Shown here: piece after piece, positions 1 through 37,004 of the stretch | Numbering within the stretch: the first letter of the stretch is position 1 | How the letters are laid out: the number at the start of each line of letters is the position of its first letter | DNA from: a virus | Length of the DNA stretch: 37,004 bases | Virus record (IMG/VR): IMGVR_UViG_3300046385_000126 | Location: 64,001-101,004 of that record | Reading direction: 5' to 3' (one strand) | Program-made: the position numbers and the translations under genes | Notes under the pieces: generated by a model | Seen by the model: the letters and a program-made list of their open reading frames with translations, nothing else | The model's database searches: none | Told to the model about the DNA's origin: nothing

Positions 1-4
1 AGCT

Positions 5-2623
5 ATGAAAAATATTGAAAGCCTAATTACGCCACTAGTACAGACTCAGTTTCCTGAATTCTATCAGGAGCATGGTCCAAAGTTTATTGACTTTGTCCAG
101 CAGTATTATGCATGGATGGAAACCAATAATCAAGCACTACATGTATCACGTAGTTTGTTTGACATTCGTGATATTGATAAGACCTCGGACGACTTTGTCA
201 CGCACTTTAAACAGAAATACTTAAACGGTATTACGTTTGCTTCTGAGGCAGATTCACGTTTGCTTACAAAGAACTCTTTAAGTCTCTATCAAAATAAAGG
301 TACAGGTGACAGTGTTAGTACTACTATTCGTGCTTTGTTTGACCAAGAGGCCACGATATATTATCCAAAGAATGATATTTTAAAGTCATCTCACGGAACA
401 TGGGTGCGCCCATTATATCTTGAGTTATCTATGTCCACGAAGACTCGTACCCTTGTTGGTCATGAAATTATCGGTAGTATCACAGGTGCCAAAGCCTTTG
501 CAGAAAGTTTGGTACGTAGACGCATCGGTACAAAGTTCATTGATATCTTATATTTGAGTGATATACGGGGCGACTTTACAACAGGTGAGCTGATCACTCT
601 TTCATCTGATACGGTAATAGACGATGCTCCCACAATCGTAGGATCGATGACAGAAGTTACTGTGGTAACAGGTGGGGCCAACTTTAAGGTCGGTGATGTG
701 TTTACTGTTGAGTCTGAAAACGGCCGACAAGGTAAAGCTCGTGTTACGGAAGTATCAAATCAAACCGGTAAGGTTAATTTTATTTTTACTACACCACTTG
801 AGAGCGGTGGTTGGGGTTATGCGCTCGATTCTGAAGTGATCGTATCTGATAAGGTACTAAATGTTACAAACATAACAAACAGCAACACACAAATCACAGA
901 TTTCAGTAGACTTGAAACAGTTGTACAGCGATTAGCAAATATTAGTTATACAACTGCAACGCCAAACAATGCCGGCTTCGCTCCTGGCACGGTGATTGAA
1001 AACTATCACGCAAACGGCGTCGTATCTGCTAATGCTATCGTTGTATCCTCATCTACAACAAACAGCACAGCTGGCTACATTATCGTTGCTCCGTATTCTG
1101 GAAACATTGTTTCTGTAGATACTACGTTTGCCATTAAAGGCAACACAACAACTGCAGTTGTTGGTTCCTATGCTGACCGCACGACAAATGCTGTAATTGT
1201 TGGCACCAACACTGATTTTGTTGGTGTTTATAACATTACTGGAAGTGTATTTGTTAAAACACCGTATGCTAACCTAGTCGGTCTGACAACTAACACGACA
1301 GCTACCATCGCAAACATTAGTATTGGCACAGATGCAGGATTCTCTATCGGTTATCTAACCGACACTGAATCTGTATTATTAACACCCGACTTCCTGTATA
1401 GCAACAACACATCCAACGTCGTTTTCAGCACGATTAATCTAACTGGAAATAACTCTGGTGCGTCGTTGCAGTACGGTACCGCGCAAGCAATTACAGGTGG
1501 TTTCGCATATGGTGGATTTGGTTTTGTCAAATATCCTGGCTCTAACATAGATAGTATTTTGTTTGATTGTTTGAGATTCGATACGACAACCATTGGATCA
1601 ATTGCATCACTGGTATCGATCAATCCTGGTAATGACTACAACGTTGATCCATTTGTTGCTGTGGTTGAGCCACGTGTAACAGGATATGATCGACATGATT
1701 ATCTAATGAACATTACACCACAGACTGGTGTGTTTATTTACGGGGAGCAGATCCAACAAACATATGACCTACCTGCTGTTCAGTTGACTGTAAATAACTT
1801 CTCCGGAACTGCTGCAAACGGTACACCCACAACAACTGTTGTAGTCAATGAATTTGTGTATCAATCAAATGCTACAGCCAATGTGGCGGCTAGTGGATAT
1901 GTGTTAGAGGCTGGCATATCAGGTGGTGCTGGCACGATTAAAGTTGCTAACACGTTTGGTACGTTTGTAGTGAGTGGAACATATAAATTAAAATCGTTGA
2001 ATACTGGTGGCACTGCAAACGTGTCTGCAGTGGCTGCAACCACATATGCAACTGTTGCTCGTGGTATTGTAAAGAGTGGATCAAATACATCACTTCTTAA
2101 ACTGAAGCGTATTAACCTTGAAAACACATTTACTACTGGTGGCACTGTTATTGGTCGTTCTTCCGGTGCGACGGCTATTATTGCTAACATTGATCAGGAC
2201 AAGACAACCCTACCTGTTGGTTTGAATGCAAACATTGTTGCAAACGTACAGACAGCAAACGGAGTAGTAACACGTATGGCGGTTGTTGATTCAGGCTTCG
2301 GTTATATTCAAAACGAAACAGTGACTCTGATTAAAGAAGATAGCCCTTTTGAAGTAACTGCTATAGTCGATCTAGGTAAACAAGGACAAGGTAATGGTTA
2401 CTTCTCAAGCACTAAAGGCTTCCTCGATTCAGATAAAAAGATCCATGATAACGATTACTATCAAGAATACAGCTATGAAGTTCAAACAAAAATTCCGTTT
2501 GACAGATATATCGACGTGTTGAAGCAAATTACACACGTCGCTGGTACAAAAGCATTTGGACGTGTTGTATCCATTTCGGAAGTAGATACTCCAATTAGCA
2601 TCATAAATAGTATTACTTACTAA
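5..2623 (+). CDS. Large virion structural protein, probable baseplate wedge/tail component
   Basis: 872 aa. The ATG lies four bases into the window, so its ribosome binding site is outside. The first ~140 residues hold a conserved-looking helical segment: an FPEFYQEHGPKFIDFVQQYY stretch at about 17-36, then a YQNKGT motif and a YYPKNDILKSSHGTW stretch at about 119-133. I recall this arrangement from structural proteins of marine T4-like phages. The rest is Thr/Asn/Val-rich beta-type sequence with short recurring modules such as GGANF, GNDY, GFGY and TVIGRSSGATA, also found in the next two proteins. It ends ten bases before the gp8-like gene, and its position corresponds to T4 gp6/gp7. A baseplate wedge role is inferred from context; I cannot assign it to one T4 gene. 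No signal peptide or membrane segment is seen. Confidence 0.7.
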   Translation: MKNIESLITPLVQTQFPEFYQEHGPKFIDFVQQYYAWMETNNQALHVSRSLFDIRDIDKTSDDFVTHFKQKYLNGITFASEADSRLLTKNSLSLYQNKGTGDSVSTTIRALFDQEATIYYPKNDILKSSHGTWVRPLYLELSMSTKTRTLVGHEIIGSITGAKAFAESLVRRRIGTKFIDILYLSDIRGDFTTGELITLSSDTVIDDAPTIVGSMTEVTVVTGGANFKVGDVFTVESENGRQGKARVTEVSNQTGKVNFIFTTPLESGGWGYALDSEVIVSDKVLNVTNITNSNTQITDFSRLETVVQRLANISYTTATPNNAGFAPGTVIENYHANGVVSANAIVVSSSTTNSTAGYIIVAPYSGNIVSVDTTFAIKGNTTTAVVGSYADRTTNAVIVGTNTDFVGVYNITGSVFVKTPYANLVGLTTNTTATIANISIGTDAGFSIGYLTDTESVLLTPDFLYSNNTSNVVFSTINLTGNNSGASLQYGTAQAITGGFAYGGFGFVKYPGSNIDSILFDCLRFDTTTIGSIASLVSINPGNDYNVDPFVAVVEPRVTGYDRHDYLMNITPQTGVFIYGEQIQQTYDLPAVQLTVNNFSGTAANGTPTTTVVVNEFVYQSNATANVAASGYVLEAGISGGAGTIKVANTFGTFVVSGTYKLKSLNTGGTANVSAVAATTYATVARGIVKSGSNTSLLKLKRINLENTFTTGGTVIGRSSGATAIIANIDQDKTTLPVGLNANIVANVQTANGVVTRMAVVDSGFGYIQNETVTLIKEDSPFEVTAIVDLGKQGQGNGYFSSTKGFLDSDKKIHDNDYYQEYSYEVQTKIPFDRYIDVLKQITHVAGTKAFGRVVSISEVDTPISIINSITY

Positions 2624-2633
2624 AACGAAACAA

Positions 2634-4406
2634 ATGTCAAAGCAACTAATATCTAATTACTTTCGTCTACACAATGTGAAGCAGTTTATCGAGTCTATTA
2701 ACGAAACTGCTAATAGCGTGTATTATGTCTATGCAGGACGCCACCAAGTTTATCCATCAGGAGATACTGTCGTTCCGGATATTATAAACAGCGTCGATGA
2801 AACATTATATACATCTTATAATGAAATGCTATTTGGTAAGCGTGTAGGGCCTACAGATGTAGTACCTATGGTGCCACGTTATGATTGGTCAACTAATACT
2901 AGTTACTCAGCGTACCGTAGCTCGGAAGACTTAACAGATAAACAATTCTATGTTGTTGTTAACGACACCACATATGATGTGTTTAAGTGTTTGGATAACA
3001 ACAGCAACACCCCGTCGACTGTTGCACCAAAATTAAGCGAAACATCAGCAGCAGATGAGTTCTATAGCACGTCTGATGGATATGTGTGGAAATATATGTA
3101 TTCTGTGGATTCCACCACGTTTAATAAATTTGCAACACAAACATCGATGCCTGTTATTGCAAATAACGACGTTGTTGCTAATGCAGTTTCCGGTGCTGTT
3201 GATGTTATATTGACCGCATACCCAGGATCTAATTACAACACGTATTTGTCTAATACTTTTTTATCTTCTGACATTCGCGTTGGTGGTGATGCGCTAAAAT
3301 ACAACATTGCTAATAACGCAACATCATCAAATAACTTTTATACGGGCAGTTTCATTTACATTAAAAATGGAACCGGTAACGGTCAGGGTCGTAGAATCGT
3401 TGATTATACCGTAATCGGTAGTACTAAAACGATCGAGCTTGACACAGCATTTAATGTTGCGCCAGATGTAACATCACAGTACGAAATTACACCAGCCGTT
3501 GTCATTACCGGTGATGGAACAGGTGCTATTGCGCGAGCGCTCGTAAACACTGCCTCTTCTAATTCAATCTCTCAAGTTGAGATTGTTACGCGTGGCAGCG
3601 GATACACATATGCATCAGCCCGTGTTACTGGTAATACCTCGGGTACTACAAACACTGCTGTGTTGGGTATTGTACTTGGACCAAAAAATGGTCACGGATC
3701 AGACCCATCATATGAACTTGGTAGCACATCTTTGTGCATCAGCACTACATTTGCAAATTCGGAAGTTGGCACCATTCCTGTTACCAACGACTACCGCTCG
3801 ATAGGCCTTGTTAAAGATCCATTATTTGCAAACGTGCAATTTACCGTCGGTTCTCTGACTGGTGTATTCAGTATTGGTGAAACTGTTACGCAACCAACGA
3901 CAGGTGCTGTCGGTATCGTTACTGAATTTGACAACATTAACACCCTCACTCTTACGAACGTTAGTGGTATCTTTCTAACAGGTAATTCTACTGTGAACCC
4001 CCTACAAGGTGGGTCGTCGGGTGCAACCTCATCATTAGTATCTTACCAGATTAACGGTCAAGCAAAGAATTTTAATACCTTTGATCAGCGCAACCGTTTC
4101 ACATTCACACCGATAGTAGGATCATTTATTCCTGATGAAGAGGTATACCAGACTGACGTACAGTTGGCAAACGCTGTGTTTCACAGCAATACGTCCGCTA
4201 ACATTTATTTGACGCATGTAAGAGGCACACTAAATACAGGTAACAGTATTATCGGCCAATTGAGTGGCGCATCTGCAACGCTTGTTTATGCCTACCCGCC
4301 TGATCTGGTCATCGGCTCTGGAGAAGTGCTCTACGTTGAAAACGGAAGTGCCATTTCACGCTCCAACAGCCAATCCGAAACAGTAAAGATTATTCTGCAG
4401 TTTTAA
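2634..4406 (+). CDS. gp8: Baseplate wedge subunit, T4 gp8-like
   Basis: 590 aa. T4 gp8 is part of the baseplate wedge and is 334 aa long. Matching landmarks are an N-terminal segment running into a VPRYDW motif at ~82-87 (T4 has IPRRDW), a [FV]KCLDN motif at ~118-122 (T4 has YRCLD), the DGYVWKYMYSVD motif at ~148-159 (T4 has DGYVWEYLFEI), and a C-terminus ending KIILQF (T4 ends NILFTF). The extra length comes from inserted beta modules at ~285-560 (GSGYTYAS, GETVTQPTTGA, GNSIIGQLSGA) of the kind also seen in both flanking proteins. It lies in a tight run, 10 bases after the previous gene and 9 before the next. The family assignment is by recognition of motifs, not by alignment. Confidence 0.75.
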   Translation: MSKQLISNYFRLHNVKQFIESINETANSVYYVYAGRHQVYPSGDTVVPDIINSVDETLYTSYNEMLFGKRVGPTDVVPMVPRYDWSTNTSYSAYRSSEDLTDKQFYVVVNDTTYDVFKCLDNNSNTPSTVAPKLSETSAADEFYSTSDGYVWKYMYSVDSTTFNKFATQTSMPVIANNDVVANAVSGAVDVILTAYPGSNYNTYLSNTFLSSDIRVGGDALKYNIANNATSSNNFYTGSFIYIKNGTGNGQGRRIVDYTVIGSTKTIELDTAFNVAPDVTSQYEITPAVVITGDGTGAIARALVNTASSNSISQVEIVTRGSGYTYASARVTGNTSGTTNTAVLGIVLGPKNGHGSDPSYELGSTSLCISTTFANSEVGTIPVTNDYRSIGLVKDPLFANVQFTVGSLTGVFSIGETVTQPTTGAVGIVTEFDNINTLTLTNVSGIFLTGNSTVNPLQGGSSGATSSLVSYQINGQAKNFNTFDQRNRFTFTPIVGSFIPDEEVYQTDVQLANAVFHSNTSANIYLTHVRGTLNTGNSIIGQLSGASATLVYAYPPDLVIGSGEVLYVENGSAISRSNSQSETVKIILQF

Positions 4407-4415
4407 GAGAAAAAC

Positions 4416-7400
4416 ATGCCATTAGAAAACACACTTAGCGCTAGCCCATATTTTGACGATTATGATCAGGCTAAAGAATTTTATAAAGTTCTTTTTAAAC
4501 CTGGCGTTGCGTTACAAACGCGCGAGTTGAATCAGCTACAAAGCATTCTGCAAAACCAGATCGAGCGATTTGGTAACCATGTATTCAAGTCTGGCACCAT
4601 TATCAGTGGTGTCAACTTTTCATACATCCCAACATACACATACGTCAAGATTCTTGACACAGAGACTAGCGGCACACCGTCTCTTCCATCTTCATATGTT
4701 GACTACTTCGTCAAGAGTGATCTAAACCTGACTGCTCGTATCGTCAATTATGAAGATGGTTTGGAATCAAAATCTCCTGATTTGAAGACATTGTATCTTC
4801 AATATACTAACAGCTCACAACCTGACACTGCTAATGGTAATGCGATCTATACTACATTTAGACCTGATCAGTTGTTGACTGTTTATAGCAAAGACAACAA
4901 CCTATTCAGCGTCACTGTTAATAACGGTGGTCTGGGCTTTTCTAACGCAGATGCTGTTGTAGTAACGAGTGCGATCACCATTACTGGCAACACTATTGCG
5001 TTTGCAAATGGTGAGACTATTACACAGTCTACTACCGGTGCAAAAGCTGTTATTGCTTCCGTCAATACAACCGCAATTGCAAACACAACAATTTTGAAAA
5101 TTAAGCCACGCACGGCTGATTTGACTAACACATCGGTAAGTGCTAATGCGTGGACAATGTCGACTGGTTACAACGTTGTCGGTGGAACTAGTGGTGCAAC
5201 AGCAAACGTTGTGTCGCTGATTGGTAGTGGCGCAGTTGGTCTGGTTTCTACAGATACACAGGGTATTGTTCAGACACTTACACTAGCTGATGGTGGTGCT
5301 GGTTATGACTTCCTTCCTCACGTTACCCTAAAAACAGCTAACTCGACAGCAACTGTTAATAACCTTGACTTGCAACCAAGCAACTTCAAGGCTCTGATCA
5401 CTGTTGCTAATACCAGCACAAACGCCATCGGAACTGGATATGCATTTGGTGTGTCCGAAGGTATCATCTACCAAAAAGGTTACTTCCTTAAAGTAGAACC
5501 ACAAGTTATCACAGTTGATAAGTTTACAACTGCACCAGATAGCGTTGCTGTTGGTTTTAAGACTGTTGAAACCATTGTTGATGCTTATACAGATGAGTCT
5601 CTGTATGATAACGCTGCTAACACAACCAATTATACAGCTCCTGGTGCTGATCGTCTAACGCTTACTCCTGTTCTTACGTTGATGACGACAGCAGAAGCTC
5701 AGGCTAACGTAGACTTCTTTGCATTGGCTGAATGGAAAGAAGGGTTCCCATATAAGGAAAACCGTGTTTCTGTATACTCTAACCTTGCTGATGAACTAGC
5801 GCGCCGTACACGTGAGGCACAAGGTAACTTTGTTGTTGATTCATTCCAGGTTGGTACGAAAGAAAAGGCAACGCCAAACACATCAACTGTACAGACAGTT
5901 ATTGACCCTGGTCTGGCATACATCTCTGGTTACCGTGTTCAGACATCGTACAACAACTACCTTGATGTTGATCGCTCCACAACGAAGACTTCGTTGAGCA
6001 ACCAAAGTATTACTGTTAACTACGGTAACTACGTCAAGGTCAAAGAACTAGCTGGCTTGTTTAACTTCAAAGCTGGTGATACAGTCAGTCTTTATGATAC
6101 AGCAAAACAATATGTGTCAGCATCTACTATTAGTACAAACGGATCAATTGCACCTGCAGGTACCCAAATTGGTACTGCCCGCATTCGTTCACTAGTTATT
6201 GATTCTGGCAGCCCAGGCACACCAGACTGTGTATACAGAATGTATTTGTTTGATGTTGTAATGACTCCTGGACACTCTTTCCGTCAAGCGAGAAGCATAT
6301 TTTTCGATGGTACTGTTCAAGACGGTATCGCTGATATTGCTCTTGAGTATGATGCTACAACATCAGCAAACCTAGCATTCTTGAATGATGTGAATAACGA
6401 TCAGTTGATATTCAATATCGGTCAACCAGCGGTCGCTACACTAAGCGATCTTTCATATCAATATAGAACAGTATCCGATGCTACACTACAACTAACGTCT
6501 GGTGGCCAAGTTGTTATTGGTCCGTTGGGATCAGGCCTATCATTCCCATATAGTGATGGCACGCTTTCTTCAACACAGGAACGCGACTTCATCGTATTCC
6601 CAATTGCAAACACGCAAGCTGCAGCAAATATTGGTGGGTCATTAGCAGTCAATGCAAGCAACACTATCATTGTTGGAACAAGCACGACGTTTGCAAGTGA
6701 TCTACGTGTTGGTGACCATGTTAAGTTACTTGCCGCTAACGGATCCAGCATTGTTAGACAGGTTTCTTCAATTGCAAATAACACATACCTGACGCTGACG
6801 TCTAACGCATCTGTTTCGTTTACAGCAAACGCTGTAATATTCTATCCCGCTCTTTATCCGTTGGATGTTGAAAACAGAAGCGACCGCACCATCACTGTTT
6901 CTGCTAGTAGCAAGACTGTTACCATCAACATCAACAAAACGCTGGCCGGAACCGCTAACGTTATTGCTGTTTACAATATTAAGTCTACCGCAGCAACTCC
7001 TGTTACTAAAACAATCAAACGCGATATCTTTGTTAAGCTACACACAAGCAACAACGTGTCAAGCAACACCGGTCCTTGGGCACTTGGTCTTCCTGGTGCC
7101 GCTCGATTGAAGAAGGTGTTTTTGGGTACAGATGCTGCTGTTAACACATCGAGCACAGATGTAACAAAATACTTCTATGTAGATTCTGGTGATGATGAAA
7201 ACGCATACCGCACTTCTCGTTTGGTATTGAACACTGGTGCAAATCTTGCTGTTAATACCAACCAGTATATCATGGCTCAGCTTGATGTATTTACAAATAA
7301 CGGTCAAGAAGGTTTCTTTACTGTTGGTTCGTACAACATCGATGATACGAAGACTCTGGCAGCTTCAAACACCACAATTAACACACTGGAAATTCCAGAA

Positions 7401-9155
7401 ACGATCACAAACAAAGGCATTTATTATGACCAGCGTGATGTTATCGATTTCCGTCCATACGGTACTGCAACCGCTAACCTATCCACGACTGTGGCTGGCG
7501 CGACTGTCAATCCTGCAAATACGTTTGCATTGAGTGGTGACGACCAGTTCTTCCCTGTACCAGACTCCGCTGTTACGTTTGGTGTTGAATACTACAACAC
7601 ACGTATGGACCGCGTCGTTGTACGTCAAGACTCCACGTTCGAAGTGTTGAGTGGCGTGTCAACACTATCACAGCCTGTTCCACCCCGCGCACCAGCTGAT
7701 GCTGTTACGTTGGCGTTGTTGACTATTCCTCCATATCCTTCACTACCATCTGCATTCAACTCTACCACACTAGAGTTTGTTTCAAAAGGAGTTGGTAGCT
7801 CTAAAGGACCAATTTCAAAACGAACTGCTGATTATAAGATTAACACACGTGCATCCAAAGGTACACGTAACGAGCAGCCTCGTAGATACACTATGCAGGA
7901 TCTTGGCGCTATTGAGCGTCGACTTACCAACGTAGAGTATGCTGTCTCTTTGAGTCAAGTAGAATCTGCAATTAAAGATGTGGTTATCCCTAGCGGAATT
8001 ACACCAACAACCAGCCGCTTCAAGAATGGCTTCTTCGTTGAGCCTTTTGATGACTACACAAAAGTCGATCTATCGAGCCGCGAATATGCTGCAACAATTG
8101 ACCAGCAAAAAGGGTTTTTGAAACCACCTACAAAGCAGATTAACTTTGAAGCATGCTTTGATTTGACAGATACTGCTACAGCTAACTCCGTTGTGACTGG
8201 TAATACCCTGATGTTGCCTTTTACTGATGAGTTGCTGATCGATCAAAGTATCAAGAGCTCTGTCGTAGGGGTTGACGGTCACCGCATTCAATTCAACGGC
8301 GAAGGTACAATTACTCCTTCCTCCTTCTCCATTCAGACACGTGGCGAAGTCACGGTTGTGGAGGATCCGCCACCACTTCCACCACCTAACTATGGTGGTC
8401 CAGGCGATGATAGTGGATTCTTCGAGGGTCTAGTTGAGGGTGTGGGTGATTTGGTTGACGGTATTCTTTCGCCTATATCTGATGGCGATTGCTTCACACC
8501 TGAAACAATCATCTTTATGGCTGATGGATCATCCAAGCAAATTAAAGACGTTAAGGCTGGTGAACGTGTACTTGCATCTGATATGAAAACAGTCAACACT
8601 GTTCGTTATATTGAGATGTTGCGTAAGACGTCATGGGATTCATTGTATTCTCCATCACCATCGTTTAAGCCTTTTGTCACTGTTAACCACCCACTGATCA
8701 TTAACGGTGAATTGGTGTCTGTTGACCCTAATGAGACATACATGAGATATCCATGGTTAGGTATGTCCGTCAGCATTGATAAATATACCGATCACGTTGA
8801 AATGATTCCATCTGATAACCGACCAGTATATAACTTGTGGGTTGACGGGGACGGTACATATATTGTTAACGGCTTTGGTACCACATCGATCGTCGGTCAC
8901 GGCTACGCGTTGGCTGGTGCAGTTCTACGTGGCAGTATCAATCACGATCAAACGATGGAGATTATGCGTAGATTCACCTCAGATGGCCGCGAACTACAAT
9001 ATGGGTCATACATCGTAAACAAGGTGCTTGATAAACTAAACATTAAATGGGTAAATGACATGCTATTTGCAGTTGCCTTGCAGGACGGTGTTGCTAAGAA
9101 GGCACTATTCGGCATCACCAGATTCATTGGTACACTAGCCTGGATGGCAAAGTAA
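4416..9155 (+). CDS. Giant baseplate/tail structural protein with DUF4815-like N-terminus and C-terminal Hint domain
   Basis: 1579 aa. Residues ~8-65 carry the pattern of DUF4815 (YFDDYDQAKEFYKVLFKPG, then ALQTRELNQLQSILQNQIE and SGTIISG), typical of large tail-tip proteins in marine myoviruses. The middle is beta-rich with modules GGLGF, GETITQSTTGA, GTSGATA and GGAGY. A Pro-rich linker at ~1315-1330 precedes a Hint (Hedgehog/intein) domain: C1359 in DCFTPETIIFMADGS, a block-B T-x-x-H (TVNH, H1425), and a terminal VYNLWVDGDGTYIVNG block. About 84 residues follow H1495. The usual final His-Asn of inteins is replaced by His-Gly. Known Hint domains cleave or splice proteins autocatalytically; whether this one is active is unknown. 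The upstream and downstream neighbours are also virion proteins. Confidence 0.75.
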   Translation: MPLENTLSASPYFDDYDQAKEFYKVLFKPGVALQTRELNQLQSILQNQIERFGNHVFKSGTIISGVNFSYIPTYTYVKILDTETSGTPSLPSSYVDYFVKSDLNLTARIVNYEDGLESKSPDLKTLYLQYTNSSQPDTANGNAIYTTFRPDQLLTVYSKDNNLFSVTVNNGGLGFSNADAVVVTSAITITGNTIAFANGETITQSTTGAKAVIASVNTTAIANTTILKIKPRTADLTNTSVSANAWTMSTGYNVVGGTSGATANVVSLIGSGAVGLVSTDTQGIVQTLTLADGGAGYDFLPHVTLKTANSTATVNNLDLQPSNFKALITVANTSTNAIGTGYAFGVSEGIIYQKGYFLKVEPQVITVDKFTTAPDSVAVGFKTVETIVDAYTDESLYDNAANTTNYTAPGADRLTLTPVLTLMTTAEAQANVDFFALAEWKEGFPYKENRVSVYSNLADELARRTREAQGNFVVDSFQVGTKEKATPNTSTVQTVIDPGLAYISGYRVQTSYNNYLDVDRSTTKTSLSNQSITVNYGNYVKVKELAGLFNFKAGDTVSLYDTAKQYVSASTISTNGSIAPAGTQIGTARIRSLVIDSGSPGTPDCVYRMYLFDVVMTPGHSFRQARSIFFDGTVQDGIADIALEYDATTSANLAFLNDVNNDQLIFNIGQPAVATLSDLSYQYRTVSDATLQLTSGGQVVIGPLGSGLSFPYSDGTLSSTQERDFIVFPIANTQAAANIGGSLAVNASNTIIVGTSTTFASDLRVGDHVKLLAANGSSIVRQVSSIANNTYLTLTSNASVSFTANAVIFYPALYPLDVENRSDRTITVSASSKTVTININKTLAGTANVIAVYNIKSTAATPVTKTIKRDIFVKLHTSNNVSSNTGPWALGLPGAARLKKVFLGTDAAVNTSSTDVTKYFYVDSGDDENAYRTSRLVLNTGANLAVNTNQYIMAQLDVFTNNGQEGFFTVGSYNIDDTKTLAASNTTINTLEIPETITNKGIYYDQRDVIDFRPYGTATANLSTTVAGATVNPANTFALSGDDQFFPVPDSAVTFGVEYYNTRMDRVVVRQDSTFEVLSGVSTLSQPVPPRAPADAVTLALLTIPPYPSLPSAFNSTTLEFVSKGVGSSKGPISKRTADYKINTRASKGTRNEQPRRYTMQDLGAIERRLTNVEYAVSLSQVESAIKDVVIPSGITPTTSRFKNGFFVEPFDDYTKVDLSSREYAATIDQQKGFLKPPTKQINFEACFDLTDTATANSVVTGNTLMLPFTDELLIDQSIKSSVVGVDGHRIQFNGEGTITPSSFSIQTRGEVTVVEDPPPLPPPNYGGPGDDSGFFEGLVEGVGDLVDGILSPISDGDCFTPETIIFMADGSSKQIKDVKAGERVLASDMKTVNTVRYIEMLRKTSWDSLYSPSPSFKPFVTVNHPLIINGELVSVDPNETYMRYPWLGMSVSIDKYTDHVEMIPSDNRPVYNLWVDGDGTYIVNGFGTTSIVGHGYALAGAVLRGSINHDQTMEIMRRFTSDGRELQYGSYIVNKVLDKLNIKWVNDMLFAVALQDGVAKKALFGITRFIGTLAWMAK
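8490..8903 (+). other. Hint (intein/Hedgehog-type) autoprocessing domain within the 1579-aa protein
   Basis: The region codes for residues ~1359-1496. Visible hallmarks are Cys1 in GDCFTPETIIFMADGSSKQI (block A), AGERVLASD soon after, TVNHPLII (block B, H1425), and VYNLWVDGDGTYIVNG (block F). Block G is atypical: the sequence reads IVGHG instead of the His-Asn that supports C-terminal cleavage in inteins. There is no room for a homing endonuclease. The domain is at the C-terminal side of the protein, which fits a cleavage-type Hint domain better than a splicing intein. Confidence 0.7.
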
Positions 9156-9164
9156 AGGTAAAAA

Positions 9165-9587
9165 ATGCCGAAGAAAATTAATCCTCGTCTATTCTTTCTG
9201 GCACGTGAGCAGGTATTTCGTTTTGAAGTATCTTCTCTGATGCCGTCGACATATCATAACTTTTTCTTTGAAAGACAGAAAGTTGACGCTTCAAAAATTA
9301 AGCCCGTTGGCGGTAAGATCGGTGATCCGATAATCACCGACGCAGACGGTAAGGTATCGTTTGACTATTACTATGATTCAGGTCTCACATCAGACGCAAC
9401 AGCAGTTGATCAAGCACAACAAAAAGCGAATAGTGTAGCTGGCAACAAAGAAGTAATCGTTGCTGCCTCAGCAATAGACACACTTGCAAACGACTTCGAA
9501 TCGACGGTGTTGTCTTATTTTAGATCACATATCCGCATACAGGTATACGTTGTGCCGGAAAGTGACTATGCAGAAGTCAAACAATAA
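9165..9587 (+). CDS. Small virion structural protein, tail-tip associated
   Basis: 140 aa. It begins with a Shine-Dalgarno-like AAAGG just upstream (around 9153-9158). Residues ~20-70 have the pattern SLMPSTYHNFFF...GDPIITDADGKVSFDYYYDSG, a beta-sandwich-like motif that I associate with phage tail-tip and adaptor proteins, in which a PNT-x-H/Y stretch is followed by a 'T-D-x-x-G-x-v-x-F' strand. No catalytic residues, signal or membrane segment are seen. Placement directly between the DUF4815-type protein and the 678-aa structural protein suggests that it joins the same baseplate or fibre-base assembly. The function is inferred from context only. Confidence 0.6.
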   Translation: MPKKINPRLFFLAREQVFRFEVSSLMPSTYHNFFFERQKVDASKIKPVGGKIGDPIITDADGKVSFDYYYDSGLTSDATAVDQAQQKANSVAGNKEVIVAASAIDTLANDFESTVLSYFRSHIRIQVYVVPESDYAEVKQ

Positions 9588-9607
9588 CAAATACGACAGG
9601 AACAAAT

Positions 9608-11644
9608 ATGCTAGGGTTTGATTTAGCACAGACATTTTATCTGGACAAAGACGCTGTCCAAGGAGCCGATCAGGCTTTCTTGACAGCCGTCGATCTTTAC
9701 TTCTACCGAAAGCCTGTAGCCGGAAAAACAAAATCCGGTATCAGAGGCCCAGGTGCATCGGTGTATCTGTGCCCCGTTTTGGAGAACGGTACACCAGATC
9801 TTAACTTAGTGCATCACACGTTTGGTGCTCGTGTAGAATATGCAGATATTGCTACGAGCACGAGTGGAACAGAGGCTACAACGTTTACGTTTCGTCAACC
9901 TATTCCAGTACCAACAGCACGTAGTTATGGTATTTTAATTAAGTTTGATGGTAGTGACTCAGACTTCCAATTGTGGTACAACAAGTCAGGTGATAACGTA
10001 CTTGGAACAACTACACAAACACAGGTATCGTCTGGTAAAGTTGATGGTTTCTTTTACAAGATTACTAACGGTAAAGAACTGACTCCAGAACGTGATGCTG
10101 ATCTTTCGTTCCGCTTGAAAGTTGCTAAATTTTTATCAACATCATCAACGTTCAAGATTAAAAACCGTCCTTACGAGATCTTGAAACTCAATGCTAACAC
10201 CAGTTCGTTCAAAGGTGGTGAAGACATTTACCAACAACGCGCAAACGCTGCTGGTACTGTCAGCATTACTACCACTGGCGTGTCTGTTGTCGGTACTGGA
10301 ACAGCGTTCAACTCAACATTGCTTCAAGGTGATAAAGTTATCTTGACGGATGGTACTGCTGGTAACACAGACGTACGTACAGTTGTTTCGGTTGCAAATG
10401 CAACTTACATGACGGTAGACGTTGAACCATCATTTACTGCTGCCTCTGGTACATATTACAAGACAGTTGTTGGTAAAGTTTTCCAGTCTGATGGCATCAC
10501 CGACTACCTTGTGATTCAAGATGCTAATTCGAACAGTAGTTTGTACCTTACAACAGGTACGACCATTACAGGTGTTGACTCGCTAGCTTCTGCAAACATT
10601 GTTTCTATTTACGATTATGCTATCAACAGCATCGTCCCTGGATTTAACGTCAAAGCACCGTCAGGAACATCTGTATCCACTACAGTCAACTTTGCTAATG
10701 CTGATTACCAATTTACTTCTTCAACAGTTGCTAGTGTTGATTTGGGCCGTCGTAGAATGTTGAATGAATATGCAGCTGTTCTGGCATCGAGCACTAACGA
10801 ACAAACTGCAGCAACACCTGTTCGCTCTTTTAACGGTACGTTGACTCTTACGACAAGCAATCCTTACGTTTCACCATACGTTCGTCAAGAAAACTTGGAC
10901 TTGTTTGCAGAGCGTTATGAAATTAACAACGATGCTACAGATGAGTACAAAGGCAATGGTAATGCAAAGGCCCGCTACATCTCAAAAACTATTGCTCTTG
11001 CAGAAGATCAAAAAGCAGAAGATTTGAAAGTGTTTGTGCGAGCATATAAACCTGCCAACACATCTATCCTTGTTTATGCAAAGCTGCGTAACTCGGAAGA
11101 TACAGAATCTTTTGATGTCAAAGATTGGACCGAGCTGACTGTTAACAACAATGTAACGATCGTCAGCAACCCAGCCAACATCTTTGATAGAATTGAGCTA
11201 GCATATGATGTACCGTTCACTACGACGAGTACTCTTGTTGATGGTCAGTTCACTACAACATCTGCATGCACCGTCATCACAGGTACGTCCGGTACAGTTA
11301 ACACATCGATCCAAGTAGGGGATGTTGTTCGTGTGTCGTATCCTGCCTCAACAACGACGTACTTCACTGATACAGTTGTTGCTGCTAACTCGACAACCAT
11401 CACTATTGCAAACCCTGTTTCCAACTCTAGCTTGATTGGTCCAGGTTATTTGGTGAATGTCGTGGATCGTCCAAATAGTGGATACCTGGACATTCAACAA
11501 CAAAACGTATTAACATATTACAACCGCGCACTGTCTAAATTCCAGACATTCGATTCGTTCGCCATTAAGATTGTTCTTCTGTCTGAGGATGGCGTAAAGA
11601 TTCCTTATGTGGATGATGTGCGTGCAATTGCTGTTTCTGCATGA
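9608..11644 (+). CDS. Virion structural protein (tail-tip/baseplate periphery)
   Basis: 678 aa. The N-terminal ~160 residues follow a pattern common in marine myovirus structural proteins: DLAQTFYLD, a LTAVDLYFYRKP strand, a GASVYLCPVLENGTPD segment, TFTFRQPIPVP and YGILIKFDGSDSDFQLWYNKSG. These read as a beta-sandwich domain. Residues ~210-340 contain a Thr/Val-rich repeat (GTVSITTTGVSVVGTGTAFN), like the GTGTxF modules seen in the 1579-aa protein (GTSTTFASDLRVGD). The C-terminal part has LAEDQKAEDLKVFVRAYKPAN and ends with IPYVDDVRAIAVSA. The stop overlaps the next start (ATGA), implying translational coupling. It probably attaches to the baseplate together with the DUF4815-type protein; no T4 homologue can be named. 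Confidence 0.6.
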   Translation: MLGFDLAQTFYLDKDAVQGADQAFLTAVDLYFYRKPVAGKTKSGIRGPGASVYLCPVLENGTPDLNLVHHTFGARVEYADIATSTSGTEATTFTFRQPIPVPTARSYGILIKFDGSDSDFQLWYNKSGDNVLGTTTQTQVSSGKVDGFFYKITNGKELTPERDADLSFRLKVAKFLSTSSTFKIKNRPYEILKLNANTSSFKGGEDIYQQRANAAGTVSITTTGVSVVGTGTAFNSTLLQGDKVILTDGTAGNTDVRTVVSVANATYMTVDVEPSFTAASGTYYKTVVGKVFQSDGITDYLVIQDANSNSSLYLTTGTTITGVDSLASANIVSIYDYAINSIVPGFNVKAPSGTSVSTTVNFANADYQFTSSTVASVDLGRRRMLNEYAAVLASSTNEQTAATPVRSFNGTLTLTTSNPYVSPYVRQENLDLFAERYEINNDATDEYKGNGNAKARYISKTIALAEDQKAEDLKVFVRAYKPANTSILVYAKLRNSEDTESFDVKDWTELTVNNNVTIVSNPANIFDRIELAYDVPFTTTSTLVDGQFTTTSACTVITGTSGTVNTSIQVGDVVRVSYPASTTTYFTDTVVAANSTTITIANPVSNSSLIGPGYLVNVVDRPNSGYLDIQQQNVLTYYNRALSKFQTFDSFAIKIVLLSEDGVKIPYVDDVRAIAVSA

Positions 11645-11862
11645 CGCCACTACAAAAAACTGAAGATGCGCGGTTTGCTCGTGATAAGCATAGTACAGCT
11701 ATCCTAAATATAGACAAAGCTGGCTACCAACAATTTAAGATGGAACGTGACCGCGCACTACAACTGCAACACGCTGTAGAGCAGGTTAGTGTTTTGCAGA
11801 GTGAGATGAGGGATATTAAACAGCTGCTTCAACAATTAGTAAACGGAAAAACAAATGGCTAG
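11641..11862 (+). CDS. Small coiled-coil protein of fibre module
   Basis: 73 aa, hydrophilic and mainly helical. Residues ~30-68 form a likely coiled coil (FKMERDRALQLQHAVEQVSV, then LQSEMRDIKQLLQQL). The ATG overlaps the stop of the upstream structural gene as ATGA, and its own stop overlaps the next gene by 8 bases, so it is locked into the operon. The size, overlaps and position before fibre genes suggest an accessory such as a fibre assembly factor or connector, but this is inference. It is not recognisable as a T4 protein. Confidence 0.6.
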   Translation: MTPLQKTEDARFARDKHSTAILNIDKAGYQQFKMERDRALQLQHAVEQVSVLQSEMRDIKQLLQQLVNGKTNG

Positions 11863-13165
11863 AAGTATAGCAAACGTAGTAATCGCGACAGATTCATTCG
11901 CTTCATGGGTGGGTATCACCAACCAGATGGCGGATACCTTTACCAATTATGCGCTGACGGCAAACTCATCTGTAACAGGAGCTACTGTAACAGGTAACTC
12001 ACAGCTGATTGGTATCTTCGCGGCCAATACGGTTGCTGTTGGTACTGCTCTTCGCGGAGGATCTGTTAACGTATCATCCAATCTGAATGTTACATCCAAT
12101 CTGATCGTTACAGGAGCAACGGTAAACATTGCAAGTAACGTAGCAATCGTTGGCACCAACACATATATCAACGCAGTTACCACATATGTTAACGGCGGCC
12201 TTGCAAACGTTACCTCGAATGTAAGTATTGTCAACACAAACACCTCAATCAACGCAGCTGTGACCTATGTTGCAGGTGGACTTGCAAACGTTACATCTAA
12301 TGTCAGCATTGTTAACACAAATACATCAATTAGTTCAGCAGTAACATACGTTGCTGGCGGTCTTGCAAACGTTACGTCTAACGTTTCGGTCCAAAACGCA
12401 AACACATATATCAACGCGACAGCGTTTGGTGTTGCGGGCGTGTCTACCCTAACAGGTACAACAACGCTGAAAGCTAACACAACGCTAACTAACGTTGTCT
12501 TATCTTCAAATGCAACTGTTAGCAACCTTCAAATCAGTGTAAACGCCCTAAACATTGTAGCTACAGCAAATATTAATGGTAGTCTGAGCGTATCATCGTT
12601 AAACTCTGTAGGTAACGCTGTTGTTAACGGTGCATTTACTGTCAACAACACAGCTGCTGTAGGTAATACGACAATTACAGGATTTGCCAACGTATCCACA
12701 ACATTACAGGTTGATGGCAATACTACGCTGAATGCAACGTTAATTGCAAATAATATTGTAGCCAACGGCACCACAACCCTTTCAAATACAAACTTGAATG
12801 GTGTAACATTACTTGCTAATAACGTCGTGTTGTCTGTTGTTGCTAATACGAACATTGGAAACGCTAATACCCTTGGAGCCTTTACAGCTGTAGAGGTTGC
12901 CAGCTTTCCTATTGCATCCTACACAGGGGCAAAGATCACATCAAAAGTATCATCATTGAGTGGTGCTAGCAACCAAGTGCAGGAATTGCTAATTGCGCAA
13001 AACACAACAGATGTTTACATGACCGTGTATGGTACTGTTGCTGCACCAGCAACAGCAAACCTTGGTGTATTCACAGCATCTATAAATACTACAGCTATAT
13101 CAATCAAGTTCTTGCAAACGAGCGCCAATTCGAGCGTTAAGATGTTTGCGCAATACATCAAATAA
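11855..13165 (+). CDS. Repeat-rich tail fibre-like protein
   Basis: 436 aa, very rich in Asn, Thr, Val, Ala and Ser, with beta-strand periodicity typical of trimeric phage fibres. Three consecutive 27-residue repeats (residues ~114-194) begin GGLANVTSN and continue with a VNTNTSI-type stretch; a degenerate partial copy precedes them. Later segments repeat shorter patterns of the type NGxxTVNNTxxVGNTTI. The last ~90 residues (from about 345) are less repetitive and may form a globular tip. It overlaps the upstream coiled-coil gene by 8 bases and is followed 8 bases later by another fibre-like gene. It is probably a structural fibre or a fibre shaft; the receptor is unknown. Confidence 0.65.
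   Translation: MARSIANVVIATDSFASWVGITNQMADTFTNYALTANSSVTGATVTGNSQLIGIFAANTVAVGTALRGGSVNVSSNLNVTSNLIVTGATVNIASNVAIVGTNTYINAVTTYVNGGLANVTSNVSIVNTNTSINAAVTYVAGGLANVTSNVSIVNTNTSISSAVTYVAGGLANVTSNVSVQNANTYINATAFGVAGVSTLTGTTTLKANTTLTNVVLSSNATVSNLQISVNALNIVATANINGSLSVSSLNSVGNAVVNGAFTVNNTAAVGNTTITGFANVSTTLQVDGNTTLNATLIANNIVANGTTTLSNTNLNGVTLLANNVVLSVVANTNIGNANTLGAFTAVEVASFPIASYTGAKITSKVSSLSGASNQVQELLIAQNTTDVYMTVYGTVAAPATANLGVFTASINTTAISIKFLQTSANSSVKMFAQYIK
12194..12436 (+). repeat. Three tandem 81-bp (27-residue) coding repeats
   Basis: Copies start at 12194, 12275 and 12356, each encoding GGLANVTSNVS followed by 16 less conserved residues ending in VA. A partial, more divergent copy lies just upstream (about 12131-12193). 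Copies differ at synonymous and some non-synonymous sites, so they are not a very recent duplication. Confidence 0.8.
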
Positions 13166-13173
13166 GGTAAGTA

Positions 13174-14148
13174 ATGGCTGCAGGCAATACACAGTTTAAA
13201 GCGGAGAATGGACTCTTTGTACAGGGGACTGCTAACGTTGCTGGAGATTTGAAGGTCGATGGCAACCTTCTTGTCACAGGTAACATTGTGTCTTCAGGTA
13301 CCGCTGCTGGTGACTTCATTCCTTTAAACAATACATACTCACTTGGAAATACCACATCCCGATGGTCTTTGTTGGGTGTAGATGGCAATTTCTCCGGCAA
13401 CCTAACTGTAAGCACAGTTACTACTCTCAGCGATACTGCATCATCCAACCTTATTCCAACAGTAAACAACGCACCTTTAGGATCAGCAACACGTCGTTGG
13501 GCGATTACTGCTAATACAGGTGACTTTCTAAACATTACGACGACACAGGCAATTGCTACTGTTAACCTAACATCAAACGGTACATTGTCTGCAGGTGTGT
13601 TGGTTGCAAATGCTACTCATGTCGTTATAACAAACGGAACACTGAGTGTAAATACTGGTTCGAAGACATCGATCTCTGCAACTGGCAACTCCACTTATAG
13701 TAGCCTTTCCCTTAATAACGATGTAACATCTATCGGCGGCAATGTTGCTTTTGATACAGATCTTGTTGTTATCGATGCGGTCAACAACCGTATTGGTTTA
13801 AAAGCAACGACACTATCCTCTAGTGCTCTTGCTACAATCACTGGTAACGTTGAATTCAGCACTGCAAACACAGGTATTCGTTTACAGACATCAAACGCAA
13901 CGCATAATGCATCCATTGTTATGGTTGCGGCCAACACCAGTAACAGTCGCTTGACATTCTCAACATATGATACATCTAATTCTACAGTAGAGAACGGTGG
14001 TTTCGTATTTGGTGGTATGGTGAATAGCACATCAACACAGACGTTGTTATCATTTAGTAACGCTTCTATCAAATATAAAACTGGTAACGTCGCTCACGCA
14101 GGCAACTTCGGGATTTACGATGTAAACGGCACACGCTTAGGACCATAA
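13174..14148 (+). CDS. Tail fibre-like protein with LG...RW modules
   Basis: 324 aa, beta-rich and Asn/Thr/Ser-rich. The N-terminus (NTQFKAENGLFVQGTANVAG) is followed by a DLKVDGNLLVTGNI strand repeat. Two copies of a module with the core LG-x-x-x-x-RW occur at ~55-65 (LGNTTSRW) and ~103-110 (LGSATRRW); the first leads into DGNFSGNLTVS. The same module appears in the fibre at 24452-26398. The C-terminal half has GTLSVNTGSKTSISATGNS and NNRIGLKATTL stretches. It lies 8 bases after the previous fibre gene and 1 base before the next gene. It is likely one of several fibres or fibre segments; there is no chaperone-like or enzymatic motif. Confidence 0.65.
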   Translation: MAAGNTQFKAENGLFVQGTANVAGDLKVDGNLLVTGNIVSSGTAAGDFIPLNNTYSLGNTTSRWSLLGVDGNFSGNLTVSTVTTLSDTASSNLIPTVNNAPLGSATRRWAITANTGDFLNITTTQAIATVNLTSNGTLSAGVLVANATHVVITNGTLSVNTGSKTSISATGNSTYSSLSLNNDVTSIGGNVAFDTDLVVIDAVNNRIGLKATTLSSSALATITGNVEFSTANTGIRLQTSNATHNASIVMVAANTSNSRLTFSTYDTSNSTVENGGFVFGGMVNSTSTQTLLSFSNASIKYKTGNVAHAGNFGIYDVNGTRLGP

Positions 14149-14149
14149 A

Positions 14150-15649
14150 ATGGCAAGACCACTGCGCGCGGTATACGCGAACACCACATACAGTAACGGT
14201 GTGCGGGAGATGTCTGATAGCGAACTTAATGATCTCGTCGCTCCTCTGATACTAACTTATGTAACATCGAACCCTAGTGTTGCGTATAGTACATCGCTGC
14301 GTATCAATACAGCAGGATTATACGATGTCAATGTAGGGGTTACAAACGATACTCGCAGCGATATTGTCGGTGCACACCCAGCATCAAACTCTACCATAAG
14401 CACATACACTTTATATCAGAGTGCGCGACCAATGGCTTTGAGCCTGAGTGCTCGCCCTGTTGCATATGTTCAGGTCGGTGATGAGTGGCAAATCAAATCG
14501 ATGTCTGATCAAGAAATGATTGATCAGGTTGTGCCTTCTATTGTTCAGACCATGATCACTGGTGGCCAAGGTGCTTATTATATTGGACCAACATCAAGTG
14601 GAGCTCCTGTAGGGGGAACGTGGACGTCGTATGGAAATATGACCGACACATATTATGTTAACAGCACACTAACAACAGAACAGTATACGTTATGGCAGCG
14701 TACGTCTGGAACAACTGCTGGTACTATTAGACCTCTTAAAGTTGATTTGTCTGGCAACCTAGTCGAAATGACTAACGCTGATATAACCCAGCTGTACCAG
14801 GCTGTCGGTGAGTATATTCGTACAACGGGCATTGGTCAATACGTCATCCAACCAATTGCGCCGTCTACAGGTACATGGATGCAGCGTGGATACTTTACAA
14901 ATACGGTAAACAACTTACAAGACACCGCTTATAACGGTTCATACATTGGGTCGTTTACGAGTCCATATACACGTGCGTTTACAGGCACGTATAATAGTGC
15001 ATTCACAGGAAATTACACTGGTGCATATTCGCGTATTTTTACAGGCGCATATGCTGGTGGGTATAATAACACGTTTACAGGGTTATACAACCAGGCATTT
15101 ACTGGTGCGTTCAGTGGTGGATATGTAGGTACGTTCTCTGGAATTTATTCAAAGCTGTTCACAGGCGCGTATACAGGAGTGTATGCGGGTGCGTATAATG
15201 GCTTTTTCACTGGGACGTATATTACTAATATTTCTAAATCGTACCAGAACCCATTCTCTGGTGTGTGGTATACTGGTTCTTACGCCAATTATTATAGTGG
15301 TAGTTATGCAAGCGCGTTTACAGGTTTGTATACTGGTGCATACTCAGGATCATACCAAGGCAATTTCACTGGCGTATACAATACAACATTTACCGGCGTG
15401 TATAACCGATCGTTTACAGGATCATTCACAGGAATATACACAGGAACTTTTAGTGGTTTATACACTGGTGGATACACCAGTGCATTTACAGGAATATATG
15501 CTGGAGCATATACAGGTGCATTTAGCGGCGCATATAGCGGAGCGTTTACTGGACTATATAACACTTCATTCACCGGAGCCTACACTGGTTTGACTGTACT
15601 AAATACAACATCGACCACAGTATACAAACTGTGGGTTAGAACAGCCTAA
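14150..15649 (+). CDS. Tetrapeptide (aromatic-x-Gly-x) repeat protein, smaller paralogue
   Basis: 499 aa. Residues 1-260 hold tandem modules of ~100 residues. Each has an acidic-helical start (MSDSELNDLV, MSDQEMIDQV or MTNADITQLY), a GxGxYxIxP stretch, a G-T-W strand and a T-LWQRT strand. From residue 261 to ~481 the protein is made of ~55 tetrads of the form [YF]-x-G-x (FTGA, YTGA, YNQA, YSGG), in constant register except for one extra Trp in FSGVWYTG. It ends with the cap YTGLTVLNTTSTTVYKLWVRTA. The cap resembles the end of an N-terminal module, so the array looks inserted into the last module. The 1703-aa protein downstream has the same architecture. Function unknown; a fibre or adhesin is inferred from position. 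Confidence 0.75.
   Translation: MARPLRAVYANTTYSNGVREMSDSELNDLVAPLILTYVTSNPSVAYSTSLRINTAGLYDVNVGVTNDTRSDIVGAHPASNSTISTYTLYQSARPMALSLSARPVAYVQVGDEWQIKSMSDQEMIDQVVPSIVQTMITGGQGAYYIGPTSSGAPVGGTWTSYGNMTDTYYVNSTLTTEQYTLWQRTSGTTAGTIRPLKVDLSGNLVEMTNADITQLYQAVGEYIRTTGIGQYVIQPIAPSTGTWMQRGYFTNTVNNLQDTAYNGSYIGSFTSPYTRAFTGTYNSAFTGNYTGAYSRIFTGAYAGGYNNTFTGLYNQAFTGAFSGGYVGTFSGIYSKLFTGAYTGVYAGAYNGFFTGTYITNISKSYQNPFSGVWYTGSYANYYSGSYASAFTGLYTGAYSGSYQGNFTGVYNTTFTGVYNRSFTGSFTGIYTGTFSGLYTGGYTSAFTGIYAGAYTGAFSGAYSGAFTGLYNTSFTGAYTGLTVLNTTSTTVYKLWVRTA
14930..15592 (+). repeat. 12-bp-period coding array encoding ~55 aromatic-x-Gly-x tetrads
   Basis: Starting at the Tyr codon at 14930, a Tyr or Phe codon recurs every 12 bases up to the YTGL near 15581. 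The only phase shift is one inserted Trp codon (in FSGVWYTG, around 15265) and one slot in which Ile replaces the aromatic residue. Third codon positions vary freely (GGT/GGA/GGC, TAT/TAC, GCA/GCG/GCT/GCC), so the periodicity is at protein level. Confidence 0.9.
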
Positions 15650-15668
15650 AAAGATATGTTGTGTCGGC

Positions 15669-18600
15669 ATGCCAGTAAAACCATTAAAATACATTGAAAT
15701 AAGCGGATCACCATCAACTCAGATTATGTCCAACACGGACATTACTGACTATGTGGCAAAATTAATAGGTACCGAATTTGCTAGCACCACAGGTGTTGGT
15801 TCCCTCGGTGTTGGTTCGCTGGCCAATGGAACATCTATTGGTACATGGGTGGACACGTACTATCCAAACGCAATCGGCGACCATCCCATTGACCCTGCTG
15901 CGGTCACAGTTTCAAACACAACACTTTATCAAGACGTCTCTAACGGATCGTTGACGGGTATTTTTTCACGCCCTGTTGGTTGGGATACTTCAAACAACGT
16001 ACCACAACTCTTATCCGATTCCGACATCGACACAAGCATCACGTCTGTTATTGCTAACTATGTTGTTAATGGTGGTGTTGGTTCATATGTCCTACAACCA
16101 ACTGCTCCAGCAACAGGAACATGGGTTTCACGTGGAACACTTACAAACACACAAGCACCTAGTGTAACCAACACGACTACGTTGTGGCAGAAGACAGCTG
16201 AATCTACAGGATCTGCTGTACGTTTGTTGAAACTGGCAAACGGTGGCTTCCAGCAGTTTTCTGATGCTGATATTCGAAACCTGACGTTTAAACTCCGCAA
16301 TTACATTGTTAATAGCGGCATTGGCAAATATGTCCTTTCAACGACCACGCCAGTAACTCCTGGTACATGGGTGCAAGCAGGCACTGGTTTTGACGATATA
16401 CGTCTATCACTTGAAGATGGATTTTACGCTGGTGCATATAACAGTACGTTCACTGGCGGTTATACTGCTACATACTCTGGTAATTACAACAACACCTTCT
16501 CTAGTGCATTTACCAGCACATATTCATCTTCTTATTCAGGTGCATATAACTCGGCATTTAGCAGAGCCTACACAAGTGTGTATACAGGCGCCTTTACCGG
16601 ACAATATAACCAAGCGTTCACTGGTGCGTTCAGTAGAGCGTTTACCGGCGCCTTTACCGGACAATATAACCAAGCGTTTACTGGTAACTTTACTGGTGTA
16701 TATGCTAACGCGTTCACGGGACAGTACTCTGGTAATTATGTTGGCGCATTCAGTACAGTTTTTAGCGGTGCATATACTGGTGCATACAATCAGACATTTA
16801 CCGGGTCGTACATTGGTACGTACCTAAGCAACTATACAGGAGCTTTCAGTGGAGCCTATGCCTCTACGTTCACTGGAACTTTTACTGGCGCATACACAGC
16901 AGCTTACAGTGCTGTGTTCACTGGTCAATACTCTGGTGGCTACACAAGTGCATTTACTGGTAGCTATACTTCAGCATATACGACTGCATACACGGGTGCC
17001 TACACAGGAGCATATTCGAACGTATTTTCTGGTGCCTACACAGGCGGTTATACTACAACGTTTACTGGTCTGTATTCAGGCGCATATTCAAGAACGTTCA
17101 CTGGCGCATATGCTGGCTCTTATACGGGCGTTTTTAATCAGACATTCACTGGTTCGTACCTAGGTGGTTATGTAGGATCATTTACCGGCGCATATGCTGG
17201 TGCTTACTCACGTGTGTTTTCAGGATCCTACACTGGCATATATTCTGGTGGATATACTGGTGCGTTTTCTGGATCATATACTGGTATCTACACTGCTGCA
17301 TATACAGGTTTATATTCAGGTGGGTACACAGGAGCGTTTACTGGGATCTACACTGGTGCATATACTGGTGCATTCAATCAAAGCTTTAGTGGTTTGTATT
17401 CCGGTTCATATACAAGTGCGTTTACTGGTCTGTATTCCGGTACATACACAAGTGCATTCTCAGGATCATATACGGGCGCGTATACAGGCGCATATAGCCA
17501 AGTGTTCACTGGTTCATATTCTGGTGGATATGTTGGCACATTTACAGGCGCGTATGCTGGTGCGTATTCACGTGTATTCACAGGATCGTACACTGGTGCA
17601 TATACAGGAACATACAACCAAACGTTTACTGGATCATATTCTGGTGGGTACGTAGGATCATTTACTGGTGCTTATGCCGGCGCTTATTCGCGTGTGTTTA
17701 CTGGATCATACACAGGTGCATACACGGGCATTTATAACCAAACCTTTACTGGATCTTATTCTGGTGGGTACGTAGGATCATTTACTGGTGCTTATGCTGG
17801 TGCTTATTCTCGCGTTTTCACTGGATCGTATTCTGGTATCTACACCGGCGTATATAATCAGACGTTTACTGGATCATATTCTGGTGGGTATGTTGGTTCA
17901 TTTACTGGTGCTTATGCTGGCGCTTATTCACGAGTATTCACTGGCTCTTACACAGGCGCATACACAGGCGTATACAATCAGACATTTACTGGATCGTATT
18001 CTGGTGGATACACTCGAGCGTTTACTGGCGCATATGTTGGTGCTTACTCGCGTGTGTTCTCAGGATCATATACTGGCCTCTACACAGGATTATATACTGG
18101 CATATACACTGGACTATATTCTGGTGGATATGTAGGATCATTTACAGGTCTATACTCCGGCACATATTCAAGAATATTCTCTGGATCTTACACAGGTTTA
18201 TACTCTGGTGTGTATCAGAATACATTTACTGGCTTGTACTCTGGTGTGTATCAAAGCACATTTACAGGTGCATACTCTGGTAACTACACTCGTGCATTTA
18301 CTGGTAGTTATGCTGGTAACTATATTGCATCATATGCTGGTGCATATGCTGGTACGTACAATACAGGTTATATTGGTTATTATGCACCCGGCGGTGCTGT
18401 GTACTACACTGGTTTATATACTGGCTTTTATTCTGCATATTATGCTGGTAACTATATAAACCCTTTTAATGGAGCTACGTATACTGGTGGCTATTTGGGA
18501 TCACGAGCTCGTAGTTTTGCTGGTGGATATACAGCTGGCGCTGGTTATGCTGGAACATACACAGGTTTCTATGCTGCTGGCTATCTCGGGTCCTATCTTG

Positions 18601-20780
18601 GATACTATGGTGGCTCACGTGCCCGAGCATATAGAAACCCATATAATGCTGTATGGTACACGGGTTACTATGCTGCTGGTTACGCTGGTTGGTATTCTGG
18701 CTATTATGCTGGCTCACGTGCACGTAGTTATACTGGATACTACGCTGGATCGCGCGCGCTTACATTTACAAGAGCGTTTACTGGTAGCTACACTGGATAC
18801 TACAACAGAACATTTACTGGTGCTTATAGCGGCGCCTATAACGGTGCATTCACGGGAATTTATTCTGGTGGATATATTGGATCCTTTACTGGCGCATATT
18901 CCGGTGGCTACATTGGCTCATTTACAGGGGCATATGCCGGTGCGTATGCTGGCAGCTACCAAGGAAACTTTACGGGTGCGTACTCTGGCGCATACAATAA
19001 CACCTTCACTGGCATTTACTCTGGTGGATATGCAGGAGCGTACGCTGGTGCATACGCTGGCGCGTATGTTGGAAACTACACTGGATCGTTTAGCGGTATA
19101 TACAGTGGTGCATACAACCAAACGTTCACAGGAGCATATTCAGGTGGTTATGTAGGTGCGTTCACTGGTGTTTGGGCGGGTGCATATGCTGGTAATTACT
19201 CCGGATCATTCAGTGGATTGTATAGTGGAGCATACAACCAAACATTTACAGGGGCATATTCTGGTGGATATGTAGGCGCATTTACCGGTGCCTGGGCTGG
19301 TGCTTATGCGGGCAATTACTCCGGATCATTTAGCGGTCTATACTCTGGTGCGTATAACAACACCTTCACCGGTGCATACTCAGGTGGATACGTTGGTGCG
19401 TTTACCGGTGTTTGGGCAGGGGCATATGCAGGTAATTACTCTGGATCATTCAGCGGCCTGTTTTCAGGTGCATACAACCAAACATTCACTGGAGCTTATT
19501 CAGGTGGATACGTAGGTGCATTTACCGGAGTTTGGGCAGGAGCATATGCAGGTAATTACTCCGGTTCGTTTAGTGGTTTATACAGCGGAGCATATAACCA
19601 AACGTTTACTGGTGCATATGCTGGTGGTTATGTTGGTACATTCTCCGGTATTTACTCTGGCAACTTCGTTGGATCGTATTCGAATTCGTTCACTGGCGCT
19701 TTTGCTGGAGCATACAATCAAGCGTTCACTGGCGCTTTCGCTGGTAACTACACAGGCGTATTCTCAGGAATATATTCTGGTGGGTACTCTGGATCATACA
19801 ACCAGGTATTCTCTGGTGCATATTCTGGTACCTACAATACAGGATACTCTGGCGCATATGTTGGAAATTACAACAGCGTTTTCACTGGCGCTTTTGCTGG
19901 CGCATATGTAGGCAACTACTCAGGTTCCTTTACCGGATTGTACAGCGGAGCATACACTCAAACATTTACAGGTGCATATGCAGGTGGATACACTGGTGCA
20001 TTCACAGGGGTTTGGACTGGATTCTACTCTGGCGGTTATGTTGGAACGTTTACTGGTGCATATGCTGGTGGTTATAATTCCACATTCTCCGGCATATATG
20101 TCGGTGGTTATGCTAACACGTTCTCTGGTGTTTATAGCGGATCTTACAACACAACCTACACTGCAGTATATTCAGGTGCATATAACCAAACATTCTCTGG
20201 TGCATACTCTGGTGGTTATACTGGATCGTTTAGTACAGCATACACTGGTGGATATTCATCAGGGTTTACTGGTGCGTTTACTGGCCTATACAACCAAACG
20301 TTCACCGGTAACTTCTCTGGTGCATATGCAGGTGGATACACCGGCACATTCTCTGGCGCATATGTCGGTGGGTATGGCAACACATTCTCTCGCACATTTA
20401 CAGGAATATACACCGGCGTGTATAGTAACGTATTTACAGGCGTTTATAACCAAGCATTCACTAGCCAATTTACCGGTGTATACAATCAAGCATTTACTGG
20501 TGCGTTTAGTAGTGCATTTACAGGTCAGTTCACTGGTCAATATGCGCAACAATTTACAAGCGTATACACTGCTGCATACACAGGCGCGTTTACAGGATCA
20601 TATACATCAGCATATACTGGCCAGTATACTCAAATGTTTACAGGAACATTTACCGGCGTTTATTCCGCAACTTACACCGGTCTATATACAAGAGCATATG
20701 TAGGAACATACACAGGACTGACAATTGTTTCTACACCACAAACAGTTGCGACACTTAAACTTTGGGTACGGACATCATGA
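15669..20780 (+). CDS. Giant tetrapeptide-repeat virion protein (aromatic-x-Gly-x array)
   Basis: 1703 aa. Residues 1-252 contain modules homologous to those of the upstream 499-aa protein: [SN]D-x-D-I starts, G-[IV]-G-[KS]-YVL, TGTWVSRG, TLWQKT and RLLKL. From residue 253 to ~1684 there are ~356 tetrads [YF]-[TSANV]-[GRQN]-x, most often FTGA, YTGA, YSGG and YNQT. In-register aromatic residues occur every four positions throughout. A denser Tyr-rich section with four SRA[RL] motifs at ~905-1035 interrupts the pattern; its three small insertions (1+2+1 residues) restore the register. Two families of 40-residue super-repeats lie on either side. The C-terminal cap TGLTIV...LKLWVRTS matches the paralogue. 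There is no signal peptide or enzyme motif. The gene overlaps the next start (ATGA). It may be an extended adhesin, fibre or decoration; this is inference. Confidence 0.75.
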   Translation: MPVKPLKYIEISGSPSTQIMSNTDITDYVAKLIGTEFASTTGVGSLGVGSLANGTSIGTWVDTYYPNAIGDHPIDPAAVTVSNTTLYQDVSNGSLTGIFSRPVGWDTSNNVPQLLSDSDIDTSITSVIANYVVNGGVGSYVLQPTAPATGTWVSRGTLTNTQAPSVTNTTTLWQKTAESTGSAVRLLKLANGGFQQFSDADIRNLTFKLRNYIVNSGIGKYVLSTTTPVTPGTWVQAGTGFDDIRLSLEDGFYAGAYNSTFTGGYTATYSGNYNNTFSSAFTSTYSSSYSGAYNSAFSRAYTSVYTGAFTGQYNQAFTGAFSRAFTGAFTGQYNQAFTGNFTGVYANAFTGQYSGNYVGAFSTVFSGAYTGAYNQTFTGSYIGTYLSNYTGAFSGAYASTFTGTFTGAYTAAYSAVFTGQYSGGYTSAFTGSYTSAYTTAYTGAYTGAYSNVFSGAYTGGYTTTFTGLYSGAYSRTFTGAYAGSYTGVFNQTFTGSYLGGYVGSFTGAYAGAYSRVFSGSYTGIYSGGYTGAFSGSYTGIYTAAYTGLYSGGYTGAFTGIYTGAYTGAFNQSFSGLYSGSYTSAFTGLYSGTYTSAFSGSYTGAYTGAYSQVFTGSYSGGYVGTFTGAYAGAYSRVFTGSYTGAYTGTYNQTFTGSYSGGYVGSFTGAYAGAYSRVFTGSYTGAYTGIYNQTFTGSYSGGYVGSFTGAYAGAYSRVFTGSYSGIYTGVYNQTFTGSYSGGYVGSFTGAYAGAYSRVFTGSYTGAYTGVYNQTFTGSYSGGYTRAFTGAYVGAYSRVFSGSYTGLYTGLYTGIYTGLYSGGYVGSFTGLYSGTYSRIFSGSYTGLYSGVYQNTFTGLYSGVYQSTFTGAYSGNYTRAFTGSYAGNYIASYAGAYAGTYNTGYIGYYAPGGAVYYTGLYTGFYSAYYAGNYINPFNGATYTGGYLGSRARSFAGGYTAGAGYAGTYTGFYAAGYLGSYLGYYGGSRARAYRNPYNAVWYTGYYAAGYAGWYSGYYAGSRARSYTGYYAGSRALTFTRAFTGSYTGYYNRTFTGAYSGAYNGAFTGIYSGGYIGSFTGAYSGGYIGSFTGAYAGAYAGSYQGNFTGAYSGAYNNTFTGIYSGGYAGAYAGAYAGAYVGNYTGSFSGIYSGAYNQTFTGAYSGGYVGAFTGVWAGAYAGNYSGSFSGLYSGAYNQTFTGAYSGGYVGAFTGAWAGAYAGNYSGSFSGLYSGAYNNTFTGAYSGGYVGAFTGVWAGAYAGNYSGSFSGLFSGAYNQTFTGAYSGGYVGAFTGVWAGAYAGNYSGSFSGLYSGAYNQTFTGAYAGGYVGTFSGIYSGNFVGSYSNSFTGAFAGAYNQAFTGAFAGNYTGVFSGIYSGGYSGSYNQVFSGAYSGTYNTGYSGAYVGNYNSVFTGAFAGAYVGNYSGSFTGLYSGAYTQTFTGAYAGGYTGAFTGVWTGFYSGGYVGTFTGAYAGGYNSTFSGIYVGGYANTFSGVYSGSYNTTYTAVYSGAYNQTFSGAYSGGYTGSFSTAYTGGYSSGFTGAFTGLYNQTFTGNFSGAYAGGYTGTFSGAYVGGYGNTFSRTFTGIYTGVYSNVFTGVYNQAFTSQFTGVYNQAFTGAFSSAFTGQFTGQYAQQFTSVYTAAYTGAFTGSYTSAYTGQYTQMFTGTFTGVYSATYTGLYTRAYVGTYTGLTIVSTPQTVATLKLWVRTS
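17493..18092 (+). repeat. 120-bp super-repeat family A (10 tetrads per unit)
   Basis: Units marked by [YF][NS]Q[TSV] recur at 17493, 17613, 17733, 17853 and 17973. The order is YNQT FTGS YSGG YVGS FTGA, then YAGA YSRV FTGS YTGA YTG[TIV]. Decayed copies in the same 120-bp phase extend upstream (markers at 17133 and 17373). Adjacent copies share near-identical DNA, for example about 37 bases starting at 17641 and again at 17761. Confidence 0.85.
18993..19712 (+). repeat. 120-bp super-repeat family B (10 tetrads per unit, Trp-containing)
   Basis: Units start at 18993, 19113, 19233, 19353, 19473 and 19593, with a further marker at 19713. The order is YNQT FTGA YSGG YVGA FTGV, then WAGA YAGN YSGS FSGL YSGA. 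Four copies place Trp in the same tetrad. The unit length, ten tetrads, equals that of family A, and the first four tetrads are nearly the same. Confidence 0.85.
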
Positions 20781-21217
20781 AGAGAACTATTAAAAATCCA
20801 CACTGGACAAACAACGCACGTACTGTCCTTTCTGCTGAATTCCATTATGAAGATGGGCGCGTGCTTACAGCTACGATCAGTGATTCAGATAAGGGCAATC
20901 CAGATCTGGTTGAAATTTTGGCGAACTTTACGGCTGAGGAGCTAGAAGCAAACACTGCTAGAGCTATCAAGCGCCAAAGTCAGGAAATGGAATCCAGACG
21001 CCGCCAAGAAGAAGCAATGGCAGAAAAAGCACTGCAAGAGGAACTGTTTGCAGTTAAACTAAAAGCTTTCGAGCTAGATGTTGTCAAAGGTACAACTAAC
21101 CGTGCCTTGAAATCACAAATTCGCCGAGCAAAGAGTGTATTTGAGGTGTACGCATACACAGCAGCCTTGATTCTTGACAACCAACAAAACCCACCAACTG
21201 ATTCGACTGCGGAGTAA
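20777..21217 (+). CDS. Small coiled-coil protein following the giant repeat gene
   Basis: 146 aa from the ATG at 20777, which overlaps the stop of the giant repeat gene (ATGA). This is preferred to an in-frame TTG at 20762 that lies inside the upstream gene. Residues ~1-45 are a small beta segment (VLSAEFHYEDGRVLTATISD, then GNPDLVEI). Residues ~50-110 are a charged helix likely to form a coiled coil (QEMESRRRQEEAMAEKALQE), and the C-terminus is acidic. I recall similar small proteins next to fibre genes in marine myoviruses. Translational coupling to the repeat gene fits an assembly or adaptor role, but no homologue with known function is recognised. Confidence 0.6.
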   Translation: MKRTIKNPHWTNNARTVLSAEFHYEDGRVLTATISDSDKGNPDLVEILANFTAEELEANTARAIKRQSQEMESRRRQEEAMAEKALQEELFAVKLKAFELDVVKGTTNRALKSQIRRAKSVFEVYAYTAALILDNQQNPPTDSTAE

Positions 21218-21220
21218 ATA

Positions 21221-21931
21221 ATGGATATTGATAATGGATTTCTTCTCGTGGCATCGGTCACGGAAGATTATGTGAAGTCTGCAAATTATTCGGCTGATAG
21301 CATCCGCGATTATTATCCAGATGCTCATATTACTTTATTCGTGCCGCCTGCACTTCGTCACTTGGCAGATGATTCTGCATTTGATTTGATTGTATCAGAC
21401 CCAGATGTACCAAATCACACACGGACAAAATTGTATGCTTTGTCTCGTACTCCATATAAGAATTTAACTGTATATGTGGATGCTGACATGGAATGCATGC
21501 ACGAAGACGTTCAAAACATTTGGAACGAAATGCCCGACGACTGTGATATCTTGATCACCAAGATCAGACCATACAATGGTAAGATTTCAAAATGGGCAAC
21601 AGGTGAAATGATCTACCATGGTGGTTTCTTCATGTACCGCACCAATCCAAAGACAATTGATTTTATGGATCGTTGGTGGGTGGACTACCATAAACAACGT
21701 GCAGAGCCATGGCCATATGATGAAAGCGAGATTCCAGTCACACTAAGACCATGGGACCAGTTTACATTTTGGAAGCTGCTAAATATTGACAAACTAGATA
21801 CAAATGTTCAAGTGTTTAAAGACGATGCTCGATGGAACTTTGTTAACGGTTATCGCTTGAACGAAAACAAAGACCCAATCGTTTTCTACCACCACACTAT
21901 TCCATCCAGACGCGAGGACACTAAAAAATGA
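21221..21931 (+). CDS. Glycosyltransferase-like protein (GT-A type fold predicted)
   Basis: 236 aa, preceded by a GGAG at about 21211. The sequence reads as a short GT-A nucleotide-sugar transferase: an N-terminal strand FLLVASVTEDY, a helix containing YSADSIRDYYPDAHITLFVP, the strand NLTVYVDADME with a D-x-D motif (D87-A-D89, metal/nucleotide binding in GT-A enzymes), HGGFFMYRTN at ~133, PWDQFTFWKLL at ~177, and IVFYHH (H224-H225) near the C-terminus, where GT-A enzymes often keep a metal-binding His. The donor and acceptor cannot be told. It sits between the repeat-protein operon and a 2OG-oxygenase-like gene, overlapping the latter by 4 bases, so modification of a virion protein or host surface glycan is possible. 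Confidence 0.6.
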   Translation: MDIDNGFLLVASVTEDYVKSANYSADSIRDYYPDAHITLFVPPALRHLADDSAFDLIVSDPDVPNHTRTKLYALSRTPYKNLTVYVDADMECMHEDVQNIWNEMPDDCDILITKIRPYNGKISKWATGEMIYHGGFFMYRTNPKTIDFMDRWWVDYHKQRAEPWPYDESEIPVTLRPWDQFTFWKLLNIDKLDTNVQVFKDDARWNFVNGYRLNENKDPIVFYHHTIPSRREDTKK

Positions 21932-22548
21932 AATCAATTGATATTGTAAACCTAGAATTAAAAAACATCCTTGACGAGTTTATGGCTGTCCTGCAGAACT
22001 GCGATCGCTCGGAATATCCGTATGGAAATTGGACAGATATTACTCCTGACTATGCATGTGGTATGGAATACCTAGAACATATGCAGGGTAAAAAGGTTGA
22101 TGGCTTTCCGGAAAAAACACTAGGGGTTGATCTATCACGCTTTACTCCACCACAAGAGTCGTTGCGCAAAGCTCTTACCAAACTCGATCATGATTTGATT
22201 GCATGGTCCGGCTCTCGAAACAATGCGGTCAAGATGTTGTATCCTAAGGGTGGTTACATGGGCTGGCACCACAATGCAAACGCAGCTGGTTACAATATTC
22301 TGTTGTCCTGGTCCAAAGATGGTAAAGGCTACTTCCGGTACCAGGATCCAATCACAAAGGAAATTGTTACAATGCAGGATACGCCTGGTTGGACATGCAA
22401 GGTTGGGTACTACGGACCATGGCATGAAAAAGACCGTATTTACTGGCACTGTGCTAATGCAGCACACGAAGAAAGATTCACGCTAGGCTACATTATTCCT
22501 CATGAAGGAATGTGGCAAGATATGTGTGACGATATTCAGAGCAAATAA
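21928..22548 (+). CDS. 2-oxoglutarate/Fe(II) oxygenase-like protein
   Basis: 206 aa, start overlapping the upstream stop (ATGA). The C-terminal two-thirds resembles the small 2OG-Fe(II) oxygenases of marine myoviruses: a KMLYPKGGYMGWHHNANAAG segment (~102-121, H114/H115), a YFRYQD strand (~135-140), and IYWHCANAAHEERFTLGYI at ~171-189, containing a distal His (H174) and an Arg (R183) of the type that binds 2OG. The canonical H-x-D of the facial triad reads H-x-N/H-N-A-N here, so metal binding is uncertain. Family members hydroxylate proteins or small molecules. The substrate is unknown; the nearest large proteins are the Tyr/Gly repeat proteins and fibres. Confidence 0.6.
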   Translation: MKSIDIVNLELKNILDEFMAVLQNCDRSEYPYGNWTDITPDYACGMEYLEHMQGKKVDGFPEKTLGVDLSRFTPPQESLRKALTKLDHDLIAWSGSRNNAVKMLYPKGGYMGWHHNANAAGYNILLSWSKDGKGYFRYQDPITKEIVTMQDTPGWTCKVGYYGPWHEKDRIYWHCANAAHEERFTLGYIIPHEGMWQDMCDDIQSK

Positions 22549-23273
22549 TAATCTGAATAAGACTGATAATCCCGTGGCGTTGTTGGACCATTCAACAGTA
22601 CCACGGGAATTTTTTTGACTATTTCAATAAACTTGCTTGGGCGGTATCCAAAATCAACTGGATCGTGTTGCTCATTCATATTGTGATCGACGCCGTACAT
22701 ATGTGAATAGAACTTCATCGCTGGAAAGTATTCTGTAGATGATCCTGCTGAGTGGTGTTCATAAAACATAAACGAATCCATTCCCCAATAGTACTTGGTC
22801 ATAAACTTTTCAGGGTCTTTGATAAAATGATCCCATATTGGTCTGGCTAGTGGCGACCTCCATGTCATACAGCTGCTGTTGAAAGGGTGGTGGTGCTCAA
22901 TAGTATGGTATTGATGTTTTTTACGCCACACAGCATTGATAACTGTAAGAGCTCCACTGTTTGTATCAATGAGGTCGTCAATGTTTGATTTAATAACAAG
23001 GTCTAAATCGAAGTACATACGTGGACCATTGGGTAGTTGGCTATCAAACTGCTCACTGAACATGAACAGCTTGTTATACACAATTACATCGAGCCCGTGA
23101 TCCACATAGTCAATACACGCTATGTTTTTATCAACACCAGTCTTGTCGTCTGTGTAACAAAAGAAGTTGAACGGCCTACTGATATTCTTCTGACACATTC
23201 TAAATAGGTTGTTGACCATAGATGTGTCATATTTACGGCCAAGTTTAACGCATATAATGTTTAGAGATTCCAT
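22536..23273 (-). CDS. Glycosyltransferase-like protein, the only minus-strand gene
   Basis: 245 aa. It starts at the CAT at 23271-23273, one base from the ATG of the divergent methyltransferase-like gene, and its last 13 bases overlap the end of the oxygenase-like gene. The N-terminus (LNIICVKLGRKY, then PFNFFCYTDD) and the strand RMYFDLDLVIKSNIDDL with a D-x-D motif (D89-L-D91) fit a GT-A glycosyltransferase-like fold. WGMDSFMFYEH and the C-terminal VVLLNGPTTPRDYQ add to the similarity with phage GT-like proteins. Donor and acceptor are unknown. Its opposite orientation makes it look like a separately acquired cassette gene. It is not obviously close in sequence to the plus-strand GT-like gene. 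Confidence 0.6.
   Translation of the reverse strand: MESLNIICVKLGRKYDTSMVNNLFRMCQKNISRPFNFFCYTDDKTGVDKNIACIDYVDHGLDVIVYNKLFMFSEQFDSQLPNGPRMYFDLDLVIKSNIDDLIDTNSGALTVINAVWRKKHQYHTIEHHHPFNSSCMTWRSPLARPIWDHFIKDPEKFMTKYYWGMDSFMFYEHHSAGSSTEYFPAMKFYSHMYGVDHNMNEQHDPVDFGYRPSKFIEIVKKIPVVLLNGPTTPRDYQSYSDYYLL
22568..22616 (+). terminator. Intrinsic terminator inside the 3' coding end of the minus-strand gene
   Basis: A CCCGTGG (22571-22577) / CCACGGG (22601-22607) stem contains a second inner stem TGTTG/CAACA and is followed by seven T (22610-22616). It lies ~20 bases after the oxygenase-like stop and would end plus-strand transcripts. Because it is within the minus-strand gene, it also codes for amino acids there. 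Confidence 0.75.
23253..23258 (+). promoter_or_regulatory. Possible sigma70-type -10 box for the methyltransferase-like gene
   Basis: A TATAAT hexamer lies 16 bases upstream of the ATG at 23275, inside the minus-strand gene. There is no good -35 match (best TTTACG at 23232), so this could be chance in AT-rich sequence. It is noted because the upstream terminator leaves the next gene without an obvious promoter. Confidence 0.25.
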
Positions 23274-23274
23274 A

Positions 23275-23853
23275 ATGTATCAGTATTTAACTTCTTTGTC
23301 AGGTGTTTTGAGATCTGGTGCAAATGTGGATGATATTGCAGACTCGTTAAGCGATACACAATATAGATCAAAATTATGGCTCGTTGAAACGTTGGCAAAG
23401 CAATCGTTCCCTGCAAATCCCAGAGTACTTATTCTCGGTGGTTGGTATGGTAGTTATTTGGTGCCAATGCTTAACGAGCACATAAAACCATCTCACATAT
23501 TCTTGAACGATATTAATGTGGATGTGTTGAAAGTAGCCAAAGCTCTTCACAAGAATACACCGAACTGCTCTGTAGAACACTTCGATGCAACTTACCAATA
23601 TCACAGGTACGATGTTGATATTGTGATCAATACATCATGTGAGCATATGAGCTATTATGGATATATGCTTGGGGAACCTTCAAATGTTCTTTACGTGTTG
23701 CAATCATGTGATAACAATAATGATCCCGGCCATGTCAACACAGCATCGAGTACAGATGATTTTGCGGCTAAATTGAACTTGAAACAAATAGTTTTCGCTG
23801 GAAGACAGGCGCTTGGACACAAAAACAGGTTTATGATCATTGGTCACAACTAG
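23275..23853 (+). CDS. SAM-dependent methyltransferase-like protein
   Basis: 192 aa from the ATG at 23275. An in-frame TTG at 23209 is rejected because it would extend into the divergent gene and weaken the family match. Motif I is RVLILGGWYGSYLVPML at ~50-66 (Gly-rich SAM loop), an acidic end of strand beta-2 is IFLNDIN (D79), and VDIVINTSCEHM follows at ~124-135. The C-terminal pattern HVNTASSTDDFAAKLNL...RFMIIG matches small class I methyltransferases that I recall from marine T4-like phages. The substrate is unknown. It diverges from the GT-like gene with a 1-base gap and is followed by a T4-type late promoter at 23866. It could act on host or virion molecules. Confidence 0.6.
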   Translation: MYQYLTSLSGVLRSGANVDDIADSLSDTQYRSKLWLVETLAKQSFPANPRVLILGGWYGSYLVPMLNEHIKPSHIFLNDINVDVLKVAKALHKNTPNCSVEHFDATYQYHRYDVDIVINTSCEHMSYYGYMLGEPSNVLYVLQSCDNNNDPGHVNTASSTDDFAAKLNLKQIVFAGRQALGHKNRFMIIGHN

Positions 23854-23865
23854 GTTTAGCAGTTT

Positions 23866-23873
23866 TATAAATA
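23866..23873 (+). promoter_or_regulatory. T4-type late promoter TATAAATA
   Basis: An exact match to the T4 late promoter -10 element lies 30 bases upstream of the ATG at 23904. It should drive the small structural gene and the downstream fibre genes. In T4 such promoters need gp55, gp33 and the sliding clamp, which are not in this window. Confidence 0.8.
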
Positions 23874-23903
23874 GAGCAGAATAACAATAACATCGGTTGA
23901 AAA

Positions 23904-24233
23904 ATGGCGATCAAGGCAAATCTCATTATAGATCAGGGAGTCGACTACTCAACCACCATTGAATTAACAAATGATAATGGTGAAGCAGTTAGTCTTTCTG
24001 GATACTCAGCACAGGCACAGATGCGTAAAACGTACACGTCATTGAATGCTGTGAGTTTTAGTGTTACCTTAGCGGATTCGCTAGGAGCGGTTATATTGGG
24101 GCTGTCAGCTAATACGACAGCCAATATGACGCCAGGTCGTTTTGTTTATGATGTACTACTAACGAATAATATTGGTGTCAAATCCCGTATCGTTGAAGGC
24201 ATCGTGACACTTACTCCAAGAGTGACCAAATGA
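23904..24233 (+). CDS. Small Ig/beta-sandwich-like structural protein
   Basis: 109 aa. It starts MAIKANLIIDQGVDYSTTIEL and continues with SLSGYSAQAQMRKTYTS, an LGLSANTTANMTPGRFVYDV strand pair and IVEGIVTLTPRV. This follows a pattern recurrent in cyanophage-like phages, where it is annotated only as a structural or hypothetical protein; it reads as a single beta-sandwich domain. It is the first gene after the late promoter at 23866 and overlaps the next gene by 4 bases. It probably serves as a fibre-attachment or baseplate-associated subunit (inference). No T4 counterpart is recognised. Confidence 0.65.
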   Translation: MAIKANLIIDQGVDYSTTIELTNDNGEAVSLSGYSAQAQMRKTYTSLNAVSFSVTLADSLGAVILGLSANTTANMTPGRFVYDVLLTNNIGVKSRIVEGIVTLTPRVTK

Positions 24234-24451
24234 CAAATATTGTTGTTAAATTCAATCCTGGTGGTGGACTGCAACAGACGTCCACCCCAATCACGTTAAA
24301 AAATACCATTGATACGAGTCAGAGGCTTGATAGGCTATTTGACGTCGTAGCTGATACGGATAGTACACCGTCAGGCAGCACCCTTGTTTATGATCCGGTA
24401 ACAGACAAGTACATAGTAAAACTGCTCGACCTAGATGGGGGATCTTTCTAA
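24230..24451 (+). CDS. Small protein with LDGGSF C-terminus, fibre-associated
   Basis: 73 aa. The start overlaps the upstream stop (ATGA) and the stop abuts the next ATG, so translation is probably coupled. The sequence has SQRLDRLFDVVADTDSTPSG in the middle, followed by LVYDPVTDKYIVKLLDLDGGSF. The C-terminal hexapeptide LDGG[ST]F is shared with the following 648-aa fibre, which ends LDGGTF. It might be a small fibre segment or attachment peptide; the function is not known. Confidence 0.6.
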   Translation: MTNIVVKFNPGGGLQQTSTPITLKNTIDTSQRLDRLFDVVADTDSTPSGSTLVYDPVTDKYIVKLLDLDGGSF

Positions 24452-26398
24452 ATGGCAAACTTAATTCAAGTAAAAAGAAGTGCGTTAACCGCAGTTCCAA
24501 CAACAACTACCGACATCGTTTATGGTGAGTTAGCATATTCCTTCGAGGGAACGTCTAATTCGCTGTTTATTGGTAACTCCTCTAACGTCGCCGTACGTAT
24601 TGCTGGTGGTAAGTATCCTTGGCTGCACAATGCAAACGTTACTGCTCCCGGTACGCTTGTTGCAAACGCTGTCGTCATTACGGATGCTAACTCGTTCGTC
24701 AACGAACTGCGCACACCAAAACTAACGATCAATACATCTGGTACGACGACTACCTTTATTAATACGTTTGGTTTAGCAGCTAACTCAACACAGCTTGGTG
24801 GAACTGTTGGTGGCTCAAACACCGAAATCGTTTCTTCTTGGGCTATTAAGACATATGTTGATGGTAAGACTGGTGCTCTTGGTGGCAGCATTACCAACAC
24901 ACAGATCGTATACAGCAATAGTGGTACGCTAACCGGCTCTGCAGATTACACGTTCAACAACGTAAGTAACACAATTGCAATTGGTAGTGGTGGTGTTGTC
25001 GGTATCAGTTTGACAGGTTCTAACGGCTTTATTAACACAAAAGGTGAAGTCAGATCCAATACCATTATGCAAGTGTTGGCAGGTGGCACACCTCTGACAG
25101 TTACCAACGGTCTGTTCATGTCAACAGCAAACGTTGATAACTACGCACAAATTGGTATTCAGAACAAAGGTGGTGCAACAACTGCTAATACATCTTCTGA
25201 TATTGTAGCATACGTTGCTGGTGCACTTGCATCTGATTCAACTGGCTTTGTTGACATGGGTATTACTGCTAACGGTTTCAACCAAGCAGCATACTCTGTT
25301 ACACAAGGTTCAGAAGGTTACATCTTCTCATCTGCACTATCTGGTTCGCTGGGTTCTGGTTCTCTTGTTCTAGCAACAGATTCCACAGGTACCAACAACA
25401 GTATCCGTTTCTATGTTAACGGCTTTAACCAAGCAGTCACAAGCGCTGCGATGGTTATTGCTAGCAACACGAACGTCGGTATCGGTAACAATGCTCCTGC
25501 CCACAAGTTAGTTGTTGGCGGCACAATGAAGGTTAATGGTAACACCACATTCGATGGTACCACAGCACATACCGGTGCAGCAACGTTCTCTAACACCACC
25601 TCACACACCGGTGCAGCAACGTTCTCTAACACCGTACAGATGAACGGTTCTGGTGCCAACGTTGCTGGTACACTTGGTGTTGCAGGGGCGGCTGCACTAG
25701 CCTCTAGCGTAACCTTAGGTACGACATCGGCTGATGTATTGACTCTAAATGCACGTCTTGGCACATCCATTGTCCCATCTGCTAACATTACTGTTGATCT
25801 AGGTACATCAAACCTACGCTGGGCTACGGTTTACACTCAAGATCTTAATATCGGTCGTGATTTGTCTGTCTCTGGTAACTTGACTGTTTCTGGTACCCTG
25901 ACCACGATCTCTTCAACAAACTTGACTGTCACTGATCCGTTGATTAAGGTTGCTAACGGCAACACAACAACAGACATTCTCGACGTTGGTATCTTTGGCG
26001 CATTTGGTAACGTAACAACAACATCATATACTGGTTTGTTCCGTGACGCCACAGACTCACGTTACAAGTTGTTTACAGGTAACATTCCTGAACCAACGAC
26101 TACCGTCGATACAGCGAACGTAAACTTTGCATATGCTGACTTGCAAGTTGGTACGCTGTTTGCTAATAAGGTAAGCACAGCAAACGCACAGATTACTGGC
26201 GGTTCAATCACTGGTATCGTAGATCTAGCTGTTGCAGATGGTGGTACAGGTCAATCAACCTTTACCAGCAATGGTATTTTGTTTGGTAACAATGGCAACG
26301 CCCTGCAAGTTACTGCAGCAGGTACACAAGGCCAAGTTCTTCAAGCCGGTTCCGGCGGCGTGCCAGCATTTGGTACTTTGGACGGCGGCACGTTTTAA
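24452..26398 (+). CDS. Tail fibre protein
   Basis: 648 aa. The N-terminal ~45 residues (LIQVKRSALTAVPTTTTDIVYGELAYSF, 28 residues in all) form the recurrent 'L-x-[IV]-K-R-[ST]...GELA' head seen also in the protein at 26815, probably the attachment end. The shaft is Asn/Thr/Ser/Val-rich beta sequence; at ~370-390 the motif HTGAATFSNT is repeated twice. A module LGTSNLRW...GRDLSVSGNLTVSGTL (~449-484) resembles one in the 324-aa fibre at 13174. The tip has a VADGGTGQSTFTSNGILFGN segment, common in phage fibres, and ends PAFGTLDGGTF. It follows the small protein without a gap. Host recognition is inferred from the fibre-like composition. Confidence 0.75.
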   Translation: MANLIQVKRSALTAVPTTTTDIVYGELAYSFEGTSNSLFIGNSSNVAVRIAGGKYPWLHNANVTAPGTLVANAVVITDANSFVNELRTPKLTINTSGTTTTFINTFGLAANSTQLGGTVGGSNTEIVSSWAIKTYVDGKTGALGGSITNTQIVYSNSGTLTGSADYTFNNVSNTIAIGSGGVVGISLTGSNGFINTKGEVRSNTIMQVLAGGTPLTVTNGLFMSTANVDNYAQIGIQNKGGATTANTSSDIVAYVAGALASDSTGFVDMGITANGFNQAAYSVTQGSEGYIFSSALSGSLGSGSLVLATDSTGTNNSIRFYVNGFNQAVTSAAMVIASNTNVGIGNNAPAHKLVVGGTMKVNGNTTFDGTTAHTGAATFSNTTSHTGAATFSNTVQMNGSGANVAGTLGVAGAAALASSVTLGTTSADVLTLNARLGTSIVPSANITVDLGTSNLRWATVYTQDLNIGRDLSVSGNLTVSGTLTTISSTNLTVTDPLIKVANGNTTTDILDVGIFGAFGNVTTTSYTGLFRDATDSRYKLFTGNIPEPTTTVDTANVNFAYADLQVGTLFANKVSTANAQITGGSITGIVDLAVADGGTGQSTFTSNGILFGNNGNALQVTAAGTQGQVLQAGSGGVPAFGTLDGGTF

Positions 26399-26417
26399 TT
26401 AATTTTTGGAATATATT

Positions 26418-26768
26418 ATGGAAACTGATTTTATAAACCTTTTTGTTCAAAAGCAAAAAGATATGATTAATGATTTGATAGCACGGGTAGTGATGTTGGA
26501 CACAAGAGCATCACTATCCGAAGCAAAGGTTCAAAAATTAGCTGAGGCAGAAGAGTTAGTAACATCTCTTCGTAGCCAGCTGAATAATACTGTTATTGAA
26601 CGGGATGCTAAAAGCGCTGTTGTCGATTTGAAGGTTCAGAAGATAAATGAACTAGAGGAACGGATGGCTACAGTTAGCAGCCAGCTCAGTGACGTTGTTA
26701 CAGAACGCGACGCTTTGAAGCAACAAATTGTAGCGTTAAGAAAAGCTGCTAAATCAATTAGCGAATAA
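26418..26768 (+). CDS. Small coiled-coil protein with an internal duplication
   Basis: 116 aa from the ATG at 26418, with GGA about ten bases upstream; an in-frame TTG at 26406 is less likely. Apart from the first ~30 residues the protein is a heptad coiled coil. Two copies of a 35-residue unit start at KVQK37-40 and KVQK72-75, and both run through SQL...ERDA. A unit of 35 residues equals five heptads. It lies between two fibre genes and ahead of a terminator. This suggests an oligomerising fibre-assembly or linker protein; it is not recognised as a specific T4 chaperone. Confidence 0.6.
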   Translation: METDFINLFVQKQKDMINDLIARVVMLDTRASLSEAKVQKLAEAEELVTSLRSQLNNTVIERDAKSAVVDLKVQKINELEERMATVSSQLSDVVTERDALKQQIVALRKAAKSISE

Positions 26769-26776
26769 ACAAAACA

Positions 26777-26797
26777 AGGGCGTATATACGCCCTTTT
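26777..26797 (+). terminator. Intrinsic terminator after the coiled-coil gene
   Basis: The hairpin AGGGCGT-loop-ACGCCCT (palindrome GGGCGTATATACGCCC at 26778-26793) is followed by TTTT. It lies 8 bases after the stop at 26768 and ends 17 bases before the next start, so some read-through or a separate promoter is needed for the next fibre gene. Confidence 0.8.
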
Positions 26798-26814
26798 CTC
26801 CTACATAGGAACAT

Positions 26815-27480
26815 ATGGCAAACAATAAACTACAGATCAAGCGCACCACTGTTACTGGCCGCGCACCTAACACAACGTCCAGCTCAAACACCACATACAT
26901 CGATGCTGGTGAACTAGCAATTAACCTGACAGATAAGAAGCTGTTTTCATCAGATGGTACCAGCATTATTGAGTTCGGTACAGGAACACCTGTGTATGAT
27001 GAAAACGGTACACTGATCACGACGACGTATGTGACACAGGCCCAAAATGGTCCAGCGTTTTCAGCATATCCGAACTCAAGCATTCAGCAGACTATCTCTT
27101 CAGGGTCCCAACAAAAGGTCTTGTTCCAGTTAGAAGAGTATGACACTAACAACAACTTTGCTAGTTCAAGATTCACACCAACAGTCGCTGGTTACTATCA
27201 ACTAAATGCTACTGTCCGTATGAGCGGTACTATGGGCACCGGTGAAAATATGCTTGTGATTTGGAAAAATGGATCAGAGTATAAGCGCGGATGGAATGCT
27301 AGTGGCACAGAAGTGGGTGCTAGCTTCTTTGCAATGGGCGTCAACACTGTAGCGTATGCTAATGGAGCAGGGGATTACTTTGAAGTATATGTACAGCAAG
27401 GTAGTGGAGGAAACAGAGACGTTACTGTGGCTGGTGGCAATATAACATGGTTTAACGGCGCAATGGTGAGAAGTGCGTAA
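26815..27480 (+). CDS. Fibre-like protein with C1q-like tip domain
   Basis: 221 aa. The N-terminal ~60 residues contain KLQIKRTTVTGRAPNTTSSS and then YIDAGELAINLTDKKLFSSDG, the same attachment-type head as the 648-aa fibre. The rest (from ~95) reads as a C1q/TNF-like jelly roll: FTPTVAGYYQLNATVRM, ENMLVIWKNGSEYKRGW, then YANGAGDYFEVYVQQGSGG and a final ITWFNGAMVRSA strand. C1q-like domains usually trimerise and bind ligands, so this is a plausible short fibre with a receptor-binding head. It sits after a terminator and before the late promoter at 27494. Confidence 0.7.
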   Translation: MANNKLQIKRTTVTGRAPNTTSSSNTTYIDAGELAINLTDKKLFSSDGTSIIEFGTGTPVYDENGTLITTTYVTQAQNGPAFSAYPNSSIQQTISSGSQQKVLFQLEEYDTNNNFASSRFTPTVAGYYQLNATVRMSGTMGTGENMLVIWKNGSEYKRGWNASGTEVGASFFAMGVNTVAYANGAGDYFEVYVQQGSGGNRDVTVAGGNITWFNGAMVRSA

Positions 27481-27493
27481 CGAACTCCTGCTG

Positions 27494-27501
27494 TATAAAT
27501 A
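27494..27501 (+). promoter_or_regulatory. T4-type late promoter TATAAATA
   Basis: Exact late-promoter -10 element, 18 bases upstream of the gp13-like ATG at 27520. A Shine-Dalgarno AAGGA lies between them, so the 5' leader would be very short. It should drive the neck and packaging genes. Confidence 0.8.
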
Positions 27502-27519
27502 ATAACAAAAGGAAACACC

Positions 27520-28263
27520 ATGGCCGTCCCAACATCAAGAGCAGAGTTTAAAGAATATTGCCTACGCAAGCTAGGCAAGCCCGTCATCGAAATTAACGTG
27601 GACGATGATCAAGTAGAAGACCGTATCGACGAGGCTTTGCGATACTATTGGGATTACCACTTCGATGGTTCTGATAAGGTGTACTACAAACATCAGATTA
27701 CATCCACAGATATTACCAATCGATACATTACACTTCCAGAAAATATCATCGGTGCTGTTCGTGTATTCCCTATCGGTGATCCATCTATCCGTTCTGATGA
27801 TATGTTTAACATTCGTTATCAGATCGCTCTGAACGATTTGTACACATTGACTGCATACTCGATGCTACCGTACTTTATGGCAATGCAGCATCTTTCTTTG
27901 ATCTCGGAAATGTTGGTCGGCCAACAGCCAATTAGATACAACCGTCATATGAATCGTTTATATGTTGATACAAAGTGGGAAAACTACAATGTAGGTGAGT
28001 ATCTTCTGGTTGAAGCATATCAAGTCATCGACCCTAATGTTTACACAGATGCGTGGGCTGACCGTTGGTTGCAGAACTACTCAACTGCCAAGATCAAATA
28101 CCAATGGGGTACAAACCTGACAAAGTTTACAGGTATGCAGCTTCCTGGCGGCGTCCAGTTCAATGGTGAAAAGATTTTGGACGATGCAGAGAAAGAGATT
28201 GAAAAGATGGAAGAGGAAATGATTAACAGTTATTCTCTACCAGTCGCGGACCTCATAGGGTAA
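27520..28263 (+). CDS. gp13: Neck protein (head completion), T4 gp13-like
   Basis: 247 aa; T4 gp13 is 309 aa. Recognised from the N-terminal pattern EFKEYCLRKLGKPVIEINVD, then DRIDEALRYYWDYHFDGSD, which matches the gp13 family (T4: LRRLGAPIINVELT, then ALELYGEYHFDG). Further features are RYITLPENIIGAVRVFP and NRHMNRLYVD. T4 gp13 and gp14 form the neck ring between the portal and the tail, closing the head after DNA packaging. It is the first gene after the late promoter at 27494. Downstream lies an uncharacterised gene where T4 has gp14. Confidence 0.9.
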   Translation: MAVPTSRAEFKEYCLRKLGKPVIEINVDDDQVEDRIDEALRYYWDYHFDGSDKVYYKHQITSTDITNRYITLPENIIGAVRVFPIGDPSIRSDDMFNIRYQIALNDLYTLTAYSMLPYFMAMQHLSLISEMLVGQQPIRYNRHMNRLYVDTKWENYNVGEYLLVEAYQVIDPNVYTDAWADRWLQNYSTAKIKYQWGTNLTKFTGMQLPGGVQFNGEKILDDAEKEIEKMEEEMINSYSLPVADLIG

Positions 28264-28265
28264 GT

Positions 28266-28700
28266 ATGGATAGTATTGCTAAAGCACTTGGTATAACTCC
28301 TCAACCGCAAGTATTTTTCGAAGACCTCGAAAAAACATGCAGCACGATGTCGTGTAGCTCTGTGGATGTCTCACCCTTTAATTCAGAGTGGTTTAAACCG
28401 ATTCGAGTAGAGAATGGTAAGAACAGTAACCTGGTTAAAGAGTGGAATGGATCCACTCAGCAAAAGGAGTTCTTACAGAGAACTTTAAAAAATAGAAAGA
28501 TTAATTGGGGTGATCAGATTACTAATGCAAAAAGCCACGGTCCATACTCAATCGACTTGGACGGTGTGCTTTTTACTACACTAAGTATTAACAAATTTGC
28601 TAAAGAACACGGCTTGAATTTTTCTTCTTTGAGAAATTCTTTATCCACTAAGCAACCTGTTAGAAGTAAGAATCATACCGTTACAGTGATAAAAGCATAA
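28266..28700 (+). CDS. Uncharacterised protein inserted between gp13 and gp14
   Basis: 144 aa, not recognised as a T4 virion protein. The first residues MDSIAKALGITPQPQ resemble the start of the terminase small subunit encoded 2 kb downstream (MNDPIATTLGLTPLEE), sharing I-A-x-x-LG-[IL]-TP. The C-terminal ~50 residues (LDGVLFTTLSINKFAKEHGL, then FSSLRNSLSTKQ) look like a small helix-turn-helix such as the NUMOD-type modules found with homing endonucleases, but no nuclease motif (GIY-YIG or HNH) is present. It starts 3 bases after gp13 and its stop overlaps the gp14 start (TAATG), so it is translated with the neck genes. It could be a DNA-binding packaging accessory or a remnant of a mobile endonuclease. 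Confidence 0.65.
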   Translation: MDSIAKALGITPQPQVFFEDLEKTCSTMSCSSVDVSPFNSEWFKPIRVENGKNSNLVKEWNGSTQQKEFLQRTLKNRKINWGDQITNAKSHGPYSIDLDGVLFTTLSINKFAKEHGLNFSSLRNSLSTKQPVRSKNHTVTVIKA

Positions 28701-29422
28701 TGGCGACAAACTTCTTTTTTAATAACTTTCAAAACAGCCAAGAGCAGCTGTTGATTGAAGATTTGATCATCGAATCTATTAAGATTTATGGTCATGATGT
28801 GTATTTCATTCCAAGAAACCCTGTAAGCATCGATCAGATCTACGGGGAAGATCCTTTGCATGAATATATCCATGCCGTTCCTGTTGAAATGTTTATTAAG
28901 AACATCGAGGGATTTGCTGGTGAAGGAGACTTCCTTTCTAAGTTCAATATTCAGATCAGAGACCAGATTACATTCACGATCGCACGTAGGTCATTCAACA
29001 ACGAAGTTGGTCAATTGGAATTCCTGAACCGTCCTCGTGAAGGGGATCTGATTTTCTTCCCATTGAATTCGAAAATATTCGAGATCAAGTTTGTGGAGCA
29101 TGAAGCAATCTTCTATCAACTTGGTGCTTTGCAAACATATGATTTGAAGTGTGAGCTGTTCGAGTACAGTAACGAATATTTTAGTACAGGTATCGAAGCA
29201 GTTGATAAGCTGAGCCAAAACTATTCACTAGATCAATCAGTACATGGTATTCTAACGGAAAATGGGCTGCTTCTGACGGATGAGGAAGAGTACCACATCC
29301 TCCAAGAAGTAAGTGATATCAACTTGAATGATGTTACAGCTAACAACGATGAAATCGAAACAGAAGCAGATTCGTTCATTGATTTCACAGAACGCGATCC
29401 GTTCAGCGAAGGGACATATTAA
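28700..29422 (+). CDS. gp14: Neck protein, T4 gp14-like
   Basis: 240 aa (T4 gp14 is 256). An N-terminal segment with ESIKIYGHDVYFIPRNPVS matches the IYGHDVYYIPRE signature of gp14. Next come the strand-rich section with IRDQITFTIARRSF and REGDLIFFPLNSKIFEIKFV, and the acidic C-terminus. T4 gp14 with gp13 makes the neck collar to which the tail joins. The start overlaps the stop of the uncharacterised gene by 1 base and its stop overlaps the gp15 start (TAATG), indicating coupling. Confidence 0.9.
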   Translation: MATNFFFNNFQNSQEQLLIEDLIIESIKIYGHDVYFIPRNPVSIDQIYGEDPLHEYIHAVPVEMFIKNIEGFAGEGDFLSKFNIQIRDQITFTIARRSFNNEVGQLEFLNRPREGDLIFFPLNSKIFEIKFVEHEAIFYQLGALQTYDLKCELFEYSNEYFSTGIEAVDKLSQNYSLDQSVHGILTENGLLLTDEEEYHILQEVSDINLNDVTANNDEIETEADSFIDFTERDPFSEGTY

Positions 29423-30225
29423 TGTTCGGACATACCTTTTACCACGGAACTATCAGACGTTACGTTACCCTTTTTGGTACGTTGTTCAACGACATTTACA
29501 TTAACCGTCCCGATCTAACGCATAATCAGATAAAGACGATTAAGGTGCCGATTGCATATGGTCCAAAAGAAAAGACACTTGCAAGATTGACAGCAGATCC
29601 TAACCTCGACAGAATGCCGGCAATTGTACTACCTCGTATGTCGTTTGAGATTAAAGATATGCAGTATGCACCAACTCGCAAACTGAACACTATCAACAGA
29701 AGACGTCATAAAGATACAACAAATCAAGATGTACTGAAACACCAGTACAACCCAGTTCCTTATGATATTAATTTTACTTTGTCGATCATGGTAAAGAATA
29801 CCGATGATGGAACACGTATTATTGAGCAGATCCTTCCTTTCTTTACACCAGAGTGGACTGCAACAGTTCAGTTGATTCCAGAAATGGATATCAACATGGA
29901 CATTCCTGTAATTTTGAATACCGTTAATGTTTCGGATACATATGAAAGCGATTTTGAAACTCGCCGTGTGTTGACGTGGGAACTGACGTTTACGTTAAAA
30001 GGATATTTGTTCGGTCCAGTTAAAAGTCAAGGTGTTATTAAGTTTGCCGATACAAACATCTTCAATTCACTCACTGCTAATACGCCTCTAGTGAATATTA
30101 CAACAGAACCTGGACTAACATCCGAAGGCTTACCGACATCCAATGCTGAGCTTAGTATCGATAACTCGTTGATATTCGCAGATGATGATTATGGCTACAT
30201 TATAACAACAACAGAAAATGAATGA
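29422..30225 (+). CDS. gp15: Tail terminator / sheath stabiliser, T4 gp15-like
   Basis: 267 aa (T4 gp15 is 272). Clear family landmarks: FGHTFYHGTIRRYVTLFGTLFNDI at the start (T4: FGYFYNSSFRRYATLMGDLF), IKVPIAYGPKEK, IVLPRMSFEI, QYNPVPYDINFTLSIMVK and ILPFFTPEW. These correspond to T4's QYNPSPIKMIYELSIF and ILPYFQP. gp15 caps the tail tube and sheath at the neck end, stopping polymerisation and allowing head joining. It overlaps the gp16 start by 8 bases (ATGAATGA). Confidence 0.95.
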   Translation: MFGHTFYHGTIRRYVTLFGTLFNDIYINRPDLTHNQIKTIKVPIAYGPKEKTLARLTADPNLDRMPAIVLPRMSFEIKDMQYAPTRKLNTINRRRHKDTTNQDVLKHQYNPVPYDINFTLSIMVKNTDDGTRIIEQILPFFTPEWTATVQLIPEMDINMDIPVILNTVNVSDTYESDFETRRVLTWELTFTLKGYLFGPVKSQGVIKFADTNIFNSLTANTPLVNITTEPGLTSEGLPTSNAELSIDNSLIFADDDYGYIITTTENE

Positions 30226-30613
30226 TCCAATTGCAACAACTCTCGGCCTAACTCCTCTTGAAGAGGTAAGACAGCACGAACTACTACCTGCAAAGTCTAG
30301 CGATAACCAAATCGTGGATGACTTTGAGTATGCCCGTGGCAACTTAATTTCTGCTATTGAAAAGGGCCAGGAAGCATTGTCAGGTATCCTGGATGTCGCT
30401 GCCCAATCCCAACATCCACGTTCGTATGAAGTTGTCGCTACGTTGTTAAAAGCTGTGTCCGATGCGAACAAGGATCTGTTAGAGCTGCAAAAGCGCAGAG
30501 GTGATTTAACTGGTGAAAAAGCTTCACCAACAACAGTTAACAATAATCTCTTTGTCGGTAGCACTGCAGAGTTGCAGCAATTGATAAAGAAACAAAATGA
30601 GCAAAATAAATGA
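30218..30613 (+). CDS. gp16: Terminase small subunit, T4 gp16-like
   Basis: 131 aa (T4 gp16 is 164). The N-terminus has the LGLTP motif, followed by DDFEYARGNLISAIEKGQEA and AAQSQHPRSYEVVATLLKAV, then KDLLELQKRRGDL, a helical coiled-coil segment typical of gp16 rings. The C-terminus has NNNLFVGSTAELQQLIKK. gp16 recognises viral DNA and regulates gp17. It overlaps gp15 by 8 bases and gp17 by 17 bases, as in many T4-like phages. Confidence 0.9.
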   Translation: MNDPIATTLGLTPLEEVRQHELLPAKSSDNQIVDDFEYARGNLISAIEKGQEALSGILDVAAQSQHPRSYEVVATLLKAVSDANKDLLELQKRRGDLTGEKASPTTVNNNLFVGSTAELQQLIKKQNEQNK

Positions 30614-32276
30614 AGCGTACCTTGGCAATCAGAACTTAAAACGTTCGAATGTCAAGCACGAGTGGACATCACAGCAAGTATCTGAATGGATGAAGTGTGC
30701 ACAGGATCCTGTGTACTTTATTGAAACATACATTAAGATTGTAAACATTGACCAGGGTTTGGTCAACTTTTCGTTGTATGATTACCAGCAAGACATTGTC
30801 GAGCTTGCTGTTCTCGAGCGCTTCGTTATTTGTAAAATGCCACGTCAGTGTGGAAAGACCACAACGATTGCTGGTGTGTTGCTATGGTACATTCTTTTTC
30901 ATGAGCGATACAACATCGCTATCTTGGCTAACAAATTAGCCCAGGCTCGAGAAATTCTTTCACGTATTCAACTTGCATACGAACACTTACCTAAATGGTT
31001 GCAACAAGGTATTGTTGAATGGAACAAAGGTAATATCGAGCTAGAAAACGGCTCCAAGATTCTTGCTTCTGCAACATCATCCAGCGCTATTCGTGGTGGA
31101 TCGTTCAACCTTGTATATCTTGATGAATTTGCATTCGTTGAAAACAACATGCAAGAAGACTTCTTTGCTTCTGTTTACCCAACAATTTCATCGGGTAAGA
31201 CATCGAAGGTACTGATTACATCTACTCCTAACGGTCTGAATATGTTCTACAAGATCTGGACAGACAGCGAAGAGAAAAAGAACAGTTACAAACGTATCGA
31301 CGTTCATTGGAGCCAGGTGCCTGGCCGTGACCAGAAGTGGAAAGAAGAAACGATTCGCAACACAAGCGAAGAACAGTTCCGTGTTGAGTTTGAATGTGAA
31401 TTCATTGGTTCATCTAACACTTTGATTAGTCCGTCAAAACTAAGACTGTTGAGATCGATAGATCCACAGCTAAAGAATGACGACACACGAATATACGAAC
31501 AGCCAGAGCCAGGAAGGCAGTACTTCATGACGGTGGATACATCACGAGGGGTGCAGGGTGATTACTCCGCATTCGTGGTGTATGACGTGTCAGAACTACC
31601 ATACAAAGTCGTAGCTACATATAAGAACAATGCAATATCGCCATTGATCTACCCAAACATTGTTTTCCAACTAGCAAGACACTACAACAGTGCATATGTG
31701 CTAGTTGAAACTAACGACATCGGTGAACAGATTGCAAACATCTTGCAATACGATCTCGAATACGATCACCTTCTTACAACTATTAATAACGGAAGAAGTG
31801 GTCAGGTAATTTCACCAGGCTTTGCTCAAGCACCTCGTCTAGGCGTCAAAACAACCAAGCAAGTTAAACGTATTGGTTGTGCAAGTCTTAAAACGCAGGT
31901 TGAGAGCGACAAGCTACTAATTAATGATGATCGTATTTTATACGAACTATTCCGTTTTGTTAACATTGGTGATAGTTACGAAGCAGAAGAAGGTCACGAT
32001 GACCTCGTAATGTGTTGTGTTTTGTTTGCTTGGGCAATGAACCAAGAGTATGTTCGTGAATTAACTAGCGTTGACCTACGTAAGCGCTTGGAAATGGAAC
32101 ATGCACAAGAACTCGAACAAGATATGATGCCATTCGGAATTATTGACCGGGGCGAAGCGTTTGCTGTTATTCCAATTGCGGCAAAAAAAGGAAGTGATGC
32201 GTGGTTATTTGCAGGTGATGACGACTATGACATGGCGCAGATGGAGAGGCACGAGAGCTCTTCATACTACCATTAG
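30597..32276 (+). CDS. gp17: Terminase large subunit (packaging ATPase-nuclease), T4 gp17-like
   Basis: 559 aa (T4 gp17 is 610). The ATPase domain shows Walker A at ~82-89 (PRQCGKTT), Walker B LVYLDE at ~172-177 (D176, E177) and the coupling motif KVLITSTPNG at ~204-213. The nuclease domain has D314 in MTVDTSRG, E371 in YVLVETND and D468/D469 in EEGHDDLV, which match the acidic triad of T4 gp17 (D401, E458, D542). It docks at the portal, drives DNA into the prohead and cuts the concatemer. The frame is continuous and there is no intein insertion. It overlaps gp16 by 17 bases. Its stop is 12 bases before the late promoter of the sheath gene. Confidence 0.97.
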   Translation: MSKINEAYLGNQNLKRSNVKHEWTSQQVSEWMKCAQDPVYFIETYIKIVNIDQGLVNFSLYDYQQDIVELAVLERFVICKMPRQCGKTTTIAGVLLWYILFHERYNIAILANKLAQAREILSRIQLAYEHLPKWLQQGIVEWNKGNIELENGSKILASATSSSAIRGGSFNLVYLDEFAFVENNMQEDFFASVYPTISSGKTSKVLITSTPNGLNMFYKIWTDSEEKKNSYKRIDVHWSQVPGRDQKWKEETIRNTSEEQFRVEFECEFIGSSNTLISPSKLRLLRSIDPQLKNDDTRIYEQPEPGRQYFMTVDTSRGVQGDYSAFVVYDVSELPYKVVATYKNNAISPLIYPNIVFQLARHYNSAYVLVETNDIGEQIANILQYDLEYDHLLTTINNGRSGQVISPGFAQAPRLGVKTTKQVKRIGCASLKTQVESDKLLINDDRILYELFRFVNIGDSYEAEEGHDDLVMCCVLFAWAMNQEYVRELTSVDLRKRLEMEHAQELEQDMMPFGIIDRGEAFAVIPIAAKKGSDAWLFAGDDDYDMAQMERHESSSYYH

Positions 32277-32288
32277 AAACCCCGGAAA

Positions 32289-32296
32289 TATAAATA
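32289..32296 (+). promoter_or_regulatory. T4-type late promoter TATAAATA for the tail sheath gene
   Basis: Exact late-promoter element, 53 bases upstream of the tail sheath ATG at 32350, in the only clear intergenic gap of the packaging/tail block. Confidence 0.85.
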
Positions 32297-32298
32297 CA

Positions 32299-32318
32299 AG
32301 GAACAAAACTTCGTTCCT
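32299..32318 (+). other. 5' leader hairpin of the tail sheath mRNA
   Basis: AGGAAC (32299-32304) pairs with GTTCCT (32313-32318) around an 8-base loop. It begins 2 bases after the late promoter element, so it would lie at or near the 5' end of the transcript. A 5' stem-loop often slows mRNA decay; a stabilising role is inferred. The strong Shine-Dalgarno GAGGGGAG at 32336-32343 lies downstream, 6 bases before the ATG. Confidence 0.45.
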
Positions 32319-32349
32319 ATAAAAAATAAACCTCAGAGGGGAGATAAAC

Positions 32350-34428
32350 ATGCCATTTCAAGTTAGTCCTGGCGTAAATGTATCTGAAATTGACTTAACT
32401 ACAGTTGTCCCCGCAGTGTCTACAACCGAAGGTGCCCTAGCTGGTGTGTTCCGTTGGGGTCCTGTGGAAAAGCGTACACTTGTCGATTCAGAAGCGGTTT
32501 TGGCCGCACGCTTTGGTAAGCCAACCAATTTTAACGCAGAAACATTCTTTACTGCAGCAAACTTCCTGTCATACGGGAACAAGTTGTATATCGCACGTGC
32601 TGCAAACACCACATCTGCTGATGCAAACGTTGTGGTGCGTAACGCTGTTGCTAACGTAGCAGCTATTTCCGATCTAAACGACTTCATTGTTAAGAACAGC
32701 GACGACTATCAAGTCAAGTTGGATAACGGTGATTTTGCACAAGACCTGGACGCAATGTATATTGCAAAATACCCAGGTGACCTTGGTAACTCGTTGAAGA
32801 TTTCTGTCTGTGATTCAGCAGCAGGATACTCTTCATTGGCTAACCTGGATAATGGTGGTGGTAACCTAAGCACAACGCTTGGTAACGTTAGCATCTCTGT
32901 CGGCTCTAGCAACGTCGTTGTTAACATTGCTGTCGGTAACGGTGTTATCGCTAACGCAACTACATATGCAACTGCTGTTGCTGCTGGTCTGACGGTTGGT
33001 GATTACATCGAAGTTGGTAACACAACCATCGGTAAGCAATACATGAAGGTATCTTCTGTATCTGCTGTTACAAACACATCTACTGTTGCAACATTCACAA
33101 TCGTTACATCTGATGTATACGGTCTTGCACAAGACTACACAACAACTGCTGGCTTCACGCGTAAGTGGGAATACTTCAACAATGTTGATAAAGCTCCAGG
33201 CACTTCTGCATACCAAACCAGCTTTGGTAACGCATCTGCTGTTGATGAGTTGCACGTTGTTGTAGCAGATCAAGACGGTGCTTTCACTGGTACACCAGGC
33301 ACAATTTTGGAAATCTACCAAGGTTTGTCTCGCGCAACCAATGCTAAGACACAAGATGGTGCTACTAATTACTACCGTGATGTTGTTAACCAATCATCCA
33401 ATTACATTTGGCACGCTAACCCACGCAGCGGTGCAACAAGCACAACTGCAGCTAGCCTGACAAGTGCATCAACAACCGCTCCATTGACGCTATCTTTCCA
33501 AGGTGGTACAGATGGTGCTGATGAAAACAACGCTGCTTTGGGTAACATCCTTGGTGCATACGACCTGTTCGCATCTGCAGAAGATGTTGATGTGTCGTTG
33601 GTTCTAACCGGTGTATCACGTGGTGGTACAAATGGTGAACAGATTGCAAACTACCTAATCGATAACGTTGCTGAAAAGCGTAAAGATTGCGTCGTATTTG
33701 TTTCACCACAAAAAGCTGACGTTGTTAACAATGCTGGTGATGAGGCTAATGATGTTGTTACTTTCCGTAACAGCCTACGTAGCACTTCTTACGCAGTAAT
33801 GGATTCTGGTTACAAGTACCAGTATGACAAGTACAACGACCTGTACCGTTGGGTTCCTCTGAACGGCGACACAGCTGGTCTGTGCGTACGTACTGATGAC
33901 CAACGTGATTCATGGTGGTCTCCAGCTGGTTTCAACCGCGGTCAAATTAAGAACATCGTCAAGCTGGCGTTTAACCCACGTCAAGCTGACCGTGATGTTC
34001 TGTACAAGGCAGGCGTTAACCCAGTTGTTACGTTCCCAGGTCAAGGTACTGTTCTTTACGGTGACAAGACTCTGTTGGCAAAGCCAAGCGCTTTTGATCG
34101 TATCAACGTACGTCGTTTGTTCATTACCTTGGAAAAGGCAATTGCAACAGCTACTAAGTTTACACTGTTTGAATTCAACGACGACTTCACACGTGCTCAG
34201 TTCCGCAACTTGGTTGAACCGTTCCTGCGTGATGTTCAAGGTCGCCGCGGCATCTATGACTTCAAGGTTGTTTGCGATACAACAAACAACACAGGCGAAG
34301 TTATCGATGGTAACAGATTCGTTGGTGACATCTATATTAAACCAGCTAAGAGCATCAACTTCATTCAATTGAACTTTGTTGCTGTTAGAACGGGTGTTGA
34401 GTTCTCCGAAGTTGTCGGTCAGTTTTAA
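32350..34428 (+). CDS. gp18: Tail sheath protein, T4 gp18-like
   Basis: 692 aa (T4 gp18 is 659). The N-terminus SPGVNVSEIDLTTVVPAV is the sheath signature, followed by GALAGVFRWGPVEKRTLVDS and FFTAANFLSYGNKLYIARAA. The C-terminal conserved domain holds WWSPAGFNRGQIKNIVKLAF, then FPGQGTVLYGDKTL, FDRINVRRLFITLEKAI and a final GVEFSEVVGQF. The middle (~150-400) is the variable protruding domain, here Ala/Thr/Asn-rich. The protein forms the contractile outer tail tube. It has its own late promoter and a strong ribosome binding site, in keeping with a very abundant product. Confidence 0.97.
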   Translation: MPFQVSPGVNVSEIDLTTVVPAVSTTEGALAGVFRWGPVEKRTLVDSEAVLAARFGKPTNFNAETFFTAANFLSYGNKLYIARAANTTSADANVVVRNAVANVAAISDLNDFIVKNSDDYQVKLDNGDFAQDLDAMYIAKYPGDLGNSLKISVCDSAAGYSSLANLDNGGGNLSTTLGNVSISVGSSNVVVNIAVGNGVIANATTYATAVAAGLTVGDYIEVGNTTIGKQYMKVSSVSAVTNTSTVATFTIVTSDVYGLAQDYTTTAGFTRKWEYFNNVDKAPGTSAYQTSFGNASAVDELHVVVADQDGAFTGTPGTILEIYQGLSRATNAKTQDGATNYYRDVVNQSSNYIWHANPRSGATSTTAASLTSASTTAPLTLSFQGGTDGADENNAALGNILGAYDLFASAEDVDVSLVLTGVSRGGTNGEQIANYLIDNVAEKRKDCVVFVSPQKADVVNNAGDEANDVVTFRNSLRSTSYAVMDSGYKYQYDKYNDLYRWVPLNGDTAGLCVRTDDQRDSWWSPAGFNRGQIKNIVKLAFNPRQADRDVLYKAGVNPVVTFPGQGTVLYGDKTLLAKPSAFDRINVRRLFITLEKAIATATKFTLFEFNDDFTRAQFRNLVEPFLRDVQGRRGIYDFKVVCDTTNNTGEVIDGNRFVGDIYIKPAKSINFIQLNFVAVRTGVEFSEVVGQF

Positions 34429-34429
34429 T

Positions 34430-34437
34430 AATAAATA
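34430..34437 (+). promoter_or_regulatory. Possible weak late promoter AATAAATA for the tail tube gene
   Basis: AATAAATA matches 7 of 8 bases of TATAAATA, directly after the sheath stop (34426-34428) and 19 bases before the tube ATG. It may give extra tube transcripts, or it may be simple AT-rich spacer. Confidence 0.4.
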
Positions 34438-34456
34438 AAAGACAAGGAGAACAAAC

Positions 34457-35008
34457 ATGGCGTTTAATGTAAACGAGATTAGAAGTCAATTAGCGCTGGG
34501 GGGAGCACGCGGCTCCCTTTTCCAGGTTACTTTTTCTAACCCTGCAAACAGCATTGCTGATATTAAAGTACCTTTCATGGTACGTTCAGCACAGATCCCA
34601 GAATCATCTCTTGGCCTGATTGAAGTTCCATACTTCGGTCGTAAGGTTAAGTTGGCTGGTGATCGTACTTTCGGCGATTGGACAGTCACAGTTATTAACG
34701 ACGAAGACTTCCTGATCCGCAATGCAATGGAAGAATGGTCTAGCAAGATCAATTCGAACCAAACAAACCTACGTGCGTTTGGCTCAGCTTCACCTCTACT
34801 ATATAAGTCAACGGCAGAAGTAACTCAGTTCTCAAAGACTGGTGTGCCAATCCGCTCTTATAAATTTAATGGCATTTTCCCGACAAACATCTCATCGATT
34901 GATTTGAACTGGGGTGATACGGATTCTATTGAAGAATTCCAAGTCACCTTCCAATACGATTGGTGGGAGGTAAGTGGTGGCGTCACCGGCAACGGCGGCG
35001 GAGCTTAA
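34457..35008 (+). CDS. gp19: Tail tube protein, T4 gp19-like
   Basis: 183 aa (T4 gp19 is 163). Family landmarks are EIRSQLALGGARGSLFQVTF at the start, FMVRSAQIPESSLGLIEVPYFGRKVKLAGDRTFGDWTVTV (a tube-protein beta core split by the P-x-x-G loop), FLIRNAMEEWSSKIN, YKFNGIFPTNISSIDLNW and EEFQVTFQYDWWEV. It polymerises into the rigid inner tube inside the sheath. A strong AAGGAG Shine-Dalgarno lies ~7 bases before the start. The C-terminal GGVTGNGGG extension is Gly-rich. A terminator follows. Confidence 0.97.
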   Translation: MAFNVNEIRSQLALGGARGSLFQVTFSNPANSIADIKVPFMVRSAQIPESSLGLIEVPYFGRKVKLAGDRTFGDWTVTVINDEDFLIRNAMEEWSSKINSNQTNLRAFGSASPLLYKSTAEVTQFSKTGVPIRSYKFNGIFPTNISSIDLNWGDTDSIEEFQVTFQYDWWEVSGGVTGNGGGA

Positions 35009-35015
35009 TAAGAAC

Positions 35016-35041
35016 GAGCGACAATAGTCGCTCTTCTCTTT
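35016..35041 (+). terminator. Intrinsic terminator between tail tube and portal genes
   Basis: A 7-bp stem GAGCGAC/GTCGCTC with an AATA loop is followed by TTCTCTTT. It lies 8 bases after the tube stop. The T tract is interrupted by C, so it may be only partial. This would leave abundant tube mRNA and a lower level of portal mRNA. No exact late promoter is seen between it and the portal ATG at 35072. Confidence 0.75.
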
Positions 35042-35071
35042 ACTGAGTACGGGAATTAAAAGGACTACACA

Positions 35072-36643
35072 ATGAATCTATTTGGCTTCGAAATCCTCCG
35101 CAAGGTGGATCGCCAGACCGAAGAAAAAAATCAACCCACATTTGCGCCCGAGGTCACTGACGACGGTGCTCTTATGGTTGCAGCTGGTGGTGTATACGGA
35201 ACATACATTGACCTACAAGGCGCTGCTCGCACAGAGGCAGAGCTAGTCACTAAGTACCGTGAAATGGCAGGCCACCCAGAGGTGGAAAATGCTGTTGATG
35301 ATATTGTCAATGAGGCTATTGTCGTTGAAGACAATAAGAAGATCGTTGATATCAACTTAGACAACACAAAATTTTCATCGAATATCAAGAAACTGATTCA
35401 GGATGAGTATGATCGTGTCCTGACTTTGCTCGAGTTTGATAAAATGGCTTTCGAGCTGTTTAGACGTTGGTACATCGACGGTCGTTTGTACTACCACGCA
35501 GTTATCGATGTCACAAAGCCCGAAGAAGGTATTAAAGAGTTGCGCTATATCGATCCACGTAAACTACGTAAAGTGCGTGAGATCTCAAAGAAGCGTGACA
35601 ACAAGAATCAAGCACTGGCTACGAAGACAGTGCAGGAATACTTCCTTTACAATGATAAAGGGTTCCAAAATAAAGCAGGTGAAGTTGGTACCAACTCTGC
35701 TGCTGCAGGTCTAAAGATTGCTGCTGATAGTATCGTTCATGTTACATCCGGTATCTTGGATCCGAACAATACAATTGTTCTTTCACACCTCCACAAAGCA
35801 ATCAAGCCTCTCAACCAATTGAGAGCTCTTGAAGATGCTACAATCATTTACCGCATTTCCCGCGCGCCAGAACGCCGTATCTTCTACATCGACGTAGGTA
35901 ACCTACCAAAGATGAAGGCCGAGCAGTATATGCGTGATATGATGCAACGACACAAGAATAAAGTTGTGTACGATGCATCGACTGGTGAGATCCGTGACGA
36001 TCGCAAGTTTATGACAATGCTTGAAGATTACTGGTTGCCACGTCGTGAAGGTGGCCGTGGCACGGAAATTGACACATTACCAGCAGGTCAGAACCTTGGC
36101 GAGCTGTCAGATGTTGAGTACTTCCAAAAGAATATGTACAAATCTTTGAACGTCCCTTCTTCACGTCTGGACTCAGAGAGCACATTTAACTTTGGTGATG
36201 ATCAATCTCTTTCACGTGATGAAGTTAAGTTCAGCAAATTCGTTGATCGCTTGAAGATGCGTTTTAACCAATTGTTCCTTGACACAGTCAAGAAGCAGGT
36301 TGTGTTGAAAAAGGTTATGTCGGTTGAAGAGTGGGAAGAACAGCAAACAGCTATTACTTTTGACTACGCAAAAGACAACTACTTCTCACAGCAAAAAGAA
36401 ATTGCAATCCTTAAAGAGCGTATGTCTATTATGCCAATGGTAGATCCATACGTTGGTCGCTATTACTCACACGAGTGGGTTCGTAAGAACATTCTACAGC
36501 AGACTGACAAAGAGATCAAAGAGATTGACAAGCAGACACAAGAAGAGATGAAGGATCCACTATATCAGATGAATATGGGCCCTGATGAAAATTCTAACGA
36601 GCCGCCTGCTCCTGTTGTACCAACAACAAAAGCGCCGGTTTGA
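35072..36643 (+). CDS. gp20: Portal vertex protein, T4 gp20-like
   Basis: 523 aa (T4 gp20 is 524). Landmarks are MNLFGFEILRKVDR at the start, the REMAGHPEVENAVDDIVNEA helix (~69-88), FRRWYIDGRLYYHAVID, KELRYIDPRKLRKVREI, ALEDATIIYRISRAPERRIFYIDVGNLPK (~270-298), KFMTMLEDYWLPRREGGRGTEIDTLP and LNVPSSRLDSE. It forms the dodecameric DNA-entry ring at one capsid vertex, the assembly start of the prohead and docking site for gp17. The ATG has AAAGGA about ten bases upstream. Confidence 0.97.
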   Translation: MNLFGFEILRKVDRQTEEKNQPTFAPEVTDDGALMVAAGGVYGTYIDLQGAARTEAELVTKYREMAGHPEVENAVDDIVNEAIVVEDNKKIVDINLDNTKFSSNIKKLIQDEYDRVLTLLEFDKMAFELFRRWYIDGRLYYHAVIDVTKPEEGIKELRYIDPRKLRKVREISKKRDNKNQALATKTVQEYFLYNDKGFQNKAGEVGTNSAAAGLKIAADSIVHVTSGILDPNNTIVLSHLHKAIKPLNQLRALEDATIIYRISRAPERRIFYIDVGNLPKMKAEQYMRDMMQRHKNKVVYDASTGEIRDDRKFMTMLEDYWLPRREGGRGTEIDTLPAGQNLGELSDVEYFQKNMYKSLNVPSSRLDSESTFNFGDDQSLSRDEVKFSKFVDRLKMRFNQLFLDTVKKQVVLKKVMSVEEWEEQQTAITFDYAKDNYFSQQKEIAILKERMSIMPMVDPYVGRYYSHEWVRKNILQQTDKEIKEIDKQTQEEMKDPLYQMNMGPDENSNEPPAPVVPTTKAPV

Positions 36644-36648
36644 AAAAA

Positions 36649-36656
36649 ACTAAATA
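36649..36656 (+). promoter_or_regulatory. Degenerate late-promoter-like element ACTAAATA
   Basis: It matches 6 of 8 bases of TATAAATA, 13 bases before the gp67-like ATG. Weak; it could be chance. Confidence 0.2.
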
Positions 36657-36669
36657 ATTGGAGAAAAAC

Positions 36670-36906
36670 ATGAGTGAAAACACATTTACCATCGCAGATA
36701 TGATCAGAGCAGCTCGAGACGAAAGTCCGAGTGAATTCCAAGCAGCTTTCAATCAGCTAGTTGTGGACAGAGTTGCAGACGTTGTTGATGCAGAGCGCAT
36801 CACCGTAGCACAAACATATTTCGGTGATGTGGCACAGGATGATACTCAACCACAAAACGCAGACATAGAGGACGCAACCGATGAAAACGCTGAAACAAGT
36901 AATTGA
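36670..36906 (+). CDS. gp67: Prohead core protein, T4 gp67-like
   Basis: 78 aa from the ATG at 36670, with GGAG ~8 bases upstream; the in-frame TTG at 36658 is rejected. T4 gp67 is 80 aa, lies directly after gene 20 and has a short helix followed by a strongly acidic tail. This protein shows the same layout: IADMIRAARDESPSEFQAAF and VADVVDAERITVAQTYFGD, then an acidic tail DDTQPQNADIEDATDENAE. The similarity to T4 (LIEAIKSNDLVAARKLFAEA, EEKIAIARNFL, acidic tail) supports the assignment. gp67 is part of the internal scaffold core that shapes the prohead. It overlaps the next gene by 26 bases. Confidence 0.75.
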   Translation: MSENTFTIADMIRAARDESPSEFQAAFNQLVVDRVADVVDAERITVAQTYFGDVAQDDTQPQNADIEDATDENAETSN

Positions 36907-37004
36907 AGCAAAGAAGGCTGAGGTGCCTGCACCTACAGCTCCCATCGAGCCTGATTCAGTAACTTCGTACGTTCCTAAGACGAAGGATGAAAAACGCTTC
37001 ATGG
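36881..37004 (+). CDS. Partial gene, possible second prohead-core or small T4-like protein
   Basis: An open frame from the ATG at 36881 runs to the window end (41 codons so far): MKTLKQVIEAKKAEVPAPTA followed by a Pro/Val segment and YVPKTKDEKRFM. It overlaps the gp67-like gene by 26 bases. In T4 the gene after 67 is 68 (prohead core), so that position is suggestive. I also recall small T4-like proteins with a K-[DS]-E-x-x-F-[MV] segment here. The 3' end is missing, so the identity remains open. Confidence 0.5.
   Translation, partial: MKTLKQVIEAKKAEVPAPTAPIEPDSVTSYVPKTKDEKRFM

Follow-up and report, generated by a model that had tools for sequence, protein, structure and literature searches.

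A C-terminal module with a Hint domain ending in Thr-Ser on the N-terminal half of a split phage baseplate protein

A split baseplate protein and its Hint domain

The window, the whole 37,004-nucleotide stretch of viral DNA analysed here, carries a baseplate wedge gene, then a gp8-like gene and then an open reading frame of 1579 residues (Table 1). The first-pass annotation had described the product of this frame as a baseplate-type protein, and the family match bears this out: residues 1-1310 match PF16075 (E 8e-55, 186.6 bits against a cut-off of 30), which places the protein in the DUF4815/VrlC family, and cover positions 90-1101 of the 2056 positions of phrog_358. Many T4-like phages encode VrlC as one chain; in the window phage, itself T4-like and uncultured, two genes encode it. 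The position directly before the Hint domain (-1) is Asp1358 in the window; among the 51 members of the module family described below it is Gly in 32 and Asp in four.

Table 1. Features of the split VrlC locus, in window coordinates
Feature	Position	Strand	Basis
Baseplate wedge subunit, frame open past window start	5..2623	+	phrog_17744, E 2e-172
gp8-like baseplate wedge subunit	2634..4406	+	phrog_438, E 1e-87; Pfam Phage-Gp8
DUF4815/VrlC-type baseplate protein gene, 1579 aa, with C-terminal Hint module	4416..9155	+	open ORF
N-half of VrlC, DUF4815 core, residues 1-1310	4416..8345	+	PF16075 and phrog_358 matches
Pro/Gly-rich linker, residues 1311-1358	8346..8489	+	Gly/Pro-rich in relatives too
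Hint domain, Cys1359-Ser1491	8490..8888	+	profile and fold matches
Cys1359, block A nucleophile	8490..8492	+	51/51 members; aligns with Hedgehog Cys258
Glu1400, aligned with Hedgehog Asp46 (Asp303)	8613..8615	+	51/51; hhalign -glob agrees, low confidence
Block B T-V-N-H, Thr1422 and His1425	8679..8690	+	Thr and His in 51/51; His1425 codon 8688-8690
VYNLW motif	8826..8840	+	invariant in TS-type members; partly a selection criterion
Thr-Thr-Ser, last two in the intein His-Asn column	8880..8888	+	first Thr 51/51
C-terminal helical domain, five helices	8904..9152	+	model prediction; no assigned family
140-aa ORF between VrlC halves	9165..9587	+	kept in close relatives with or without Hint
C-half of split VrlC, separate gene	9608..11644	+	phrog_358 positions 1780-2054 of 2056, E 5e-44

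The segment from Cys1359 to Ser1491 is a real Hint domain, beyond chance resemblance. Single-sequence Pfam matches are weak (PF01079, E 1e-5; PF05203, E 2e-5), both falling under the curated cut-offs. A profile built from 17 sequences matches the solved BIL2 Hint domain end to end (residues 1-130, E 2e-6); its match to a bacterial BIL domain has E 1e-3. In an AlphaFold2 model built from 23 aligned sequences (pLDDT 94, pTM 0.88), VIA-align 2 places BIL2 first (Z 15.3, rmsd 2.3, 129 residues), followed by inteins (Z up to 13.2) and Hedgehog 1at0 (Z 12.6). The Hint beta-fold, Cys1 and TxxH that mark the superfamily are all present. The annotation had located the domain by C1359, the His of TVNH and the block VYNLWVDGDGTYIVNG, which is found in the Hint region of the 1579-aa protein; reading frame, codons, BIL2 profile and fold match confirm this assignment.

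The nearest solved folds belong to BIL domains (Tetrahymena BUBL1 BIL2, 6y75/6tmm, Z 15.3; Clostridium BIL, 2lwy, Z 12.4), with which the window shares Cys1, TxxH and a mini-Hint architecture devoid of an endonuclease. However, the Asn that serves C-terminal cleavage in BIL domains is missing from the window, whereas BIL2 has a terminal Asn (the solved protein carries the mutations C1A-N143A), has Val at the column of Hedgehog Asp46 and, in the solved construct, lacks the conserved helical tail domain. Vint domains (PF14623, 8r2c) are matched weakly by 16 of 17 members in profile comparison and at Z 11.5 in fold, but the window scores under the curated cut-off, and Pfam scans of the window protein and of six relatives matched no VWA domain, the fusion partner of Vint. 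Entries named 'Hint domain containing protein' from uncultured Caudovirales (BFVD) are phage Hint proteins of similar predicted fold, although the matched region of about 140-170 columns corresponds mainly to Hint.

The end column and the helical tail

The final His-Asn of inteins is absent, as the annotation had stated, but it is not replaced by VGHG as proposed there. One relative that keeps His-Asn (L099) ends 'HYANGQKVHN-IVGNG', and a second (L096), beyond a frameshift, likewise ends 'HYANGQKVHN-I(V/I)GNG'; aligned with these, the window reads 'NGFGTTS-IVGHG', which puts Thr1490-Ser1491 in the His-Asn column and VGHG just downstream. A Vint-type 'LGHG' ending as the counterpart of VGHG was dropped after this alignment. 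The frameshift in L096 lies at a G run within the Hint domain (about 9485) and is probably an assembly error. Across the 51 members the penultimate column holds Thr in 34, His in ten, Glu in three, and Pro and Ser in two each, and the last (Asn) column Ser in 47 and Thr in four.

The canonical class 1 intein end (His-Asn or Asn/Gln, then Cys, Ser or Thr) is thus absent from the window, where Thr-Ser is followed by Ile. Nor is the segment behind the Hint domain the rest of the host protein, as a C-extein would be: the C-half of the host is a separate gene and the tail constitutes a distinct domain. Splicing by this domain is not expected from its sequence, in agreement with the first-pass annotation, because the Asn and a +1 nucleophile are both missing and another gene encodes what would be the natural C-extein.

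The annotation had counted 84 residues after VGHG. Counted from Ser1491, the extension comprises 88 residues, and it forms a conserved helical domain, with five predicted helices, rather than a stray extension. The distance from the Hint domain to the stop codon is 84-116 residues (median 92) in the 49 members whose end could be read. Compared alone with PDB folds, the tail has no convincing match (best E 0.9), which does not imply a new fold. Homology to the tail of HN- and SN-type members, and to the 'ICTKLYELGLL' C-terminal domain of relatives without Hint, was rejected (hhalign probability 0.3-0.5%). The tail is similar in size to the SRR of Hedgehog, and no sequence similarity between the two was detected.

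A conserved family and its carrier proteins

Scans of IMG/VR with the alignments returned 33 and 59 loci and, after removal of duplicates, 51 VYNLW-type modules (45 at <90% and 24 at <50% identity), comprising the window and 50 related modules from metagenomic, uncultured phages. Cys1, TxxH, Glu1400, Trp1447, YNL, Asp1479, Asn1485 and Thr1489 are kept in all 51, an invariance that for the pattern motifs is partly due to selection: the collection patterns included VYNLW and the end motif, as well as the Cys block in the first scan, and membership was counted only with VYNLW. TxxH and Glu1400 were part of no collection pattern. Conservation of the Cys and the block-B His, which the annotation had set as one of the points on which its reading would stand or fall, is found throughout (51/51 for both). 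Between the window and its relative L002, dN/dS is ~0.05 for the Hint domain, ~0.03 for the tail and 0.03 for the core, values that derive from few changes. A tblastn search of 50,697 phage records turned up no member of the family, isolate phages gave no full-length relative of the module by tblastn, and no literature on Hint domains of phage tail proteins was found in a search that left subscription journals mostly outside. The TS-type modules, named for their Thr-Ser end, form, on phage baseplate proteins, a Hint superfamily branch that is real, conserved and apparently undescribed. One module lies in a 278-kb Burkholderiales MAG contig (L189, 283-891), perhaps a phage or prophage.

Carriers include DUF4815 proteins, gp5-like hub proteins and other virion proteins, with the module always at the end of the gene; it terminates gp5-OB hub proteins (L173, L177), a Big_9/LRR protein (L161) and further virion-like proteins. 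Among distinct VrlC proteins with a readable end, Hint was found in none of 54 single chains and, by profile, in 29 of 68 split N-halves, a share inflated by the many loci that were fetched with the Hint query. When only loci fetched with the core are considered, six distinct split proteins carry Hint (L002, L011, L023, L038, L096, L099) and no single chain does. The remaining 39 split N-halves were scored as lacking Hint, though in three cases the following ORF carries the module and the N-half of phage DLP_6 bears a divergent Hint. A separate middle fragment holds the module in L197 and L223, directly ahead of the C-half. Usually, the Hint gene ends and the C-half gene begins within about 30 bases of each other; other ORFs intervene in the window and its close relatives. 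The module is not essential to the core protein, because close relatives whose cores are 57-64% identical to the window N-half have other C-terminal ends or none.

Several further arrangements were observed at these loci. The DLP_6 domain belongs to a VlrC protein of an isolated Stenotrophomonas phage (L003, 8023-8472), has the form GGGGGGC...YSHNASISYEKM, was missed by the profile and has relatives in Xanthomonas and Erwinia phages. Other C-terminal cassettes follow Gly/Pro linkers on VrlC N-halves, including the helical-looking 'ICTKLYELGLL' domain and a CFLTTA-type domain (L094, L106, L100, L032; L092). Small virion-like proteins with NCNCNCNC repeats occur in L209 (4999-6660), one of which continues directly into the Hint module. 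In L186, L187 and L188 (L187 ORF from 7920), a Hint domain ending VHN-Ala lies near the N-terminus of a tail-tip-like protein and is followed by a Gly-rich stretch.

Candidate chemistry of the module

The N-half of the split baseplate protein probably ends in a Hint-superfamily autoprocessing module that acts by thioester formation followed by release. A thioester at Asp1358-Cys1359 and its release by a nucleophile are predicted by analogy with established Hint chemistry and from the conserved residues. Cys1359, aided by Thr1422 and His1425, would attack the carbonyl of Asp1358 and convert the peptide bond to a thioester. In the absence of a cyclising Asn and of a +1 nucleophile, the second step would fall to an external nucleophile, water by default, probably activated by Glu1400. 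The baseplate protein would then end at Asp1358, freeing the Hint domain together with its helical tail (about 24 kDa), and the tail may fold on the Hint domain, gating the reaction or holding a partner or the nucleophile. Retention of the Cys, Thr, His, Glu1400 and the Ser/Thr end column, the low dN/dS, the predicted fold, the roles of the matching residues in Hedgehog and recurrence of the module on several virion proteins argue for autoprocessing. Against it stand the uncommon Asp at -1 (4/51), the placement of Glu1400 by sequence alignment alone, the Glu that three HN-type array Hints have at that column, and the close relatives that do without the module.

To our knowledge, conjugation of the Hog type has so far been described in no proteins but eukaryotic ones of the Hedgehog type. 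Thiol-induced cleavage of Hedgehog depends on the Cys and on TxxH, with Asp46 (D303) acting as general base towards cholesterol, and inteins are described as lacking both D303 and C400 (PMC9163320; PMC13060885). The SRR follows the Hint domain, and Cys400 stands where Asn would end it (PMC9163320). The phage modules resemble Hedgehog (1at0) in their C-F start (G-C-F in 32/51), TxxH, lack of a terminal Asn, an accessory region C-terminal to Hint and an acidic residue at the Asp46 column, as judged from alignment. MAFFT alignment of the 51 members with Drosophila Hedgehog (sequence checked against PDB 6td6) sets Glu1400 on Asp46 and 'F-I-E-K' on 'F-M-D-R', with Val in BIL2, but is trustworthy only locally as it gaps out the Hedgehog TxxH; global hhalign (-glob) gives the same pairing, with low confidence beyond block A. 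This column is Lys in the HN-, NN- and SN-type relatives in A4 and Glu in three HN-type Hints of tandem arrays, so that exclusivity of Glu1400 to members without Asn was rejected. The phage end column, in contrast, holds Ser or Thr against Cys400 (the Hedgehog MAFFT row is gapped here and the column was taken from motif spacing), the tail is unlike SRR in sequence, and no sterol context is known for the carrier, a structural protein of a phage.

On these grounds the tail could recruit a specific nucleophile (a lipid, sugar alcohol, amine or partner protein), leaving a covalent adduct at the new C-terminus. The idea of a ligand is more than a guess because of the conserved Glu at the Asp46 position (51/51) and the C-terminal accessory domain of ~90 residues, which recalls SRR (PMC9163320), and the missing Asn likewise parallels Hedgehog. 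Nevertheless, the tail has no detectable sequence similarity to SRR, no ligand is known, three HN-type Hints also have the Glu, and hydrolysis requires nothing extra, which leaves the proposal unlikely. An entire Hog-like family in tailed phages, conjugating a small molecule, a partner or a host-surface nucleophile to the ends of baseplate proteins, is equally doubtful. A relic, in which an intein or BIL domain has lost splicing and persists only as a structural C-terminal cap, would fit the loss of His-Asn, which related phages retain at this place (L099, L096) or replace by NN or SN; yet the catalytic Cys, Thr and His are invariant in 51 members reaching <50% identity and dN/dS indicates purifying selection, making a relic quite improbable. 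The occurrence of the module, among VrlC proteins, only on split ones, and directly upstream of the C-half gene in most loci, could also suggest that the N-half thioester is attacked by the N-terminus of the adjacent-gene C-half, restoring one VrlC chain. This is very improbable, as the C-halves of Hint-bearing phages have no conserved N-terminal Cys or other nucleophile and as 39 split N-halves, with the exceptions given above, were scored without Hint. An N-terminal Cys on the C-half was sought as a ligation partner and not found in the Hint-bearing phages.

Under autoprocessing by thioester and release, phages with TS-type modules probably cut the ends of their own tail proteins and might chemically tag them. 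If so, Hint chemistry would be a built-in phage tool to finish, and possibly modify, virion proteins rather than a selfish intein; the conserved acid and accessory domain would offer a bacterial-virus model for the origin of Hog-type domains, and the modules would supply compact domains for cleavage or conjugation. The role of the module can be tested through its link to split VrlC genes.

Tandem Hint domains, two to four in number, occur in some relatives, and the final one is usually of the TS type. In L038 and L070 (7986-13751) a DUF4815 protein has three terminal tandem Hint domains, the first two ending VVHN then Cys, a full intein splice motif, and the third lacking HN. Arrays of two to four are also found in L204 (1-2358), at the C-terminus of L225 and L226, and in L224; their earlier units end HN-Lys and can be spaced by just one residue, and the final unit is of the TS type with a helical tail.

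Follow-up and report, generated by a model that had tools for sequence, protein, structure and literature searches.

What does a virus build with a protein in which an aromatic-x-Gly-x tetrad recurs from residue 253 to residue 1684? The gene that raises this question lies within the 37,004-nucleotide stretch analyzed here (the window), positions 64,001 to 101,004 of IMG/VR record IMGVR_UViG_3300046385_000126, a 101-kb T4-like fragment. The original prediction, made from the sequence alone, described one array held in a single register, could name no domain for it, and offered a beta-solenoid or a polyglycine-II-like bundle as possible folds of a surface adhesin or fiber. We consider it very probable that the protein is a phage tail fiber whose shaft is one giant out-and-back beta-hairpin needle with a distal tip. 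Below, P0001 designates the long array protein and P0002 a short paralog encoded just upstream, a second, shorter array that the original prediction did not mention. The two genes are laid out as follows.

14150-15649, plus strand: short paralog P0002, 499 aa, with the same modules and the same cap as P0001 and an NPF..YTG tip
15669-20780, plus strand: long array protein P0001, 1703 aa by ORF translation, comprising N-terminal modules, N-arm, tip region, C-arm, and C-terminal cap strand
15669-16424, plus strand: N-terminal modules of P0001, residues 1-252, with relatives in 47 array loci
16425-18383, plus strand: N-arm, 164 uninterrupted aromatic-x-Gly-x tetrads, residues 253-905
18384-18764, plus strand: central irregular region and putative tip, residues 906-1032
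18765-20720, plus strand: C-arm, an unbroken run of 163 tetrads (residues 1033-1681) that mirrors the N-arm in antiparallel orientation
20721-20777, plus strand: C-terminal cap strand (..TLKLWVRTS), sharing its motif with strand 2 of the module-2 hairpin (TLWQRT)

Residues 253 to 1684 of P0001 make up 358 tetrads, with Tyr, Phe, or Trp at position 1 in 340 and Gly at position 3 in 254. The longest array run in 1000 shuffles of the same residues was 13 tetrads, compared to 164 and 163 in P0001, which leaves no doubt that the repeat is real. The claim of a single register was right in that the register, after shifting within a center of about 127 residues, is restored beyond it, but the array is not uniform: it consists of two equal, mirror-image arms around an irregular center. 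That center carries the quasi-palindromic motifs NPF..SRAR and SRAR..NPY and includes the mirror axis, near residue 969 (nucleotide ~18573). The P0002 array likewise has two arms, of about 27 to 29 tetrads each.

The array genes lie between the gp8/DUF4815 baseplate genes and gp13/14/15-17-18-20, and the array gene occupies the T4-like tail-fiber position, in agreement with the earlier assignment to surface adhesins or fibers. We sought psbA in the virus record and found none; this marker therefore gives no sign of a cyanobacterial host. A search of viral metagenomes, as had been proposed, was productive: a DNA pattern for six tetrads matched at least 120 stretches with the tetrad array in IMG/VR, and at least 81 ORFs among the pattern matches listed have the same C-terminal cap, ..(L)(W/Y)xRxA. 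Among 50,697 annotated phage records, a full-length relative was present only in C48C1 (Kyanoviridae), where it has 3347 aa. PHROGs and Pfam contain no model for the array family, a cellular search with the module found no relative, and the array sequence gave only subthreshold, low-complexity glycine-zipper matches to Pfam, PHROG, and PDB. Foldseek with the full model of a short relative, L018, returned no match at an E value of ≤0.001 in PDB or BFVD. The view that no domain could be named is borne out: the array protein is covered by none of the families in Pfam, PHROG, PDB, or BFVD. The open-access papers searched gave no description of the array; one may exist elsewhere.

Immediately behind the array gene lies a set of genes that recurs with it.

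20777-21217, plus strand: 146-aa conserved cassette protein, present in 58 of 76 array loci; its gene overlaps the stop codon of the array gene (ATGA)
21221-21931, plus strand: GT-A/GT8-like glycosyltransferase with an invariant DxD (D87, D89), in 55 of 76 array loci
21928-22548, plus strand: 2OG-Fe(II)-oxygenase-like protein (double-stranded beta-helix), in 50 of 76 array loci
22536-23273, minus strand: second glycosyltransferase (phrog_1962), with relatives in 29 array loci

The first glycosyltransferase has the DxD motif and the GT-A N-terminal half, with D87 and D89 invariant in 50 sequences; its Pfam matches are below the cutoffs (Glyco_transf_8, up to 2e-4; Glycos_transf_2, up to 2e-3), and its PDB matches, to glycogenin, are weak (E value of 0.05). 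The oxygenase-like protein is predicted by AlphaFold2 to adopt a double-stranded beta-helix (pLDDT of 95), and Foldseek matched the model to AlkB, the viral collagen prolyl hydroxylase vCPH, and P4H with E values of 1.6e-4 to 4e-4 and a probability of 1.00, at TM scores of only 0.3 to 0.43. An alignment from which the GenBank phage row was left out has invariant H114-x-N116, H174, and R183, with Asn in place of the HxD/E carboxylate. The phrog_1962 gene overlaps a plus-strand ORF, 23209-23853, whose relatives occur in 16 array loci.

The most economical reading is that the cassette enzymes modify the fiber; the glycosyltransferase and the oxygenase-like protein would probably do so by hydroxylating and/or O-glycosylating Tyr or exposed Thr/Ser. 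That the two proteins instead have the host surface as their target (LPS or O-chain), and merely neighbor the fiber gene, is a live possibility, if a somewhat doubtful one. Action on the host envelope has been proposed for glycosyltransferases at the same genomic position in pelagimyophages, namely for the GT8 enzymes of the host-recognition clusters (PMC7029224). Linkage argues against it: the order of the cassette is conserved in 55 of 58 loci, with ATGA-type overlaps right behind the array gene; 125 of 142 loci recovered through searches with the enzyme (partner) genes carry the array gene; and each of the three partner genes has C48C1, the sole record with a full-length array protein, as its only match among the 50,697 annotated phage records. 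If the enzymes do modify the fiber, these loci point to a fiber-modification operon that hundreds of uncultured aquatic T4-like viruses carry but just one annotated phage record does; such an operon is probably widespread in nature and absent from model systems.

How the array is attached to the rest of the fiber can be read from the modules. In P0001 and in relatives with the same N-terminal modules, motifs follow the order ..(M)(S/T)DADI..GxYxL..P..GTWxxxG..DT, and the same modules in L018 were modeled by AlphaFold2 with a pLDDT of >90. Module 2 is a plain hairpin, GTW..(T)NT-turn-TxxLWQRT, whereas the last (third) module consists of a strand, GTW..DT, then the array, and then the second strand, (T)xxLWxRTA, which is the C-terminus. 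The array thus splits module 3 and amounts to an enormously extended hairpin loop that starts and ends at one place. Comparison of the modules and the strand order of the AlphaFold2 model both place the stem within a base domain that the C-terminus completes as the last strand. The model is a monomer of the 344-aa L018, standing in for the window protein, and it predicts strands 234-262/270-282 and 285-298/306-342 folded into one long hairpin, whose turn is no more than 3 residues from the mirror axis. The base of this hairpin was modeled with good confidence; confidence in the arms was below 50, as would be expected for a ribbon modeled alone.

Counted from the tip motif, the two arms have exactly the same number of residues in 14 of the 17 first-set members that have this motif near the middle, at lengths of 26 to 136 residues (26/26, 34/34, 38/38, 42/42, 50/50, 54/54, 66/66, 68/68, 74/74, 78/78, 86/86, and 136/136), and in 20 of the 27 second-set members with a single tip motif, at lengths reaching 180/180; in most of these members of both sets, the tip separates arms of equal length. 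Several relatives with interrupted arrays have palindromic interruptions, and hexad insertions, which shift the register by +2, are mirrored in L091, L039, and L004, with constant sums of 678, 696, and 732. Hypervariability was looked for at the tip, and since identity there (0.55) shows it to be no more variable than the arms (0.58), a receptor-binding tip gains no support from this quarter.

Tandem duplications also come in pairs, as two blocks in P0001 illustrate.

17452-18076, plus strand: N-arm tandem expansion with a 120-bp unit (10 tetrads), 5.2 copies
19083-19653, plus strand: C-arm tandem expansion with a 120-bp unit, 4.8 copies, mirroring the N-arm block in position

The overlap of the N-arm expansion with the mirrored C-arm expansion has a Jaccard index of 0.91 in P0001, and L015 behaves likewise. 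Blocks of equal period lie at mirror places in several other members; against a shift null for each protein, the significance of mirrored tandem blocks is modest (p values of 0.01 to 0.3). The units encoded by the paired 120-bp expansions differ in amino acids between the arms, so the matched growth did not arise by copying one arm into the other. Array length varies among close relatives, whose modules are about 86% identical. We propose that fiber length evolves by the duplication of tetrad blocks in both arms together, which would explain how a fiber can change length rapidly without breakage.

That the arms share levels is also indicated by the choice between Phe and Tyr. When the P0001 arms are read antiparallel, like residues (F:F or Y:Y) meet at 152 of 165 rungs (YY, 102; YF, 9; FY, 4; FF, 50), with p = 4.7e-28, a value that, like the others for single proteins, is inflated by F-Y-Y periodicity and shared ancestry. 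In P0002 all 25 mirror pairs are alike (15 YY and 10 FF, with zero mismatches), and mirrored agreement in the relatives L015 and L117 gave similarly inflated p values of 1e-12 and 7e-15. The mirror register, obtained by adding 4 to the sum of the first and last array aromatics, was fixed on the first set of relatives. When all registers were scanned in ten proteins, it was always the best antiparallel one; parallel alignments of the arms scored lower, or equal only with fewer pairs, at inconsistent shifts. In a further set of 77 proteins, fetched via the neighboring enzyme genes, the fixed register gave 284 FF pairs compared to 111 expected and 84.6% agreement, pooled figures whose p values are inflated by shared ancestry, while other registers gave 60 to 70% agreement. 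Position-3 pairs in which both residues are other than Gly are rarer at the mirror register (10 versus 30 expected, and 33 versus 48 in the new set); covariation of positions 2 and 4 in the new set has no peak there. The rule is weak or absent in several cyanophage-like members with RTR/STR motifs (L013, L016, L058, L100, and L007), only moderate in C48C1 (0.29), and displaced by one tetrad in the short paralog of L015. Pairing of the arms is its simplest cause, because an inverted DNA duplication cannot yield such a mirror in protein.

Taken at the level of sequence, the code establishes that the arms share levels, and no more than that is needed by the alternative in which level out-and-back arms pair between chains, as a domain-swapped trimer or dimer, or form two separate sheets. 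Contacts in the T4 gp37 needle are in part intersubunit, G921 meeting F970 of another chain (PMC6957217). The monomer model, however, gives an intrachain hairpin whose base is predicted with good confidence, and we regard this alternative as unlikely, though it keeps some weight.

A beta-solenoid or cross-beta stack that runs one way in coils of 12 residues (3 tetrads), with a Phe in every third tetrad marking one face, is very improbable. In its favor, register-1 Phe recurs at lags of 3 and 10 tetrads in several members, but a solenoid would have halves without a mirror relation and chain ends far apart. It predicts neither equal arms and mirrored insertions nor the mirror register that wins every scan nor an array whose two ends belong to one hairpin, and AlphaFold2 draws a hairpin. 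The folds first suggested, one-way solenoid and polyglycine-II bundle alike, are thus not supported; these same features favor an antiparallel hairpin. That the array is a product of low-complexity drift, a disordered, sticky Tyr/Gly protein that phase separates or aggregates, is scarcely credible, since disorder, for all the composition shared with sticky low-complexity segments and the low pLDDT of the arms, cannot exert selection for exactly equal arms, for F/Y identity in mirror order, or for paired duplications.

In the hairpin needle that we favor, the short turn of the third-module hairpin (GTW..DT / TLW.RT) would be replaced by the array, so that the chain would run out through 164 tetrads, turn at the tip, and return through 163 tetrads to the cap strand, with both array ends on the same base domain. 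At each level the arms would be antiparallel, aromatic facing like aromatic (F:F, Y:Y), and a bulky position-3 residue would tend to oppose a Gly of the other arm. Positions 1 and 3 (aromatic/Gly) would form the buried face of the ribbon, and positions 2 and 4 (T/S/A/N/V) its exposed face. Because the ribbon would have a single aromatic face, it would need partners, and we infer that three ribbons assemble into a trimer, their six strands enclosing an aromatic core, with aromatic faces inward and the tip outermost; all-F or all-Y levels in such a trimer would account for the like-with-like rule. The tip may offer a surface for receptor binding, like the tip of the T4 gp37 needle. With fully extended strands (656 residues at ~3.3 angstroms each), the P0001 fiber would measure about 0.2 micrometer. 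Such a rod would have a simple sequence code in which the strand partner of each residue can be read over more than 600 residues per arm, and it could serve as a model for designing beta-rods of a desired length.

The nearest analogy among known fibers is the needle of T4 gp37, in which domain D11 is inserted in D10, the stem comprises residues 882-931 and 960-1009, and the tip, residues 932-959, carries the receptor sites (PMC6957217). In the proposed architecture the array protein shares with it an elongated out-and-back stem of two equal arms that flank a tip, the insertion of this stem into a base domain closed by the C-terminal strand, glycines opposite aromatics, and a tail-fiber genomic role. 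The array differs in lacking HxH/iron repeats (no HxH motif was found in the arrays), in its strict aromatic-x-Gly-x tetrads, up to 164 per arm compared to 50 residues, and in its F/Y mirror code and paired duplication; we examined the T4 needle for an F/Y mirror and saw no clear signal. Comparison of the base modules with D10 and the gp12-like collar gave no Foldseek match and no Pfam collar or gp37 model above the cutoff. By analogy the array protein would work like the gp37 needle, a likeness of architecture that does not establish identity with gp37.

The C48C1 protein (OQ984149; WJE88074) is a true homolog, with the same N-terminal modules, tetrads, cap, and three downstream genes; it differs in that its tetrads are mixed with RTR/STR units, it has several inserted domains, and its mirror register is moderate. 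Globular domains lie between short tetrad arms in this relative (L126:10759-20802), as if it were a series of hairpins, each with a tip domain. The cyanophage TGN(V/L) fibers, such as S-RIM2 YP_007675557, share a strict four-residue hydrophobic-T-G-N repeat and a neighboring position before gp13, but they are aliphatic, with a different N-terminus and no cap, and mirrored arms were not seen; the likeness is compositional. The S-RIM2 protein (L128:1414-7152) is in principle a possible relative. Its PDB matches, to the gp5 beta-helix and unrelated proteins, were judged to reflect composition. The C-terminal triple-stranded beta-helix of T4 gp5 resembles the proposed needle in being a trimeric phage beta-fiber, with Val/Gly periodicity and a composition match to the TGN array; it differs in having an octad repeat and a one-way chain, and it has no sequence match to the aromatic array.

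We suggest, tentatively, that P0001 and its relatives could represent a previously undescribed fiber class, a length-scalable, self-complementary zipper of one chain with two mirror-coded arms that would have to grow by matched duplications, and with a surface hydroxylated and glycosylated by its own cassette.

Three minor observations concern neighboring and related ORFs. The 324-aa ORF immediately 5' of the array genes (13174-14148) has a weak bactofilin-like match. The 1579-aa DUF4815 fiber/baseplate protein (4416-9155) has a weak Hint-like stretch near its C-terminus, below the Pfam cutoff. A 2092-aa minus-strand ORF in a related locus (L072:5996) repeats every 29 residues, one more than seven tetrads; with this odd shift in register, the aromatic face would change sides at each unit.
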